DNA of 64,000 nt, from the NCBI GenBank assembly GCA_017450065.1, contig JAFSYI010000059.1, positions 1 to 64,000 of the forward strand, in the 5' to 3' direction. This document shows positions 1 through 64,000 of the stretch, piece after piece. The notes beneath the pieces are model-generated. The model ran no database searches. It was not told where the DNA came from and saw nothing but the letters and a program-made list of their open reading frames with translations. Source of the DNA: Lachnospiraceae bacterium. GTDB taxonomy: Bacteria > Bacillota > Clostridia > Lachnospirales > Lachnospiraceae. Position numbers and translations under genes: made by a program. The number at the start of each line of letters is the position of its first letter. The first letter of the stretch is position 1.

Positions 1-377
1 GTATTTTGTTTAGTTTGGCACTTAATATTATACCAAATCAGAAGCTCTTTTTTCATCTAATAGATGAAAGCAACAGTATTAAAATGTCAAGGAACTATGC
101 GGCTTTACGCCGCCACCGATCTATTTGGTGAATAATACAGGTTTAATCTGTTATTATTACCAAAAATATTTACTATCATATAAACACATTTTTCATACGG
201 GTTATTCTTTTTTTCGTAATTATCCAATTCAACAGATAATTTTCACACCGTATTTTATATATGGCCATGAGCTGCCGGAAAAGGTTCTCTGGTAAGGAAA
301 AATCTGCATGATTCATAGCAGTACTTTGTGTATACATAATGCAAAAAGCCAATTAAAAATAATAACAAGGAGAGATC
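1..377. other. Non-coding region upstream of the RAYT gene
   Basis: No convincing gene was found here. The stretch is AT-rich and holds a palindrome TTTCATCTAATAGATGAAA near position 51, a small hairpin GCGGC-tttac-GCCGC near 98, and a degenerate copy of the window's REP repeat at 275-297. A ribosome binding site AAGGAGAG lies just before the RAYT start codon. A reverse-strand reading frame of about 100 codons crosses the RAYT start and is rich in Cys, Phe and Tyr; it looks like chance. Confidence 0.6.
275..297 (+). repeat. Degenerate REP copy upstream of RAYT
   Basis: The sequence CCGGAAAAGGTTCTCTGG resembles the REP core CCGGGGACGGTTCTCCGG seen elsewhere in the window. It puts REP-like sequence on both sides of the RAYT gene, the usual arrangement for this transposase class. 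Confidence 0.5.
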
Positions 378-1142
378 ATGCCACGTAAAGCAAGAGAAAA
401 AAGCAGTCAGAAAACATATCATGTAATGTTGCGGGGAATAAACAGACAAAAGATTTTTTATGAGGAAGAGGATTTCAAACATTTCGAGGCGGTTATCAGG
501 CGATATAAGATAAAACTCGGGTTTGAGGTACTTGCATATTGCATAATGGGAAATCATGTTCATTTACTGATCAGGGAAGGGGATGAGCCGATTGGAACGA
601 TTTTCAGACATGTAGGAAGCTCATTTGTTTACTGGTATAATCTGAAATACCAGCGTATTGGACATCTGTTTCAGGATCGGTTCAGGAGCGAGCCGGTAAA
701 CGATGAAGCATATCTGATCACGGTATTCCGTTATATCCTAAATAATCCGGTGAAAGCAGGATTATGCACAAGGGCTGAAGATTACATCCATAGCAGTGCC
801 CGGGAATATTTACTCGGCATAGAAGGAATTACAGATAAGGAACTGATATGTTCCGTGTTTAAAGACAAAAAAATGAAGGAATACATCTGCGGAGAAAATA
901 GTGACAAATGTTTGGATGTGGATGAAGAAGTTAAAGCCAAATGTACGGATGAAGTGGCTAATAGGCTTATTCTCCGCGAATTTGGAAATGATATGCCTGT
1001 TATTGGTAAGACGACCAATCATACTGTGTTGGATATGTCTATACGCAAATTATCAGCTGCAGGAGTATCAATTCGCCAATTAAACCGACTGACAGGATTA
1101 TCTAGAAAAATGATTAGAAATGCATTGGAACAAATAGGATAG
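378..1142 (+). CDS. REP-associated tyrosine transposase (RAYT, Y1_Tnp family)
   Basis: This 254-residue protein belongs to the IS200/IS605-like Y1 single-strand DNA transposases that are domesticated to move REP hairpins. Visible hallmarks are the opening strand YHVMLRGINRQKIF, the HUH metal-binding motif in CIMGNHVHLLI, and the candidate catalytic tyrosine in FRYILNNPVKAGL. The last 40 residues (VSIRQLNRLTGLSRKMIRNAL) read as an added helix-turn-helix, which may help bind the hairpin. The ATG follows AAGGAGAG at good spacing. The gene is intact. Degenerate REP sequence lies upstream and a full REP copy starts four bases after the stop. The many REP copies in this window are its likely substrates; that link is inferred from family biology and proximity. 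Confidence 0.9.
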   Translation: MPRKAREKSSQKTYHVMLRGINRQKIFYEEEDFKHFEAVIRRYKIKLGFEVLAYCIMGNHVHLLIREGDEPIGTIFRHVGSSFVYWYNLKYQRIGHLFQDRFRSEPVNDEAYLITVFRYILNNPVKAGLCTRAEDYIHSSAREYLLGIEGITDKELICSVFKDKKMKEYICGENSDKCLDVDEEVKAKCTDEVANRLILREFGNDMPVIGKTTNHTVLDMSIRKLSAAGVSIRQLNRLTGLSRKMIRNALEQIG

Positions 1143-1145
1143 TGA

Positions 1146-1182
1146 GGAACCCCGGAACCGTCCCCTGGTCCTCCTGGTTCCC
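1146..1182. repeat. REP copy immediately downstream of RAYT
   Basis: The repeat contains GGAACCGTCCCCTGGTCC with outer arms GGAACC and GGTTCC. It is the complement orientation of the GGGGACGGTTC core and sits directly after the RAYT stop codon. Confidence 0.85.
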
Positions 1183-1249
1183 GATAAGTACTTGTGATGC
1201 CTAAGCTCATATGATAAAATATCTGTAAACGTGAATAACTGCGTTAATT

Positions 1250-1277
1250 CCCCGGTGAGAAATTGCCGGGTCTTTTT
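1250..1277 (+). terminator. Probable intrinsic terminator
   Basis: A CCCCGG/CCGGG stem of five to six base pairs is followed by TCTTTTT. It lies between RAYT and the GH3 fusion gene, so the fusion gene probably has its own promoter between here and its start. Confidence 0.6.
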
Positions 1278-1359
1278 AAAATGATGATGGTGCAGGAACA
1301 GGATCATCAGTCTTATGACAAAAAATGTAGTGTAAAGTATACAAATAGAGGAAAAGAGC

Positions 1360-4300
1360 ATGCGAAAATCGTGGAAAAAACCGGTGAAATACAATCTTAT
1401 CGCCATGGCATCAGCAGGCCTGCTGCTGTTATCAGCCTGTGATGTTAACTTTAATACCAATGGAACGATCAACAAATCGGACGAAATAACAGCCGGTTTG
1501 ACAGACAGCGAAGCCGACAGCATTATTGAAGGAATGTCCATGGATGAGAAGATTTCTCAGATGATAATCCCGGCATTCAGAACCTGGAATGAAGAAAACG
1601 TAACAGATCTTGAAGCATTTCCCGAGCTTAAGGAGGCGCTTAAGAAGCATCAGTATGGAGGAGTCATACTGTTTGGCGCCAATATTACAGGTACCGAACA
1701 GGTTACAAGATTTCTTGATGATCTGCAGGAGAACAACAGAGAGACCGGGAATGCATCTGTCCATATTCCGTATCTGACTGCTGTAGATGAGGAAGGCGGT
1801 AATGTCATACGATTGAATTCAGGAACACGTATGACCGGAAATATGGCAATAGGGGCGACGGAGGATGCAGTTTTAAATGCTGCAAAGACAGGAACCGTTA
1901 TTGGCGAGGAGCTTGAAGCTGTAGGGTTTAATACTGATTTTGCACCTGATATAGATGTAAATAATAATCCGGCAAACCCGATCATAGGTACGCGTTCTTT
2001 TTCCGATGATCCGGCGTTTGTTGCAGAGCTTGGAACGGCATATACCACAGGGCTCAAAAGAAGCAACGTAATTGCTACATATAAGCATTTCCCCGGACAT
2101 GGTGATACGGAAACGGACAGTCATATAGGTACTCCGTCTGTAGCAAAGACATACGAGGAGATTAAGGAAACAGAGCTGGTTCCGTTCAGAAGTGCAATAG
2201 AGAACGGTGCGGATATGATAATGACAGCTCATATAACTTATCCGCTTATTGATGATGAGGTAACATTCGGGGATGGCGTAACCAAAGGCATTTATCCCGC
2301 GACTATGTCAAAGAGGATGATAACGGATATTCTTCGTAATGATATGGGATACGATGGTGTAGTTGTAACAGATGCACTGGAGATGGACGCCATCAGAATG
2401 GCGGGGCTGGTTCCCGGTGAGGAGGATTCGGCCGAATATCGGATAAACATAGCCGAAAAGGTAATAAATGCGGGTGTGGATATCCTGTTGATCCCGGCTG
2501 ATCTTAAGGATAGCGATACCGCTTCATTTTATGATGAGTATATTTCAGGAATTGCGAAGAAGGTTGAAGCAGGCGATATAAGCGAAAACAGAATAAATGA
2601 GAGCGTAAGACGTATCCTTTCACTTAAGGTAAAATACGGGATAGCAGATATTTCCGGACCGACTGATTCTGATAATGATTCCGGTATAGATATTGAAAGC
2701 CGGGTTGCTGAGAGTCTTAAGACGGTCGGATCGGAATCACATCATGAGACAGAGATGGAGATAGCAAAAGAGGCGATAACCCTTATTAAGAATGATTCCG
2801 ATCTGCTGCCTTTGTCGAAGGACTGCGGCAATATCGTAGTGCTCGGACGGCTGAAGGATGATGCTGTAACGCTTAGCCATGCGATAAACGGGCTTAAAGA
2901 GAAAGAAATTATCGACCGTGATGCCGATATTCCGATAGAGTATTATTATGATCCGGCTTCGGATGAAAAGCTTCACTATCCTGATGAAATTAAAGAAAAG
3001 ATATCATCTGCTGATGTTGTCATAGGCTTCTCTCATGCATCAGGCAAGAATATCACTGATAACGAAAGTCCGCAATTTATTGCCTTGAAAACGGCTATTG
3101 AGGATACGCATAAGGCAGGGGGACGATTTGTTCTGATAAGTCAGAATCTTCCTTATGATGCGGCAGTATACCAGGATGCGGATGCAATAATCCTGGCTTA
3201 CCTCGGATCGGGTCTTAATATCGATCCTACGGAAAAGACCGAGAGTGGATCGGGACTTGTTGCACGCAATGCCAATATTCTGGCTGCTGTTGAGACCGTT
3301 TTCGGTATCAACAGCCCGAAGGGAAAGCTGCCGGTGAATGTCCCTGTGGTTGAGGAGCAGTCTGACGGAACGCTTGCTTACGGCGATGATTATCTGTATA
3401 AGAGGGGATATAGTCTGTCATATGACGAAGAAGTATCTTCCGGGGTAATGTCTGATGGACTCACCGGCTATACGCTCGAGCAGGTGGTTATCCTTTCGCG
3501 TCATAACCTGCGTGCCCCTCTTTCAAGCAACGGTTCCGTACCGCAGGAATTAACGCCTCATAAATGGATAAACTGGAGTGCCGGTCCAAGTGAGCTGACC
3601 GTAAAGGGTGGTATCCTGGAAACCAATATGGGCCAGTATTTCAGAAAATGGCTGGATGAGGAGGGACTGATATCCGAGAATTCCATACCTGCACCCGGTG
3701 AAGTACGTTTCTATGCCCGTGACAAGCAGCGATGCCGCGCAACGGCAAGGTATTTTGCTTCGGGTTTATTTCCGCTTGCTGATATTCCGGTTGAATATCC
3801 GGGAGCACCTTATAATTATGCGGATTTTATGAAACCAAACATCCATTTTTACTCCGATGATTATGCTGCGGCTGTAGAGGAGCAGGTGGCGCAAATGGGA
3901 GGCGATGCCGGTTTTAAAGGCATAAGTGAGCAAACATCAGGTGCTATAAAACTAATTATGGATACTGTTGATATGAAGAACAGCGAAGCCTACAGAAAAG
4001 GGAAATTCGGCAATCTCATGACAGACGAAAACGGCTACATCATGTCGCCGGGAGAAGAACCGGACGTTACCGGACCTGTTAAGACTGCAAGTCAGGTTGC
4101 TGATGCGCTGCTCCTTCAGTATTATGAGGAGACCGATGATAAGAAGGCTGCGTTTGGACATGATCTTACCGGGAAGGACTGGGAGACGATAGGCGGCTTT
4201 ATGACGACATATCTGAAAATGCGCCATGGTGCTCCTATGGCAGCGGTCAATATCACAGAGCCGCTGCTTGAAGAGCTGGAGGGTGAGCTTAAGAACGAAG

Positions 4301-4683
4301 ACCGTAAGCTGAGCTTTTTCTGCGCGCATGACTGCACTGTATTTGGTACCCTGACAGCGCTTTCGGCAGAACCGTATACGCTTCCGGACAGTATCGAAAC
4401 CATGACACCGATCGGTGTCAAACTGATGTTTGAAAGATGGCGTGACGAAGATGATAAGGTATGGTATCGTGTGAATCTTCTGTATCGCAGTACTGACCAG
4501 ATCCGTAACGCCGATGTGTTATCTCCCGATAATCCGCCGTTACGTTATGAGCTAAGCTTTAAGGGAGTGGAAACCAACGAGGATGGTCTTATTTCCGAGG
4601 AGGATCTGTTCAGACTCTTTGAGAAAGCGTTTGATACCTATTATGAACTTGAAGAGGAATATGTGCTGAATGCTGCAGCATGA
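1360..4683 (+). CDS. Lipoprotein fusing GH3 glycosidase (NagZ-like) to a glucose-1-phosphatase-type histidine acid phosphatase
   Basis: This 1107-residue protein starts with a lipoprotein signal (LLLLSAC, lipobox Cys about residue 27), so it should be anchored outside the membrane. Residues about 45-430 form a GH3 catalytic domain. It has the NagZ-type loop KHFPGHGDTETDSH (K242-H255), whose His/Asp pair supplies the acid/base in beta-N-acetylhexosaminidases, and the nucleophile D338 in VVTDALEMDAI. A GH3 C-terminal domain follows to about residue 690. Residues about 700-1100 are a complete histidine acid phosphatase with the RHNLRAP signature (R714-P720) and the HD pair (H990-D991). Its sequence resembles Escherichia coli Agp (RHNLRAPLxxNGS, TPxKW, QRxxATAxxF, EQxRNADxL). 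Both active sites look intact. Joint action on a phosphorylated sugar or glycan is inference; the substrate is unknown. Confidence 0.88.
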   Translation: MRKSWKKPVKYNLIAMASAGLLLLSACDVNFNTNGTINKSDEITAGLTDSEADSIIEGMSMDEKISQMIIPAFRTWNEENVTDLEAFPELKEALKKHQYGGVILFGANITGTEQVTRFLDDLQENNRETGNASVHIPYLTAVDEEGGNVIRLNSGTRMTGNMAIGATEDAVLNAAKTGTVIGEELEAVGFNTDFAPDIDVNNNPANPIIGTRSFSDDPAFVAELGTAYTTGLKRSNVIATYKHFPGHGDTETDSHIGTPSVAKTYEEIKETELVPFRSAIENGADMIMTAHITYPLIDDEVTFGDGVTKGIYPATMSKRMITDILRNDMGYDGVVVTDALEMDAIRMAGLVPGEEDSAEYRINIAEKVINAGVDILLIPADLKDSDTASFYDEYISGIAKKVEAGDISENRINESVRRILSLKVKYGIADISGPTDSDNDSGIDIESRVAESLKTVGSESHHETEMEIAKEAITLIKNDSDLLPLSKDCGNIVVLGRLKDDAVTLSHAINGLKEKEIIDRDADIPIEYYYDPASDEKLHYPDEIKEKISSADVVIGFSHASGKNITDNESPQFIALKTAIEDTHKAGGRFVLISQNLPYDAAVYQDADAIILAYLGSGLNIDPTEKTESGSGLVARNANILAAVETVFGINSPKGKLPVNVPVVEEQSDGTLAYGDDYLYKRGYSLSYDEEVSSGVMSDGLTGYTLEQVVILSRHNLRAPLSSNGSVPQELTPHKWINWSAGPSELTVKGGILETNMGQYFRKWLDEEGLISENSIPAPGEVRFYARDKQRCRATARYFASGLFPLADIPVEYPGAPYNYADFMKPNIHFYSDDYAAAVEEQVAQMGGDAGFKGISEQTSGAIKLIMDTVDMKNSEAYRKGKFGNLMTDENGYIMSPGEEPDVTGPVKTASQVADALLLQYYEETDDKKAAFGHDLTGKDWETIGGFMTTYLKMRHGAPMAAVNITEPLLEELEGELKNEDRKLSFFCAHDCTVFGTLTALSAEPYTLPDSIETMTPIGVKLMFERWRDEDDKVWYRVNLLYRSTDQIRNADVLSPDNPPLRYELSFKGVETNEDGLISEEDLFRLFEKAFDTYYELEEEYVLNAAA

Positions 4684-4686
4684 TGG

Positions 4687-4803
4687 AGGGGACCAGGGTG
4701 GGACCAGGTGGGACCAGGGGACGGTTCCTGGGACCAGGGGACGGTTCCCCGGTTCCCCAAATCGTTGGTCGGGAACCCCAGAACCGTCCCCCCGGTTCCC
4801 GGA
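4687..4803. repeat. REP cluster (three to four tandem copies)
   Basis: The stretch holds GGGACCAGG repeats, two direct copies of ACCAGGGGACGGTTCC and an inverted copy AGAACCGTCCCCCCGG. It fills the gap between the GH3 fusion and the alpha/beta hydrolase and stays open in the hydrolase frame, which could mislead start-site prediction. Confidence 0.85.
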
Positions 4804-4821
4804 TTTGGAAAGGAGAAAGAA

Positions 4822-5649
4822 TTGAAAGCTAAGAATGCTTTTGTTGAATTCGAGTACGATGAGGAGAATACATGTCCTGAGATATTTGAGTTAAATATCG
4901 TAAGCGGAGGATGTCATATATATGGATATTTACTGGCGCCTGATAAAAGGATAGAAGGGCCGTATCCTACTGTGATCATGTCTCATGGTTTTCCGGGCTA
5001 TACAACAAACAATGACCTGGAACTGTCGCTTATGAGAATGGGTTGTGTGGTAATTCATATGAACCACAGGGGCGCATGGGGAAGTGACGGGGATTATCTT
5101 TTCACCAATCTGAAGGATGATCTCATATCGATAACCAAATGGGCCCATAATCCTGCTATTGCGGATCAATACGGTATAGATGCGGACAATATCTTTCTTG
5201 TCGGACACAGTATGGGAGGACAGACTGTGCTCAATGCTGCCAAGGATCTTCCGTTTATAAAGGGAGTGGCTGCAATGGCTGCATATGACATCGGGGCCGC
5301 ATTCAGGTATAAAATGGAGAAGGATCTGTTCCTTATGATCGAGACCGAAGGCCAGTGCCTTAAGATGACTTCGGCCAGTGATGTTTTTGAAAATGCTCTG
5401 ATAAATCAGCAGGAGTTAAGTGTTCTGAACAGATATGAGAAGCTCACGGAACATAATGTTCTGCTTGTGGAGGCGACCATGGACACGATCACTCCACCGG
5501 ATATCATGCTTAAACCTCTTGCCGATATGCTTAAGAAAGCCGGAGCATCGATAAGTTACCGGTCCATAAGATCCAATCACAGTTTTGTGGGTCAGCGGAT
5601 GAAGCTTGCCGGGATCGTGGGCGAATGGATGGAGGCTGTCATAAAATGA
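4822..5649 (+). CDS. Alpha/beta-hydrolase family protein
   Basis: A 275-residue serine hydrolase of the prolyl-oligopeptidase/esterase type. The nucleophile elbow is VGHSMGG, the oxyanion-hole segment is MSHGFPGY, and the C-terminal half carries the expected acid (ATMDTITPP) and a histidine (IRSNHSFVG). No signal peptide is seen, so it should be cytoplasmic. I chose the TTG start because GGAAAGGAG lies just upstream. The frame stays open 38 codons further upstream, but those codons are REP repeat sequence and would give an unlikely Gly/Pro-rich leader. The substrate is unknown; an ester of an imported saccharide is one possibility given the setting. Confidence 0.75.
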   Translation: MKAKNAFVEFEYDEENTCPEIFELNIVSGGCHIYGYLLAPDKRIEGPYPTVIMSHGFPGYTTNNDLELSLMRMGCVVIHMNHRGAWGSDGDYLFTNLKDDLISITKWAHNPAIADQYGIDADNIFLVGHSMGGQTVLNAAKDLPFIKGVAAMAAYDIGAAFRYKMEKDLFLMIETEGQCLKMTSASDVFENALINQQELSVLNRYEKLTEHNVLLVEATMDTITPPDIMLKPLADMLKKAGASISYRSIRSNHSFVGQRMKLAGIVGEWMEAVIK

Positions 5650-5653
5650 AAAA

Positions 5654-5688
5654 CGGAACCACAGAACCGTCCCCCGGGTCCCCTCGGG
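5654..5688. repeat. REP copy
   Basis: GGAACCACAGAACCGTCCCCCGGG lies immediately after the alpha/beta hydrolase stop codon, in inverted orientation relative to the GGGGACGGTTC form. Confidence 0.8.
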
Positions 5689-5703
5689 TAAAAACGATTA
5701 CTG

Positions 5704-5738
5704 AGCCGTGAGATATTTCTTGCGGCTTAATTTTTTTT
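5704..5738 (+). terminator. Intrinsic terminator
   Basis: An AGCCG...CGGCT stem extended by AGA/TCT pairs is followed by an eight-T run. It separates the hydrolase from the secreted repeat protein. Confidence 0.75.
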
Positions 5739-5743
5739 AAAAC

Positions 5744-5776
5744 GACCCCATTTAAAAAAAAAGCATATCCGTATTA
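5744..5776 (+). promoter_or_regulatory. Possible sigma-I-type promoter (speculative)
   Basis: GACCCC followed by an A-rich spacer and CCGTA lies about 90 bases before the start of the secreted repeat protein. Sigma-I promoters of Bacillus and Clostridium are described with a C-rich -35 and a CGAA-type -10. The -10 match here is imperfect, so this is only a hint, prompted by the neighbouring sigma-I-like gene. Confidence 0.2.
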
Positions 5777-5862
5777 TATATCAGAAGGGTAGAACGGAAG
5801 ATAAACCGGATACCTGAAATGAACTCATGAAAACAGAAAAAATGCTTAAGGAGGAAACGGAT

Positions 5863-7098
5863 ATGTTTAATAAGAATCTGGTTAAGAAAAGTACAGCTCT
5901 TGCAATCACAGGTGCGCTTACGATAGCTATGACAGCTACGGTTATGGCGGCTCCCGGAAGCTTTAACGGAAACAGGGGACCGGGTGGAAACGGAGGCTTC
6001 TCGGGAAACGCTGGTTTCACAGGAAACGGAGGCCCCACAGGAAACGCTGGTCTCGCAGGAAACGCAGGTTCCGGCGAAATCATGGGGCAGGAAATGAACA
6101 GTAATTTCAGGAATGATTCAAAAAACGGTTTCGACGGAGAAATTGGTCAGAATGCAGGGCAGAGGCCTGAACTGACCGAAGAAATCAATATTACGGAAGA
6201 CAGGCCGGAGCTTCCCATGGGAGAAGAAATGACAGGAGAACGCCCCGAACTGCCCGAGGGAGAAGAAACGACAGGAGAGAGACCTGAGCTTCCGGGAGGT
6301 GCAGATTCGGAAACTGATTTTTCCGGCGTTGCGGTTCGGACAGATCTTACGGAAACATCCGGTAACAGTATAATGAAGAAAGGTGCCAAAGGGCAGAAAC
6401 CGACAGGAGAAAGACCTGAGCTTCCCGGAGGAGAAGAAATGACGGGAGAAAGACCGGAACTTCCGGAAGGAGAACAGGCCGGCAGGATGGGACAAAGAGG
6501 TGAGCGTGGCAGAGGCATGAAGGGTATCGACACAACGAATATCGCTTCTGTTGTTTCAGAGCTCGAGGATGGAGAGGTTAAGACTAACCTTGAGACATTA
6601 CTGGAAGAATATGAATCGGCAAAGACAGCTCTTGAGACGGCAGTCAGTGATGAGACGGAGGATATAGATACATACAGGAAGGCTGAGATGGAAGCCATGA
6701 AGGCTCTCAGGGAAGCGCTTGATGATGCGGGTATAGATACCCGCCCCGGACTTCCGCAGGGAGAACGCTCAGGATCGGACGAGACCGGGGAAGAGGAAGG
6801 TTCCGTACTCCCGGGAGGAGACCGCCCGGAAATTACAGGAGGAGAGGACGGAGAACGTCCCGGATCTGAAGAAGGAGATGCGGGAAAGAGTCCCGAAAGT
6901 GAAAATGCAGGAAACAGACCCGGTATGGGACAGAGCATGAACGGAACCGGCGGTCAACAGGCAGGACAGGCTCCGCAGGAGCAGGGAAACATAGGTCAGT
7001 CCGCAGATCCCGGCTCGGTAATGGGACAGAATAACGATTCAGCCGACAGTATTTTTGAAAGGATCGGCAACTGGTTTAAGTCCCTGTTCACAAGATAG
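5863..7098 (+). CDS. Secreted low-complexity protein with GERPELP repeats
   Basis: I do not recognise a family. The 411-residue product has a clear signal peptide (KKSTALAITGALTIAMTATVMAAPG). A Gly/Asn-rich stretch of GNAG(F/L) repeats follows. Next come about seven copies of (G/D)ERPELPxGEE(T/M)T, then an acidic helical segment of about 75 residues (SELEDGEVKTNLETLLEEYE...ALREALDDAGIDTRPG). It ends in a second Gly/Glu/Pro-rich region and a short amphipathic tail (IFERIGNWFKSLFTR). There is no anchor motif or catalytic signature. The start is the ATG nine bases after AAGGAGG; an upstream in-frame ATG lacks a binding site. The sigma-I-like gene follows after 79 bases. A cell-surface or matrix role is a guess. 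Confidence 0.75.
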   Translation: MFNKNLVKKSTALAITGALTIAMTATVMAAPGSFNGNRGPGGNGGFSGNAGFTGNGGPTGNAGLAGNAGSGEIMGQEMNSNFRNDSKNGFDGEIGQNAGQRPELTEEINITEDRPELPMGEEMTGERPELPEGEETTGERPELPGGADSETDFSGVAVRTDLTETSGNSIMKKGAKGQKPTGERPELPGGEEMTGERPELPEGEQAGRMGQRGERGRGMKGIDTTNIASVVSELEDGEVKTNLETLLEEYESAKTALETAVSDETEDIDTYRKAEMEAMKALREALDDAGIDTRPGLPQGERSGSDETGEEEGSVLPGGDRPEITGGEDGERPGSEEGDAGKSPESENAGNRPGMGQSMNGTGGQQAGQAPQEQGNIGQSADPGSVMGQNNDSADSIFERIGNWFKSLFTR

Positions 7099-7177
7099 GC
7101 GATAGCGGCATCCGGATAAATGTGGTATAGTGTTTTATGTTACAAGATCATGAAAAGACAGTTATCCGTCCGGGAAT

Positions 7178-8257
7178 ATGAAAGATTTGATTGAAGCTGC
7201 AAAGAGAGATGAGCAGGAAAGAGAAAAGTTTATAAGAGACAACGAACAGACCATTCTTAAGATAGCGTCAAGAGTTACAGGAAGATATATAACAAAAAGC
7301 GACGATGAATGGTCTGTTGCTCTGCTTTCCTTTAATAAGGCAATAGATACCTTCGAGGATTCAAGAGGAGATTTTACGGCATATGCCTCGGTTGTGATAA
7401 GGAGGGCGCTGACCGATCATTACAGGTCGGAGAAGAAGTATTCCCCGGAGATACCGGTCAGCCATGAAATGCTTACCGGTGAAGGAGAGTATGAGGAGAA
7501 CAGCGAGGTCTTAAAGGCCGTATCAAGAGACAGCGCAGAGGAACAGGACAGGCTTTCAGAAGCGTCGGGAGAAGCCATTGACAGAGAAGAATGGAACAGA
7601 AGAAGCGTTAAGGAGATCGTAAAGGAATATGACAGGATAAAGGATGGCGGAAGAGAGAATAAGCCTGACGGGAATGGAACCGGGCAATATCCCGGCAGTA
7701 TTACAGACGGACGTGATGACCGGGAAATACTGCAGAATGATCAGAGAATGATAAAGGATGATCAGGAAGGACAACAGGGTGATCGCAATGGTCAACAGAA
7801 CGAATTGGACCTGCAAACGGATGAGAGGGACAGGCAGATGAATGATCCCGGAGGGAAGCAGGGAGATACAGGGATACAGAAGAATGAGACAGACGGGCAG
7901 CAGTGGAAACAGCCGGTACAGCAGAATGATCAGACAGAGCAACAGTGGAATCCGCCGGTACAGCAGAACGGCTCGCAGGAGCAGCCGGGGACTCCGCCAT
8001 TGCAACCGGGTGATTCAGTAAAACAGCCGGATGGTCCGGCTGAACAGCCAAACAGCGGGGACGGATACGGCGGACAGGCAGACCCGAACAGGGAAGATGG
8101 GGTTAGAACACAGGAAGGAACCGGGCAGGTACAGGAGGATCCGGGAAGACCGCAGGGGGGATCGGAACCGTCATGGAATGAAGGCGGAGCCCCGCGGGAA
8201 GATGGCGGCCTGTTACCGGATGATCATAGCAGAACCCGGAGCGAGGACCGGAACTGA
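7178..8257 (+). CDS. Sigma-I-like protein: sigma region 2 fused to a low-complexity tail
   Basis: Residues 1 to about 95 match the N-terminal half of Bacillus/Clostridium SigI: FIRDNEQTILKIASRVTGRYI, DDEWSVALLSFNKAIDTF and FTAYASVVIRRALTDHYRSEKKY. In SigI this part binds core polymerase and the -10 element. A charged linker (about 95-155) still resembles the SigI middle region. The C-terminal SigI domain, with its helix-turn-helix, is absent. About 190 residues rich in Gln, Asp, Asn, Gly and Pro replace it (DRNGQQNELDLQTDERDRQ, QQNDQTEQQWNPPVQQNG), with no membrane segment. Other frames do not restore the missing domain. No RsgI anti-sigma gene is adjacent. It could be a modified sigma factor, a competitor or a decaying copy. 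Confidence 0.75.
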   Translation: MKDLIEAAKRDEQEREKFIRDNEQTILKIASRVTGRYITKSDDEWSVALLSFNKAIDTFEDSRGDFTAYASVVIRRALTDHYRSEKKYSPEIPVSHEMLTGEGEYEENSEVLKAVSRDSAEEQDRLSEASGEAIDREEWNRRSVKEIVKEYDRIKDGGRENKPDGNGTGQYPGSITDGRDDREILQNDQRMIKDDQEGQQGDRNGQQNELDLQTDERDRQMNDPGGKQGDTGIQKNETDGQQWKQPVQQNDQTEQQWNPPVQQNGSQEQPGTPPLQPGDSVKQPDGPAEQPNSGDGYGGQADPNREDGVRTQEGTGQVQEDPGRPQGGSEPSWNEGGAPREDGGLLPDDHSRTRSEDRN

Positions 8258-8352
8258 ACGGTCCGGGTGCCGGTCTGTTTAATACGTGGTGAAATTGAAT
8301 TGTACAAACTGTAATTGAATAGGATCATTTATACAGAAAGCGGTACGCGAAT

Positions 8353-9357
8353 ATGAAGACAGAAAACAGGAAGATCACGATAGATGATGTTGCCAGGGCT
8401 CTTAATATATCCAAGACCACTGTTTCGAGAGCCATATCCGGAAAAGGCAGGGTCGGAGAGAAGACCCGGAACATGGTCATGGAATATATTAAGGAGAACA
8501 ACTACAGACCGAATCCCATCGCGAAGGGTCTGGCCGAGAGCAGGACATATAATATTGCAGTTGTATGGCCGGCTGATTACGACTATATGGATCTTCCGTT
8601 TTTTCAGCGCTGTGTCGTAGGCATGAATAAGATCACATCCGCAAATGATATGGATATACTGATCTGCATGACCAGAGGTGAGGATATAGGTGAGCTTGCA
8701 AGGATAGTTGAAAATAAGAAGGCAGACGGAGTGATACTTACAAGAACTCTTATAGAAGATCCTGCGGCTGATTATCTTATTTCCAGAGGATTTCCGTTCG
8801 TTTCGATCGGGACCAGCACCAATGATGAGATTATAACAGTAGATAACAATAACTTTGATGCATGCAGAGAGCTTACTGCGATACTGGCAACGCAGAAGAC
8901 AAAAAAACTGGCACTACTGGGAGGAGATCCGAATCATGTGATCACGCATACCAGATATAAGGGTTTTGAGGCGGGTCTTAAACAGGCGGGTGCAAGAGTC
9001 AATGAGAAGCTTGTAAACCTTGGGGTGAATACAGAACGCAGGGTTTCCGAGCTGTTAAATGAATACATGAAGCTTGGAGCAGAGTGCATCATATGTATGG
9101 ATGACATGCTCTGCGACATGCTGATCAGGTGCTGCCGAAATGAGGGAGTGGATATACCGGGTGATCTAAGGATTGCCTCGTTCTATGACAGCAAGCTGCT
9201 GGCTAATTCGGATCCTCCGATAACCTCTCTTCATTTCGATGATTTTATGATAGGACAGCGTGCTGCCGAAATGATCCTCAGACTAACAAACGGTGATGAG
9301 GTTGAAAAAGAAGTTATAGATGAATACGAGGTTATTTTAAAAGGCAGTACGAAATAA
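8353..9357 (+). CDS. LacI-family transcriptional regulator
   Basis: A 334-residue repressor with the N-terminal LacI helix-turn-helix (ITIDDVARALNISKTTVSRAISGKGRVGEKTR) and hinge helix region, then a periplasmic-binding-protein-like sensor domain (VDNNNFDACRELT, ALLGGDPNHVITHTRYKGF, ASFYDSKLLANSDPPITSL). It lies just before the importer and beta-galactosidase genes. LacI-like operators are found between its stop codon and the importer promoter, so it most likely controls that operon in response to an imported galactoside. No good ribosome binding site precedes the ATG. Confidence 0.9.
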   Translation: MKTENRKITIDDVARALNISKTTVSRAISGKGRVGEKTRNMVMEYIKENNYRPNPIAKGLAESRTYNIAVVWPADYDYMDLPFFQRCVVGMNKITSANDMDILICMTRGEDIGELARIVENKKADGVILTRTLIEDPAADYLISRGFPFVSIGTSTNDEIITVDNNNFDACRELTAILATQKTKKLALLGGDPNHVITHTRYKGFEAGLKQAGARVNEKLVNLGVNTERRVSELLNEYMKLGAECIICMDDMLCDMLIRCCRNEGVDIPGDLRIASFYDSKLLANSDPPITSLHFDDFMIGQRAAEMILRLTNGDEVEKEVIDEYEVILKGSTK

Positions 9358-9373
9358 GCACAAACGGTTGCAC
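9358..9373. promoter_or_regulatory. LacI-type operator candidate 1
   Basis: GCACAAACGGTTGCAC is an imperfect CG-centred palindrome of the type bound by LacI/GalR proteins. It starts right after the regulator stop codon. Confidence 0.45.
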
Positions 9374-9427
9374 AATCCGATGGCGGGAAGTCTTGAAAAA
9401 AGTATTTGCCCGCAGATCGGTTGTGCA
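9369..9427. repeat. Long imperfect inverted repeat
   Basis: TGCACAATCCGAT and ATCGGTTGTGCA face each other around an inner GCGGG...CCCGC pair. The structure could be the regulator gene's terminator, paired operators for DNA looping, or both. Confidence 0.5.
9411..9427. promoter_or_regulatory. LacI-type operator candidate 2
   Basis: CGCAGATCGGTTGTGCA shares the CGGTTG half-site of the other two candidates. Confidence 0.4.
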
Positions 9428-9470
9428 CATTCAACAAAAATCCCATCGAATAATTGAATAACTATACAGA

Positions 9471-9499
9471 TTGACAATCAGCGGTCAGTAATGTATTCT
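9471..9499 (+). promoter_or_regulatory. Sigma-70-type promoter of the galactoside importer operon
   Basis: TTGACA and TATTCT are separated by 17 bases. It is the best promoter match upstream of the first sugar-binding protein and is overlapped downstream by an operator-like site. Confidence 0.75.
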
Positions 9500-9505
9500 T
9501 TAATC

Positions 9506-9522
9506 GCGCAACCGATTGCACA
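9506..9522. promoter_or_regulatory. LacI-type operator candidate 3, at the transcription start
   Basis: GCGCAACCGATTGCACA contains GCAA-CCGA-TTGC, a CG-centred palindrome. It begins six bases after the -10 box, where bound repressor would block initiation. Confidence 0.65.
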
Positions 9523-9742
9523 TGAGTAATACGGATATGTCGGTACGATGTAGGTTCTGTGGGAAAGATGTGCTTGAGAGGGAGAATCTGCAGGAAAGGA
9601 TGGATCTCAAAGGAAGATTGATTTGTACGATTTTCCGTGAGGAGTCCGGTATTAACACCGGTCGGGTGGCGTACAGCAGTTTATGAAAAGGATTCGTCAT
9701 GAGGAATTCGCAGCCTTATGACAAGAAGGAGGGTTGAAAGGA

Positions 9743-11155
9743 ATGAAAAGAAAATTATTGGGAATGCTTCTTACAGTATCAATGACAGCTACGATACTTG
9801 CAGGCTGTGGAGGAGCTGCTCCGGCAGCAGGGGCAGGCGGGGCAGACAGTTCTTCGCCGGAAACACAGACTTCCGACACTGCAGGAGCATCTGCGGAAGA
9901 TGCCAAGGAAGCTGATACACAGGATGCTTCAGCAGATACGGGAAGCGCAGGAAGCGGTGACAGCACACTTACTGTTTGGACATGGGATCCTAATTTCAAC
10001 ATTTATTCGATAACTGAAGCTGAGAAGATTTATCAGAAAGAAAATCCTGATTTCAAGCTTGAAATAGTTGAGACACCATGGGAGGATATGCAGACCAATC
10101 TCGGTACGATCCTTGGCTCAGGGAATCTTTCACAGCTGCCGGATATCCTTCTTATGCAGGATTTTGCTTTCCAGAAATATGCAATAACATATCCTGATAT
10201 GTTTACCGATCTTACAGGTTCGGGTATTGATTTCTCCAAGTTCGGTCCCGGTAAACTGGGTGAGTCAACGGTTGACGGAAAGAACCTCGGCGTTCCGTTT
10301 GATGCGGGTACAGAGGTGGCATGCTACAGAAAGGACATACTTGAGCAGGCCGGTTACACGGTTGAGGATCTTACTGATATAGACTGGGATAAATTTATCG
10401 AGATCGGTAAGGATGTTAAGGCTAAGACGGGATATTCTCTTTTCTCGACTCAGGCAGGCAGCGCTGACTTTATCATGCAGATGATACAGTCCGCAGGCGG
10501 AAAGATTTGGAAGGATGACGGTACACCTGATTTCGTCGGAAATGAAATACTTGTCAAGAGTCTTGAGACCTATAAGGAACTTTTTGATACAGGTGTAATG
10601 GATACAGGTAACAGCTGGGATGAATATATTGCTACATTTACAAGCGGAAAGACGCTTGGTACCATAAACGGATGCTGGATAATCGCATCGGTTCAGGCCG
10701 ATGAAACACAGTCCGGACTCTGGAGCCTTACCAATATGCCCAAGCTGTCCGGTATCAGCTCGGCAACGAACTACTCCAACCAGGGCGGTTCGACATGGGT
10801 TATTACTTCAAACTGTAAGAATGTTGAACTTGCAAGTGATTTCTTCGCAAAGACATTTGCCGGAAGCAACGAACTTTATGACACCATTCTTCCCGGATGT
10901 GCCGCAATATCATGCTGGACTCCCGCAGCTTCTTCAAGCGTATATTCTGAGCCGATAGAGTTCTTCGGAGGTGAGAAGATATATTCAAAGATAGCTGATT
11001 TCGGTGCAAAGGTTCCTGCGTTTGAAAGAGGTGTTTACTTTACTGAAGCCAATACTGCCATCGCTACCGCAGCAACCAATATCGTAAACGGTGCCGACAT
11101 TGAGAAGGAACTTGAAGCTGCTGAAGAGACCGTTAACTTTAATATGGGTAATTAA
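9743..11155 (+). CDS. ABC transporter sugar-binding lipoprotein (family 1)
   Basis: This 470-residue extracellular binding protein has a lipoprotein signal (ILAGCGG) and an acidic/Ala-rich linker of about 60 residues before the binding fold (LTVWTWDPNFNIYSITEAEKIY). Typical cluster B features are visible: VPFDAGTEVACYRKDILEQAGY and TLGTINGCWI. I chose the ATG nine bases after GAAGGAGGG; an in-frame TTG sits directly against that site and is unlikely. Two permease genes follow and no ATPase gene. Position behind a LacI regulator and before two beta-galactosidase genes suggests a galactosidic oligosaccharide ligand. Confidence 0.9.
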   Translation: MKRKLLGMLLTVSMTATILAGCGGAAPAAGAGGADSSSPETQTSDTAGASAEDAKEADTQDASADTGSAGSGDSTLTVWTWDPNFNIYSITEAEKIYQKENPDFKLEIVETPWEDMQTNLGTILGSGNLSQLPDILLMQDFAFQKYAITYPDMFTDLTGSGIDFSKFGPGKLGESTVDGKNLGVPFDAGTEVACYRKDILEQAGYTVEDLTDIDWDKFIEIGKDVKAKTGYSLFSTQAGSADFIMQMIQSAGGKIWKDDGTPDFVGNEILVKSLETYKELFDTGVMDTGNSWDEYIATFTSGKTLGTINGCWIIASVQADETQSGLWSLTNMPKLSGISSATNYSNQGGSTWVITSNCKNVELASDFFAKTFAGSNELYDTILPGCAAISCWTPAASSSVYSEPIEFFGGEKIYSKIADFGAKVPAFERGVYFTEANTAIATAATNIVNGADIEKELEAAEETVNFNMGN

Positions 11156-11237
11156 GGTGTTGTGACTATTGAAGAAAACTGTTGAAGATTTGCGGATGTT
11201 TATAAATACAGCAGTATGACAGATAAGGTCATGTTTC

Positions 11238-11291
11238 ATCAGGGGTGGAGTGACATAGGGACAGAGGACTCCCCGGCACTTCACCCCTGAT
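11238..11291. repeat. Hairpin between binding-protein and permease genes
   Basis: ATCAGGGGTGGAGTG pairs with CACTTCACCCCTGAT over 15 positions with one mismatch. The loop contains GGGACAGAGGACTCCCC, which looks like a damaged REP. There is no T run, so it more likely stabilises the binding-protein message or tempers readthrough than ends transcription. Confidence 0.65.
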
Positions 11292-11301
11292 CTTAGATTT
11301 T

Positions 11302-11322
11302 AAGCCTGTTCTGTATAGTTAC
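11302..11322. repeat. Partial copy of the TATTCAGAACAG repeat terminus
   Basis: AAGCCTGTTCTGTATAGTTAC differs in two positions from GAGCCTGTTCTGAATAGTTAC, the end of the element at 13060-13202. Confidence 0.5.
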
Positions 11323-11363
11323 GATTTTGTACGAAATAAGACAAGATCCGAAAGGGATATTCC

Positions 11364-12248
11364 ATGAAATCAAAAACCAGATTAAATCAAAGACGAAATA
11401 TTTACGGATGGCTGTTTCTGATCCCTGCAGTCGTACTTATTGCGACAATGAGTTTTGCCCCTGCAGTGAGTGCTCTTATAACTTCCTTTAAGACCGGGAA
11501 CGGTGCGGACCTGCACTTCGGCGGGTTGAAGAATTACTCAAGGATATTGAAGGATGCTGTGTTCGTTCAGTCGATCAAGAACTGTTTTTTCTATCTGATA
11601 ATACAGGTGCCCATCATGCTTATACTGGCACTTATACTCGCGTCAATGCTTAATAACAACAAGCTTCGTTTCAAAGGTATAATGCGGACCTGTATCTTTC
11701 TTCCCTGTGCGACCTCGCTGGTGGCCTACTCGATCATCTTCAGGACTCTGTTTGCCACAGATGGATTTGTGAATCTTGTAGCCACGAAGCTGCATATTAT
11801 TTCCGAGCCGTACAATTTCCTGGCTCATCCGACAAGTGCCAAGATCGTGATCATCATTGCCCTTGTATGGAGATGGACAGGATACAATATGGTCTTTTAT
11901 CTGGCCGGTCTGCAGAACATCGAATACTCGGTATATGAGGCGGCTAAGATTGACGGCGCATCGGCACTTCAGACATTCTTAAGGATTACGATACCGCTGC
12001 TCAAACCGACGATACTGCTTACGGCAATAATGTCGACAAACGGTACACTGCAGCTGTTCGACGAATCGGTCAACCTTACAAACGGAGGTCCGTCCAATGC
12101 CAGCATAACAATGTCTCATTACATTTACAATCAGGCATTTCAGGGTGTTCCCAAGTTCGGTTATACATCGGCGATGTCCTTTGTAATACTTTTCCTGGTT
12201 GCGATTCTTGCGGCCGTGCAGTTGAAAGTAGGTGATAAACGTGACTGA
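11364..12248 (+). CDS. ABC sugar transporter permease (MalF/UgpA type)
   Basis: A 294-residue inner-membrane permease with six predicted membrane segments, starting NIYGWLFLIPAVVLIATMSFAPAVSAL. The ATPase-contact EAA loop is visible as YEAAKIDGASALQTFLRITIPLLKP. The ATG follows AAAGGGA. It overlaps the next permease gene by a few bases, which implies translational coupling. It should form the channel with the next gene product and receive substrate from the binding protein upstream. Confidence 0.92.
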   Translation: MKSKTRLNQRRNIYGWLFLIPAVVLIATMSFAPAVSALITSFKTGNGADLHFGGLKNYSRILKDAVFVQSIKNCFFYLIIQVPIMLILALILASMLNNNKLRFKGIMRTCIFLPCATSLVAYSIIFRTLFATDGFVNLVATKLHIISEPYNFLAHPTSAKIVIIIALVWRWTGYNMVFYLAGLQNIEYSVYEAAKIDGASALQTFLRITIPLLKPTILLTAIMSTNGTLQLFDESVNLTNGGPSNASITMSHYIYNQAFQGVPKFGYTSAMSFVILFLVAILAAVQLKVGDKRD

Positions 12249-13050
12249 GAAAAACAAGCTGATAATTCAGTATATTGTGTTGATCTTTGCATCGGTCATA
12301 TCGGTTTTTCCTTTGGTATGGATGATGATAGCCGCTACCAACAGGACTGTGGATATCATAGCGGGAAAGCTTACGTTCGGAACCCAGCTTGTGACCAATT
12401 ACAACAATCTGATCGCAAATCAGGATATATTCCGCGGATTTATGAACTCCGTGAAGTATTCGGTGATCCAGACGCTCGTATCCATTCTTATATGTTCACT
12501 TGCGGGATATGGATTTGAGGTCTTCCATGATAAGGTGAAGGATGCTTTGATGGCTTTGATCCTTATGTCGATGATGATCCCGTTTGTGGCTCTTATGATA
12601 CCTCTTTTCAGGATGTTTTCGAGCGTGGGACTTCTGAATTCCACGTTGGGATTTATACTTCCGTCATTGTCCACTCCGTTTCTGATCATGCTGTTCAGGG
12701 CTGCGGCAAGATCATTCCCTGCGGAGATGATAGAGGCTGCACGTATTGACGGGTTGAACGAATTCGGGATTTTCTTCCGTATGTTTATTCCTACTATGAG
12801 ATCGACTTTTGCGGCAGCTCTTACGGTTACCTTCATGAATGCGTGGAATAACTATATATGGCCCAAGGTCATCATGCAGGATTCAAAGGCACAGACACTG
12901 CCGATGATGATCAGTAATCTGACGAGCGGTTACTTCACGGATTACGGTGCGCTCATGCTTGCTGTTTTGATAACCACACTTCCGACAGCTGTACTTTTTC
13001 TTGCTTTGCAGAAGAATTTCGCAGAGGGTATTACAGGTGCGGTTAAATAA
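12241..13050 (+). CDS. ABC sugar transporter permease (MalG/UgpE type)
   Basis: A 269-residue partner permease with about six membrane segments and the EAA loop IEAARIDGLNEFGIFFRMFIPTMRS. I chose the GTG that overlaps the stop of the upstream permease and follows AGGTGA; another in-frame GTG nine bases earlier is possible. It ends with the family's common C-terminus (EGITGAVK). Confidence 0.9.
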   Translation: MTEKNKLIIQYIVLIFASVISVFPLVWMMIAATNRTVDIIAGKLTFGTQLVTNYNNLIANQDIFRGFMNSVKYSVIQTLVSILICSLAGYGFEVFHDKVKDALMALILMSMMIPFVALMIPLFRMFSSVGLLNSTLGFILPSLSTPFLIMLFRAAARSFPAEMIEAARIDGLNEFGIFFRMFIPTMRSTFAAALTVTFMNAWNNYIWPKVIMQDSKAQTLPMMISNLTSGYFTDYGALMLAVLITTLPTAVLFLALQKNFAEGITGAVK

Positions 13051-13059
13051 GAGATAAAG

Positions 13060-13202
13060 GTAACTATTCAGAACAGGCTCAAAATACTTCGTATTTTTCG
13101 CTGTTTTGGATTCATCCAATACATAAATTTATAAAATACAGTTCTTACAAGCAAGCTTGACGCCCTGTATTTTAAAATTTATGTGCTGTTCTGAATAGTT
13201 AC
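13060..13202. mobile_element. MITE-like structured repeat of 143 bp
   Basis: The element has perfect 17-bp terminal inverted repeats GTAACTATTCAGAACAG. An inner inverted repeat lies at 13121-13141 and 13165-13184 (ACATAAATTT...AAATTTATGT), and AAAATACTTCGTATTTT is a short palindrome. It carries no gene and fills most of the gap between the permease and GH42 genes. Partial copies of its end occur near 11302, 15443 and 30788. No transposase for it is in the window. Confidence 0.7.
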
Positions 13203-13248
13203 AGATAAAGATATAATGAATATTCGACAGATGTAACGGAGAATTGAA

Positions 13249-15339
13249 ATGTTTGAACATAAAGGAGTAAATAAAATACTGTACGGCGGCGATTACAATC
13301 CTGAACAGTGGGATGAAGCAACGAGGGATGAAGATATGATCATGCTCCCGAAGGCCAGGGTGGATATGGTCACTCTTAATGTTTTTTCATGGGCCAGGCT
13401 TCAGCCGTCGGAAAATGTTTATGATTTTTCGGATCTTGACAGTATTGTTAAGAGAGTGACGGATAAGGGGATGAAGATATGTATGGGCACTTCCACTGCT
13501 GCATATCCGGCATGGATGGCGAAAAAGTATCCTGATATCCTGCGGGTTGATTTCGAGGGAAGAAAGAAAAAATACGGAACACGCCATAATGCCTGCCCCA
13601 ATTCGCCGACATACAGAAAGTATTCGGTCCTGTTGGCAAAAAGACTGGCGGAGCATTTCAGAAATCAGGATAATATTGTTATATGGCATATAAATAATGA
13701 GTACAGCGGTACCTGTTACTGTGAAAACTGCGAGCGTGCATTCAGAGAGTGGCTTAAGAATAAATACGGTACACTTGATAAGCTGAACAGAGTGTGGAAT
13801 ACCGCATTCTGGAGTCACACGTTTTATGACTGGGATGAGATAGTTGCACCCAATGAACTGTCTGAATACCCGGGTGGATCGAAGAGTCAGTTTACAGGAC
13901 TTACTCTGGATTATATGAGGTTCAGCTCCGATTCGATACTTCAGAATTATATCGATGAAAGAGATGCGATAAAAGGAGTAATAAATGACGCACTTTGCAC
14001 CACCAACATGATGAATGTGTTCAAGGGACTGGATTATCGCAGGTGGGCAAAGGAGATCGATATTGCGTCCTGGGACAATTATCCCCAGAAGTTCACGAGT
14101 CCGTATTATGATGCGTTTGCCCATGAGCTGATCAGAGGCCTGAAGGGTGGAGAACCGTTCATACTTATGGAGCAGTCGCCTTCTGTGACTAACTGGATGC
14201 CCATAAACAGTCTGAAGCGTCCCGGACAGATGCGACGGTTCAGCTATGAAGCCATGGCCCACGGTGCGGACGCTCTGATGTTCTTCCAGATGAGGCAGTC
14301 ACCTGCGGGAGCCGAAATGTATCACGGAGCACTGATCGATCATTCGGGAAGGGATGATACAAGAGTGTTCAGGGAATGTTCGGCTTTTGGAGAGGAGCTG
14401 AAGAAGCTGGGGAACGCGCCGCTTGGAGGGAAGGCGGATGCCAAATGTGCAATAGTGTTCGACTGGCCGACGTGGTGGGCTCTGGAGGATGTTGGCGGTA
14501 TAACATCCAGAGTCAGATACCCCGATGAGATACTTAAGTTTTACAGAGCTCTGTTTGAAAGTAATGTGCCGGTAGATATCATAGGGCCGGAGGATGATTT
14601 TTCCAAATACCGCATTGTCATTGCTCCTCTGTTTTATATGGTCGGTGACGGAGTGAAGGAGCGGATGGAAGATTATGTAAGTAAGGGCGGGATACTGCTG
14701 TTTACTTATTACTCGGGCTATGTTGACGAAAACGCACATATCCTTAAGGGAGGATATCCCGGATGCCTGAGGGAGCTTATCGGAGCAAGGATTGAGGAAA
14801 GCGATCTGCTGTATGAGGATATGGATCATTTCGTATGCGATGGTGTGTGGATACCGGGGCATGTGGATGACATGAGTAATTCTTTCACATACAACGGGGT
14901 TGAGTATCCGGCTTATAAGATATGTGATATAATGTATGTTGAGGGGGCTCAGGTACTGTCTGTGTTTAACGAGGATTTCTACAGCGGTCATCCGGCAATT
15001 ACCAGAAACAGTATGGGTAAAGGGTTTACCTACTATGTGGCGACAAGTTCTTCAGCTGAGTTCTATTCTGATCTGATAAAGAATCTGTGCGATGAAGCAG
15101 GTATCGGGAATGCCTTTGATATGTCCATAGAGGCGGTTAAGGAATGGGAAGGTATTGAAATAGCGGTAAGGCAAAATGATGCGAAGAAAGTGTATTATCT
15201 TATAAATCATACAGATGAGGAGAAAGAAGTAATGTTTCCGTTTGATGGGGAAGAGCTTACGGAAAATGTCCGGGTTGAGGCAGGACAGACTGTGACGCTT
15301 GCCGGAACGGGAGTGAAGGTTATCTGCGTAAAGCTGTAG
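13249..15339 (+). CDS. Beta-galactosidase, glycoside hydrolase family 42
   Basis: A 696-residue intracellular GH42 enzyme (no signal peptide) of normal family length. It opens with the typical NKILYGGDYNPEQW. The acid/base is E151 in HINNEYSG and the nucleophile is E308 in ILMEQSPS. The cysteine cluster CYCENCERAF after the acid/base is the zinc site found in many GH42 enzymes. A trimerisation domain (about 390-620) and a small beta domain follow. It acts on terminal beta-galactose of short oligosaccharides and is placed to process what the upstream importer delivers. CGGAGA precedes the ATG. Confidence 0.93.
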   Translation: MFEHKGVNKILYGGDYNPEQWDEATRDEDMIMLPKARVDMVTLNVFSWARLQPSENVYDFSDLDSIVKRVTDKGMKICMGTSTAAYPAWMAKKYPDILRVDFEGRKKKYGTRHNACPNSPTYRKYSVLLAKRLAEHFRNQDNIVIWHINNEYSGTCYCENCERAFREWLKNKYGTLDKLNRVWNTAFWSHTFYDWDEIVAPNELSEYPGGSKSQFTGLTLDYMRFSSDSILQNYIDERDAIKGVINDALCTTNMMNVFKGLDYRRWAKEIDIASWDNYPQKFTSPYYDAFAHELIRGLKGGEPFILMEQSPSVTNWMPINSLKRPGQMRRFSYEAMAHGADALMFFQMRQSPAGAEMYHGALIDHSGRDDTRVFRECSAFGEELKKLGNAPLGGKADAKCAIVFDWPTWWALEDVGGITSRVRYPDEILKFYRALFESNVPVDIIGPEDDFSKYRIVIAPLFYMVGDGVKERMEDYVSKGGILLFTYYSGYVDENAHILKGGYPGCLRELIGARIEESDLLYEDMDHFVCDGVWIPGHVDDMSNSFTYNGVEYPAYKICDIMYVEGAQVLSVFNEDFYSGHPAITRNSMGKGFTYYVATSSSAEFYSDLIKNLCDEAGIGNAFDMSIEAVKEWEGIEIAVRQNDAKKVYYLINHTDEEKEVMFPFDGEELTENVRVEAGQTVTLAGTGVKVICVKL

Positions 15340-15387
15340 AAGACAAATGCTTGTGCGGGTACTTGCTTCGGCTTATAATATCAAGGA

Positions 15388-15415
15388 GAAGCTATCGCTG
15401 ACGGTAGCTTCTTTT
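15388..15415 (+). terminator. Intrinsic terminator after the GH42 gene
   Basis: A ten-pair stem GAAGCTATCG-ctga-CGGTAGCTTC with one G:T pair is followed by TTTT. It separates the GH42 and GH2 transcription units. Confidence 0.8.
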
Positions 15416-15425
15416 GGTATAATAG

Positions 15426-18755
<3,330 letters not shown>

Positions 18756-18866
18756 ATAAAAGGTTAAAATCACACAGAAATCATGTCTGCACAGGTTGAA
18801 GATGATCATGCCCTGTGATAGATTAAAGAAGAGTCATCTGTGAAAAGGAGATGTGAAGTAATTAAA

Positions 18867-20432
18867 ATGAAGGATATATGTATATTAATAAAGGAACTTG
18901 CTGATTACGGTGTGCGCAGCCGGCTGGTTGAGAAGGATGATGTGACCTATACAGTAAATCGTCTGTTGGAGCTGTTTGGAATTGATGAGTACAAGGCAGA
19001 CAGTGAAGTGACTGCGGATATCTCAGACAGGAGTAAAACATACGATAAAGGGGACAATAAACAGGACGATCTGTATGATGGACTCCATGATATTCTTAAG
19101 GAAATGCTTGATTATGCCGTTGGAAAAGGTTTGATCGAGGACTCAGGTGCGAACCGCGATCTGTTTGATACAAAGATCATGGGACTGCTCACGCCGCCGC
19201 CGTCGGTCGTCAGGAAACGCTTCAAAGAGCTGTATGAAAGCTCCCCGAAGGAAGCAACGGATTATTATTATGATTTCTCCAAAGCTACAGACTACATAAG
19301 GACTGACCGTATTAAGAAGGACGAGAAGTGGTCAAGCGATACAGAGTTCGGAACGATAGATATAACCATTAATCTTTCAAAGCCTGAGAAGGATCCGCGT
19401 GATATAGCAAAGGCGGGCACAGCTAAGAAGTCCGGTTATCCGGCATGTCTTCTCTGCCGTGAGAATGAAGGGTATGCGGGACATCTGTCCCATCCTGCCA
19501 GACAGAATCACAGGATAGTGCCGGTCACCCTGTGCGGTGAGCAGTATTATCTTCAATATTCACCTTATGTATATTACAACGAGCACTGTATTATCTTTAA
19601 TCATGACCACATTCCGATGAGGATAGACAGGATGACCTTTGCCAAGCTGTTTGATTTCGTAAGGCAGTTCCCGCATTACAATGTGGGGTCCAATGCCGAC
19701 CTTCCGATAGTCGGAGGTTCCATACTGAGCCATGATCATTTCCAGGGCGGCAATTATGAATTTCCTATGGCAAGGGCGGTATATGAATCGGAATTCGGGC
19801 TTAAGGGTTATGACTCGGTGCATGCGGGAAGGATCAAGTGGCCGTTGTCAGCCATAAGACTTCAGGGTAAAGACATTGATAAACTGGTTGACGCCTCGGA
19901 TCATATTCTTACTGCGTGGAGAGCGTATTCCGATGAGGAGGCGTTCATATTTGCATACACAGACGAGAACGGTAAGAAGGTTCCGCACAATACCATAACC
20001 CCGATAGTCAGGATGAGGGGGGATATGTATGAGATAGATCTTACGCTCAGGAATAATATAACCACAGACAGATATCCTCTCGGAGTATATCATCCTCATC
20101 AGGAGTATCATCATATTAAGAAGGAGAACATAGGTCTTATCGAGGTTATGGGACTGGCGATTCTTCCCGCAAGGCTTAAGAAGGAAATGGCGGTGCTTAA
20201 GGAAGCAATCCTTGAAGGAAAGGATTTAAGAGAGGATGAGCTTACCGCATCACATGCTGACTGGGCAGAGCAGTGGATGAAGAAATATGATGGAGCATAT
20301 AAGGATAATATTGACGTGATCATAAGAGATGAGATAGCGGAAGTGTTCTCTCATGTCCTTGAGAATGCCGGAGTGTATAAGAGGGATGAGAAGGGTATTG
20401 CTGCATTCGACCGTTTCATAGCCTCACTGTAA
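18867..20432 (+). CDS. galT: Galactose-1-phosphate uridylyltransferase, Firmicutes type
   Basis: A 521-residue cytoplasmic Leloir enzyme that exchanges UMP between UDP-glucose and galactose-1-phosphate. It belongs to the longer Gram-positive class: CLLCRENEGYAGHLSHPARQNHR, then the histidine site ILSHDHFQGGNYEFPMA and the C-terminal YHPHQEYHHIKKENIGLIEVMGLAILP. It follows the beta-galactosidase gene by about 110 bases and supplies the route for the released galactose; galK and galE are not in the window. The start is uncertain: AAAAGGAGA lies 16 bases before the ATG, which is long, and an upstream in-frame GTG has only a weak site. Family alignment favours the ATG (MKDICILIKELADYG). Confidence 0.93.
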   Translation: MKDICILIKELADYGVRSRLVEKDDVTYTVNRLLELFGIDEYKADSEVTADISDRSKTYDKGDNKQDDLYDGLHDILKEMLDYAVGKGLIEDSGANRDLFDTKIMGLLTPPPSVVRKRFKELYESSPKEATDYYYDFSKATDYIRTDRIKKDEKWSSDTEFGTIDITINLSKPEKDPRDIAKAGTAKKSGYPACLLCRENEGYAGHLSHPARQNHRIVPVTLCGEQYYLQYSPYVYYNEHCIIFNHDHIPMRIDRMTFAKLFDFVRQFPHYNVGSNADLPIVGGSILSHDHFQGGNYEFPMARAVYESEFGLKGYDSVHAGRIKWPLSAIRLQGKDIDKLVDASDHILTAWRAYSDEEAFIFAYTDENGKKVPHNTITPIVRMRGDMYEIDLTLRNNITTDRYPLGVYHPHQEYHHIKKENIGLIEVMGLAILPARLKKEMAVLKEAILEGKDLREDELTASHADWAEQWMKKYDGAYKDNIDVIIRDEIAEVFSHVLENAGVYKRDEKGIAAFDRFIASL

Positions 20433-20465
20433 TAATTTTATTTTTGTAAACAAGGAGACAGAAGC

Positions 20466-22313
20466 TTGGAAAAGAACAGAAAACAGACAGATCTTTTTAT
20501 AATTTTACTGTATGCCGTAATTATCCTGTCAATGATAGCATACGCGATCTTTTTACATAGAAGGATCCGCGATAATGTGAAGCAGGATGCCATGCAGGTT
20601 ACTTCGGAATATGCAGGTGTGCTGAATACCGAAATGTCAGAACAACAGATCATGCTTAGGACTGTGGGAGAAATGATAAGCGGGGATGCCCTGTTTAATA
20701 CCGATCCGCAGAATGAGCTTAAGAAAGCGTGCTCGGTTTCGGGATTTGATTATCTGTGCTTTACAGATGATTCGGGGACATGGTCTACCGCAGATGATCT
20801 TGATGTGAAAAGCATAATGTCTAATGAGGCTTTCAGCGAAGCTAAGAACGGTTCGGCATCGGTCTCCGGAACGGCTGTTGAGATTATCAAGGGTGTTAAA
20901 GCCGTTGCTATGTATACTCCTGTATATTCGGACGGTGAAGTAAGGGGTGTTCTGACCGGCTGTATAACCGCAGACAGCGTTGGGAAGATGCTGGCTATGG
21001 ACGTTAATACAAAGAGTGTTTTTATCCTTATAGATGATGAGACAAATGTACTTGGAATAAACAATGATTCAAAGTTTAAGGTACAGGGATATGATTTCAA
21101 TACTTTTTTGAACAGATTTAAATATAAGAACAGGAAGGAAGCGGATAATATAAGGGCGGCACTGAAGGAGGGCGGTTTTGATTCTTTAAGGTACAGTTAT
21201 TACGGCGAAGAAAAGTATCTGTCATATTATCCTTTTGGGATCAGTAACTGGTATCTTATCAAGTTCATTTCATATTCGGATGCCAGAGCTCCGTATTTAC
21301 CCATGTTCAACGGTTTTATTGTGATGTGCGTTGCTATCATCGCAGCACTTGTGTTCGCGGCATTTCTTATAAGAGGATACAGCAGTATCATTCTGGCGTT
21401 GGAAGAGAGTAACCAGAGATACGAGCGGTTTAACAAGGAAAAGAACTCCGTTACATATACATATAACCGGACTTCGCGTGCTGTTGAGCTCAACGGTGCG
21501 GTAGAGGAGATCTTCGGCAAGGAGTTTGTGAATCTGAAATCGGTAAATCTTATGACACTTTTGGAAAAGCTCCATCCGGAGGATCAGAATTTTGTAAAGG
21601 TGCTTCGTAAAAAGCTGGATAACGGAGAAAAACAGTTCGCTAACGAGATCAGGATAATGAACCCGGAGGGAGAATACGGATGGTATAAGATCAGCGGTAT
21701 CTTATTTGGCGATAACGGCATTACGATCGTCGGCAACGTCCAAAGCTCGGATGAGGAGATCGACAGAGAACACGCGTTGAGAAGAAAAGCCGAGACAGAC
21801 CTGCTTACGGGGCTTCTGAATAAGATAACAATGGAGGATTCGGTTAATGCTCTCATCAGCGAGAAACCGCATGGTGTGTATTATTTCTACATAATCGATC
21901 TGGATAATTTCAAGGAAGTCAATGATAATCTGGGACATGCGATGGGCGATACGGTTCTTGTTGAAGTGGCAGATAAGTTAAGGCAGATATTCTCTGAATT
22001 TGACCGGATAGGAAGGATAGGAGGAGACGAGTTCGCCGTACTGCTGAATGTTCCGGAGAATATGAACCTTTCCAACAATAACCTGGTGGAGATCAAGGCG
22101 AAGGCGATCAACAACAGCCTGAGAAATACCTACAGCGATGGTGATAAGAGAGTAAATGTTTCGGCAAGCATAGGTATCTCAAGATACGATGAAAACAACA
22201 GAGATTACGGCAGTCTGTATAAGAGTGCCGATGAGATACTGTATTACAGTAAGAAGCACGGAAAGGATCAGTACAATATATGTGATTCGACAGACGGTAT
22301 GAAAGGAGAATAA
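20466..22313 (+). CDS. Membrane diguanylate cyclase with Cache-like sensor (GGDEF)
   Basis: A 615-residue signalling protein. A membrane segment (about 9-29) is followed by an extracytoplasmic domain of about 240 residues that reads as a Cache-type sensor (GVKAVAMYTPVYSDGEVRGVLTG). A second membrane segment lies near 280-300. A PAS-like domain (about 320-430) precedes a GGDEF domain with intact IGGDEFAVL. No RxxD inhibitory site precedes the GGDEF motif. It should make c-di-GMP. The TTG start has AAGGAG eight bases upstream. It sits between galT and the aldo/keto reductase gene with a two-base gap downstream, so its expression is tied to sugar genes. Confidence 0.9.
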   Translation: MEKNRKQTDLFIILLYAVIILSMIAYAIFLHRRIRDNVKQDAMQVTSEYAGVLNTEMSEQQIMLRTVGEMISGDALFNTDPQNELKKACSVSGFDYLCFTDDSGTWSTADDLDVKSIMSNEAFSEAKNGSASVSGTAVEIIKGVKAVAMYTPVYSDGEVRGVLTGCITADSVGKMLAMDVNTKSVFILIDDETNVLGINNDSKFKVQGYDFNTFLNRFKYKNRKEADNIRAALKEGGFDSLRYSYYGEEKYLSYYPFGISNWYLIKFISYSDARAPYLPMFNGFIVMCVAIIAALVFAAFLIRGYSSIILALEESNQRYERFNKEKNSVTYTYNRTSRAVELNGAVEEIFGKEFVNLKSVNLMTLLEKLHPEDQNFVKVLRKKLDNGEKQFANEIRIMNPEGEYGWYKISGILFGDNGITIVGNVQSSDEEIDREHALRRKAETDLLTGLLNKITMEDSVNALISEKPHGVYYFYIIDLDNFKEVNDNLGHAMGDTVLVEVADKLRQIFSEFDRIGRIGGDEFAVLLNVPENMNLSNNNLVEIKAKAINNSLRNTYSDGDKRVNVSASIGISRYDENNRDYGSLYKSADEILYYSKKHGKDQYNICDSTDGMKGE

Positions 22314-22315
22314 GA

Positions 22316-23311
22316 ATGTACTACAAACCTTCAGAATCAAGATATGAAAAAATGGAATACAGAAGCTGTGGTGAGAGCGGACTTAAACTGTCCGCTCTTT
22401 CCCTCGGCTTATGGCACAACTTCGGAGATACCGGAGTGTATTCAAACATGAAGAAGATGTGTGAAACGGCTTTTGATAACGGTATCACACACTTCGATCT
22501 GGCAAACAATTACGGTCCGGAGTACGGAAGTGCGGAAAGGAATTTCGGACAGATACTTAAGGACAGCTTCTGCGGATACAGGGATGAGCTGATAATCAGT
22601 ACCAAGGCAGGCTATGATATGTGGCCGGGACCTTACGGTGATCACGGAAGCCGAAAGTACCTTATTGCAAGCATAGATCAGAGCCTTAAGAGAATGGGGC
22701 TTGATTATGTGGATATTTTCTATCACCACAGACCCGATCCCGATACTCCGCTTGAAGAAACCATGGGAGCACTTGCGCAGATAGTAAACAGCGGCAAGGC
22801 ACTGTATGTCGGCCTTTCCAATTATAACGGTGAGAGACTAAAAAAGGCATCGGCACTGTTAAGAGAGATGAGGGTACCGTTTGTCATTAATCAGAACAGG
22901 TACAACATCTTTGACAGAACCATTGAAGAGAACGGACTTCTTGAAGCATCCATAGAAGAGAAGAAGGGTATCATATGTTTTTCGCCTTTGGCTCAGGGAC
23001 TCCTTACAGACAGATATCTTAAAGGGATTCCGGAGGATTCAAGGATAAGCAGGGACGGTAGATTCTTAAATGAGAAGAGCCTGTCGGATGACATGCTTGC
23101 AAAGATAAAGTCTCTTAACGATTTCGCAGCTGACCGTGGTGATACTCTGAGCAGAATGGCTCTCAGATGGCTGCTTGACCGGGAGGGAATCACCAGCGTT
23201 ATAATCGGTGCCTCCAAGAGCGAGCAGATACTTACCAATCTTGAGGTACTTGATTCGAAACCGCTGTCAGAGGATGAGCTTAGAAAGATTGATGAGCTCG
23301 CCGGTATGTGA
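22316..23311 (+). CDS. Aldo/keto reductase (YghZ-like)
   Basis: A 331-residue NADPH-dependent TIM-barrel reductase. Visible features are the catalytic Asp/Tyr region HFDLANNYGPEYGSAE, the lysine strand ELIISTKAGYDMWPGPYG, the histidine strand YVDIFYHHRPDPDTPLEETMGAL, and the cofactor segment IIGASKSEQILTNL. The sequence is closest to the YghZ/GpR group, which reduces aldehydes such as glyceraldehyde-3-phosphate or methylglyoxal. The start lies two bases after the diguanylate cyclase stop with AAAGGAG before it. The substrate here is unknown; removal of aldehydes from aldolase pathways is plausible with RhaD nearby. Confidence 0.85.
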   Translation: MYYKPSESRYEKMEYRSCGESGLKLSALSLGLWHNFGDTGVYSNMKKMCETAFDNGITHFDLANNYGPEYGSAERNFGQILKDSFCGYRDELIISTKAGYDMWPGPYGDHGSRKYLIASIDQSLKRMGLDYVDIFYHHRPDPDTPLEETMGALAQIVNSGKALYVGLSNYNGERLKKASALLREMRVPFVINQNRYNIFDRTIEENGLLEASIEEKKGIICFSPLAQGLLTDRYLKGIPEDSRISRDGRFLNEKSLSDDMLAKIKSLNDFAADRGDTLSRMALRWLLDREGITSVIIGASKSEQILTNLEVLDSKPLSEDELRKIDELAGM

Positions 23312-23435
23312 TGTACTGAATAGTTGCCAGGTTTATGCGAAAGTATTTCGATGAATCATGAAAATGAAAGTGAAACGGGATAGTGTAAGATAAGCCATAA
23401 AAACGGATTCTGAGAAGATTCACAGGGAGGTAAAT

Positions 23436-24299
23436 ATGGAATTAAGAACAGCAGCTTCACCAAAGGATGTTAGAAACTATGATACTGAAAGACTGAGAGA
23501 GGAATTCCTTATTGAGAAGGTTTTCTTCGAAGATGAGATACATCTCGTATACAGTCATATAGACAGGATAATTACAGGCGCGGCCATGCCGGTAAATGGT
23601 GAACTTAAGCTCGAGGCAGGAAGCGAACTGAGAGCCGATTATTTCCTTCAGAGAAGGGAAATGGGAGTTATCAATATCGGCGGTGACGGAGTTATATCCG
23701 TGGATGGGAAAGACTATACCGTTGCGCACAGAAACGGAATGTATATAGGGATGGGCAGGAAGGATATAGTCTTTAAATCATTAGATCATAATATGCCCTC
23801 TAAATTCTATATTAACAGCGCACCTGCCCATCATGAATACCCTACGGTGCTTATAAAAACAGAAGGAGAGGCAGATGAGGATTCGGTTGTTATCAAACCG
23901 GAGAATAAGAAGGAGCTTGGAAGCCTGGAGCTGTCCAATCACAGGACGATATGCAAGTATATCCTTCCCGGTCAGGTGGAGAGCTGCCAGCTGGAAATGG
24001 GGATGACACATCTCGAACCCGGCAGCGTATGGAATACCATGCCGTGTCATACGCATGACAGAAGGATGGAAGTATATCTTTATTTTGAAATTCCCGAGGA
24101 TGCTTTTGTAATGCATTTTATGGGTGAACCTGCTCAGACAAGGCATATAGTGATGAGGAACGAACAGGCGGTTATTTCACCGAGCTGGTCCGTTCACTCG
24201 GGCTGCGGTTCCAGAAATTATACATTCATATGGGGAATGGTAGGAGAGAATCAGGATTTTGATGATATGGATGATGTTGATAACCGCGATCTTCTGTAA
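23436..24299 (+). CDS. kduI: 5-dehydro-4-deoxy-D-glucuronate isomerase (KduI)
   Basis: A 287-residue cupin isomerase that converts 5-dehydro-4-deoxy-D-glucuronate to 3-deoxy-D-glycero-2,5-hexodiulosonate in the breakdown of unsaturated uronates from pectin or other polyuronides. Length and sequence fit KduI throughout. The zinc ligands are seen in MPCHTHDRRMEVYLYFE, and the C-terminal signature is ISPSWSVHSGCGSRNYTFIWGMVGENQDFDDMD. It has a GGGAGG site before the ATG. KduD and pectate lyases are not in the window. With rhaD downstream it points to rhamnogalacturonan-type substrates. Confidence 0.95.
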   Translation: MELRTAASPKDVRNYDTERLREEFLIEKVFFEDEIHLVYSHIDRIITGAAMPVNGELKLEAGSELRADYFLQRREMGVINIGGDGVISVDGKDYTVAHRNGMYIGMGRKDIVFKSLDHNMPSKFYINSAPAHHEYPTVLIKTEGEADEDSVVIKPENKKELGSLELSNHRTICKYILPGQVESCQLEMGMTHLEPGSVWNTMPCHTHDRRMEVYLYFEIPEDAFVMHFMGEPAQTRHIVMRNEQAVISPSWSVHSGCGSRNYTFIWGMVGENQDFDDMDDVDNRDLL

Positions 24300-24417
24300 A
24301 TGTGATAAATGAAACGGGTACGTTTGCCATATCATGAACTTCTGATGAAATTCGCTGTTTTATGCAGATATGCCCGGATTATGAAAAGGGAGAAAAGAAA
24401 TAATCAAGGGATTTAAG

Positions 24418-25284
24418 ATGAAGCTTAATCACGGATGTGAGAAGGAATACGATAATTATATATTTGACCTCTACGGAACACTTATAGACATAGATGTCGA
24501 TGAACACAGCACAGAGCTTTGGGATGCACTGGCATCATTATACAGTGTCTATGGATGTGATTACAGGTCAAAAGAAATGATGGAGCTTTTCTTCGAAATG
24601 GATGAAGAGGAGAGGATATCGGTAGTGAATTCCATGGGATTCAAACATGCCGAGATCAGGCTGGAAAGAGTATATACAAGACTGCTGTTCGAATGTGAGC
24701 AGGTACATCCTGTGACTGTGACCATAGCAGGAAAAGCAGTTGATGCTCTGAGGAAAGCTTATGGAAAGGACAGGGAAAAGGTAATAGAGCTGGTGCAGGA
24801 AAGCGACTGGTGCGTTGAAGTGGCAAATCTTTTCAGGATACTGTCAAGAAAGTATATCAAGCTTTTCCCGGGAACGGTCAGTGTGCTTAAAGGACTCAGG
24901 GAAAGAGGGAAAAAGGTATTTCTTTTGTCAAATGCCCAGAAAGTCTTCACAATGCCGGAGATTGAGGCAATGGGTCTTAATGAGTGCTTTGACAGGATGT
25001 ACATATCCTCGGATTATTACGTTAAGAAACCCGACACTGCATTTATGGACAGGCTGCTTGAGGATGAGGGGCTTGACAGAAACAGAAGTGTGATGGTAGG
25101 AGACGATCCCGTAAATGATGCTTCGATGGCAGTGTTAAACGATATGGACTGCATACTGTTAAATACATCAGAACGCAGTAAAAAGGAGATTGACGAGGTA
25201 GTTGACAGGACTGTCGAAGAGAGAGGCGGCTCATATCATGGATGTGTAACGGTGGTTAATACCATTTCGGATATTAATATCTAA
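24418..25284 (+). CDS. HAD-superfamily hydrolase
   Basis: A 288-residue HAD protein with motif I FDLYGTLIDID, motif II FLLSNAQ, a lysine region VKKPDTAFMDRLL and motif IV MVGDDPVNDASMA. The second acidic residue of the phosphatase motif DxDGT is Tyr here (DLYGT), as in haloacid-dehalogenase-like members, so phosphatase activity is less certain. The cap region (about 30-140) is longer than in the smallest family members. It lies between kduI and rhaD and may act on a sugar phosphate or a toxic by-product, but the substrate cannot be read from sequence. Confidence 0.8.
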   Translation: MKLNHGCEKEYDNYIFDLYGTLIDIDVDEHSTELWDALASLYSVYGCDYRSKEMMELFFEMDEEERISVVNSMGFKHAEIRLERVYTRLLFECEQVHPVTVTIAGKAVDALRKAYGKDREKVIELVQESDWCVEVANLFRILSRKYIKLFPGTVSVLKGLRERGKKVFLLSNAQKVFTMPEIEAMGLNECFDRMYISSDYYVKKPDTAFMDRLLEDEGLDRNRSVMVGDDPVNDASMAVLNDMDCILLNTSERSKKEIDEVVDRTVEERGGSYHGCVTVVNTISDINI

Positions 25285-25390
25285 TGTCCGGTAAAGGTTC
25301 TGTGAAGCATTAACAGGCTTTCTGAAAATATAGCGAAAGCATTATGGTAAACGAATTAAACTCATTCACTATATAAAAGGAGAAAATGAA

Positions 25391-26218
25391 ATGAAGGTAC
25401 TTGAATCAGAATTTGCGAAGGGATTTATCCGTATGGCAGATGACGGATGGCAGCTTCGTTACCATGAGAGAAACGGAGGAAATCTTTCCTACAGGATACG
25501 TCCCGAGGAGATAGAAGAGGTAAGGGAGGATCTTGTTGAAGGTGACTGGCGTGAAATAGGTGCGGTTGCCAACGAGGTTGCCGGGGAATATTTCATGGTA
25601 ACGGGAAGCGGTAAGTTTTTCAGAAATGTGATCTTAAATCCCGAAGAGGCAGCAGGCATCATAGAGATCAGTGATGACGGATCTAAGTACAGGGTGGTAT
25701 GGGGACTGATCAACGGAGCGGTTCCTACATCCGAGCTTCCGTCACATCTTCTCAATCAGTCGGTTAAAAAGCGTGTGACCAATGGAAAGAACAGAGTAAT
25801 ATATCATGCTCATCCTGCCAATGTGATCGCTCTTACATTTATACTTCCGCTTGATGATAAGGTGTTTACGAGAGAACTGTGGGAAATGATGACTGAGTGT
25901 CCCATCGTGTTCCCGGAGGGTATCGGAGTTGTTCCATGGATGGTACCCGGCGGCCGCGAAATTGCCGAGGCGTCAGCCAGGCTTATGGAGGAGCACAATG
26001 CGGTTATCTGGGCACATCACGGGCTGTTTGCAGCAGGGGAGGATTTCGACCTTGCCTTTGGTCTGTTCCATACGATCGAGAAGTCAGCTGAAATCCTGCT
26101 AAAGGTAATGAATGTTACCGACAGGAAGATGCAGACCATTCAGCCTGATGATTTCCGAAGCCTGGCCGAAGCATTCAATGTGAAACTTCCTGAGAAATAT
26201 CTGTATGAAAAGAAGTAA
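25391..26218 (+). CDS. rhaD: Rhamnulose-1-phosphate aldolase
   Basis: A 275-residue class II aldolase, the same length as the Escherichia coli enzyme. It splits L-rhamnulose-1-phosphate into dihydroxyacetone phosphate and L-lactaldehyde. Features are the phosphate-binding RNGGNLSYR, the TGSGKFFRN loop, zinc ligands in IYHAHPANVIALT and WAHHGLFAAG, and the C-terminal FHTIEKSAEILLKV. AAAGGAG precedes the ATG. Rhamnose isomerase and kinase genes are not seen in the window. The gene converges on the oxidoreductase cluster with a 38-base gap followed by REP sequence. Confidence 0.93.
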   Translation: MKVLESEFAKGFIRMADDGWQLRYHERNGGNLSYRIRPEEIEEVREDLVEGDWREIGAVANEVAGEYFMVTGSGKFFRNVILNPEEAAGIIEISDDGSKYRVVWGLINGAVPTSELPSHLLNQSVKKRVTNGKNRVIYHAHPANVIALTFILPLDDKVFTRELWEMMTECPIVFPEGIGVVPWMVPGGREIAEASARLMEEHNAVIWAHHGLFAAGEDFDLAFGLFHTIEKSAEILLKVMNVTDRKMQTIQPDDFRSLAEAFNVKLPEKYLYEKK

Positions 26219-26256
26219 TATACCTTTACCAGCGCACCTGCCATCGCTGACGGAGC

Positions 26257-27477
26257 TTATCGATGGGTTCGTGGAGCCGGGGGACCGTGGAGCCGGGGGA
26301 CGGTTCCCCGGTTCCGTTCGTTTTCTTCATTCCCTTCTTCTGAGCCGGGAACCGGAGAACCGTCCCCGGGTACCCACGGTTCCTTTGCACGCAGTCTGTT
26401 GAGATTCATCTCGTATAATTCTTCGTCAACCGGAATATAAGCCCAGTCATCTGTCCAGGCGGATAGGTAAGCCGCATTGGAGATGGACAGAGAATTAAGA
26501 CCATCCTCGCCGTTTGCTATAAGTGGAGTACCGTCAAGTATTGCATCAGCGAAATTATTAAGGATTATGGGATGGCCGTCGGGCTCGGGTGCACTGAATT
26601 CCTCATATTCGGCTTCGGGACTGGCGAATCCCGATCCGCAGGTAAAGCAGAATTCTCGCTCGGGAATCTTAAGCTTTGTCCATTTTAATAATCCGCCTTC
26701 CAGAACGAGCTTTCCACGGTCGGCAGCTATTTCGAGTCTGTTTGTACCGGGAGTCTCACCTGTGGTTGTGATAAAGGTGGCAGTAGCACCGCCTTCATAT
26801 TCTCCGAAAATGGTAACATCATCTTCAACGCTTATATTGTGATATTTTCCGACTGAGCAGAATGCGCGTATCCGCTTAGGCATTCCTAATATCCACTGCC
26901 ACAGATCAAGATTATGCGGAGCCTGATTTAACAGGACGCCACCGCCTTCGCCATTCCAGGTTCCACGCCATGAGCCTGAATCATAGTAGGTCTGAGTCCG
27001 GTACCAGTTGGTGATTATCCAGGTAAGACGCTTTGGCTCTCCGAGTTCACCACTGCTTACTATTTCTTTGGCCCTGGAAAAGAGTGGATTGGTCCGCTGA
27101 TTAAACATTATGGCAAAAACAGTCCCTGCTTTGGCAGCTGCCTCATTCATTTCCCTGACCTGCCTTGTATATACTCCGGCAGGTTTTTCAGTAATTACGT
27201 GGAGCTTTCTCCTGAAGCTTTCTTTTGCAATAACAGGATGTTCATAATGTGGTGCCGCAATTAGTACGGCATCAATAAGTCCGCTGTCAAGCATCTCTGA
27301 AGTATTTTCAAAGGTCTTGATTTCGGGACACAATGCAGAGGCTCTTTTAAGCATGTCCGAACAGGGATCCGATACCGCTACAACCCTGATCCTCGGACAC
27401 TGTCCCTCGGCTATACTGTTAAGATGTCCGTAACCCATATTACCGACACCGGCTATTCCAAGTCTTATATGATCCAT
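26257..27477 (-). CDS. Gfo/Idh/MocA family oxidoreductase with REP-encoded C-terminal tail
   Basis: A 406-residue NAD(P)-dependent sugar dehydrogenase. The Rossmann motif is GIAGVGNMGYGH, the catalytic-site lysine lies in TEKPAGVYTRQVREMN, and the conserved histidine region is LLNQAPHNLDLWQW. It is closely related to the second oxidoreductase of this cluster (shared EKPAGVYTRQVREMN, WIITxWYRTQ, GEGGGVLLNQ). The native end is probably near LNRLRAKEPW. The last 40 or so residues (Gly/Pro/Glu-rich, GTVPRLHGPPAPRTHR) come from two REP copies. The ATG was preferred to a GTG nine bases upstream; neither has a strong binding site. Oxidation of a glycoside hydroxyl is a likely reaction, substrate unknown. 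Confidence 0.87.
   Translation of the reverse strand: MDHIRLGIAGVGNMGYGHLNSIAEGQCPRIRVVAVSDPCSDMLKRASALCPEIKTFENTSEMLDSGLIDAVLIAAPHYEHPVIAKESFRRKLHVITEKPAGVYTRQVREMNEAAAKAGTVFAIMFNQRTNPLFSRAKEIVSSGELGEPKRLTWIITNWYRTQTYYDSGSWRGTWNGEGGGVLLNQAPHNLDLWQWILGMPKRIRAFCSVGKYHNISVEDDVTIFGEYEGGATATFITTTGETPGTNRLEIAADRGKLVLEGGLLKWTKLKIPEREFCFTCGSGFASPEAEYEEFSAPEPDGHPIILNNFADAILDGTPLIANGEDGLNSLSISNAAYLSAWTDDWAYIPVDEELYEMNLNRLRAKEPWVPGDGSPVPGSEEGNEENERNRGTVPRLHGPPAPRTHR
26273..26317. repeat. REP copy inside the 3' end of the oxidoreductase gene
   Basis: AGCCGGGGGACGGTTCCCCGG with an adjacent partial copy. It is translated as part of the C-terminal tail of the minus-strand oxidoreductase. Confidence 0.85.
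26342..26382. repeat. Second REP copy inside the oxidoreductase gene
   Basis: GGGAACCGGAGAACCGTCCCC is inverted relative to the neighbouring copy 25 bases away, so the pair forms a REPIN-like arrangement. Confidence 0.85.
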
Positions 27478-27489
27478 TTTAATCACTTA

Positions 27490-27518
27490 GGAGCTGTTCG
27501 AAAAATTTGAACAGCTCC
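27490..27518. repeat. Hairpin upstream of the first oxidoreductase gene
   Basis: GGAGCTGTTC and GAACAGCTCC form a ten-pair perfect stem around a nine-base AT-rich loop. It lies between the isomerase-like gene and the oxidoreductase gene on the minus strand. There is a short T run only on the plus side (GTTTTCC). It could be a processing or attenuation site in the minus-strand operon. Confidence 0.6.
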
Positions 27519-27561
27519 GTTTTCCTTAAATTTATTCTGTGTATGATGCAGTGCTTCCGGT

Positions 27562-28377
27562 CTACCGGCTGATGATCTTCTTAAGAGCATCGGCAGCGGC
27601 TTTAAATGCCGTAAATGAGTCGGGATACTCATATACGCCTACCTTACTCTTGCTGCTTCCTTCGAGCGAGCTTAATCCGTCAAATACCGTAAGATGAGGC
27701 TCTATCGTAAGTACGTCTCCCTTATATTGTGAAAGAAGATAAGGCAGATTTCCTTCGCCCTTTCCGGCTGGTACTACCGAACCGTCTGAGAGAGCATCCT
27801 TTATGTGCATATATTCAACATAGGGTGCGAGCAGCTCCCATGCTTCTTTCGTGTCCTGACCGGACTGTACGAAATTAGCGGGATCGAATATGGCTTTTAT
27901 TTCCGGGAAGGTCTCGTGTATTTTAAGACATCTTGATGCTATGTCTCCGTATATTCCTTTTTCATTTTCATGACAGAGTATAATGCCGCTTCCTTTGGCC
28001 GCCTCAATGAACCGTCCGAGCCTCTCGGCAACGAGGTCGAACTTATCCTGTGCGTCATAGAAGCTGAAAAGCCTTATATGCTTTGTGTTAAGCTCAAAAC
28101 ATACCTCAATGCTTCGCTTGAAATTATCGAGATGTGCTTCGAAATCATCTGTCGATGTTATCTTACCGTAAGGTGAACCCAGCGACCATACCGACAGACC
28201 TTCGTCTTCAAGCCTCTTTCTGACTTCGCGTGCGTCCTCCTTTGTTGCTTCGGCAATATTTTTACCGTCAAAATTGCGGATCTCAAGCATTGAAATCCCG
28301 TTATCCTTAAGTGCTTTTATCTGTTCGTCCAAAGCCGGTGAAGCTTCGTCTGCAAATGCTGCAAGTCTGAATCCCAT
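27562..28377 (-). CDS. TIM-barrel sugar isomerase/epimerase-like protein (AP_endonuc_2 fold)
   Basis: A 271-residue xylose-isomerase-like TIM-barrel protein. The four expected metal ligands are all present: E137 in CHENEKG, D165 in IFDPANF, H191 in MHIKDA and E226 in TIEPHL. These proteins isomerise keto-sugars or, in glycoside-cleaving systems, eliminate an aglycone from a 3-keto sugar. It sits between two Gfo/Idh oxidoreductase genes on the same strand, with 11 bases between its start and the upstream gene's stop, so the three act together. TCCTCC on the plus strand marks a good ribosome binding site. The exact reaction is not known. Confidence 0.85.
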   Translation of the reverse strand: MGFRLAAFADEASPALDEQIKALKDNGISMLEIRNFDGKNIAEATKEDAREVRKRLEDEGLSVWSLGSPYGKITSTDDFEAHLDNFKRSIEVCFELNTKHIRLFSFYDAQDKFDLVAERLGRFIEAAKGSGIILCHENEKGIYGDIASRCLKIHETFPEIKAIFDPANFVQSGQDTKEAWELLAPYVEYMHIKDALSDGSVVPAGKGEGNLPYLLSQYKGDVLTIEPHLTVFDGLSSLEGSSKSKVGVYEYPDSFTAFKAAADALKKIISR

Positions 28378-28388
28378 AACTGTCCTCC

Positions 28389-29543
28389 TTAATAAGTTCC
28401 TTCGGTGTCGAATACGATACCGCTTCCTGTTTTCTTCTTTGAGGTTTTTCTTCTCTTGTTAAGCTCCTCAAGGAACAGGTCCTCGTTAAACGGTATCTCA
28501 ACAGGTCTGTCAAGCCATGCTGAGAGATACATTGCATTGGATAATGTTAATCCACGGATGCCTTCTGTTCCTTCGGCGACGAGCTGCCCTCCGTGAAGGA
28601 TCCTGTCTGCGAAGGCTCTGAGTACGCCGTCGTGCTGTTCGTTCTTTCCGTCGGTTTCGATTTCCGTGCTGGTCATTTCAGGCTTTTTGAAGCCTTCGGG
28701 CTCGGTCTTGCAGAAGGTTCTTTCATTTACGCTGAGCCTGTCGAAAGAGAGCTTATCCTCTTCACAAATGATCCTTCCCATTTCAAAGGTAAGCTCCAGA
28801 CGGTTGGTTCCGGGAGCGTCTCCCGTTGTGGTAACGAAGACGCCGGTAGCTCCGTTCTCATATTCGAGATATGCTGTCACATCATCTTCCACCTCAATAT
28901 CGTGCCATTTGCCCACATGACAGAATGCTCTTACTCTTACAGGCATTCCGCACAGCCACTGAAGAAGATCCAGCTGGTGAGGGCACTGGTTTAATAGCAC
29001 ACCGCCTCCTTCGCCGTCCCATGTGGCCTTCCAGTCGGCAGCATCATAATAGGACTGAGTCCTGTACCAGTCTGTTATTATCCAGTTAACGCGTTTGAGA
29101 TTTCCGAGTTCGCCACTCTCGATCATTTCATGAAGCTTTCGGTATACACAGTTGGTACGCTGGTTAAGCATAAGCGCGAAAACCTTGTCACCCTTTGCTG
29201 CCACCTCGTTCATTTCCCGAACCTGACGGGTATATACTCCGGCAGGCTTCTCACTCAGAGCATGAACTCCATGCTCAAGCGCATAGATCACGAAGGTAGG
29301 ATGCAGATAATGAGGCGTTGCTATCAGTACTGCATCACAGCTTCCCGAATCGATAAGGGCGTATCCGTCATTGTACTTTATGATGTCTCCGGGGAGGTTA
29401 TCGCCTGCCCAGTCAAGACGTTCCTGTCTAACATCTGATACGGCGGTCAGCTTTATTTCCGGTACATTGCCTTTGGCTATACTCTTTGCATGGGTGGATC
29501 CCATACCGCCGATACCTATTATTCCCAGTCTCAGTTGCTCCAT
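28389..29543 (-). CDS. Gfo/Idh/MocA family oxidoreductase
   Basis: A 384-residue NAD(P)-dependent dehydrogenase and first gene of the minus-strand operon. It has the Rossmann motif GIIGIGGMGSTH, the lysine motif SEKPAGVYTRQVREMN and the histidine motif LLNQCPHQLDLLQW. It is a clear paralogue of the other oxidoreductase, which suggests two linked redox steps such as oxidation and later re-reduction of a sugar. A strong AAAGGAGAA precedes the ATG. The C-terminus is basic (NKRRKTSKKKTG) and is not affected by REP sequence. Confidence 0.88.
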   Translation of the reverse strand: MEQLRLGIIGIGGMGSTHAKSIAKGNVPEIKLTAVSDVRQERLDWAGDNLPGDIIKYNDGYALIDSGSCDAVLIATPHYLHPTFVIYALEHGVHALSEKPAGVYTRQVREMNEVAAKGDKVFALMLNQRTNCVYRKLHEMIESGELGNLKRVNWIITDWYRTQSYYDAADWKATWDGEGGGVLLNQCPHQLDLLQWLCGMPVRVRAFCHVGKWHDIEVEDDVTAYLEYENGATGVFVTTTGDAPGTNRLELTFEMGRIICEEDKLSFDRLSVNERTFCKTEPEGFKKPEMTSTEIETDGKNEQHDGVLRAFADRILHGGQLVAEGTEGIRGLTLSNAMYLSAWLDRPVEIPFNEDLFLEELNKRRKTSKKKTGSGIVFDTEGTY

Positions 29544-29622
29544 TGCGAATTCTCCTTTTTGAGTGTTATTAAAGGGTTCCTGTTTATTGCCTGTTTTGAA
29601 TTCAGGTACTTTTTATGATTGG

Positions 29623-29628
29623 ATTATA
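29623..29628 (-). promoter_or_regulatory. Probable -10 box of the oxidoreductase operon
   Basis: TATAAT on the minus strand lies about 80 bases upstream of the first oxidoreductase gene. The -35 region (TTTTTA) is poor, which fits a promoter that needs an activator such as the adjacent AraC-type protein. Confidence 0.45.
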
Positions 29629-29698
29629 CAACTCATTTGTCTTTATAAAAATGTACATAAGCAACCATAAATATGTGATTTTCCGACCTCCCATAATG

Positions 29699-30586
29699 TT
29701 ATAACCTGGAATACCGGCTGGGAGACATCCCCGTGAATTTCTGAAAAGTCTTAAAGAAATACGCATAACTTGAAAATCCCAGCTCTTCCTGTACCTGATT
29801 AACGGAATGACCGTTTCTCAGAAGAGATTCGGCCTCACTTATCCGCTGCATCATAATGTAGCGGCTTATGGGAATATGCATGTGTTTTTTAAAAAGCCTG
29901 GCAAGGTAATCCGGATTTAAATAAAAATAAGAAGAAATATCCGTAACGGAGATCTGCTCACTGATATGGTCATGGATATATGCCAGTATGGAATTAACCT
30001 TTTTCTGCGACTCAGAGGTAGGCAGGTTAAATTCCGACTCGGGTTCAAAGCTTCTTATTATGGTTCCGAAGAAGGATAAAAAATCAAAGAAGGCACTCAG
30101 CGAGGCGGGACTCAGCTTGTCTTCGTAACCGAGCAGTCTGTGAAAATGATCAAGCAGTTCGTTCTTCCTGTCGCCCCCGGGAGAGAAAAACAGCGGAGTG
30201 GGCTCTTCGAGGCGTGAAAATACCGTGGGTATTCCGCAGAAGGCTGCTTTCAGCCAGCCTGTATGTATTGAGAGAATGTACCGTTCGTATACTACATGAT
30301 TTTCATGATACAGCTGATGGATGCAGAAGGTCGGGATGATTATAAGCGTTCCCGCCGGGATCATTGAGATTGAGTCATTCATCAGTACATCCGGAAGATC
30401 CGTCAGCGTGTAGTAAAGCTCGGTAGCATTATGCGAATGCGGCTCGGCGGGATTGGGTGACACTTCATTTCTGTAGACCATTTCATAAGGAGGGGATACG
30501 GAGAAAAGAGGAACAGTTTTTTGGGATATATTTTTCCTTGTTGCTATGTTTTTCTCTTTGACCGTGACATTTACTTTATCTTTCAT
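29699..30586 (-). CDS. AraC-family transcriptional regulator
   Basis: A 295-residue regulator with an N-terminal cupin-like sensing domain (PHSHNATELYYTLTD, GTLIIIPTFCIHQLY) and a C-terminal double helix-turn-helix (VNSILAYIHDHISEQISVTDISSYFYLNPDYLARLFK; VNQVQEELGFSSYAYFFKTFQKFTGMSPSRY). I chose the ATG preceded by GGAGG; the frame is open upstream but without a binding site. It lies between the oxidoreductase operon (same strand) and the divergent Lpl-type importer, so it probably activates one or both when the sugar is present. Confidence 0.9.
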   Translation of the reverse strand: MKDKVNVTVKEKNIATRKNISQKTVPLFSVSPPYEMVYRNEVSPNPAEPHSHNATELYYTLTDLPDVLMNDSISMIPAGTLIIIPTFCIHQLYHENHVVYERYILSIHTGWLKAAFCGIPTVFSRLEEPTPLFFSPGGDRKNELLDHFHRLLGYEDKLSPASLSAFFDFLSFFGTIIRSFEPESEFNLPTSESQKKVNSILAYIHDHISEQISVTDISSYFYLNPDYLARLFKKHMHIPISRYIMMQRISEAESLLRNGHSVNQVQEELGFSSYAYFFKTFQKFTGMSPSRYSRL

Positions 30587-30974
30587 AAAACCTCCATTTG
30601 ACTCGTCGACCGACTGTGGTCGGATTTGTACATAAATCAAGTCTATTATATACATATTAAACCATTATTGGGCAGATTACAATAATCATGTTCACAAATT
30701 TAGGGGAATTTAGGTTACAAAAGACTATATAGCAAAAGTAAATTAAGCAAAGATCCGAGAGATGCAGTCGGCAACGGAATAAATCTTATAACTGTTCAGA
30801 ACAGAAATAATACGGATTTTAATAAGACAAATTTTAATAAGACTAATTGCGATAACACAAATTGCAATAACGCAGAAAGCAATAACGCAGATTGTAATAA
30901 TGCAGATAGCAATAATGTAGATTGCGATAATACAGGTTGCAATAACAGGGATTCATCACAAGGAGGAGGTTACA
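30587..30974. other. Divergent intergenic region between AraC and the importer
   Basis: The first 200 bases are AT-rich with no clear gene. A partial copy of the GTAACTATTCAGAACAG repeat end (ATAACTGTTCAGAACAG) lies at 30788-30804. The right part is a 15-bp tandem repeat that runs almost to the importer's ribosome binding site. No confident promoter could be named. Confidence 0.6.
30801..30950 (+). repeat. Tandem array of a 15-bp unit (ten imperfect copies)
   Basis: Units start at 30801, 30816, 30831 and so on to 30936, each close to ATTGCAATAACGCAG. The first three copies are more diverged. In one plus-strand frame the units read as five-residue blocks (NNADC, NNADS, NNVDC), and that frame closes with TAA nine bases into the permease gene, but it has no ATG, GTG or TTG start. 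The array ends ten bases before the AAGGAGGAGG of the permease. Confidence 0.85.
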
Positions 30975-31970
30975 ATGGCAGGTAAGAGTAGCGGTGAAGC
31001 TGCAGACATTTACAGGCACACACCGGCAGGCAAGGGCGACGGTGAGGCTTCGGGAGTTTATAGGCGCACACTGGCCGGAAGGGTGTGGAGATATAAGTGG
31101 CTCTATCTTATGCTGACACCGGTTATGGCTTATTTTATCATTTTCAAATACGCACCTATGTACGGCATAGTCATGGCATTTCAGAAATACAACCCCTTTA
31201 AAGGTATCTTTGACAGCCAGTGGGTCGGACTGGATGTTTTTAAGAAGGTTCTGTCCAATCACAACTTCTGGGTATCCGTAAAGAATACGATAGTTCTTAA
31301 TCTGCTCGTCCTTATAGTGAATTTCCCGCTCACTATCATCATTTCGCTGATGCTGAATGAGATAAGACATATAAGATTCAAGAAATTCACCCAGTCGGTT
31401 CTGTACCTCCCGCATTTTATCTCATGGGTTGTTGTTGCGGGAATAGCAAGGGCAACACTGTTCACTACAAACGGCGGAACGGTAAACATGCTGCTCGAAA
31501 GCTTCGGAGGTACGGCAAAGCCGTTCTTAAGCGACACAGTCTGGTGGACTGTAATGTATGTGTTCATGAATACATGGAAGGAAGTGGGATGGGGAACCAT
31601 TATTTATCTTGCGGCTCTGACGGGGATTGATGAGAGCCTTTATGAGGCGGCATATCTGGACGGAGCAACAAGGATGCAGAGGATCGTATATATAACTCTT
31701 CCTCTTATTAAATCGACGGTGGTCACCATGCTCATCCTTCAGGTTTCAAGAGTGATGAGTATCGGACTTGATGCACCGCTTCTTCTGGGAAATGATTCGG
31801 TCATAAATGTATCAGAGGTTATAGCGACATATGTATACCGTCTGGGTATTGTAAGGAATGACTATTCACAGGCAACCGCGATCGGTCTGTTCCAGTCGGT
31901 TGTAAACATACTGATACTTGTACTGGCTGACCGCTTCGCGAAGCTGATAGGCGAAGACGGGATCATATAG
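30975..31970 (+). CDS. ABC oligosaccharide permease (LplB/YteP type)
   Basis: A 331-residue permease with six membrane segments. The family start YLMLTPVMAYFIIFKYAPMYG and the EAA loop YEAAYLDGATRMQRIVYITLPLI mark the Lpl/Yte group, which imports large oligosaccharides such as rhamnogalacturonan fragments in Bacillus. The first 37 residues are unusual: two copies of a (S/D)GEA(A/S)(D/G)(I/V)YR(H/R)T(P/L)AG block precede the normal start of homologues near RVWRYKWLYLML. AAGGAGGAGG gives strong translation. It pairs with the next permease and the binding protein after it. No ATPase gene is present. Confidence 0.92.
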   Translation: MAGKSSGEAADIYRHTPAGKGDGEASGVYRRTLAGRVWRYKWLYLMLTPVMAYFIIFKYAPMYGIVMAFQKYNPFKGIFDSQWVGLDVFKKVLSNHNFWVSVKNTIVLNLLVLIVNFPLTIIISLMLNEIRHIRFKKFTQSVLYLPHFISWVVVAGIARATLFTTNGGTVNMLLESFGGTAKPFLSDTVWWTVMYVFMNTWKEVGWGTIIYLAALTGIDESLYEAAYLDGATRMQRIVYITLPLIKSTVVTMLILQVSRVMSIGLDAPLLLGNDSVINVSEVIATYVYRLGIVRNDYSQATAIGLFQSVVNILILVLADRFAKLIGEDGII

Positions 31971-32004
31971 GCAGTTATTTGTTAGAACAGAAGGAGGAAC
32001 AGTT

Positions 32005-32919
32005 ATGTCCATAGGCAGAAAAAGAAAGAAAGATATGCAGGAAGCTTACAGCGGAATAAAAGAAGCGTTTTCCATTGTAGATGTACTTTTTTATTTATGT
32101 GTAGGATTGACCGCACTGGTCTGTCTTTATCCTATCCTTAATGTGCTGGCGATCTCTCTGTCAGGTTATCAGGAAGTGCTCAGTAATTCGGTAACCTGGT
32201 ATCCGAAGAATATAAGCTTCGCAGCTTACAGGGATATCTTTCGCAGGAAACAGATATGGCAGGCGATGGGAACAACAATACTCGTAACGGTTTACGGTAC
32301 GGCAGCGGGTCTTGTGCTGACTACGTCGGCGGCCTATGTTCTGTCCAGAAACAATCTTCCGGGCAGGAAATTTTTCTCGGCAATGATCCTGTTCACCATG
32401 TACTTCTCAGGTGGTATCATTCCTACCTTTGTAGTTGTTAAGGGACTGGGACTTGTGGATACCCTCGGTGCTCTGTTTATACCGCAGGCAGTAAGTGTAT
32501 TCAACTTCGTCATAATGAGGACCTTCTTCAGGGAGCTTCCCGAATCCCTGGAGGAATCGGCACAGATCGACGGAGCCACAGAGCTTCAGGTGCTGTTTAA
32601 GATTGTACTTCCGCTTTCGGTTCCGATCATTGCGACAGTCGGACTGTTCTATGCGGTACAGTATTGGAATGATTATTTCCAGTCACTTATCTATATAACA
32701 ACAGATACCAAATATACCCTACAGTTAAGGCTCAGATCCTTCCTTTTCGGACAGGAGCTGGATGCACAGGCGCAGGTATCGGGTGATCGGGGACAGATCA
32801 TGACACAGTCACTTAAGATGGCATCGATAATGTTTGCCACACTTCCGATCCTGGTAGTTTATCCATGGCTTCAGAAGTACTTCGTAAAGGGCATGATGCT
32901 GGGATCCGTTAAGGGCTGA
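32005..32919 (+). CDS. ABC oligosaccharide permease (LplC/YtcP type)
   Basis: A 304-residue permease with six membrane segments and the group's typical blocks: YPILNVLAISLSGYQEVL, FTMYFSGGIIPTFVVVKGLGL, and the EAA loop EESAQIDGATELQVLFKIVLPLS. It ends with the conserved KYFVKGMMLGSVKG. AAGGAGGAA precedes the ATG, 34 bases after the partner permease. It forms the second half of the membrane channel. Confidence 0.93.
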   Translation: MSIGRKRKKDMQEAYSGIKEAFSIVDVLFYLCVGLTALVCLYPILNVLAISLSGYQEVLSNSVTWYPKNISFAAYRDIFRRKQIWQAMGTTILVTVYGTAAGLVLTTSAAYVLSRNNLPGRKFFSAMILFTMYFSGGIIPTFVVVKGLGLVDTLGALFIPQAVSVFNFVIMRTFFRELPESLEESAQIDGATELQVLFKIVLPLSVPIIATVGLFYAVQYWNDYFQSLIYITTDTKYTLQLRLRSFLFGQELDAQAQVSGDRGQIMTQSLKMASIMFATLPILVVYPWLQKYFVKGMMLGSVKG

Positions 32920-33008
32920 TGGACTGATGACAGTTAATGTAAATTAAGAAAATTGCGTCCGCAAGGGCGTAAGAGATATAGTAATTTTCTAAGAATAAGG
33001 AGGATGAA

Positions 33009-34730
33009 ATGAAAAGAAGAATTGTAGCAACATTACTGGCTGCCGTTATCACAGTTACAACCGTAGGCTGTGGCGGAGCCGCAAACCAGGGTGCAGCCGC
33101 AGCAACGGAAGGAAGTCCGGAGGCAGCCTCTGAGACATCGGAAGAAGCTGCTACCGAAGAAGCAGCTGAGAGTGGTGATGCCAAAGAAGCATCTGCCGGA
33201 TCGGCAAGTAAGTATCAGACAACATACGGAAGCAAGCAGTTTGACAACGTTACGATCTCGGTAGAGCTGTTTGACCGCTCCAATGCTCCGGAGGGATCCA
33301 CTATCACCGAGAACCGTTGGACCAAGTACTGCCGGGATGCCATGGCCAAGGTCGGGATCAATGTAGAGTTCGTTGCCGTACCCAGAGGTGATGAAGTGAC
33401 CAAGATGCAGACAATGATGAGCACAAATACAGCTCCTACCATTCTGGGTACATACACCTTCAGTTATGCGCGTGATTATTTTGATCAGGGCGGGATCTGG
33501 GATCTTACCGATTTCGTTGCCGGAGATGATCAGGCTGTAAATCTTAAGAAGTATATCGGTCAGAACTGTCTTGACTTCGGTACAACAGAGAACGGACAGA
33601 CCTTCGGTATCGTAGCAAGACGCGCAACCGTGGCACAGCACAACATCTTTATCCGTAAGGACTGGCTGGATGCTCTCGGACTTGATGTTCCGAAAAACAC
33701 AGATGAGCTTTATGAGGCATGCGTTAAGTTCGTAAACGAGAATCCAGACGGACTTGCTCCTTCTGAGGTATTCGGTGCTATCTTCGACGGTCTTTCACAG
33801 TGGAACAATGATTCCATCGTTTTCCGTGCTTTCTCAAAGGATGCCAACGATAAGAAGGCTCTTGCGGTAGGCTCGGGTTTCGAGTATTACACAGATGAAG
33901 GCTATATTGATTATCTCAAATATGTAAATAAGTTCTATAATGAAGGACTTATGAACAAAGAATACTTTGCTCAGTCGGACGATCAGCTTAAGGAGTATTT
34001 CGTTACAGACAGGATCGGCTTCCTTGAGGCTAATGTTGGTTACAACGTTGATATCCTCCGTGGTGGTCTCCTTCAGACACTTAAAGAGAATTATCCCGAT
34101 GCGGATATGATAGCAATGCATCCTTTCGAGAGCAATGTATATCCCGGTGAGAGCTTCCAGCCTGCTTACGGCGAAGGCGGACTTATGTGCTTCTGTCCTC
34201 TTACAGCTACAGAGGAGCAGGTCGAGGCAGCTATCACATACCTTGACTGGCTGTCAACAGAGGAAGGCGGTTTCGCTATCTATCACGGTATAGAGGGTGA
34301 GCATTTTAATTACAATGAAGACGGGGTGCCGATCCCGATCGATGCTGATTTCAATCAGAAGGATAAGGACTGGATCCGTACAGACCTCTTCCTTGTAGGT
34401 AACCAGGGATACTTCACTGATACCGAATCCTTCAACTTAAATATCGCAGCTGATAATCCTGGATGGGAACAGTACACGATAGATGATTATGAGGCAGCTC
34501 TTGAAGGAACCCTTATAGCAGGCCCTCTTGATCTTCCCACTCCCGAGAGCCAGGTAGAGGCATCCAATGACCTTAACATTGTAAGAGAGAATTACCTTAC
34601 AAAGTGTATCACCTGCAAGCCCGAAGAAGTGGAGGGCATCTATGAAGAATGGCGCAAGGCAGCGGAAGATGCCGGAATCAGCCAGGTACTTGCTGACAGA
34701 GAAGCAGTATATGATGCAGTTCATCCTTAA
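33009..34730 (+). CDS. Oligosaccharide-binding lipoprotein (LplA/YtcQ type)
   Basis: A 573-residue lipoprotein with lipobox TVGCGG, a Glu/Ala-rich linker of about 45 residues and a long binding fold characteristic of the Lpl/YtcQ group (NRWTKYCRDAMAKVGINVEF, FGIVARRATVAQHNIFIRKDWLDALGLDVPKNTDELYEA). It lies last in its operon, unlike the other three importers, whose binding-protein genes come first. A strong terminator made partly of REP sequence follows. Position next to kduI, rhaD and the oxidoreductases suggests a uronate- or rhamnose-containing ligand, which is inference. Confidence 0.92.
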   Translation: MKRRIVATLLAAVITVTTVGCGGAANQGAAAATEGSPEAASETSEEAATEEAAESGDAKEASAGSASKYQTTYGSKQFDNVTISVELFDRSNAPEGSTITENRWTKYCRDAMAKVGINVEFVAVPRGDEVTKMQTMMSTNTAPTILGTYTFSYARDYFDQGGIWDLTDFVAGDDQAVNLKKYIGQNCLDFGTTENGQTFGIVARRATVAQHNIFIRKDWLDALGLDVPKNTDELYEACVKFVNENPDGLAPSEVFGAIFDGLSQWNNDSIVFRAFSKDANDKKALAVGSGFEYYTDEGYIDYLKYVNKFYNEGLMNKEYFAQSDDQLKEYFVTDRIGFLEANVGYNVDILRGGLLQTLKENYPDADMIAMHPFESNVYPGESFQPAYGEGGLMCFCPLTATEEQVEAAITYLDWLSTEEGGFAIYHGIEGEHFNYNEDGVPIPIDADFNQKDKDWIRTDLFLVGNQGYFTDTESFNLNIAADNPGWEQYTIDDYEAALEGTLIAGPLDLPTPESQVEASNDLNIVRENYLTKCITCKPEEVEGIYEEWRKAAEDAGISQVLADREAVYDAVHP

Positions 34731-34739
34731 TTAAGTTGA

Positions 34740-34778
34740 GGGGGGACCAGGGGACGGTTCTCCGGTCCCCTCCTTTTT
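34740..34778 (+). terminator. REP hairpin acting as terminator
   Basis: GGGGACC...GGTCCCC forms the stem around core AGGGGACGGTTCTCC and is followed by CCTTTTTTC. It starts about ten bases after the Lpl-type operon, so a REP copy appears to serve as its terminator. Confidence 0.75.
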
Positions 34779-34792
34779 TCTTTCTATTAACT

Positions 34793-34827
34793 TGAGCCGG
34801 AGAAGCGTCCACGCCGGCTCTTTTTTT
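34793..34827 (+). terminator. Second REP-derived terminator
   Basis: GAGCCGG and CCGGCTC form a perfect seven-pair stem with core AGAAGCGTCCACG, followed by seven T. The arms differ from other REP copies but remain complementary. Confidence 0.8.
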
Positions 34828-34837
34828 GTATTTTTCA

Positions 34838-34863
34838 GAACCGGAGAACCGTCCCCTGGTCCT
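34838..34863. repeat. REP copy
   Basis: GAACCGGAGAACCGTCCCCTGG followed by TCCTTCTTTTTTG. It is the third copy in this intergenic region. Confidence 0.8.
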
Positions 34864-34943
34864 TCTTTTTTGTGCACAAATAACAAAATTAAGTAAATTA
34901 AATTGTATATAAGGTAAATTCAATGTAAATTAGTGAATATCAC

Positions 34944-34971
34944 TTGACTAACATGAACTAACTGATATAAT
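34944..34971 (+). promoter_or_regulatory. Promoter of the first hemicellulose importer
   Basis: TTGACT and TATAAT are separated by 16 bases. Upstream lies a conserved AATTAAGTAAA...AATTGTATATAAGGTAAA block that also precedes the second importer of this module. Confidence 0.8.
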
Positions 34972-34983
34972 TAACTTAAGTTA
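34972..34983. promoter_or_regulatory. Operator-like palindrome at the transcription start
   Basis: TAACTTAAGTTA is a perfect 12-bp palindrome directly after the -10 box. A related sequence, ATTAACTTAATAGG, follows just before the start codon. Similar TTAAGTAA-type sequences lie at the second importer promoter and before the LacI gene at 52801. Confidence 0.55.
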
Positions 34984-35018
34984 GCAATAACATTATTAAC
35001 TTAATAGGAGGAAAAATT

Positions 35019-36479
35019 ATGAAGTTAAGAAAAGTATTGGCACTTTGTCTTGCGTCAGCAATGACGTTCTCACTTGCAGCCTGTGGCGGCGCAGCAGCCA
35101 CAGCACCGGCAGAGGCACCTGCACAGGCAGAAGCACCGGCAGAGACGGAAGATGCAGCAGAGACAGAAGAGGTTGCTGCAGATGCAGTGGAGGCTCCCGC
35201 AGCTGAGTCGGCAGAATCAGGTCTTGCCTACAAGGGAGAGATCAATTTCATGCATTACTCAACATCAGAGGAAGCAGAAGGAAACGGAAGCTCAGACGGA
35301 TTCCGTTCATGTATCGCAACATGGGAAGAGGCTCATCCCGATATCACATTGAATCAGGATGTTCTGGCTAACGCGGACTATAAGACGCAGATAGCTACCA
35401 AGGCTGCAGCAGACGATCTTCCGGATGTCTTCCTGCTTCAGGGTATGAACACAGCCAACTGGGCAAAGCAGGGACTTGTTCTTGATCTTACCGATATCAT
35501 TAAGTCATCACCTGATGCAGCAGGCTACAACATGGATCTTCTTGTTCCTTTTACAAGCGAAGGCAAGTATTACGCAATGCCTGCAGTAAGCGGCGGTACA
35601 TGTACAGTAGTTATGTATGATTCAAATATGTGGAAGGAAGCAGGCTTTGACACATTCCCTACTACATGGGCAGATGTTGAGAAGGCTTCAGAGTACTTCA
35701 ACGAGCAGGGTATCGATACCATAGCATTCGGTAACGGCGGACAGTGGCAGATGAACTCATGCTTCCTGTCATGCTTCGGCTATCAGTACACAGGAACAGA
35801 GTGGTTCGATCACATCATAGCAGGTGATGGACAGGCTTCATTCGCAGATCCTGATTTCATCACAGCTCTTGAGAAGACCAAGGCTCTGTTTGCAGATACC
35901 AAGATCTTTAACTCTGACTTTAATTCGGTAACAAACGAAGATGCACGTGAGTACTTCATCTCAGGTGATGCCGCAGCATTTATCGGCGGTAACTGGGATT
36001 ACTCATATGTGGCAGAGACACTTAAGGCTGAGCCTGAGAAGCTTGAGGCTATGAAGATAGCTGTTCTTCCTGAGGGTGACGGTGCTACACATTATGAAAA
36101 TATGCAGAATAACGGTTTTGGCTACGGTCTTGCGATCAATGCAAAGGTAGCTGAGGATCCCGATAAGCTTGATGCATGTGTTGACCTTATCGAATATCTT
36201 GCAGGTCCTTCATTCGCTGAGTATGTAGGAAGCAAGTACGGTCTCGGCGGCTTCTACAAGGCTGATTTCGATACATCAGGTCTTAATTCATGGGATGTTG
36301 ATCTTTATAATTACTCATATGTTGATAATAAGGCAGTTGCAATCTATGACTCATTCCTTGGCGGAGATGTATGGAATACCCTTAATCCGGGCCTTCAGGA
36401 TCTGACAAGCGGAAAGACAGATGCTGAGAGCCTTGCAAAGGCAACACAGGAGGCATACGAGGCATTCCTTGCACAGTAA
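35019..36479 (+). CDS. ABC transporter sugar-binding lipoprotein (family 1)
   Basis: A 486-residue lipoprotein with signal KVLALCLASAMTFSLAACGG, an Ala/Glu/Pro-rich linker (about 22-72) and a cluster B binding fold (INFMHYSTSEEAEGNGSSDGF, YYAMPAVSGGTCTVVMYDSNMWKEAGFDTFPTTWADVEKA, FISGDAAAFIGGNWDYSY). Its codon use, rich in GCA, ACA and TCA, fits high expression. It leads an operon with two permeases. The module context suggests a beta-mannan, galactomannan or xyloglucan oligosaccharide. Its first 25 residues and promoter are almost the same as those of the binding protein at 38762. Confidence 0.93.
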   Translation: MKLRKVLALCLASAMTFSLAACGGAAATAPAEAPAQAEAPAETEDAAETEEVAADAVEAPAAESAESGLAYKGEINFMHYSTSEEAEGNGSSDGFRSCIATWEEAHPDITLNQDVLANADYKTQIATKAAADDLPDVFLLQGMNTANWAKQGLVLDLTDIIKSSPDAAGYNMDLLVPFTSEGKYYAMPAVSGGTCTVVMYDSNMWKEAGFDTFPTTWADVEKASEYFNEQGIDTIAFGNGGQWQMNSCFLSCFGYQYTGTEWFDHIIAGDGQASFADPDFITALEKTKALFADTKIFNSDFNSVTNEDAREYFISGDAAAFIGGNWDYSYVAETLKAEPEKLEAMKIAVLPEGDGATHYENMQNNGFGYGLAINAKVAEDPDKLDACVDLIEYLAGPSFAEYVGSKYGLGGFYKADFDTSGLNSWDVDLYNYSYVDNKAVAIYDSFLGGDVWNTLNPGLQDLTSGKTDAESLAKATQEAYEAFLAQ

Positions 36480-36520
36480 TCAGGCTGTCTGTACTGTGAA
36501 ATGATATAGAAAGCTTATAC

Positions 36521-36551
36521 GAAGGTCGTCCGGTTTGTCCGGGCGACCTTC
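36521..36551. repeat. Hairpin between binding-protein and permease genes
   Basis: GAAGGTCGTCCGG pairs with CCGGGCGACCTTC around TTTGT, with one G:T pair. No T run follows on the plus strand (it is followed by AAAAAAA), so it likely protects the abundant binding-protein message from 3' decay. Confidence 0.7.
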
Positions 36552-36598
36552 AAAAAAAGAAAAGGTAATGGTAGGGTTATAAATATAAAGGAGGAAAT

Positions 36599-37585
36599 AT
36601 GCTGAATACGATAAGACCAAAGGGGAGAGTTATCTTTGCTTATCTGTGTATACCGGTTGCTTTGTTTGTCTTTACGGTATTCGTTCCGCTGATAGCGGCG
36701 CTGTATTACGGTTTCACAGACTGGAAGGGTGGTCCCGTTAAGAACTTCAACGGTATACAGAATTATGTACAGCTCTTTCATGATGATGTGTTCTGGCATT
36801 CGTTCGGAAATAATCTGTATCTGGTAGTTGCGTGTATCATCGGGCAGATAGGTATCGCTTTTATTATAGTCATGCTGATCAATTCGAAGCTTGTTAAGCT
36901 TAAAGGAATACACCGTACCTTCGGCTTCTTTCCGAGCACGATCTCGGCACTGTGTATTGGTTTTGTATGGAAGATGATATATGACCAGAGAACAGGTCTC
37001 ATTAACTGGTATCTGACTGAAGTACTGCATAAATATAAGAATATGAAATCCGCGCCGATATGGCTGGGCGGCGAAGCGGCTCCCATAATGCTCGTGCTTT
37101 CCATTCCACTTATATGGCAGTATATAGGATACTACATGGTTATCATCCTTTCGGCGGTGGCTTCGATCGATACATCTGTCCTTGAGTCGGCGGAAATAGA
37201 CGGAGCAACGGGCTTCCAGAGAGCGATTTATATAATTTTCCCTCTCATAAAGAATACACTTCTTGTATGTATCACGCTGTGCATAGCCGGTAATATGAAG
37301 GCCTTCGATTCCATCTATGCGATGACTGAGGGCGGACCGGGAACCTCATCAATGGTTATGGCGCTGTACGGGTACAATCAGTCGTTTAAGTCATCCAACT
37401 TAGGCTACGGTTCGACCATATCGGTCGGAATCTTCGTGCTCTCACTTGCTGTTATCGGCGGTTCGCAGTTCATTCTTAATTACTACATGACCGACAGTTA
37501 TGACCGTGAAGAAAAGAAGAGGAAGAAGATCAGGGACAAAGAAGCAAGGATCGCAATGAAGAAAAGAATGAAGGGAGGAGCCTGA
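36599..37585 (+). CDS. ABC sugar transporter permease (UgpA type)
   Basis: A 328-residue permease with six membrane segments (FAYLCIPVALFVFTVFVPLIAALYYGF at the start) and EAA loop LESAEIDGATGFQRAIYIIFPLI. It has a longer, strongly basic C-terminal tail (YDREEKKRKKIRDKEARIAMKKRMKGGA) in the cytoplasm. AAAGGAGGAAAT precedes the ATG. It pairs with the next permease, whose gene begins within two bases of its stop codon. Confidence 0.92.
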   Translation: MLNTIRPKGRVIFAYLCIPVALFVFTVFVPLIAALYYGFTDWKGGPVKNFNGIQNYVQLFHDDVFWHSFGNNLYLVVACIIGQIGIAFIIVMLINSKLVKLKGIHRTFGFFPSTISALCIGFVWKMIYDQRTGLINWYLTEVLHKYKNMKSAPIWLGGEAAPIMLVLSIPLIWQYIGYYMVIILSAVASIDTSVLESAEIDGATGFQRAIYIIFPLIKNTLLVCITLCIAGNMKAFDSIYAMTEGGPGTSSMVMALYGYNQSFKSSNLGYGSTISVGIFVLSLAVIGGSQFILNYYMTDSYDREEKKRKKIRDKEARIAMKKRMKGGA

Positions 37586-37586
37586 T

Positions 37587-38480
37587 ATGCAGAGTGATAA
37601 CGGATCTCAGTTAATGGCCGTACAGGATAATTCAACCGGCACCAAGGTGAAGAACGGAATACTGGGCTGTGTGATAAATGTTGTGCTGTGGCTGTTTTCG
37701 GCAATGTGTATTTTCCCGCTTGTGTGGATGCTCTATTCTTCTCTTAAGAATAAGAGGGAATTCAACGCAAGCATAATAACTCTTCCTTCCAAGCCTACGC
37801 TTGACAATTATTTTAAGATATTCGCAAATAAGGATGCCAACCTTATAGGCGCTATGGGAAACAGTGTGAGGACGACATTGTTATCGGTACTGCTTATTGT
37901 ACTGTTTGCGTTTATAGTCGGATACATACTTGCGAGAGTAAATTTCAGGCTTAACAGACCGCTGTACGTAATGTTCCTTATGGGTATGCTTATTCCCATA
38001 CATTCGCTGCTCGTTCCTATATATATTATTTTCAACAGGACGGATATGGCGAATCAGTGGTATACACTGCTGTTCCCGTATGTTGCATTCAATCTTCCTG
38101 TGTCGCTTTTCCTTGTTGAAGGATATGTCAAAGGCATACCGCTTGAACTGGAAGAGGCAGCGTCGATTGATGGAAGCGCTTTTTCAAGAACCATGTTTTC
38201 GATAATACTTCCGATATGCAAGCCGATACTTACAACGGTTGCGATAATAAACGTATTCAGCTGCTGGAACGAATTTTCGTTTGCTCTGGTTCTGATAAGC
38301 AATAACAAGGCTATCGCAACGGTTCCGCTTGCACTTAAGAATTTCACGGGACAGTTCACCTCAGATTATCCCAAGATGATGGCTGCGATGCTTATCACAA
38401 TGGCACCTGTGGTGATCCTGTATTTCATCTTCAGTAAGCAGATAATCAAAGGTATGGTAGCCGGTGCCGTTAAGGGCTGA
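37587..38480 (+). CDS. ABC sugar transporter permease (UgpE type)
   Basis: A 297-residue permease with six membrane segments (VINVVLWLFSAMCIFPLVWMLYSSL) and EAA loop LEEAASIDGSAFSRTMFSIILPICKP. The end IIKGMVAGAVKG is typical. The ATG follows AAGGGAGGAG and its spacing to the upstream stop implies coupled translation. It completes an importer that lacks its own ATPase. Confidence 0.93.
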   Translation: MQSDNGSQLMAVQDNSTGTKVKNGILGCVINVVLWLFSAMCIFPLVWMLYSSLKNKREFNASIITLPSKPTLDNYFKIFANKDANLIGAMGNSVRTTLLSVLLIVLFAFIVGYILARVNFRLNRPLYVMFLMGMLIPIHSLLVPIYIIFNRTDMANQWYTLLFPYVAFNLPVSLFLVEGYVKGIPLELEEAASIDGSAFSRTMFSIILPICKPILTTVAIINVFSCWNEFSFALVLISNNKAIATVPLALKNFTGQFTSDYPKMMAAMLITMAPVVILYFIFSKQIIKGMVAGAVKG

Positions 38481-38519
38481 CCGGTTATAGTGTAAAAGGT
38501 ACAAAGTGATAAAGTAAGT

Positions 38520-38553
38520 CGGGGAACCGGGGACGGTTCTCCGGCTCTTTTTT
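38520..38553 (+). terminator. REP-derived terminator
   Basis: GGAACCGGGGACGGTTCTCC continues into GGCTCTTTTTTTATT. The CCGG arms and T run fit an intrinsic terminator for the preceding importer operon. Confidence 0.7.
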
Positions 38554-38571
38554 TATTGATCCGGATAAACG

Positions 38572-38600
38572 GTGGAACCGGTGAACTGTCCACTGATTCC
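38572..38600. repeat. Diverged REP copy
   Basis: GGAACCGGTGAACTGTCCAC matches the inverted core GGAACCGGAGAACCGTCCCC with several changes. Confidence 0.65.
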
Positions 38601-38679
38601 TTCTTTTGTGCATTAATAACAAAATTAAGTAAAGCAAATTGTATATAAGGTAAAATAAAGGTAAACAGCGCAAAATTGC

Positions 38680-38707
38680 TTGACTAATTCGCATTAACGG
38701 ATATAAT
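38680..38707 (+). promoter_or_regulatory. Promoter of the second hemicellulose importer
   Basis: TTGACT and TATAAT are spaced by 16 bases, as in the promoter at 34944. The upstream block AATTGTATATAAGGTAAA is identical. AAATTAAGTAATCC and TTTACTTAATTAAA follow the -10 and are operator candidates. Confidence 0.8.
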
Positions 38708-38761
38708 TAAATTAAGTAATCCATTAAACGTATTTACTTAATTAAACAGGAGGAAAAACTT

Positions 38762-40234
38762 ATGAAGTTAAAAAAAGTACTTGCAATCTGTCTTGCATCA
38801 GCAATGACTTTCTCACTTGCAGCCTGTGGCGGCACAGCAGCAGCTCCGGCTCCGGCGGCAGCGGATAACACTGCAGGTGAGACAGACGAAGCGGAAGAGG
38901 AAGACACAGTGGAAGAGGACACTGCAGAAGCAGACGCAGCTGATGACAGCGCAGAAGAGACAGCCGGCGAAGTTCCCACCTACACACAGCTTAATCTGGC
39001 TGATTACGGGGATGTATCGGCAACGATCAAGTTCCTTCATCATAAGACCGACAGGGCAGAAGATGGAACCATGGATAAGATGGTAGCGGAATTCAATAAG
39101 GAGTTCCCCAATATTGCGGTTGAGATGGAAGCGGTTACAGATTACGCCGAGGATTCACTCCTTCGTCTTTCGACAGGTGATTGGGGCGACATAATGTTCA
39201 TCCCTGCAGTCGACAAGGTAGATCTTCCGGAATTCTTTATGCCGTTTGATACATATGACAATCTTTCGGCTGAACTTAATTTCGTTGACAACTGGAAATA
39301 CGACGGGAAGTGCTACGGTATTCCTTACATGGCTAACGCACAGGGCGTTCTTTACAACAAGGCAGTATTTGAGCAAGCAGGAATAGAGAAGCTCCCCACG
39401 ACTCCTACCGAGTTCCTTGACGATCTTAAGCTTATCAAGGATAAGACAGATGCGATCCCTCTTTATACCAACTATGCAGCAGGCTGGACAATGGGCGCAT
39501 GGGATGCTTACATAGGAATCGTTTCCAACGGAGATGATACCTTCATGCAGCAGAAGTTCGCTCATACTGCAGAGCCCTTCAAGGATCCCGGTGATGATAC
39601 AGGTATATACAACCTTTACAGAATACTGTTTGATGCTGTTGCAAACGGACTTATCGAGGATGACTACACAACTACAGACTGGGAGAGCTGCAAGGGTATG
39701 CTTAACCGCGGTGAGATAGGAACGATGGTTCTTGGTTCGTGGGCATATGCTCAGATGCAGGAAGCAGGCGATACTCCCGAGAACGTAGGATACATGCCCT
39801 TCCCCATGACGGTAGGCGGCAAGCAGTATGTAAACGCCGGCGGCGATTACAATTATGCTATCAATGTTAATTCTTCAGATGAGAACAAGCTTGCATCACT
39901 TATCTTTGTTAAGTGGATGGTTGAGAAATCCGATTGGTGCTACAATGAAGGTGGTTACACCGTAGTTAAGGGTGGTAAGAATCCTGATATGTACGCTGCA
40001 TTTGACGGATGTGAGGTTCTTTCCGATCAGCCGGCCAAGGAAGGAGAGGAGACACTCCTTAACGATATAAACGCAGAGTCAGAGCTTTCCTTCAATGCAG
40101 GCGGAAACGATAAGGTTCAGAGGATCGTTGAGGCAGCTGCCACAGGTTCGGAATCCCTCGATGATATTTATACCGAGTGGACACAGAAGTGGAACGATGC
40201 TCAGGAAGAGCTTGAGATTTCCGTAGATTACTGA
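38762..40234 (+). CDS. ABC transporter sugar-binding lipoprotein (family 1)
   Basis: A 490-residue lipoprotein with signal KVLAICLASAMTFSLAACGG, an acidic Ala/Glu/Asp/Thr linker of about 50 residues and a cluster B fold (ATIKFLHHKTDRAEDGTMDKMVAEFNKEFPNIAVEM, YGIPYMANAQGVLYNKAVFEQAGIEKLPTTPTEFL). The binding domain differs clearly from the other binding protein of the module despite the near-identical signal region, so the two importers probably take different oligosaccharides. The ATG follows AGGAGG. Two permease genes follow. Confidence 0.93.
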   Translation: MKLKKVLAICLASAMTFSLAACGGTAAAPAPAAADNTAGETDEAEEEDTVEEDTAEADAADDSAEETAGEVPTYTQLNLADYGDVSATIKFLHHKTDRAEDGTMDKMVAEFNKEFPNIAVEMEAVTDYAEDSLLRLSTGDWGDIMFIPAVDKVDLPEFFMPFDTYDNLSAELNFVDNWKYDGKCYGIPYMANAQGVLYNKAVFEQAGIEKLPTTPTEFLDDLKLIKDKTDAIPLYTNYAAGWTMGAWDAYIGIVSNGDDTFMQQKFAHTAEPFKDPGDDTGIYNLYRILFDAVANGLIEDDYTTTDWESCKGMLNRGEIGTMVLGSWAYAQMQEAGDTPENVGYMPFPMTVGGKQYVNAGGDYNYAINVNSSDENKLASLIFVKWMVEKSDWCYNEGGYTVVKGGKNPDMYAAFDGCEVLSDQPAKEGEETLLNDINAESELSFNAGGNDKVQRIVEAAATGSESLDDIYTEWTQKWNDAQEELEISVDY

Positions 40235-40258
40235 TAATAACAGACATTTCAAATTTGT

Positions 40259-40289
40259 GTGCCGGCTGTATTCAACACGGCCGGCGCAC
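40259..40289. repeat. Hairpin between binding-protein and permease genes
   Basis: GTGCCGGC and GCCGGCGCAC form a GC-rich stem with a small bulge around TGTATTCAACACG. It occupies the same position as the hairpins after the binding-protein genes at 9743 and 35019. Confidence 0.6.
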
Positions 40290-40349
40290 TTAAGAGGAAT
40301 GCAGGATCACATCGTCAGGTATAAGAATTCCCGAGGAGAAGAGGTTAAT

Positions 40350-41288
40350 ATGAGCGTATCGGCAAATACTACCGTAAAAAAGAATAAGCGTACATTCGGA
40401 GAGTGGTTAAGAAGCAGAGATGGTCAGAGGGTGCTGGTCATGTTAGCCTTTCTTATCATACCGATGGTATTGTTAATGGTGTTCACCTATATCCCTTTTG
40501 CAGAAATGGTGAAGTTCAGCTTCTATAATATGAAATACATAGGCGCAAGGAAGTTTGTGGGATGGAAGAATTATATCAAGGTATTCTCAAGAAAGGATTG
40601 CTTCGGAGCTCTTAAGCTGTCCCTCTATTATATGGGAGGATCGGTTGTACAGTTGTCACTGGCGCTGTATCTTGCAACCATTCTTAGCTTCAAGGTAAAG
40701 GGCGGCGACGTGTTTAAGGGATTTATGTTCTTTCCTTTTCTTATAAACGGTATTGCGATAGGTTTTATTTTTAAATTCTTCTATACCAGAGGCTTCGTAT
40801 TTGATACGGTTCTGCAGTGGTGCGGCTTTCAGCTGGACTCCCTCCCTTACTGGTTGAAAGACCGCAGCATTAACAACATTTCACTGGTAGGGACCAGCGT
40901 TTGGCGGTATTTCGGTCAGAACATGGTGCTTTTTATCGGTGCGATCATGTCCGTCGACAATGAGCTTTATGAGGCTGCAATGCTTGACGGAGCCAATAAG
41001 TTCCAACAGTTCAGATACATAATAATGCCGAGTATCAAGACTATCTTTGTTCTGAATGTCATTCTTTCAATATCGGGTTCGCTTAGTGCTTTTGAACCTC
41101 CTTATGTAATTACGGACGGCGCGAACGGAACCGGAACCTATTTTGTGGTAATGCATGAGATAGCCCATACCCAGCAGAAGGTTGGACTGGCCTCGGCCAT
41201 GGCAGTTGTACTGCTTTTGATTATTTTTGCGGTAACTATACTACAGAAGCTGTTCTTTAAGTATGTTTTCAAGGATGGGACCGAATAA
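40350..41288 (+). CDS. ABC sugar transporter permease (UgpA type)
   Basis: A 312-residue permease with six membrane segments (RVLVMLAFLIIPMVLLMVFTYIPFAEMVKFSFYNM) and EAA loop YEAAMLDGANKFQQFRYIIMPSI. I chose the ATG after GAGGAGAAGAGG. The frame is open 31 codons further upstream, but that part crosses the intergenic hairpin and has no usable start context. It pairs with the permease that follows after 17 bases. Confidence 0.92.
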   Translation: MSVSANTTVKKNKRTFGEWLRSRDGQRVLVMLAFLIIPMVLLMVFTYIPFAEMVKFSFYNMKYIGARKFVGWKNYIKVFSRKDCFGALKLSLYYMGGSVVQLSLALYLATILSFKVKGGDVFKGFMFFPFLINGIAIGFIFKFFYTRGFVFDTVLQWCGFQLDSLPYWLKDRSINNISLVGTSVWRYFGQNMVLFIGAIMSVDNELYEAAMLDGANKFQQFRYIIMPSIKTIFVLNVILSISGSLSAFEPPYVITDGANGTGTYFVVMHEIAHTQQKVGLASAMAVVLLLIIFAVTILQKLFFKYVFKDGTE

Positions 41289-41305
41289 AGGAAGGAGGAT
41301 CGGAA

Positions 41306-42154
41306 ATGAGTATTTCAGAAAAAATCGGTAAATATGTATTGATATTTTTTAAATATTTTTCACTTGTGTTCTTCTCCTTTGTCGCACTGCTTCCCGTTGT
41401 ATCATGTGTGATCACGGCTTTTAAGACAGATGAAGAATATCAGAATACGAACGTAATGGTACTCCCGAAGAGCTGGCTTAACTTTGAGAACTTCGCAAAT
41501 GCCTTTGAAAAAGCGGGTATGGGACGTGCCTTCATTAACTCGACGATAATCCTTATATGCGTGCTGGTGTTTTCAACACTTATAGGAACCCAGCTTGCAT
41601 ATGTGCTTAACAGATTTAAGTTTCCCGGGAACAAGCTTATAAGAAATATGTTTCTCTTTGCGTCGATGCTTCCGGGTGTCGCAATGCAGATCCCGGTCTA
41701 TGAGATCATGTACAAGCTTGGCTTCATAAATCTGCTTCCGGGTTATATCACTGTAATGTGCGGGACGGATGTAATAGCGATATACATATATATCCAGTTC
41801 TTTGAAAACATTGATATTGCTCTTGATGAATCGGCAATAGTGGACGGGGCATCATACTTTACGATCTTCTACAGGATACTTCTTCCACTTCTTAAGCCTG
41901 CGATAGTTACATCCTGTATCCTGAAAGGCGTCGGAACCTATAATGAATACTACATGGCCAATATGTACCTTCAGGATAAGACAAGGCTTGCCACGGTTGC
42001 AACGTCACTGTATACCTTCGTGGGGCCGCTCGGCAGCAAATACAATCTTATCTGCGCAGGTGTTATCATCTCGCTGCTGCCGGCTCTTATAGTATTCATC
42101 ACATGCCAGAAGCAGATATATTCCGGCCTTACATCAGGAGCAGTCAAAGGATAA
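41306..42154 (+). CDS. ABC sugar transporter permease (UgpE type)
   Basis: A 282-residue permease with six membrane segments and EAA loop DESAIVDGASYFTIFYRILLPLLKP. It ends with the family's QIYSGLTSGAVKG. AAGGAAGGAGG precedes the ATG. Two REP copies follow the stop and separate it from the fructokinase gene. Confidence 0.93.
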   Translation: MSISEKIGKYVLIFFKYFSLVFFSFVALLPVVSCVITAFKTDEEYQNTNVMVLPKSWLNFENFANAFEKAGMGRAFINSTIILICVLVFSTLIGTQLAYVLNRFKFPGNKLIRNMFLFASMLPGVAMQIPVYEIMYKLGFINLLPGYITVMCGTDVIAIYIYIQFFENIDIALDESAIVDGASYFTIFYRILLPLLKPAIVTSCILKGVGTYNEYYMANMYLQDKTRLATVATSLYTFVGPLGSKYNLICAGVIISLLPALIVFITCQKQIYSGLTSGAVKG

Positions 42155-42155
42155 A

Positions 42156-42184
42156 GGGAACCAGGGGACGGTTCTGTGGTTCCC
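42156..42184. repeat. REP copy
   Basis: GGGAACCAGGGGACGGTTCT followed by GTGGTTCCC. This is the cleanest full-length copy: GGGAACC and GGTTCCC arms around the conserved core. Confidence 0.9.
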
Positions 42185-42196
42185 GAAGAAGAAAAA

Positions 42197-42226
42197 GGGA
42201 AGACAAGGGGACGGTTCTACTGTCTT
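42197..42226. repeat. REP copy with changed but complementary arms
   Basis: AAGACAAGGGGACGGTTCT followed by ACTGTCTT. The arms are AAGACA and TGTCTT instead of GGGAACC and GGTTCCC, while the core is unchanged, so the hairpin is kept by paired changes. Confidence 0.85.
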
Positions 42227-42249
42227 AATACGAAAAAGAGGTGATTTTA

Positions 42250-43206
42250 ATGAAAATATTATGTGTGGGTGAGATGCTTATCGACTTCACGCCTGTAAAT
42301 GGAATGAATAATACATATACTGCCAATCCCGGCGGGGCACCTGCCAATGTTGCGGTCAGTGCAGCAAGGAATGGTATAGAGGCAGGGTTCCTCGGAAAGA
42401 TAGGAAATGATGATTTCGGAAAACTGCTGGTCAATACTTTAAAGAAGGATGACGTTAAGCTGCTTGTTCCCGGGCTTACCGATGAGGCGACCACAACGAT
42501 GGCTTTTGTAACTCTCGATGAAACGGGAGACAGGTCATTTACATTTGCAAGGAAGCCCGGAGCCGATCTTCTTCTCAATGAAGAGGATGTAGATAAGGTT
42601 GATTTCTCTGAATGGGATATCGTACATGCAGGTTCGGTGAGCCAGTCCGGAACACCGTCGAGAGATGCGGTGCTGAAGGCACTTGGAAAGGCAAAGGAAG
42701 CCGGGAAGCTGGTAAGCTTTGATATTAATTACAGAGATAAGATATGGAGCGCTGATGATTGCAGACGTGAGTCCGAAAAAATATATCCGCTTACGGATCT
42801 TATGAAGATATCGGATGAGGAGCTTGATTTCGTAGGCGGCGAAGAGAATATCCCTGTATTTATGAAAAATAACGGGATAACGGTACTGGCACTGACGCTC
42901 GGAGGTGAAGGAGCCAGGATTTATTACAATAATACAGGCAGTAAGGAGAGTGTTGTATCGACAGATATTTCGGCCATGAGTGCCAAGGTGGTTGATACGA
43001 CAGGTGCCGGAGATGCATATTGGGGAGGCTTCCTTTCAAGCCTTTTGAACCAGGGAGTAAGAAGCGTCTCGGATATAACACCTGAGAAGCTTTCGATGGC
43101 AGGACGATACGGAGCAGTGGCAGGCGGGTTGTGTATTCAGAAACCCGGAGGAATACCGGCATTGCCGTATAAAGAAGATATTGAGAAAATAACCGGAGAA
43201 AAATAA
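42250..43206 (+). CDS. PfkB-family sugar kinase, probable fructokinase
   Basis: A 318-residue ribokinase-fold kinase of normal length. The N-terminal signature is GEMLIDFTPV with the substrate-loop PGGAPANVAVSAARNG, and the C-terminal PfkB motif is DTTGAGDAYWGGFLSSLL with the catalytic Asp. The sequence is of the ScrK/fructokinase type. The ATG lies six bases after AAGAGGTGA. Placement before beta-mannosidase and a mannose-isomerase-like gene supports the role of phosphorylating fructose made from mannose. Other sugars such as 2-keto acids are less likely but not excluded. Confidence 0.85.
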   Translation: MKILCVGEMLIDFTPVNGMNNTYTANPGGAPANVAVSAARNGIEAGFLGKIGNDDFGKLLVNTLKKDDVKLLVPGLTDEATTTMAFVTLDETGDRSFTFARKPGADLLLNEEDVDKVDFSEWDIVHAGSVSQSGTPSRDAVLKALGKAKEAGKLVSFDINYRDKIWSADDCRRESEKIYPLTDLMKISDEELDFVGGEENIPVFMKNNGITVLALTLGGEGARIYYNNTGSKESVVSTDISAMSAKVVDTTGAGDAYWGGFLSSLLNQGVRSVSDITPEKLSMAGRYGAVAGGLCIQKPGGIPALPYKEDIEKITGEK

Positions 43207-43232
43207 CCGGAGAACCGTCCCCGGGACCCCGG
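43206..43232. repeat. REP copy overlapping the fructokinase stop
   Basis: CCGGAGAACCGTCCCCGGG followed by ACCCCGG. It begins directly at the kinase stop codon and ends just before the mannosidase ribosome binding site. Confidence 0.8.
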
Positions 43233-43249
43233 TATAGGAGACTAAAAAG

Positions 43250-45811
43250 ATGAGAAGAATAGATAAAAACCAGACATGGAAGATGAAAATATTATCCGCA
43301 GAGAATGATTATATTCCTGCGAAAGTACCGGGGTCGGTATATAATGACCTGCTTGAAGCAGGTATGATGGAAGATCCTTATTACAGAGACAATGAGGATG
43401 CTGCCCTTGAGCTTATGAAGAATGATTTCGTTTATGAGGGAAGCTTCACCTTTGATAATAAAGAAGCAGAAGAGGCAGATGAGGTACTCCTTCGCTTTAA
43501 CGGACTTGATACTATCGCGGATATAGAGCTTAACGGAAATGCTTTGGGTTATGCCGATAACATGCACAGGGTTTGGGAGTATTCGGTTAAGGAGCTGCTG
43601 AAGCCCGATATGAACAATATTAAGATAGTTTTTCATTCGCCTGTAAAATATATCTCAGAGCAGTATGAGAAGGATCCGGCGATCCTTGGCACAGAGGATG
43701 CAATGAGAGGTTTCCCCAAGATACGTAAGGGACATTATATGTTCGGATGGGACTGGGGTCCGAGGCTTCCCGATGCAGGCATCTGGAAGGATGTTGAACT
43801 GCTGGCGGTAAAGAAGGCAAGATTCACCGGCGTATATTTAAGACAGGATTTCAATGAGGATCTGTCGAGCGTAAGCTTAAGCGTTGAACCGTCGGTGTGC
43901 CCTGCAGGATATGATGAGGAAATTAAGCTTTTCGGCAACAAGACATTAAAGGCAAGGAAGAACAGCAGTGTATACGACTGCGTAGAAGAACTTCATGTTC
44001 TTGTTACGGTAACGGATCCTGATGGAAATAAACTGTACGATAGAACGGATATTACAACGGACATTGCAAAGAATGATTCCGGAAAAACAGGCGCTCAGTC
44101 ACTGGTCATTGAAGATCCCAGGCTCTGGTGGCCGAACGGCCTTGGGGAGCAGCCCCTGTATACAATCACCGTAGAACTTGCGGATAACGAAGGAAATGTA
44201 TGTGATGACTGGAGCAGACGGATCGGCCTTCGCAAGATGGAAATGAGTACCGCTAAGGATGAGTACGGATCTGAATTCGCTCACGTTGTTAATAATGTGA
44301 AGTTCTTTGCGATGGGCGCGGATTACATCCCTGAGGACAATATCCTTTCAAGAACAAGTCGTGAGCGCACATATGATCTTATCAGACAGTGTGTTGCTGC
44401 CAATTTCAACTGCATAAGAGTATGGGGCGGAGGTCTGTATCCTTCGGATGATTTCTATGATGCCTGTGATGAAATGGGACTTGTGGTATGGGAGGATTTC
44501 ATGTTCGCCTGTGCCAATTACAGGCTGACCCATGACTTTGAAGAAAGCATTCTTGCAGAGCTTCGCGATAATATCAGAAGACTCCGTCATCATGCAAGCC
44601 TTGGTCTGTGGTGCGGAAATAACGAGATGGAAATGTTTGTTCTGAAGGGAGAGTGGGGAGCAAAGAATGAGATAAAGAGTGATTATGTAAAGATATATGA
44701 GTATCTTTTCCCCAGGCTTCTTGAAGAAGAGGATCCCGACAGGTTCTATTGGCCGGCATCTCCCTCGTGCGGAGGCGGCTTCGATGAGCCTGATTCTCCG
44801 GATAGAGGTGATGTACATTACTGGGACGTATGGCACGGGAATAAACCGTTTACCGAATACAGAAAATTCTATTTCAGATATCTTTCTGAATTCGGATTCC
44901 AGTCATTCCCGTCGATAAAGACAGTTGAAAGCTTCACCGAGCCTGAGGACAGGAATGTGTTCTCGTATGTTATGGAGAAGCATCAGAGAAATGCGTCTGC
45001 CAACGGTAAGATCATGAATTATATGGAGCAGACCTTCCTGTATCCGAATGATCTGGACACTCTTATTTATGCTTCACAGCTCCTCCAGGCTGAGGCGATA
45101 AAGTATGGGGTGGAACATTTCAGACGCAACCGCGGAAGATGTATGGGTACTGTTTACTGGCAGTTAAATGACTGTTGGCCGGTTGCTTCATGGTCATCCA
45201 TTGATTACTACGGAAGGTGGAAGGCACTGCATTACTATGCAAGGAGATTTTTCGCACCGTTTATGGTGTCATGCGAGGAGGAGGGACTTCTCTCACAGAC
45301 CATGAATACAAACGCCGAGCCCTTTGATGTAAAGAAGTCGATAAGACTGAGCGTTGCCAACGAATCCATGACCGAAAGAAAAGGAAGAGTCTGCTGGCAG
45401 CTTCGTAAAGCCGACGGAAGTATTCTAAAGGAAGAATCTGAAGAGGTTACGGTACCTGCGCTTTCATCAATGTGGCTTGAGAAAAAGGAGCTTAAGGAAG
45501 CGGGGCTTTATGATAATTATGTAAGCTATCAGCTGTATGAAAATGATGAGGTTATATCTGAGGGAACGGTCCTGTTCTGTGCACCCAAGCATTTCAGGTT
45601 CATGGATCCCGGGCTTTCCATAAGGACAGAAGGCGATGAGATAGTGGTTTCATCAGTGCGTTACGCAAGAAGCATCGAGATAAGAAACGAAAACGATGAT
45701 CTGATCCTTTCGGATAACTTCTTTGATCTTAACGGCGGTGAGAAGAGGATTAAGATATTAAAAGGAGAACCCGCTTTACTTTCCGTAAGAAGTGTTTACA
45801 GTATCAGATAA
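43250..45811 (+). CDS. Beta-mannosidase, glycoside hydrolase family 2
   Basis: An 853-residue cytoplasmic exo-beta-mannosidase of normal family length. The family markers are VPGSVYNDLLEAGMMEDPYYRDNE at the start, MFGWDWGPRLPDAGIWKDV, and IRVWGGGLYPSDDFYDACDEMGLVVWEDFMFACANY. The acid/base is E459 in WCGNNEME and the nucleophile is E547 in SEFGFQSFPS. It removes terminal beta-mannose from imported manno-oligosaccharides. AGGAGA precedes the ATG. Neighbours on both sides (fructokinase, mannose-isomerase-like and cellobiose 2-epimerase genes) fit a mannan route. Confidence 0.94.
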   Translation: MRRIDKNQTWKMKILSAENDYIPAKVPGSVYNDLLEAGMMEDPYYRDNEDAALELMKNDFVYEGSFTFDNKEAEEADEVLLRFNGLDTIADIELNGNALGYADNMHRVWEYSVKELLKPDMNNIKIVFHSPVKYISEQYEKDPAILGTEDAMRGFPKIRKGHYMFGWDWGPRLPDAGIWKDVELLAVKKARFTGVYLRQDFNEDLSSVSLSVEPSVCPAGYDEEIKLFGNKTLKARKNSSVYDCVEELHVLVTVTDPDGNKLYDRTDITTDIAKNDSGKTGAQSLVIEDPRLWWPNGLGEQPLYTITVELADNEGNVCDDWSRRIGLRKMEMSTAKDEYGSEFAHVVNNVKFFAMGADYIPEDNILSRTSRERTYDLIRQCVAANFNCIRVWGGGLYPSDDFYDACDEMGLVVWEDFMFACANYRLTHDFEESILAELRDNIRRLRHHASLGLWCGNNEMEMFVLKGEWGAKNEIKSDYVKIYEYLFPRLLEEEDPDRFYWPASPSCGGGFDEPDSPDRGDVHYWDVWHGNKPFTEYRKFYFRYLSEFGFQSFPSIKTVESFTEPEDRNVFSYVMEKHQRNASANGKIMNYMEQTFLYPNDLDTLIYASQLLQAEAIKYGVEHFRRNRGRCMGTVYWQLNDCWPVASWSSIDYYGRWKALHYYARRFFAPFMVSCEEEGLLSQTMNTNAEPFDVKKSIRLSVANESMTERKGRVCWQLRKADGSILKEESEEVTVPALSSMWLEKKELKEAGLYDNYVSYQLYENDEVISEGTVLFCAPKHFRFMDPGLSIRTEGDEIVVSSVRYARSIEIRNENDDLILSDNFFDLNGGEKRIKILKGEPALLSVRSVYSIR

Positions 45812-45897
45812 GCCTGTGTTGGCCGGGGTGAACCTGCTGTGTTAAGGTCAGCGGTCTGAACTGAAAAAGGAAAAAACATATATAAAAGAGGTATGCA

Positions 45898-47151
45898 ATG
45901 AATAATAAGTATAACATCGATACACAGGAAAACAGGGAGTTTCTTAGGAACAATGCACAGGCTCTTCTGGATTTCGGAAGAAGATTCCCGTCTCCCGGCG
46001 GAGGTAGCTATTATCTCGGCGATGACGGAACTCCATGGGCAGACAGGAACAGAGAGACATGGATCACCTGCCGCATGGCTCATGTGTACAGCATAGGAGC
46101 GATGATGGGAGATGCAGGCAGCAAAGAGCTTGCCGCAGCAGCTATAAAGGGACTCATGGGAGAGCTTAAGGACAGTAAGAACGGCGGATGGTACGCAGGG
46201 CTTACCAGGGATAATGAGATTGTTCCGATGAAGCAGTGTTATGCCCATGCCTTTGTGATACTAGCATCGACAAGCGGAGTGATCGCCGGAATAGAAGGTG
46301 CGGCAGAACTTTTAAGAGAAGCTCTTGCTGTGTATGATAAGTATTTCTGGGATGATAAAGCAGGACTTGCGGTTGATACATGGAATACTGAGTTCACCGA
46401 GCTTGATGGCTACCGCGGAGTAAATGCCAACATGCACACTGTGGAAGCATTTCTTGCGGTTGCGGATACACTTGAGGACGACAAAGGTATTGAGTACAGG
46501 AAACGTGCAGGAAGGATAATCGGTCATGTCATAGAATGGGCGAAGCAGAATGATTACAGGATCCCGGAGCATTTTTCATCGGATTGGGAGCCGCAGCTTG
46601 AGTTAAACAAAGAGACACCGGATGATCCTTTTAAGCCATACGGAGCCACTCCCGGTCACGGAATCGAGTGGGCAAGGCTTATAAGCCAGTGGGCAGGAGC
46701 TTCGGAGGATTTATCCGAAGAGGACAGGCAGGATTACTACGCATATGCCTGCAGGCTATATGACAGAGCAGTAGATGATGCATGGAATAAGGATGGCGCT
46801 CCGGGTATCGTTTATACCACAGACTGGAACGGGAAGCCTGTTGTCCGTGACAGGATGCACTGGACACTGGCAGAGGCTATCAATACCTCGGCTGTGCTTT
46901 ACAGGATAACCGGTAATGCAAAGTATGCGGATGATTATTCCGCATTTATGGAATATCTTGATACAACGGTGCTGGATCATACCTGTGGTTCATGGTTCCA
47001 CCAGCTTGATGAGAACAATAAGCTTAAGGGAACCGTGTGGCCCGGCAAGTCGGATCTGTATCATGCATTCCAGGCCATGCTGATACCATACAGTGACACT
47101 GATGTATCAATCGCAAGAGCTGTATATAACAGAGAGGGAAAAAAAGAATAG
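45898..47151 (+). CDS. AGE-family sugar isomerase, probable D-mannose isomerase (YihS-like)
   Basis: A 417-residue (alpha/alpha)6-barrel enzyme of the N-acylglucosamine 2-epimerase superfamily. It matches the YihS/mannose isomerase branch: ETWITCRMAHVYSIGAMMGD, GGWYAGLTRDNEIVPMKQCYAHAF, YRGVNANMHTVEAFLAVAD, PGHGIEWARL and the end TVWPGKSDLYHAFQAMLIP. Conserved His residues in NANMH and TPGH are the likely catalytic pair. Enzymes of this branch convert mannose to fructose, or sulfoquinovose to sulfofructose. Beta-mannosidase upstream and fructokinase nearby make mannose the likely substrate. Confidence 0.88.
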   Translation: MNNKYNIDTQENREFLRNNAQALLDFGRRFPSPGGGSYYLGDDGTPWADRNRETWITCRMAHVYSIGAMMGDAGSKELAAAAIKGLMGELKDSKNGGWYAGLTRDNEIVPMKQCYAHAFVILASTSGVIAGIEGAAELLREALAVYDKYFWDDKAGLAVDTWNTEFTELDGYRGVNANMHTVEAFLAVADTLEDDKGIEYRKRAGRIIGHVIEWAKQNDYRIPEHFSSDWEPQLELNKETPDDPFKPYGATPGHGIEWARLISQWAGASEDLSEEDRQDYYAYACRLYDRAVDDAWNKDGAPGIVYTTDWNGKPVVRDRMHWTLAEAINTSAVLYRITGNAKYADDYSAFMEYLDTTVLDHTCGSWFHQLDENNKLKGTVWPGKSDLYHAFQAMLIPYSDTDVSIARAVYNREGKKE

Positions 47152-47222
47152 TTGAAAACGTAAGGAATATAAAAATACATCTGACAGTTCGAAGTGATAG
47201 AAAATCTGAAATGGAGAGACAT

Positions 47223-48584
47223 ATGATAAAGAAAATGAAAGATGAGATGCTTTCTCATCTTAACGAAGATATAGTACCCTTCTGGACCGGTCTGATGGAC
47301 AGGGAATACGGAGGATTCTACGGTCTTCTGACCTATGACTTAAGGCTGGATAAAAAGGCTGTTAAGGGCTGCATCCTTAACAGCCGTATATTATGGTTTT
47401 TTTCCAATCTGATCCTGCTTGAAAGAGGCAAAAACGCAAAATCTGCAGAGTGCGCAGCGGATATAAATGCTGATGCTGAAGGGAAAAAGGAGAACAGAAA
47501 TCCGGAGATTGAGAAGGCATGCAGACAGGCATACGATTTCCTTAAAAAGTCATTTCTGGATAAGGAAAACGGCGGAGTATACTGGTCGGTGGAATACGAC
47601 GGAGAACCTGCTGATGAGACCAAACATACCTATAATCAGGCGTTTGCCATATATGCCCTCGCGTCTTATTTTGATGCATCGGGAAATAAGGAGGCTATGC
47701 GTCTTGCATATGAGCTTCGCAGGATAGTGGAAGATAAATGCCGCGACAAAGAGGGGTATCTTGAAGCCTTCACAGCCGATTTCAGACCGGCAGCTAATGA
47801 GAAGCTCTCCGAGAACGGAGTGGAAGCCTGCCGTACCATGAATACCCTGCTTCATGTTTATGAGGCATATACGGAGTATCTTCGCGTGATCAAGGCAGAA
47901 TTAAATTATATAAAGGAGGCTGATCCGGCTCAGAATACAGACAGGCTGGAGAAGGAAAGCATGGTCAGGACTTATGGTTTTGACCTGGTGGCAGAGAAGG
48001 AGGCAGTGGAAAATGACATACGATTTATCCTGGATATCATTGCAGATAAGATATATAATCCGGTGCTTAAAAGACAGGAGGTTTTCTTTGACAAGGACTA
48101 TAACTCACTCATAGATCTGCACTCATACGGTCATGACATAGAGACATCCTGGCTGGTGGACAGAGGACTGGATATACTTGACGATAAGGCTTACACGGAG
48201 AAAATACGTCCCATAAACAGTACCCTTGCAGAAAAGATATACGAAAGGGCATATGTTGATCACTCGCTTCTGAATGAATGCGAGAAGGGCGTGGATGATA
48301 CGACCCGTGTGTGGTGGGTTCAGGCGGAAGCCGTTCTTGGATTTATGAACGCGGCGTCAAAGCGCAGGGCAGAAGGTGATGAAGAAGGGGCAAAAAGATA
48401 TGAGGCTGCCGCAATGGATGTCTGGGAATATATCAAAGACAAACTGATAGATAAAAGGCCGGGCTCCGAATGGTTCTCACAGGTGGATAAGGATGGTAAT
48501 CCGGACCCTGCCAGGGATATAGTGGAGCCGTGGAAATGTCCTTATCATAACGGCAGGATGTGCATATACCTTCAGATGATGTAA
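47223..48584 (+). CDS. Cellobiose 2-epimerase (AGE family)
   Basis: A 453-residue enzyme closely like the Ruminococcus albus cellobiose 2-epimerase: DREYGGFYGLLTYDLRLDKKAVKG, LNSRILWFFSN, ETKHTYNQAFAIYALASYF, MNTLLHVYEAYTEYL, DLHSYGHDIETSWLVDRGLD, DDTTRVWWVQAEAVLGF and PWKCPYHNGRMC. It epimerises the reducing-end sugar of beta-1,4 disaccharides, turning mannobiose into mannosylglucose. It is about 60 residues longer than the R. albus enzyme through charged inserts near residues 62-90 and 220-255. I chose the ATG after GGAGAG; an ATG four codons upstream is less well placed. Confidence 0.92.
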   Translation: MIKKMKDEMLSHLNEDIVPFWTGLMDREYGGFYGLLTYDLRLDKKAVKGCILNSRILWFFSNLILLERGKNAKSAECAADINADAEGKKENRNPEIEKACRQAYDFLKKSFLDKENGGVYWSVEYDGEPADETKHTYNQAFAIYALASYFDASGNKEAMRLAYELRRIVEDKCRDKEGYLEAFTADFRPAANEKLSENGVEACRTMNTLLHVYEAYTEYLRVIKAELNYIKEADPAQNTDRLEKESMVRTYGFDLVAEKEAVENDIRFILDIIADKIYNPVLKRQEVFFDKDYNSLIDLHSYGHDIETSWLVDRGLDILDDKAYTEKIRPINSTLAEKIYERAYVDHSLLNECEKGVDDTTRVWWVQAEAVLGFMNAASKRRAEGDEEGAKRYEAAAMDVWEYIKDKLIDKRPGSEWFSQVDKDGNPDPARDIVEPWKCPYHNGRMCIYLQMM

Positions 48585-48664
48585 TAGTTTTTTATCCGTT
48601 GATCTAAAGATAGAAAACAGCAGCATTAACATGGCAAAAGACAATAACAAGAGGATGGAAAAAG

Positions 48665-50977
48665 ATGAAATATACAGAAGGCTTCTGGCTGACAAAGGAA
48701 AGCGCTGATATCAAATATGCTTCGGATGCATATTTTGTTGAAGAGATTCCAAACGGCATGAAGATAATAGCTCCTGTAAAGAAGATAATGAGCAGGGGTG
48801 ATACGCTTAACATGCCTGTCATAACTATTGAATTCACGGCTATATCCGAATGGGTAATAGGAGTGCGTTCATATCATTATGAGGCATACTGTTCGGGAGA
48901 AGCGAGATTCGTTATCAATGAACAGAGACATGATGCGAAGGTAAAGATAGATGATGAGCGGGCTGTCATGACTACAGGGAAGATTTCGGTAGTTGTTGAC
49001 AGGAAGAATTTCTCATACAGCTTTGTGACCGGAGATGCATTAAACGGAACCGGAAACAGCGCAACGATCACCAAATGTGGATTTAAGAATCTTTCTTATA
49101 TAGTGACAGACAGGGGCTTTAAGACTATGAGTGCCTGTGATGACTATATGAAGGAGAGCGGACAGCCGCATATGGTTACGGAGCTGTCTCTGGATCCCGG
49201 AGAATGCGTATACGGACTGGGTGAACGTTTTACAGCTTTTGTGAAGAACGGACAGAGCATTGAAACCTGGAATGAGGACGGAGGAACTTCCTCACAGATA
49301 GCATATAAATCAATACCGTTCTATATGACCAACAAAGGATATGGTGTGTTTGTTGACCATACGGATAACGTATCCTTCGAGGTGGCAAGTGAAAAAGTGG
49401 AATGTGTAGGTTTCTCCGTTAAGGGTGAGGAATTAAGATACTACCTGATCTATGGCCCGAAGCCTGCGGATGTAATACGCAGATATACCGATCTGACCGG
49501 AAAGCCTGCTCTTCTTCCTGCATGGTCATACGGTTTGTGGCTCTCAACATCATTTACGACTGATTATGACGAGGAAACGACAGGTTCATTTATAAAAGGA
49601 ATGAAAGACCGTGATATCCCGCTGTCGGTATTTTACTTTGACTGCTTCTGGATGAAGGAATTCCACTGGTGCGATCTGGAATGGGACGAGAGGATGTTCC
49701 CTGATGTAAAAGGTATGCTTAAACGGTATCATGATATGGGACTTAAGCTTGCCTGCTGGATAAATCCATATGTAGCACAAGGCTCCGCTTTCTTCAGGGA
49801 AGGAGTGGAGAACGGATATTTCCTTATGCGTGCTGACGGAAAGGGCCCTAAGCAGATAGATAACTGGCAGTGCGGGATGGCAATAGTCGATTTCACCAAT
49901 CCCAATGCGGCAAAATGGTATACGGATAAGTTAAGAAACCTTCTTGAACTCGGAATTGATTGTGTCAAAACCGATTTCGGAGAGAGGATACCTGTAGATG
50001 TCAAATATCATAACGGGGCTGATCCGTATTCTATGCATAATTTCTATCCCTTCCTTTATAACAGGGCAGTATTTAATCTGATAAAGGAAGTAAGGGGTGA
50101 GGGCGAGGCTGTGCTGTTCGCACGCTCGGCTACCGCGGGCTGTCAGCAGTTCCCGCTGCACTGGGGAGGTGACTGCTCCGCATCCTATGCTTCGATGGCT
50201 GAAACACTCAGAGGAGGTCTTTCATTTACCATGTCGGGATTCTCTTTCTGGAGTCATGATATTTCCGGTTTTGAATATACGGCAACGCCGGATCTTTATA
50301 AGAGATGGTCGGCATTCGGACTGTTATCGACTCATTCCCGGCTTCATGGTTCGGGAAGCTACAGGGTTCCGTGGCTGTTCGATGATGAGAGCAGTGATGT
50401 TGTCAGATTCTTTACCAGGCTTAAATGCTCTCTTATGCCATACATTTATTCAATGTCAGTCCTTGCGCATGAGACCGGTATTCCGGTAATGCGTTCGATG
50501 GTATTTGAATTTACCGATGATCCTGCCTGTTCATATCTGGATATGCAGTACATGCTTGGTGATTCTGTCCTGGTTGCTCCTGTTTTCAACGACAGGGGAA
50601 CGGCTGATTATTACCTGCCCGAGGGAAGATGGACTCATCTGCTGTCAGACGAAAAGAGGGATGGTGGCAGATATTATAAGGACACATATGATTACTTCTC
50701 GCTTCCGGTATATGTAAAGCCGGGTTCGATCATAGTAAGAGGCCTTACGGACAACAGACCGGATTATGACTATACGGATAATATCGAGATTCATATTTAT
50801 GAGCTTTCCGATGGAGCGTCATGCTGCTTTGATCTTGTGGATGATAAGGGCGGACATGCAAACCGGATAAACGCAGTCAGAAACGGAAGCGAAATAAAAG
50901 TGACTCTTGATAAGGAAATCAGGAATGTCAGATTCGTCACACATATGAGCGAGGATGTAACTGTTGTAAACAGGTAA
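48665..50977 (+). CDS. yicI: Alpha-xylosidase, glycoside hydrolase family 31 (YicI type)
   Basis: A 770-residue cytoplasmic enzyme with strong similarity to Escherichia coli YicI over its whole length: GETVYGLGERFTA-like VYGLGERFTAFVKNGQSIETWNEDGGTSS, FDCFWMKEFHWCDLEW, nucleophile D437 in KTDFGERIP and acid/base D503 in LHWGGDC. The SHSRLHGSGSYRVPWLFDDE block is also conserved. It removes alpha-linked xylose from the non-reducing end of xyloglucan fragments such as isoprimeverose. The ATG lies about ten bases after AGAGGATGG. Its presence widens the module from mannan to xyloglucan side chains. Confidence 0.93.
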   Translation: MKYTEGFWLTKESADIKYASDAYFVEEIPNGMKIIAPVKKIMSRGDTLNMPVITIEFTAISEWVIGVRSYHYEAYCSGEARFVINEQRHDAKVKIDDERAVMTTGKISVVVDRKNFSYSFVTGDALNGTGNSATITKCGFKNLSYIVTDRGFKTMSACDDYMKESGQPHMVTELSLDPGECVYGLGERFTAFVKNGQSIETWNEDGGTSSQIAYKSIPFYMTNKGYGVFVDHTDNVSFEVASEKVECVGFSVKGEELRYYLIYGPKPADVIRRYTDLTGKPALLPAWSYGLWLSTSFTTDYDEETTGSFIKGMKDRDIPLSVFYFDCFWMKEFHWCDLEWDERMFPDVKGMLKRYHDMGLKLACWINPYVAQGSAFFREGVENGYFLMRADGKGPKQIDNWQCGMAIVDFTNPNAAKWYTDKLRNLLELGIDCVKTDFGERIPVDVKYHNGADPYSMHNFYPFLYNRAVFNLIKEVRGEGEAVLFARSATAGCQQFPLHWGGDCSASYASMAETLRGGLSFTMSGFSFWSHDISGFEYTATPDLYKRWSAFGLLSTHSRLHGSGSYRVPWLFDDESSDVVRFFTRLKCSLMPYIYSMSVLAHETGIPVMRSMVFEFTDDPACSYLDMQYMLGDSVLVAPVFNDRGTADYYLPEGRWTHLLSDEKRDGGRYYKDTYDYFSLPVYVKPGSIIVRGLTDNRPDYDYTDNIEIHIYELSDGASCCFDLVDDKGGHANRINAVRNGSEIKVTLDKEIRNVRFVTHMSEDVTVVNR

Positions 50978-51073
50978 TGCAATAAGATATTCAATGAGAA
51001 ATTCACCGTAAATATAGTGAACGAAATTACCTGTTTCGTTTGCTGCGGTTTACATAACGCGAGGAATAGTGGA

Positions 51074-52657
51074 ATGAAGAACACAGGAGATCCTTCCGGA
51101 ATAATGGAGGTCATGAAAAGAGCTTCAAAGGGCGGACTTATAACCATCGGATTTATCGGAGGTTCCATCACCCAGGGAGCTATAGTATCGGATGAGGCTC
51201 TGTGCTATGCGGCAAGAGTATTCAAATGGTGGAAGGACAGCTTCCCCAATGCTGCAGTCAGATATGTGAATGCCGGGATAGGGGCTACGACCTCGCAGTT
51301 CGGAGTGGCACGTGTACCTTATGACCTGCTTAAGTATGATCCTGATTTCGTTATTGTTGAATACAGTGTGAATGATAATGATGAAGTTCTGGACGGTTTC
51401 ATTGACAATAATACTAATAAAGACAGAAGTGCTTTGTTCAGGGAAACATATGAGGGTCTTATCCGTAAGATAATGTCATACAGAACCGGATCGGGTCATA
51501 CTCCGGCCATACTTATAGTTCATTCGGTGAAATATGATAATGGCAGGAACGCAGAAGAGATTCATTCCGAGATAGGAAGACATTACGGGATCCCCTGTAT
51601 AAGCATGAAGGAGCTTATTTATGACAGGTTAAATCCCGGTGTTAAAGCTGATACGAAAGCTGATGCGATCCCCGGTACAGAAGCCGGTGCAATAACGAAT
51701 GCAAATGTGAACGGGGATTCAGGACGGGACCGGCTTGTGAATGTAAAAACAGAAGATATAACTCAGGATATGCTTCATCCAAACGATCTTGGGCACGGCA
51801 TAGTGGCGGGGTTCATTACAGATTATCTGAGCGGACTGAAGCTGGAGAATGAGAACAGGGAACGTGAGGAAGCCGGGAAACGAAGAAAAAGGGAACCGGA
51901 TAAGGCAGCTGATGATCCGGAGATAACAGGGCTGCCGCCTGCACTGACAGACAATAAATATGAGAATGTTACAAGGTATAACAGGCTTAATATAAATCCT
52001 GTACTTAACGGATTCACAGCAGATGATACGCCGGTAATGAAGCCCTTCGAAATAAATACCTGTTATGGAACAGAAGAGATCATGGAGACGAATGATGATC
52101 CGGTTCTTTCGAGTGAAGTAAGGGATGTGTTTAAGAATGGTTGGACTGCTTCAAAAAAGGGTGATTCCATATCCTTTGAATTCGCGGGGACCGAGCTTTC
52201 ACTGATGTACCGTAAGTCTGTTAAAAAGCCGGCTCCGGTTGCATATGCGGTGATAGACGGTGATGAAGCCGGCCGTATAAGACTCGATGCCAACTTCGAT
52301 GAGGACTGGGGTGACAAGGCGTTTATGGCTACGCTTATGTATCACGGGAGGATATGTAAGGACGGAATGTTCCCGGAAGATGCAGACGGTAGAGACGGGT
52401 ATTCCGCGGCAGCGGACAGGAAAAACGTAAGCAGTAAAGCGGAACAGGATGACAGCAAAACGTATGTCCCGGACAATGAGAATGCCATCAAAGAAAGATT
52501 TACAAAGGAATGGAACAGAGAGAGCGGAAGCAACGAAAGATTTATTAAGGAACGAAACGATGTGAACAAAAAACATACACTTACAGTAACGGTAGAAGAA
52601 GCAGATAACTGTATGTCTGATTTCTATCTGTTAAACGTGATAGGAAAACTTCAGTGA
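51074..52657 (+). CDS. SGNH-hydrolase carbohydrate esterase with C-terminal beta domain
   Basis: A 527-residue cytoplasmic protein. Residues about 15-270 are an SGNH/GDSL hydrolase: block I TIGFIGGSITQGA with the nucleophile Ser, block II NAGIGATTSQFGVARV, block III EYSVNDNDE and the catalytic DxxH in HPNDLGHGIV. The C-terminal part (about 320-525) reads as a beta-sandwich (GDSISFEFAGTELSLMY) similar to accessory domains of carbohydrate esterases, so deacetylation of mannan- or xylan-derived oligosaccharides is likely. Three hydrophilic low-complexity inserts are present (about 195-218, 258-290 and 435-505). I chose the ATG after GAGGAA; an upstream in-frame GTG gives an odd Cys-rich leader. 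Confidence 0.8.
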   Translation: MKNTGDPSGIMEVMKRASKGGLITIGFIGGSITQGAIVSDEALCYAARVFKWWKDSFPNAAVRYVNAGIGATTSQFGVARVPYDLLKYDPDFVIVEYSVNDNDEVLDGFIDNNTNKDRSALFRETYEGLIRKIMSYRTGSGHTPAILIVHSVKYDNGRNAEEIHSEIGRHYGIPCISMKELIYDRLNPGVKADTKADAIPGTEAGAITNANVNGDSGRDRLVNVKTEDITQDMLHPNDLGHGIVAGFITDYLSGLKLENENREREEAGKRRKREPDKAADDPEITGLPPALTDNKYENVTRYNRLNINPVLNGFTADDTPVMKPFEINTCYGTEEIMETNDDPVLSSEVRDVFKNGWTASKKGDSISFEFAGTELSLMYRKSVKKPAPVAYAVIDGDEAGRIRLDANFDEDWGDKAFMATLMYHGRICKDGMFPEDADGRDGYSAAADRKNVSSKAEQDDSKTYVPDNENAIKERFTKEWNRESGSNERFIKERNDVNKKHTLTVTVEEADNCMSDFYLLNVIGKLQ

Positions 52658-52800
52658 ATATAAAATGCATGGTTTACCTTTGTATGACATTTTTAAAGAG
52701 ATTTACCCAAGTAAATTAGTTAAAACATATATGGATTAAGTAATGTATTCATGGTACTATATGAATGATATAAGCAAAATCGGCATAAGGAGAGTATGGT

Positions 52801-53808
52801 ATGATAAGAAAAAGCGTTACCATGGGTGATGTTGCAAAGGAGCTGGGAGTCAGTACTGTATCTGTTTCAAAGGCCCTTACAGGCAAGGAGGGTGTTTCTG
52901 ATGCAGTCCGGGAAATGATCATAAAAAAAGCGGATGAAATGGGATACCGTTATACAGGAAGTAAGAAGGAGAATATCCCGGAAAAACACAATATAGGGAT
53001 ATTTGTAAGTGAACGGTTCATAAACAAGGATGCATATTACAGCAGGCTGTATGAAAAAACCATGATGATGCTTTCGGAGCAGAAGCAGATGGGGATGCTT
53101 GAAATAATAAGACGTGAGACTGAGAAGGAAGTACAGGCACCTGCGCTTTTAAGCTCCGGGCAGATAGAAGCGGCGATAGTTCTGGGACAGATGTCCGGAG
53201 AATATCTTAAGATGCTGAAGGATCACGGAATCCCGCTTCTGTTTATGGATTTCTATGATGAAAATATAGCTGAGGATTCGGTAATAAGCGACAGTGTATA
53301 CGGCTCGGATATCCTGACGGATTATCTTATAAAGAGAGGGCATAAGGAAATTGCCTTTGTGGGCAGCATCGGCAGCACCAGCAGTATAATGGACAGATAT
53401 ATAGGTTATTATCGGGCGATGCTTAAGGCAGGGCTTAGTATAAAGGATGAGTGGCGTATTGATGACAGGGATGAGGAAGGGGAAGGAATAGAGCTGTGCC
53501 TGCCGGAGAAAATGCCTACAGCCTTCGTATGTAATTCTGATTCGACTGCATTCAATCTTGTGAAGAGGCTCCAAAAGGACGGATATCGTGTTCCGGAGGA
53601 TGTTTCGGTTGTGGCGTTTGATAATTTTATCTATGCCGAGATGAGCTCACCTAAGATCACAACCTATGGTGTCGATACCGATGCACTGGCCAGAACGGCC
53701 ATAAGGATAATTCTTGATAAACTGGCTGATCCGGAATACTCGGTAGGGCGTGTACTGATTTCCGGAACACTGATCGAAAGGAAGTCGGTAATGCAGCTGG
53801 CAGAATAG
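52801..53808 (+). CDS. LacI-family transcriptional regulator
   Basis: A 335-residue regulator with N-terminal helix-turn-helix VTMGDVAKELGVSTVSVSKALTGKEGVSDAVRE and a sensor domain (EAAIVLGQMSGEYLKML, LTDYLIKRGHKEIAFVGSIGSTSSIMDRYIGYYRAML, DVSVVAFDNFIYAEMSSPKITTYGVD). It differs from the regulator at 8353. Its upstream region contains CAAGTAAATTAGTTAAA and GATTAAGTAATG, like the sites at the two importer promoters at 34.9 and 38.7 kb, so it probably controls those operons and itself. GGAGAG precedes the ATG. Confidence 0.9.
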   Translation: MIRKSVTMGDVAKELGVSTVSVSKALTGKEGVSDAVREMIIKKADEMGYRYTGSKKENIPEKHNIGIFVSERFINKDAYYSRLYEKTMMMLSEQKQMGMLEIIRRETEKEVQAPALLSSGQIEAAIVLGQMSGEYLKMLKDHGIPLLFMDFYDENIAEDSVISDSVYGSDILTDYLIKRGHKEIAFVGSIGSTSSIMDRYIGYYRAMLKAGLSIKDEWRIDDRDEEGEGIELCLPEKMPTAFVCNSDSTAFNLVKRLQKDGYRVPEDVSVVAFDNFIYAEMSSPKITTYGVDTDALARTAIRIILDKLADPEYSVGRVLISGTLIERKSVMQLAE

Positions 53809-53833
53809 AAAGAAAAGGAGAAAGAGGGTAATA

Positions 53834-56206
53834 ATGGGAATAAAGTATATGGAGGAGGAGAGGCTCTTCAAGCTGGATACACGGGGAACATCTTATGTGT
53901 GTGCAGTGGTTGAAGGGTTTCTCCTTCATGTTTACTATGGTGCTGTAATAAGCGATGATGATGTAAGATATCTCATGCGTATCTATGAGAATCCGTTTAC
54001 GCCGTCGAGGAATAACAGGGACAGGGGAAGCTTCCTTGACGCTGCATACTTCGAGTATCCTACAGAGGGCATCGGCGACGGAAGGAATGGCTGTCTGAGA
54101 CTGGAAACAGAAGGGGGGCACCAGGGCTGCTCTCTGAGTTATGTAAACCACAGGATATTTAAAGGGAAGACTGAGATCAGTGGGCTGCCTGCCTCATACG
54201 GTGATGAAAATGACAGTGAAACCCTCGAAATAGAACTATGCGATGAATTGACCGGATTGGTCACGATTTTGTCCTATTCAGTATTTGAAGGGATAGATGC
54301 CATCGTAAGAAGCGTAAGATACGAAAACAGGGGTGAGGATGTCCTGTATCTTCGTAAAGCCTTATCCTGTTGTCTTGACATGGATTGCGGAGAGTATGAT
54401 CTTATCACTCTTCACGGGAGCTGGGCAAGAGAGAGACATATAGACAGGACTTCGATAGGATACGGAAGATATGAGGTAAGCTCCGTAAGAGGTGAGAGCT
54501 CTCATCAGATGCATCCTTTTATGGCTGTTGCAGACAGAAATGCAACACAGAATACAGGAGAGGTGTACGGATTCAGCTTCGTGTATTCGGGTAATTTTAC
54601 CGCAAGTGTGGAGAGATCTCAGCATAACAGCTTGAGATGTCTCGTGGGTATTAATCCGACAGGTTTTGGCTGGAAGCTTGACGGAGGGGAAGTATTTAAT
54701 GCACCGGAGAGTATTATGGTGTATTCGGGCATGGGTATCGGTCATATGAGCCGTACCTTCCATAAGCTGTTCAGGGAGCATCTTATCTGCGGAGGCTGCA
54801 GGAATAACAAATATAAGGAGGCTCCGAGACCGATTCTTATCAATAACTGGGAGGCTACCTATTTTGATTTCGATACAGACAAGCTTATAGCAATAGCTAA
54901 GGAAGCATCAAAGAGCGGGATTGAGATGCTTGTAATGGACGATGGCTGGTTCGGTAACAGAAGCTCCGATAACATGGCTCTTGGTGACTGGTTTGTGAAT
55001 GAGGACAAAATAAACGGAGGACTAAAATACCTGGTTGATGAGGTAAATAAGACAGGACTTAAGTTCGGCATCTGGCTCGAACCTGAGATGATATCACCGG
55101 ATTCAGACCTTTACCGGGAGCATCCCGACTGGGCAATAGCAATTCCGGGAAGAACGGCGACGCTTATGAGAAACCAGTATGTGCTTGACCTTTCGCGTAA
55201 GGAAGTGGTGGATGAGATATACTCGCGTATTAAGGCGGTGCTGTCAAGCGCCAATATAGAGTACGTTAAATGGGACATGAACAGGGGACTTAGCGACATG
55301 GGAAGCTATGCTCTTGAAGGTGACAGGCAGGGTGAACTCTTCCACAGATATGTTCTGGGTGTATATGATATGCAGCAGAGACTGCTTAATGATTTTCCGG
55401 ATCTTCTGCTTGAGAACTGTTCGGGTGGAGGAGCGAGATTCGATCCGGGAATGCTTTACTACAGTCCGCAGATATGGTGCTCGGATGATACCGATGCGAT
55501 CGAGAGGCTGAGTATTCAGGAGGGAACGGCCATTGTCTATCCTCTGTCAAGTATGGGAGCTCATGTCAGTGACTGCCCGAACCATACGGTGGGTCGTGTT
55601 ACTCCGTTTGAGACAAGGGGTTATGTAGCTCTGGCAGGTACTTTCGGTTACGAACTCGATATTACGAGGATACCGGAGGAAGACCGGGAAATGATACCTG
55701 CTCAGGTTAAGATGTATCATAAGTATAACGGTCTGATAAGATCCGGGGATTATTACAGGATATCATCCTACAGGGAGAACGGATATAATGATTGTTGGAT
55801 GGTGGTTTCCGCGGATAAGTCCCGTGCGCTTATCACATACATTAAGGTACTGGCGCGTCCTAACAGTAGAAGTGTGATAATAAAACCGCAGGGACTTGAT
55901 TACGAGGCGCGTTATCGTATAATATGCGATAAGAGGGTGCTGAGCCTTGACTATCCGTCTGTCAGGCCATGGAGCTTCGAAGAAGCCGGTAATGAATCCG
56001 GCTGTGAAAGCGGAGTAAGCATGGGTGAAGACAGTACTTCAGTACGTAAGAAAGAGGAGACAGCAGAAGAAGAGGCACTAAGGGTTTCTTCAGGTTTCGT
56101 TCTCCACGGAGATACGATCATGAACGGAGGCATATTAATAAATGAAGCATCTCCGGATATGATGGGTGATTTCCGAGGCGTGTTGATAGAGCTTATTCGG
56201 GTATAA
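53834..56206 (+). CDS. Alpha-galactosidase, glycoside hydrolase family 36
   Basis: A 790-residue cytoplasmic enzyme of the long GH36 type. The N-terminal beta-sandwich is followed by the TIM barrel with MLVMDDGWFGNRSSDNMALGDW, the nucleophile D481 in YVKWDMNRG and the acid/base region ENCSGGGARFDPGM...WCSDDTDAIERL (D551/D552). It removes alpha-1,6-galactose from galactomannan fragments or raffinose-type sugars. The C-terminal beta domain has a charged insert (about 716-748, rich in Glu and Ser). AAAAGGAG lies upstream of the ATG, and only 25 bases separate it from the regulator gene. Confidence 0.94.
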   Translation: MGIKYMEEERLFKLDTRGTSYVCAVVEGFLLHVYYGAVISDDDVRYLMRIYENPFTPSRNNRDRGSFLDAAYFEYPTEGIGDGRNGCLRLETEGGHQGCSLSYVNHRIFKGKTEISGLPASYGDENDSETLEIELCDELTGLVTILSYSVFEGIDAIVRSVRYENRGEDVLYLRKALSCCLDMDCGEYDLITLHGSWARERHIDRTSIGYGRYEVSSVRGESSHQMHPFMAVADRNATQNTGEVYGFSFVYSGNFTASVERSQHNSLRCLVGINPTGFGWKLDGGEVFNAPESIMVYSGMGIGHMSRTFHKLFREHLICGGCRNNKYKEAPRPILINNWEATYFDFDTDKLIAIAKEASKSGIEMLVMDDGWFGNRSSDNMALGDWFVNEDKINGGLKYLVDEVNKTGLKFGIWLEPEMISPDSDLYREHPDWAIAIPGRTATLMRNQYVLDLSRKEVVDEIYSRIKAVLSSANIEYVKWDMNRGLSDMGSYALEGDRQGELFHRYVLGVYDMQQRLLNDFPDLLLENCSGGGARFDPGMLYYSPQIWCSDDTDAIERLSIQEGTAIVYPLSSMGAHVSDCPNHTVGRVTPFETRGYVALAGTFGYELDITRIPEEDREMIPAQVKMYHKYNGLIRSGDYYRISSYRENGYNDCWMVVSADKSRALITYIKVLARPNSRSVIIKPQGLDYEARYRIICDKRVLSLDYPSVRPWSFEEAGNESGCESGVSMGEDSTSVRKKEETAEEEALRVSSGFVLHGDTIMNGGILINEASPDMMGDFRGVLIELIRV

Positions 56207-56219
56207 ATATTATGTTAAC

Positions 56220-56245
56220 TGCCGGCACGTCTGCCGGCGGTTTTC
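56220..56245 (+). terminator. Intrinsic terminator after the GH36 gene
   Basis: GCCGGCA-cgtc-TGCCGGC forms a seven-pair stem followed by GGTTTTC and a later T run. It ends the regulator/alpha-galactosidase unit. Confidence 0.75.
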
Positions 56246-56299
56246 ATTTTTAAAAATACAAAAGGAAGATTGAATAAAACAGGAGAAGAAATAGGAACT

Positions 56300-57319
56300 G
56301 TGGATTCAAATATTGTAAAGCGTTTCGGGGAATATTTAAAAAAGTCGGGATATAGCGTTTCCGGTACGGTGTATCCTTTTATCAGTGAGTGTATCAAGGA
56401 AGAGAACGGTGAAACTGCGGTTATACAGCTGGTCGACCTGTCGGATACCTACGGTGCCGGTTCTGAGGGAATCAGCCGGGAGTCTGCCGGTATGGAATGG
56501 ATAGATCCGGAAATGCTTAAGAAGCAGACTGAAAATGTAACTGATATCTGTGGTGGAGATAATGTACGTGTTTTGACGCTCTTTTTTGCGGATGATTACA
56601 GGACTGTGATCCCTCTCATTAGGGATGATCCGATGTGCTGGGTTATAGAACCGGATAAGCCGAGGCTTGTCATAGATGAGCTGAGGATTAAGGATTTCCA
56701 CGGTATGCGTGATTCGATCGTGAATTTTCTTATTTATATGTCGGAAAGCAACAGGGAGCCGGTCATTAAGAAAGAGAAACCGTCACCGGTGGTGTATGGT
56801 CTTGTGGCAGTTAACATCGTAATCTTTATTCTTTCAGCATATGTTTTCCCTGAAACTGTCAATGCAGGGATGATGGATTATGATCTTGTAAAGGACGGTC
56901 AGTTATACAGACTTATTACGGCGATGTTCCTCCATGGAGGTGTGGATCATATCTTAGGAAATATGCTTTCTCTTTTTGTTATGGGTACTTTAGTGGAGAG
57001 GGAGACCGGAAGCGTTAAATTCACCGTTATATACATGCTGTCGGGAATCATGGGGAATCTTACCTCGTTCTTATATGAGATGATATCGGGTGTCCGGTAT
57101 ACTTCCGTAGGAGCATCGGGTGCGATTTATGGTATAATGGGTGCAGTGGTTCTGCTTGCCCTTAAAAGAAGAAGCGGACTGAATGTTACGGGAAGAAGGT
57201 TGTTTATAGCAGTGGCATACTGTATATATTCCAGCTTTGCGATGCCCGGGATTGATTATGCGGCTCATATCGGAGGCCTTGTTTCGGGTTTCCTTATGAG
57301 TACTTTACTCTTGCGGTAG
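56300..57319 (+). CDS. Rhomboid-family intramembrane serine protease
   Basis: A 339-residue membrane protein. A soluble N-terminal domain of about 160 residues of unknown family precedes a six-helix rhomboid core with LYRLITAMFLHGGVDHILGNMLSLFVMGTLVE, catalytic S273 in GASGAIYGIMG and the catalytic His in AAHIGGLVSGFL. It cleaves membrane-spanning substrates. I chose the GTG that follows AGGAGAAG; the in-frame TTG ten codons upstream sits directly against its binding site. A REP copy starts one base after the stop. It may be co-transcribed with the signalling genes downstream. Confidence 0.88.
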   Translation: MDSNIVKRFGEYLKKSGYSVSGTVYPFISECIKEENGETAVIQLVDLSDTYGAGSEGISRESAGMEWIDPEMLKKQTENVTDICGGDNVRVLTLFFADDYRTVIPLIRDDPMCWVIEPDKPRLVIDELRIKDFHGMRDSIVNFLIYMSESNREPVIKKEKPSPVVYGLVAVNIVIFILSAYVFPETVNAGMMDYDLVKDGQLYRLITAMFLHGGVDHILGNMLSLFVMGTLVERETGSVKFTVIYMLSGIMGNLTSFLYEMISGVRYTSVGASGAIYGIMGAVVLLALKRRSGLNVTGRRLFIAVAYCIYSSFAMPGIDYAAHIGGLVSGFLMSTLLLR

Positions 57320-57350
57320 TGGGGAACCACAGAACCGTCCCCCGGTTCCG
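57320..57350. repeat. REP copy
   Basis: GGGGAACCACAGAACCGTCC followed by CCCGGTTCC, between the rhomboid stop codon and the histidine kinase start. Confidence 0.85.
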
Positions 57351-57367
57351 GAAAAGAGGTGACAGAG

Positions 57368-60226
57368 TTGAATACACATGATGTTTTGCTGACGATACAG
57401 TATATAACGATCAGTGTATTATTTGTTGAGATTTGGATTGTTTTTCAGGGATGGAAGAATCAGATGCATTCGTATCTTTTCCTTGCATGTATAGCATCCT
57501 TTGTAAGCAATCTCGGATATCTGTTTGAGCTTAAGTCAGGAACGGAAGAGGAATATATCATGGCTCTCAAGCTTTCGTATGCAGGGAGGGTCTGGGTCAT
57601 TTTCGCATTCTTCCTTTTTGCGGCGAAAATGTGCAGGATAAAGCTGCCGGGATGGCTCGTTGCCATTCTTGCAATCGTACATTGCGGAATATACCTGTCG
57701 GTACTTATGATAGGGGTTAACGGGCTGTATTACAGTGCCTACAGCTTTATTCAGGATCCGGTATTTCCGCAATTCCGGCATGAAAATGGAATCATACATG
57801 ATCTGTTCATGACTTTAAACGGAATATTTGCCGCTATATCAATGCGCTGGGTGATCATGGCATACCGAAGAGAGAAGAATGAAAGTGCCAAAAGACGTAT
57901 GTTCCTTCTTATCCTTTCCTTCGGAGTTCAGGTATTGTCTTTTGTACTGCAGCTCACGGGTATTTTCGGAATCACCGATTATTATGACCTGACCATGCCC
58001 GGCGTACTGTTTGGAACGGTATTCATGCTGATCGGAATCTTCGGGTTCGATCTGCTGGGTACCAGAGAAATCGCAAGGGACTTTGTTATAGACAGGATTT
58101 CGGAAGGGATAATAGCCGTGGATCATGACGGGAGGATACAGTATTACAATGAACCTGTTGCAAAACTGTATCCCGAATTCGACGCATTCTTCAGATCGGC
58201 ACCGTTACAGAACGGTCTTAAGAAAGTGCGTACCCCCTATGATATAATTTCTTCCATCACCGATGCTGTGCATAACGGAAAGAACTTAAATATAGACGGA
58301 CGGATATATACTCCCGAAGAGAACGAGCTTATATATAACGGAGAGAGCTACGGAAAGCTTTATGCTCTGGTTGATGACACCGAGCATTATCTGTATATGG
58401 ATGAGCTGCAGAAGCAGAAGGACATAGCCGACAGTGCGAATGAAGCCAAGAGCAGGTTCCTCGCAAGTATGTCCCATGAGATAAGGACTCCCATCAATGC
58501 TGTACTGGGAATGGATGAGATGATACTGCGTGAATCGGGTGAAAAAAATATCCGTGAATATGCAGGGAATATAATGTCTGCGGGAAGAACTCTGCTGTCG
58601 CTTATAAATGACATTCTGGATCTGTCCAAGGTCGAAGAAGGCAGGATGAGTATTATTCCCGTGCAGTATGAGCTGTCATCCATGATAAACGACCTTGCGA
58701 ATATGATACGCGGCAGGGCGGAAGAGAAGGGACTTGAGCTTCATGTGAATGCAGCACCCGATACGCCTGATCTCCTTATAGGTGATGAGATAAGAATACG
58801 TCAGTGTGTTATGAACCTTCTGACCAATGCCGTAAAATATACTGAATCCGGTAAGGTGGATCTGGGGCTCTCATATGAGAAAACCGACAACCTGCATATC
58901 CGTCTTCACTTTACTGTAGAGGATACCGGTATCGGTATGAAGGAAGAGGATATGGCGAAGCTCTTTTCTCCCTACGAGCGTATTGAGGAAAAGAGAAACC
59001 GTACCATAGAAGGAACCGGTCTGGGCATGAGCATAACAAGGCAGCTTCTTGAGCTGATGGGCAGCGAACTACAGGTGCGCAGTGAATACGGGAAAGGATC
59101 CGTATTCTCATTTACTCTGGAGCAGGAGGTTGCCGGCTGGGAGGGGATCGGTGATATAACGTCAGGACTGAATGGAGAGCAGGGAGAGGATCATGAGTAT
59201 CATGAGCTGTTTCATGCTCCGCAGGCAAGGATCCTCGTTGTGGACGATACCGAAATGAACCTCACTGTGATACAGAGCTTTCTTAAGAGGACACTCATTC
59301 GTATAGATACGGCATTGTCCGGAGCGGAGGCCGTGAAGCTGGCCGGTAATACAGCATATGACCTGATTTTCATCGATCATATGATGCCTGACATGGACGG
59401 GATCGAAACTCTTAAGGCCATACACGGATCCGGTAAGAGCAAGGATGCTCCTGCTGTAGCTCTGACGGCCAATGCAGTTTCGGGTGCAAGGGAGATGTAC
59501 CTTGAAGCGGGATTTGCAGATTATCTGTCAAAGCCTGTAGATGGTGAGAAGCTTGAAAGAATGCTTATGCACATGCTTCCGGGAGAGTACACAGAAGAGG
59601 TAACGGATAAGCCGACGGAGGGATCAGAAGAAGAATCCGCCATACGGGCAATGGAACGTTTAAAGGTTATCGAAGAGATAGACGAACAGTCGGGCCTTAA
59701 GAACTGCGGTTCAAAAGAGGGTTATCTGTCCGTTCTGTCGGTATTTCATCAGACTGCCGCTGCGAAGGCGGATGAGATAGAGGCTCTGTACAATGACGGA
59801 GATACAGATAACTATACCATTAAGGTTCACGCGCTTAAAAGCTCAGCCCGTATCATCGGAGCAAAACAGCTTTCGGTTCTGGCAGAAGAGCTTGAGGATG
59901 CAGGGAACAGAAGGGACAAAGAAATCATAAACAGGGATACCGGAAGGCTTCTTGAAATGTACCGTACCATAGACGGCATGCTGTCATGGCTTGATGATTC
60001 CGGTGATGATCTTCCCGAGATCGGGGAGAACGCATTAAAGGAAGCATATCAGACTATTGCCGAGATAGCAGAGAGCATGGATTATGCTCTTATGGATGAA
60101 ATCCTCGGTAATCTGCGTGGATTCAGGCTTCCTGAAGAAGACCGTGAGAGAGTGCATTCAATAGAGATAATGCTTTCACGACTTGATTGGGACGGTATTA
60201 AACATAAGGCAGGTGAATTACAATGA
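57368..60226 (+). CDS. Hybrid histidine kinase with 7TM sensor, receiver and HPt domains
   Basis: A 952-residue membrane kinase. Seven membrane segments (about 5-225) form a histidine-kinase-type 7TM sensor. A PAS-like linker follows, then HisKA with H370 in FLASMSHEIRTPINAVLGMDE and a HATPase domain with NLLTNAVKYTESG, DTGIGM and GTGLGMSI. The receiver domain (about 615-735) has D670 in LIFIDHMMPDMDG, and the C-terminal HPt has H821 in KVHALKSSARIIG. It is therefore a complete intramolecular phosphorelay. The TTG start lies seven bases after GAGGTG. Its stop overlaps the start of the EIIC-EAL gene, so the two are made together. Confidence 0.92.
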   Translation: MNTHDVLLTIQYITISVLFVEIWIVFQGWKNQMHSYLFLACIASFVSNLGYLFELKSGTEEEYIMALKLSYAGRVWVIFAFFLFAAKMCRIKLPGWLVAILAIVHCGIYLSVLMIGVNGLYYSAYSFIQDPVFPQFRHENGIIHDLFMTLNGIFAAISMRWVIMAYRREKNESAKRRMFLLILSFGVQVLSFVLQLTGIFGITDYYDLTMPGVLFGTVFMLIGIFGFDLLGTREIARDFVIDRISEGIIAVDHDGRIQYYNEPVAKLYPEFDAFFRSAPLQNGLKKVRTPYDIISSITDAVHNGKNLNIDGRIYTPEENELIYNGESYGKLYALVDDTEHYLYMDELQKQKDIADSANEAKSRFLASMSHEIRTPINAVLGMDEMILRESGEKNIREYAGNIMSAGRTLLSLINDILDLSKVEEGRMSIIPVQYELSSMINDLANMIRGRAEEKGLELHVNAAPDTPDLLIGDEIRIRQCVMNLLTNAVKYTESGKVDLGLSYEKTDNLHIRLHFTVEDTGIGMKEEDMAKLFSPYERIEEKRNRTIEGTGLGMSITRQLLELMGSELQVRSEYGKGSVFSFTLEQEVAGWEGIGDITSGLNGEQGEDHEYHELFHAPQARILVVDDTEMNLTVIQSFLKRTLIRIDTALSGAEAVKLAGNTAYDLIFIDHMMPDMDGIETLKAIHGSGKSKDAPAVALTANAVSGAREMYLEAGFADYLSKPVDGEKLERMLMHMLPGEYTEEVTDKPTEGSEEESAIRAMERLKVIEEIDEQSGLKNCGSKEGYLSVLSVFHQTAAAKADEIEALYNDGDTDNYTIKVHALKSSARIIGAKQLSVLAEELEDAGNRRDKEIINRDTGRLLEMYRTIDGMLSWLDDSGDDLPEIGENALKEAYQTIAEIAESMDYALMDEILGNLRGFRLPEEDRERVHSIEIMLSRLDWDGIKHKAGELQ

Positions 60227-62313
60227 TAGCAGCTTTGATAAAGAAGATGTCTTTTATAGGACGTACTGTAAAAATTGGTCTGTCCATGGTGATCCCGATC
60301 CTTTTTATAGGAAGCTTTACGGTTCTGCTGAACAGCTTTCCGGTACAGTCCTATCAGGTTTTTTTGGATACCTTTATGGGCGGGATTCTCCGAAGCCTTC
60401 TGCTGATCGTACAGGTAACAACGGTGGGAGTCCTTGCAATATACATGACCATTTCCCTTAACATAAGCTATATGAATCAGACAGTGGAGGGTGAGAGACT
60501 GGTATACCGTTTCGGCAGTCTTATGTGCTGTCTGACAGGGTTCTTTATTCTCGTCGGCTTCTTTACGGAAGAGCCGGATATTACACTGTTGAGCGGACAG
60601 GGTGTGTTCAGTGCCCTGTTATCCGGACTGGTGGGTTCTGCACTTTATGAGAAGTTCGCAAAGATGTTTAAAGGCAAAAAAGGTGTGTTCGTAGATGGGG
60701 CGGATTCGGCTTTCAATGCCTCTCTTTCAGTAATAAAGCCGTTCCTGTGTGTTATAATCTGCTTTGCGCTGTTCAATTACCTGATAAGGGCATGCTTTCA
60801 GGTGGAGAGCGTGCAGCATCTGTTCATGAAGGTTATGGACGCTCTCTTTTTAAGAATGCAGCGATCCTATTTCAGTGGTCTGCTCTTTACGCTGCTTATA
60901 AGTATAATGTGGTGGTTTGGTATACATGGAAACAACGTTCTCAATCAGGTGTCCATGGATATGTTTGCGCCCATTATACCGGGTGAGATCGTGTCGAAGA
61001 GCTTTATAGATACCTTTGTTATAATGGGAGGGACAGGCTGTCTGATCGGTCTGCTGATTGCAATGATGATCTTCGGTAAAAGAAGTTCAACCGGGAAGCT
61101 GACGCGAATGGCTTTTATTCCGTGTGTTTTCAATGTTTCAGAACTTCTTGTTTTCGGTTTCCCGGTTATATACAACCCTATGATGCTCATTCCCCTGATC
61201 CTGTCGCCGGCATTATGCTATACGGCAGCCTTTCTGCTTACAAAGGTCGGCTTCATGCCCGAAGTAACCACATTTGTGCAATGGACAACACCGCCGCTTC
61301 TCAGTGGGTATATGGCTACAGGTTCTGTAAGGGGGATCATAGTGCAGGTACTTAATATCATTATATCGACTGCCTGCTATGCACCGTTTGTAGTATTAAA
61401 TGAAAAGAAAGCAATGAATGAATTCTCATCTGCAATGGATGAGCTTGTAGCTGTTCTTAAGAAAAGTGAAGAGACTACTGAGGAAGTGGTGCTGACGGAA
61501 TACGAGGGAAATGTCGGGCGGCTGGCTAAGCTCCTTGTTTCGGATCTGCAGGACTCACTGTATGCATCATCGGTGGAAGAAACGGAAGTAAGTGTTGAGA
61601 GTCCGCTTAAGATGAAATACCAGCCTCAGTATGATAACACCGGCAAATGCATCGGGGCGGAAGCGCTTCTTCGGTGGGAACATGTAAGGTTTGGAGCAGT
61701 CTATCCGCCGCTTGTGATACGGCTTGCAAAGGAGAGCGGGGATCTGTATAATCTTGAGACATTTATTATAGAAAAATCAGTCCGTGATTCGGCGGATTTC
61801 AGAAAGGTTTATGATGAAAGCTTTAAGTTAAGCGTAAATGTTACCGTGACAACCCTGTATGATGAGAGATTTATTTCTTTCCTTCAGTCTATCGCTGAGA
61901 AATACATGCTGAAAACCGGAAATATATGTATCGAGATCACTGAGGAAACAGAGCTTGTAACAACAGAGGAAACAGGTGAGCTGATAAGAAGAATCAGGAA
62001 TTACGGATATACCTTTGCCCTTGATGATTTCAGTATGGGGCATACTTCGCTGCAGTATCTTCAGCATAATCAGTTCGATCTGGTCAAGCTTGACGGCAAT
62101 CTGGTCAAGTCACTGCTTACCAATGAAAGGACGAAGGAAATAATAAGCTCGATCGTATATCTGTCCCATTCATTGGACTTTAAAGTGCTTGCGGAATATG
62201 TTGAGACAGAGGAGCAGAAGAACGCACTGGAAGAGGTGGGATGCCTTCTGTATCAGGGATATCTGTACAGTCCGGCCGTGGACAGAGAAAAACTCTTATC
62301 AATGGGAGGATGA
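60223..62313 (+). CDS. PTS EIIC membrane domain fused to an EAL phosphodiesterase
   Basis: A 696-residue fusion. Residues 1 to about 400 look like a cellobiose/lactose-type PTS EIIC permease (many membrane segments; SYFSGLLFTLLISIMWWFGIHGNNVLNQV, FGFPVIYNPMMLIPLILSPALCY). Residues about 460-696 are an EAL domain. The c-di-GMP-phosphodiesterase residues are largely kept: E480 and R484 in AEALLRWEH, the DD pair at 601-602 in LDDFSMGHTSL, K in LVKLDGN, E658 in LAEYVETEEQ and QGY. No EIIA or EIIB gene is adjacent, so the EIIC part may be a sugar sensor rather than a transporter. It overlaps the kinase gene by four bases. Confidence 0.9.
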   Translation: MIAALIKKMSFIGRTVKIGLSMVIPILFIGSFTVLLNSFPVQSYQVFLDTFMGGILRSLLLIVQVTTVGVLAIYMTISLNISYMNQTVEGERLVYRFGSLMCCLTGFFILVGFFTEEPDITLLSGQGVFSALLSGLVGSALYEKFAKMFKGKKGVFVDGADSAFNASLSVIKPFLCVIICFALFNYLIRACFQVESVQHLFMKVMDALFLRMQRSYFSGLLFTLLISIMWWFGIHGNNVLNQVSMDMFAPIIPGEIVSKSFIDTFVIMGGTGCLIGLLIAMMIFGKRSSTGKLTRMAFIPCVFNVSELLVFGFPVIYNPMMLIPLILSPALCYTAAFLLTKVGFMPEVTTFVQWTTPPLLSGYMATGSVRGIIVQVLNIIISTACYAPFVVLNEKKAMNEFSSAMDELVAVLKKSEETTEEVVLTEYEGNVGRLAKLLVSDLQDSLYASSVEETEVSVESPLKMKYQPQYDNTGKCIGAEALLRWEHVRFGAVYPPLVIRLAKESGDLYNLETFIIEKSVRDSADFRKVYDESFKLSVNVTVTTLYDERFISFLQSIAEKYMLKTGNICIEITEETELVTTEETGELIRRIRNYGYTFALDDFSMGHTSLQYLQHNQFDLVKLDGNLVKSLLTNERTKEIISSIVYLSHSLDFKVLAEYVETEEQKNALEEVGCLLYQGYLYSPAVDREKLLSMGG

Positions 62314-62345
62314 GGTGGACCGGGGGAAGGTTCTGTGGTTCCTTC
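62314..62345. repeat. REP copy
   Basis: GGACCGGGGGAAGGTTCTGTG followed by GTTCC, with two changes in the core. It lies between the EIIC-EAL stop codon and the tandem receiver gene. Confidence 0.75.
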
Positions 62346-62366
62346 CTTGGAAAAGAAAGGATAGTT

Positions 62367-63131
62367 ATGGAAAAACAGAGTGATAATGGTAAGATCGTGA
62401 TCGTAAGCTTCACTGACAGCTTTCTGGCGAAGAGCCTGATCACGAAGCTGGCAGAATATGATTTACAGGCAGTGTTTGCCCATGCGGATATAAAGGAAAT
62501 AGAGAAGTATGCCGGGGGAATGGAGCTTATTGTGCTTTTCTTAAGCGAAGAGCTCGAAACAGTCCCGGAAGCTCTGGTTTATATTAAAGATATAGTACAG
62601 GATCGCTCTATCGGCCTGATCCTTATAGGAGAAGAAGCACAGTATGAGCTTATCAAAAGGACTATACCGGAAACGGCTGTGACCGATATGTTCAGAAGAC
62701 CGCTGGATATTGAAAAGCTTCTTAAGAGGATACGAGGGTATCTGGATGAGAATACCGGTGAAAAACGCAGGAAGACTGTACTTATAGTGGATGATGATAT
62801 CACCTACATGCGGACGGTATATGAGTGGCTTAAGGATACCTATCATGTGGGAATGGCGTCAAACGGTGTTCAGGCGATAAGTTATCTTGCCAAGAACAAG
62901 GCAGATCTTATACTTCTTGATTATGAAATGCCGATCGCCAACGGGCCGCAGGTGCTTTCAATGCTTAAGAATGACTCTGAAACCGGTCAGATACCGGTTA
63001 TGTTCCTGACAGGCCATGGGGACAGGGACAGTGTTCTGTCAGTGATAGGATTAAGCCCGGTGGATTATCTGCTGAAAACAATCGATAAAAACAGCCTGCT
63101 TGCTAAGCTTGAGACCTTCTTTTCGAAATAG
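62367..63131 (+). CDS. Tandem receiver-domain protein without output domain
   Basis: A 254-residue cytoplasmic protein. The first half (about 10-125) has a receiver-like fold pattern but lacks the acidic pocket and phospho-acceptor in usual positions (VIVSFTDSFLAKSLITKLAEYDLQAVF, ELIVLFLSEEL). The second half is a standard receiver: LIVDDD, phospho-acceptor Asp in LILLDYEMPIANGP, Thr in MFLTGHG and a Lys in YLLKTID. There is no DNA-binding or enzymatic output. It is the likely partner of the HPt domain of the kinase two genes upstream. I chose the ATG after GAAAGG; the longer open frame runs back through REP and the EIIC-EAL gene. Confidence 0.85.
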   Translation: MEKQSDNGKIVIVSFTDSFLAKSLITKLAEYDLQAVFAHADIKEIEKYAGGMELIVLFLSEELETVPEALVYIKDIVQDRSIGLILIGEEAQYELIKRTIPETAVTDMFRRPLDIEKLLKRIRGYLDENTGEKRRKTVLIVDDDITYMRTVYEWLKDTYHVGMASNGVQAISYLAKNKADLILLDYEMPIANGPQVLSMLKNDSETGQIPVMFLTGHGDRDSVLSVIGLSPVDYLLKTIDKNSLLAKLETFFSK

Positions 63132-63166
63132 AAGGCAGAGGACCGGCTGTATCACCTCTGTCGTGC

Positions 63167-63195
63167 TTGAAATATGATCCTTTTTTTAGTACAAT
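63167..63195 (+). promoter_or_regulatory. Promoter of the malic enzyme gene
   Basis: TTGAAA and TACAAT are separated by 17 bases, about 50 bases before the start codon. Confidence 0.65.
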
Positions 63196-63247
63196 CCTGT
63201 GTGGCCGTTCCAAACGGCTGGAATTCATAATGAAACGGAGAAAAAAC

Positions 63248-64000
63248 ATGGACAAGAAAGAATACGCACTTAAGAAGCATGAGGAATGGAACGGAAAGCT
63301 GGAGGTTAACTGCCGCTGCGAGGTCAACACGATGGAGGATCTGTCGGTTGCATATACGCCGGGTGTTGCGGAGCCCTGTCTTAAGATTAAGGATGATGTT
63401 GACTTAAGCTACACTTATACAAGACGGGGAAACATGGTGGCGGTAATAACTGATGGTACCGCGGTGCTGGGACTGGGTGATATCGGTCCGGAAGCAGGCA
63501 TGCCCGTTATGGAAGGGAAATGTGTCCTGTTTAAGCGCTTCGGAGGCGTGGATGCCTTTCCTCTGTGTGTGCGTTCCAAGGATGTGGATGAGATAGTTAA
63601 TACAGTTGCACTTCTGGCCGGATCCTTCGGAGGTGTGAATCTTGAGGATATCTCGGCTCCCAGATGCTTTGAGATAGAGAAGAAGCTTAAGGAGAGATGC
63701 GATATCCCCATCTTCCATGACGATCAGCACGGAACGGCAGTTGTTGTACTTGCCGGTATGATCAATGCACTTAAGCTTGTTAATAAGAAGATGGAAGATA
63801 TATCCGTTGTTGTTAACGGATCCGGGGCAGCAGGCATAGCTATCACCAGGCTCCTTATGAAGACAGGGCTTAAGAGCGTTATCCTGTGTGATACCAAGGG
63901 TGCTATTTATGAGGGCAGGGATAACCTTAACAGTATTAAGGCAGAAATGGCCAGGATATCCAATCTTGATAAGAAGCAGGGTCAGCTCGCGGATGTGATA
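63248..64000 (+). CDS. NAD(P)-dependent malic enzyme, 5' part (runs off the window)
   Basis: The first 251 residues of a malic enzyme that decarboxylates malate to pyruvate. Visible features are SVAYTPGVAEPCLKI, YTRRGNMVAVITDGTAVLGLGDIGPEAGMPVMEGK, the metal/substrate region FGGVNLEDISAPRCFEIE, IPIFHDDQHGTAVVVLAG and the Rossmann motif VVNGSGAAGIAI. It is the short bacterial form. CGGAG lies a few bases before the ATG. The gene has its own promoter and is likely a housekeeping gene beyond the sugar clusters. The 3' end is outside the window. Confidence 0.93.
   Translation, partial: MDKKEYALKKHEEWNGKLEVNCRCEVNTMEDLSVAYTPGVAEPCLKIKDDVDLSYTYTRRGNMVAVITDGTAVLGLGDIGPEAGMPVMEGKCVLFKRFGGVDAFPLCVRSKDVDEIVNTVALLAGSFGGVNLEDISAPRCFEIEKKLKERCDIPIFHDDQHGTAVVVLAGMINALKLVNKKMEDISVVVNGSGAAGIAITRLLMKTGLKSVILCDTKGAIYEGRDNLNSIKAEMARISNLDKKQGQLADVI

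Follow-up and report, generated by a model that had tools for sequence, protein, structure and literature searches.

The locus raises the question of whether one surface protein can join a glycosidase to a phosphatase and, if so, what the two activities would do together. In the window, a 64,000-nucleotide stretch of contig JAFSYI010000059.1 from a bacterium related to rumen Lachnospiraceae, positions 1360..4683 of the forward strand form a single open reading frame that starts with ATG shortly after an AGAGGA stretch and runs without interruption for 1,107 amino acids (features below lie on the same strand unless noted). Residues 1 to 27 (1360..1440) read as a signal peptide with the lipobox LLSAC, in which Cys27 would be lipidated; lipobox assignments throughout are crude pattern matches and not the output of a signal-peptide predictor. 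The same pattern was also matched by several standalone GH3 relatives. Based on the reading frame, Pfam, alignments, and the same fusion in a second genome, we conclude that the predicted product of 1360..4683 is one lipoprotein that combines a YbbD/NagZ-type GH3 glycosidase with an Agp-type histidine acid phosphatase (HAP).

The GH3 half consists of an N-terminal TIM barrel domain at residues 61 to 422 (1540..2625; Glyco_hydro_3, PF00933, 2.5e-85) and a C-terminal domain at residues 473 to 688 (2776..3423; Glyco_hydro_3_C, PF01915, 7.2e-10), and the alignment to B. subtilis YbbD/NagZ spans residues 42 to 669 of the fused protein. Motif and alignment located K242HFPGHGDTETDSH255 (2083..2124), within which we take D253 and H255 to be the exact residues of the NagZ acid-base dyad; K242, D253, and H255 were nearly invariant in a 25-row GH3 alignment. 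In the alignment with B. subtilis NagZ, the predicted catalytic nucleophile D338 (2371..2373) falls on D318, the nucleophile position mutated in 4gyj. An Asp-His dyad is stated for NagZ in PMC6572805. The barrel, the KHxxGHG motif, and the D-x-H dyad are together those of NagZ/YbbD-type enzymes, and NagZ/YbbD, not glucosidases, were nearest in both sequence and structure, as the best Foldseek match was YbbD (3bmx) and ranks 1 to 10 were hexosaminidases or N-acetylglucosaminidases. A plain beta-glucosidase reading was ruled out by these neighbors and the motif. Because the half belongs to the NagZ/YbbD branch and has the D-x-H dyad, activity on hexosides such as pNP-glucose is unlikely. The score against the NagZ equivalog model PRK05337 was 177.6 bits for a cutoff of 207, but that model has 340 positions and spans only a barrel-sized protein, so the shortfall concerns naming more than type. 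In a structure model of the whole protein, the GH3 blocks mostly had pLDDT values of >85 with dips to 63, and most of the phosphatase half was at <50 and unusable.

The phosphatase domain occupies residues 703 to 1079 (3466..4596), where phmmer matched E. coli Agp (6rmr, 1nt4) with an alignment E value of about 1e-64 and 34% identity over 95% of the domain. His_Phos_2 was matched at 1e-15 and 58.5 bits (cutoff, 23.6), with residues 705 to 814 as the better of two stretches. The motif R714-H-N-L-R-A-P (3499..3519) provides H715 as the expected phosphorylated nucleophile, and H990-D991 (4327..4332) provides D991 as the expected general acid. As in histidine acid phosphatases of branch 2, R714, H715, R718, R791, H990, and D991 were kept in all 28 HAP domains compared, and the Glu aligned with Agp E196, which we presume to be the specificity gate, was kept in 27. 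These counts and the HAP tree derive from 31 loci, of which the short L050, L051, and L054 were left out; the set excludes the partial or remnant loci L035/L052, L053, L055, L146, L147, and L148, and any additional loci for these genes are duplicates. Catalytic roles matching those expected of H715 and D991 are described for His18 and Asp290 of Agp in PMC8938923. Agp outscored the AppA phytases for this half (224.8 versus 96.3 bits), as did the Agp model PRK10173 over PRK10172 (270.7 versus 126.9 bits), but the NCBIfam cutoff for the PRK10173 equivalog is 425 bits, and the domain is therefore Agp-like and not filed as Agp. A phytase reading is weaker than Agp on these scores, though some inositol phosphatase activity is possible. 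The catalytic residues of both halves are thus intact in the fused protein. An earlier note, made from the letters alone, had proposed a surface-anchored lipoprotein with a NagZ-like GH3 domain, a full histidine acid phosphatase, and a strong likeness of the latter to Agp; the lipobox Cys27, the catalytic residues at their named positions, the Pfam matches, and the Agp alignment all agree with that prediction.

A linker of about 14 residues (3424..3465), delimited by comparison with standalone GH3 relatives, connects the two halves. The four standalone relatives compared end at or a few residues from the start of the linker, and the fused phosphatase is without the signal peptide present in the N-terminal phosphatases L129, L134, and L050, such that the joint is clean and falls at the domain boundary. 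The same in-frame fusion was found in a separate metagenome-assembled genome, RUI289 (L004), with DNA about 95% identical, a phosphatase 99.5% identical, motifs kept, and the same open reading frames upstream (L025) and downstream. Because RUI289 carries the same fusion in the same gene order, the gene is not a sequencing join of two genes, the artifact against which the earlier note had cautioned. Within the GH3 part, two RUI289 contigs join by an exact 141-base overlap; the contig names start with k141, and an overlap of that length is as expected of neighboring contigs in a k=141 assembly.

The GH3-HAP pairing was found in only two of the genomes searched, that of the window and RUI289, where candidate scoring took at most two per genome and matches to 1e-40 only, so that weaker matches may be missed, and where some of the 37 loci of one search (e.g., L021 and L025) run off contigs and have no judgeable C-terminal partner. 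An order-level search returned more standalone phosphatases and no further GH3 fusion. The two fused rows formed one group with support of 100/100 in both the HAP tree and the GH3 tree, the latter built from 38 loci of which 36 are different (L127 is labeled as standing alone despite an N-terminal DUF3089, a module absent from the query set). We conclude that, judging from both trees, the pairing has a single origin. In this probably recent event, the coding region for a mature phosphatase would have been appended to the end of a gene for a GH3 lipoprotein.

One way in which such a join could arise is largely by chance, such that two unrelated surface enzymes came to share an anchor in a repeat-rich, recombining locus with little consequence. 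Repeats of the GGGGACGGTTCC type flank the gene, with one copy upstream on the reverse strand (1154..1165) and three, with no strand assigned, shortly downstream (4717..4791), as located by repeat search; the window holds 14 such repeats with at most one mismatch, versus 0.13 expected. Next to the gene, on its upstream side, is an open reading frame like a REP-associated tyrosine transposase (378..1142; NF047646, 75.1 bits, just below the cutoff of 80), and the two copies of the fusion form a patchwork of 82 to 100% nucleotide identity in 150-base bins. A neutral origin would also fit a pairing confined to two genomes and the very varied fusion partners in the family. The catalytic motifs of both halves are kept in both copies, however, and phosphatases are fused to cell wall enzymes in four combinations (GH3+HAP, GH3+HAD, VanX+HAD, and HAD+VanY), and we consider a neutral fusion rather unlikely.

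The same modules occur in other pairings across the family. In close relatives of the GH3 half, the partner attached at the same joint is a HAD phosphatase (L024) or a prephenate dehydratase (L005), and distant relatives are fused to NamZ or to a serine hydrolase, including the triple fusion L120, which combines GH3 and NamZ with a serine hydrolase (PF00144) that we presume may be labeled AmiE. Elsewhere, HAP is fused to HAD (HAP+HAD in L129; HAD+HAP in L131 and L132), to a nucleoside hydrolase, or to an aminotransferase provisionally labeled AspD, which Pfam assigns no further than to class I/II. Among the secreted HAD proteins, L208 and L209 are joined to VanX and L207 to VanY, Pfam having been run on four of the 12 HAD proteins fetched (L205, L207, L208, and L209) and on neighbors in L205 and L210. 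Thus, GH3+HAP looks like one instance of a broader tendency to fuse secreted phosphatases with other enzymes, and the same kind of joining event may have given the other secreted fusions in Lachnospiraceae.

The explanation we favor, to which we give an even chance from sequence evidence, is that the protein tethers two separate enzymes for salvage of amino sugar and phosphate at the surface. Close to the cell, the GH3 half would release terminal GlcNAc residues from muropeptides or from other glycans with GlcNAc, and the phosphatase half, via a phosphohistidine on H715, would dephosphorylate sugar phosphates and comparable small phosphomonoesters. The two sites would act side by side without channeling, and importable amino sugar and phosphate would both be freed at the surface. 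The HAP partners elsewhere are varied (HAD, nucleoside hydrolase, and aminotransferase), and a general phosphomonoesterase therefore fits better than an enzyme dedicated to amino sugars. Alternatively, the halves could form a relay in which phosphate serves GH3 as the acceptor, GlcNAc-1-phosphate is formed, and the Agp-type domain then hydrolyzes it, giving net hydrolysis with phosphate returned. Some GH3 N-acetylglucosaminidases are reported to be phosphorylases (cited in PMC6572805), and E. coli Agp acts unusually well on Glc1P and Glc6P (PMC8938923), but the NagZ lipoprotein LpqI yielded GlcNAc rather than GlcNAc-1-P, and a report on another GH3 likewise describes no phosphorylase activity (PMC6572805). 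The sequence features examined do not distinguish a relay from hydrolysis; undoing phosphorolysis brings no gain over hydrolysis, and we regard the relay as improbable.

A further possibility, advanced in the earlier note, is that both halves act on one substrate carrying a sugar and a phosphate. In the wall, the phosphatase could remove a phosphate that hinders the release of GlcNAc or goes along with it, such as GlcNAc-1-phosphate or MurNAc-6-phosphate left at teichoic acid linkage units, and GH3 would cut the same fragment. NagZ has a place in the Pseudomonas wall recycling pathway of MupP. MupP is the MurNAc-6-P phosphatase of that pathway according to PMC5371407, and it is a HAD enzyme, as are the partners of VanX and VanY, but not a HAP. 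Consistent with a shared substrate, the same GH3 group is separately joined at the same boundary to two unrelated phosphatases, HAP here and HAD in L024. Moreover, L205, a HAD lipoprotein encoded by the window genome itself, adjoins an AMP-binding gene, with an MBOAT gene beyond one 650-residue open reading frame, a setting that we take to be dlt-like. The GH3+HAD, HAD+VanX, and HAD+VanY fusions hint at tighter, wall-specific coupling than mere cotethering. Both domains are nevertheless also fused to partners without such a substrate, GH3 to prephenate dehydratase and HAP to nucleoside hydrolase and aminotransferase.

The muropeptide salvage genes also bear on the shared substrate. NamZ and MurQ accompany NagZ in B. 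subtilis. In contrast, no MurQ match exceeded the cutoff in any of 37 genus genomes (versus 5 of 14 control genomes in the same search), and neither NamZ nor MurQ over the cutoff was found in the window genome, which is 88% complete, so that either gene may lie in the missing part. The Gram-positive NamZ-NagZ-AmiE-MurQ salvage set, which would place MurQ and NamZ in one genome, was thus not recovered there. Weak partial MurQ matches in 34 of the 37 were not counted, as most of them fall in reading frames some 600 residues long and seem to represent the GlmS SIS domain; NamZ occurred in 4 of 37, with 3 of 14 controls, B. subtilis among them. The absence of MurQ hits across the genus and of NamZ in the window genome makes it unlikely that MurNAc-6-P is consumed along the known route, and a single shared wall substrate is accordingly an unlikely reading, for which the parallel phosphatase joins still speak. 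On a wider scale, rumen-type Lachnospiraceae might run a modular surface salvage guild. The joins of HAD to NagZ, VanX, or VanY, of the unrelated HAP to NagZ, and between HAP and HAD would then reflect a need to strip phosphate from released wall fragments outside the cell before uptake; we offer this only tentatively, with the window protein as the NagZ-HAP member. A defense role was dropped after PADLOC gave no match.

No description of a GH3-HAP pairing was found among the open-access papers searched, in agreement with the earlier claim of no characterized enzyme of this kind, and the protein is a new combination of known domains. Like the window GH3, B. subtilis YbbD/NagZ (3bmx, 4gyj) is named a lipoprotein and has a two-domain GH3, a KHFPGHGD...DSH motif, and the same nucleophile position, but it is without a phosphatase domain. 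The window phosphatase resembles E. coli Agp (1nt4, 6rmr) over nearly the whole domain, including the RHNLRAP-type and HD motifs and the Glu at the E196 position, yet it is C-terminal on a lipoprotein whereas Agp is a free periplasmic enzyme, and its HD motif reads HDCT, compared with HDSN in Agp and in most of the 28 relatives. L024, L129, L131, and L132 pair the same modules differently within the same bacterial family; L024 shares the GH3 joint, and L129, unlike the window protein, is without a lipobox by the crude pattern. In L120, too, a NagZ-type GH3 is built into a multienzyme lipoprotein, there with a cell wall enzyme, but its GH3 is only 42% identical to that of the window and it has no phosphatase. 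If the pairing is functional, the protein would be a candidate for joint release of amino sugar and phosphate at the surface, and each site could be inactivated alone, giving a handle on whether dephosphorylation of wall fragments takes place outside Gram-positive cells. The network of GH3-HAP, GH3-HAD, HAP-HAD, HAD-VanX, and HAD-VanY joins likewise supplies gene fusion clues for secreted phosphatases. Downstream of the fused gene lies an open reading frame like an esterase or alpha/beta-hydrolase (4708..5649; weak matches, all below cutoff), the first residues of which read through repeat DNA, and its true start is therefore probably later.

The fused gene (1360 to 4683, + strand) is a single ORF of 1107 residues, and its product contains a motif match to a lipobox with Cys27 as the last residue. 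Pfam placed the GH3 N-terminal domain at residues 61 to 422, the GH3 C-terminal domain at residues 473 to 688, and the start of the histidine acid phosphatase domain (HAP; His_Phos_2) at residue 705. Against solved structures, residues 42 to 669 matched B. subtilis YbbD/NagZ (E value, 7.9e-110) and residues 703 to 1079 matched E. coli Agp (E value, about 1e-64). The catalytic residues named in the earlier note were all found at their positions in the protein sequence. In alignments, D338 occupied the NagZ nucleophile position, which is mutated in 4gyj; H715 aligned with the Agp nucleophile position, His18, which is changed in solved variants; and D991 aligned with the Asp of the Agp HD motif. 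A report on Agp gives His18 as the nucleophile and Asp290 as the general acid (PMC8938923). Residues R714, H715, R718, R791, H990, and D991 were conserved in 28 of 28 phosphatase domains (31 loci entered, 3 short ones left out). At the alignment position of E196, the specificity gate of Agp, Glu was conserved in 27 of the 28. The phosphatase domain was 34% identical to E. coli Agp, and the protein scored 270.7 bits with the Agp equivalog model, under the cut-off of 425; thus, the domain is Agp-like but is not Agp. A full-length structure model was confident for the GH3 half, with YbbD ranked first by Foldseek, and most of the phosphatase half had a pLDDT below 50. We conclude that, as read from sequence, this is one protein with a lipobox and two complete active sites.

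A contig search returned 37 related loci, mostly from Lachnospiraceae and many named as rumen samples. Both domains lay in one frame in 1 of the 37, L004, a contig of the MAG RUI289; some of the other loci extend past contig ends. A second RUI289 contig, L025, carries the gene start and the same upstream transposase-like ORF as the window, and its end overlaps that of L004 by an exact 141 bases. Downstream of the fusion, L004 has the same esterase-like gene as the window. The overlap and the shared neighbors place both the fusion and its gene order in a separate assembly, ruling out the sequencing join of two genes that the earlier note had named as a refuting possibility. Among 37 genus genomes, matches spanning both halves occurred only in the window genome and in G019, whose matches agree with L004 and L025 in position and, over the stretch compared, in sequence; given that agreement, G019 and RUI289 were counted as one organism. 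No both-half match besides that of the window genome was found in 397 family genomes at 1e-40, where up to two candidates were scored in each genome. When 392 genomes of the order were searched with the phosphatase, 12 matched, the window genome included, and none of these added a further GH3 fusion.

With full support, the two GH3-HAP copies grouped together in the phosphatase tree (28 rows) and again in the GH3 tree (38 rows, of which 36 differ). Four standalone GH3 relatives stop at, or a few residues from, the start of the window linker, and the N-terminal phosphatases of L129, L134, and L050 have a signal peptide, which the window's fused phosphatase lacks. The same GH3 boundary leads into a phosphatase of the unrelated HAD superfamily in L024 and into a full prephenate dehydratase domain in L005 (5962 to 8856), a lipoprotein of isolate MC2017. 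On the GH3 tree, L024 and L005 each paired with a standalone GH3 and not with the window, and thus each is a join separate from the window's. At the nucleotide level, the window copy and that of RUI289 resemble each other in patches: identity ranged from 82% to 100% per 150-base bin and was near 99% in the phosphatase part, a pattern that suggests recombination. Repeats of the GGGGACGGTTCC type lie on both sides of the fused gene, and the window holds 14 (at most one mismatch) compared with 0.13 expected by shuffling, spread over 1154 to 57342 and mainly intergenic. The upstream REP-transposase-like ORF scored 75.1 bits, just short of the family cut-off of 80. We infer that the repeats may have helped make the fusion. 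Elsewhere, L035 (5770 to 6300; the same sequence as L052) joins the last 100 phosphatase residues in frame with 77 unrelated residues and is likely a recombination remnant.

The GH3 half would release GlcNAc extracellularly, and the phosphatase half would hydrolyze phosphomonoesters, with sugar phosphates preferred. NamZ turned up in 4 of the 37 genus genomes, compared with 3 of 14 control genomes, and not in that of the window (88% complete); MurQ scored above the cut-off in 0 of 37 genus genomes, compared with 5 of 14 controls. By these counts, a downstream route of the B. subtilis type was not visible, and the NamZ and MurQ results disfavor an explanation of the pairing by MurNAc-6-P. Wall recycling in Pseudomonas includes a MurNAc-6-P phosphatase, MupP (PMC5371407), which sets a precedent for a phosphatase in such a process but belongs to HAD rather than HAP. 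An attractive alternative is that the GH3 acts as a phosphorylase and the phosphatase completes a relay. Phosphorylase activity is reported for some GH3 N-acetylglucosaminidases, but in a study of LpqI, this enzyme only hydrolyzed, and another GH3 cited there is without phosphorylase activity (PMC6572805). We favor hydrolysis by both halves, from which the likely gains are GlcNAc and phosphate.

The NagZ/YbbD-type GH3 is a fusion hub in Lachnospiraceae. Besides HAP, HAD, and prephenate dehydratase, its partners are NamZ (L122 and L123), a PF00144 serine hydrolase (L121), and DUF3089 (L127), and one 1768-aa open frame (L120, 2539 to 7842) runs from a PF00144 serine hydrolase through the GH3 to NamZ. 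The phosphatase had a second domain beside it in 9 of 28 longer cases: GH3 (2), HAD (3, plus one HAD fragment), nucleoside hydrolase (2), and aminotransferase (1). One phosphatase-tree group of five members showed four architectures, all within one genus if L004 is G019. In L128 (585 to 3818), from a same-genus genome, HAP is joined to a class I/II aminotransferase that seems to carry a signal peptide.

A HAD search matched 26 of 397 family genomes and, within the genus, 28 of 37. The 12 HAD regions examined included HAD with VanY and a C39 peptidase (L207), a VanX-family D-Ala-D-Ala dipeptidase with HAD (L208, 2574 to 5051, with a YkuD domain in front; L209, 3 to 1844), a double HAD (L211), and HAD with a long C-terminal region (L205, L206, and L215); no second module was seen in the remaining five. 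L205 is a 712-aa HAD-type lipoprotein of the window genome (contig C52, 4432 to 6567) near AMP-binding and MBOAT genes, presumably a dlt-like setting. Its C-terminal 300 aa or so, the one such region scanned of the three, had no Pfam match. The pairing of a phosphatase with a cell-wall enzyme recurs among the fusions seen here, and neither GH3 nor the phosphatase is restricted to cell-wall partners. No description of the GH3-HAP pairing was found in the open-access papers searched, judged from titles and the opening lines of abstracts, in agreement with the earlier note, which knew of no characterized enzyme so built. We regard GH3-HAP as a new way of combining two known families, in a class of multi-domain surface enzymes that is itself known.

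In L132, the HAD-HAP gene runs at its end into an overlapping ORF (7559 to 8545) for a lipoprotein-like prephenate dehydratase, and the surface location predicted for this enzyme there and in L005 would be odd. The GH3 of Oribacterium sp. P6A1 (L020, 1211 to 4870) is interrupted by a 481-aa ORF (2897 to 4339) that may be an inserted element.
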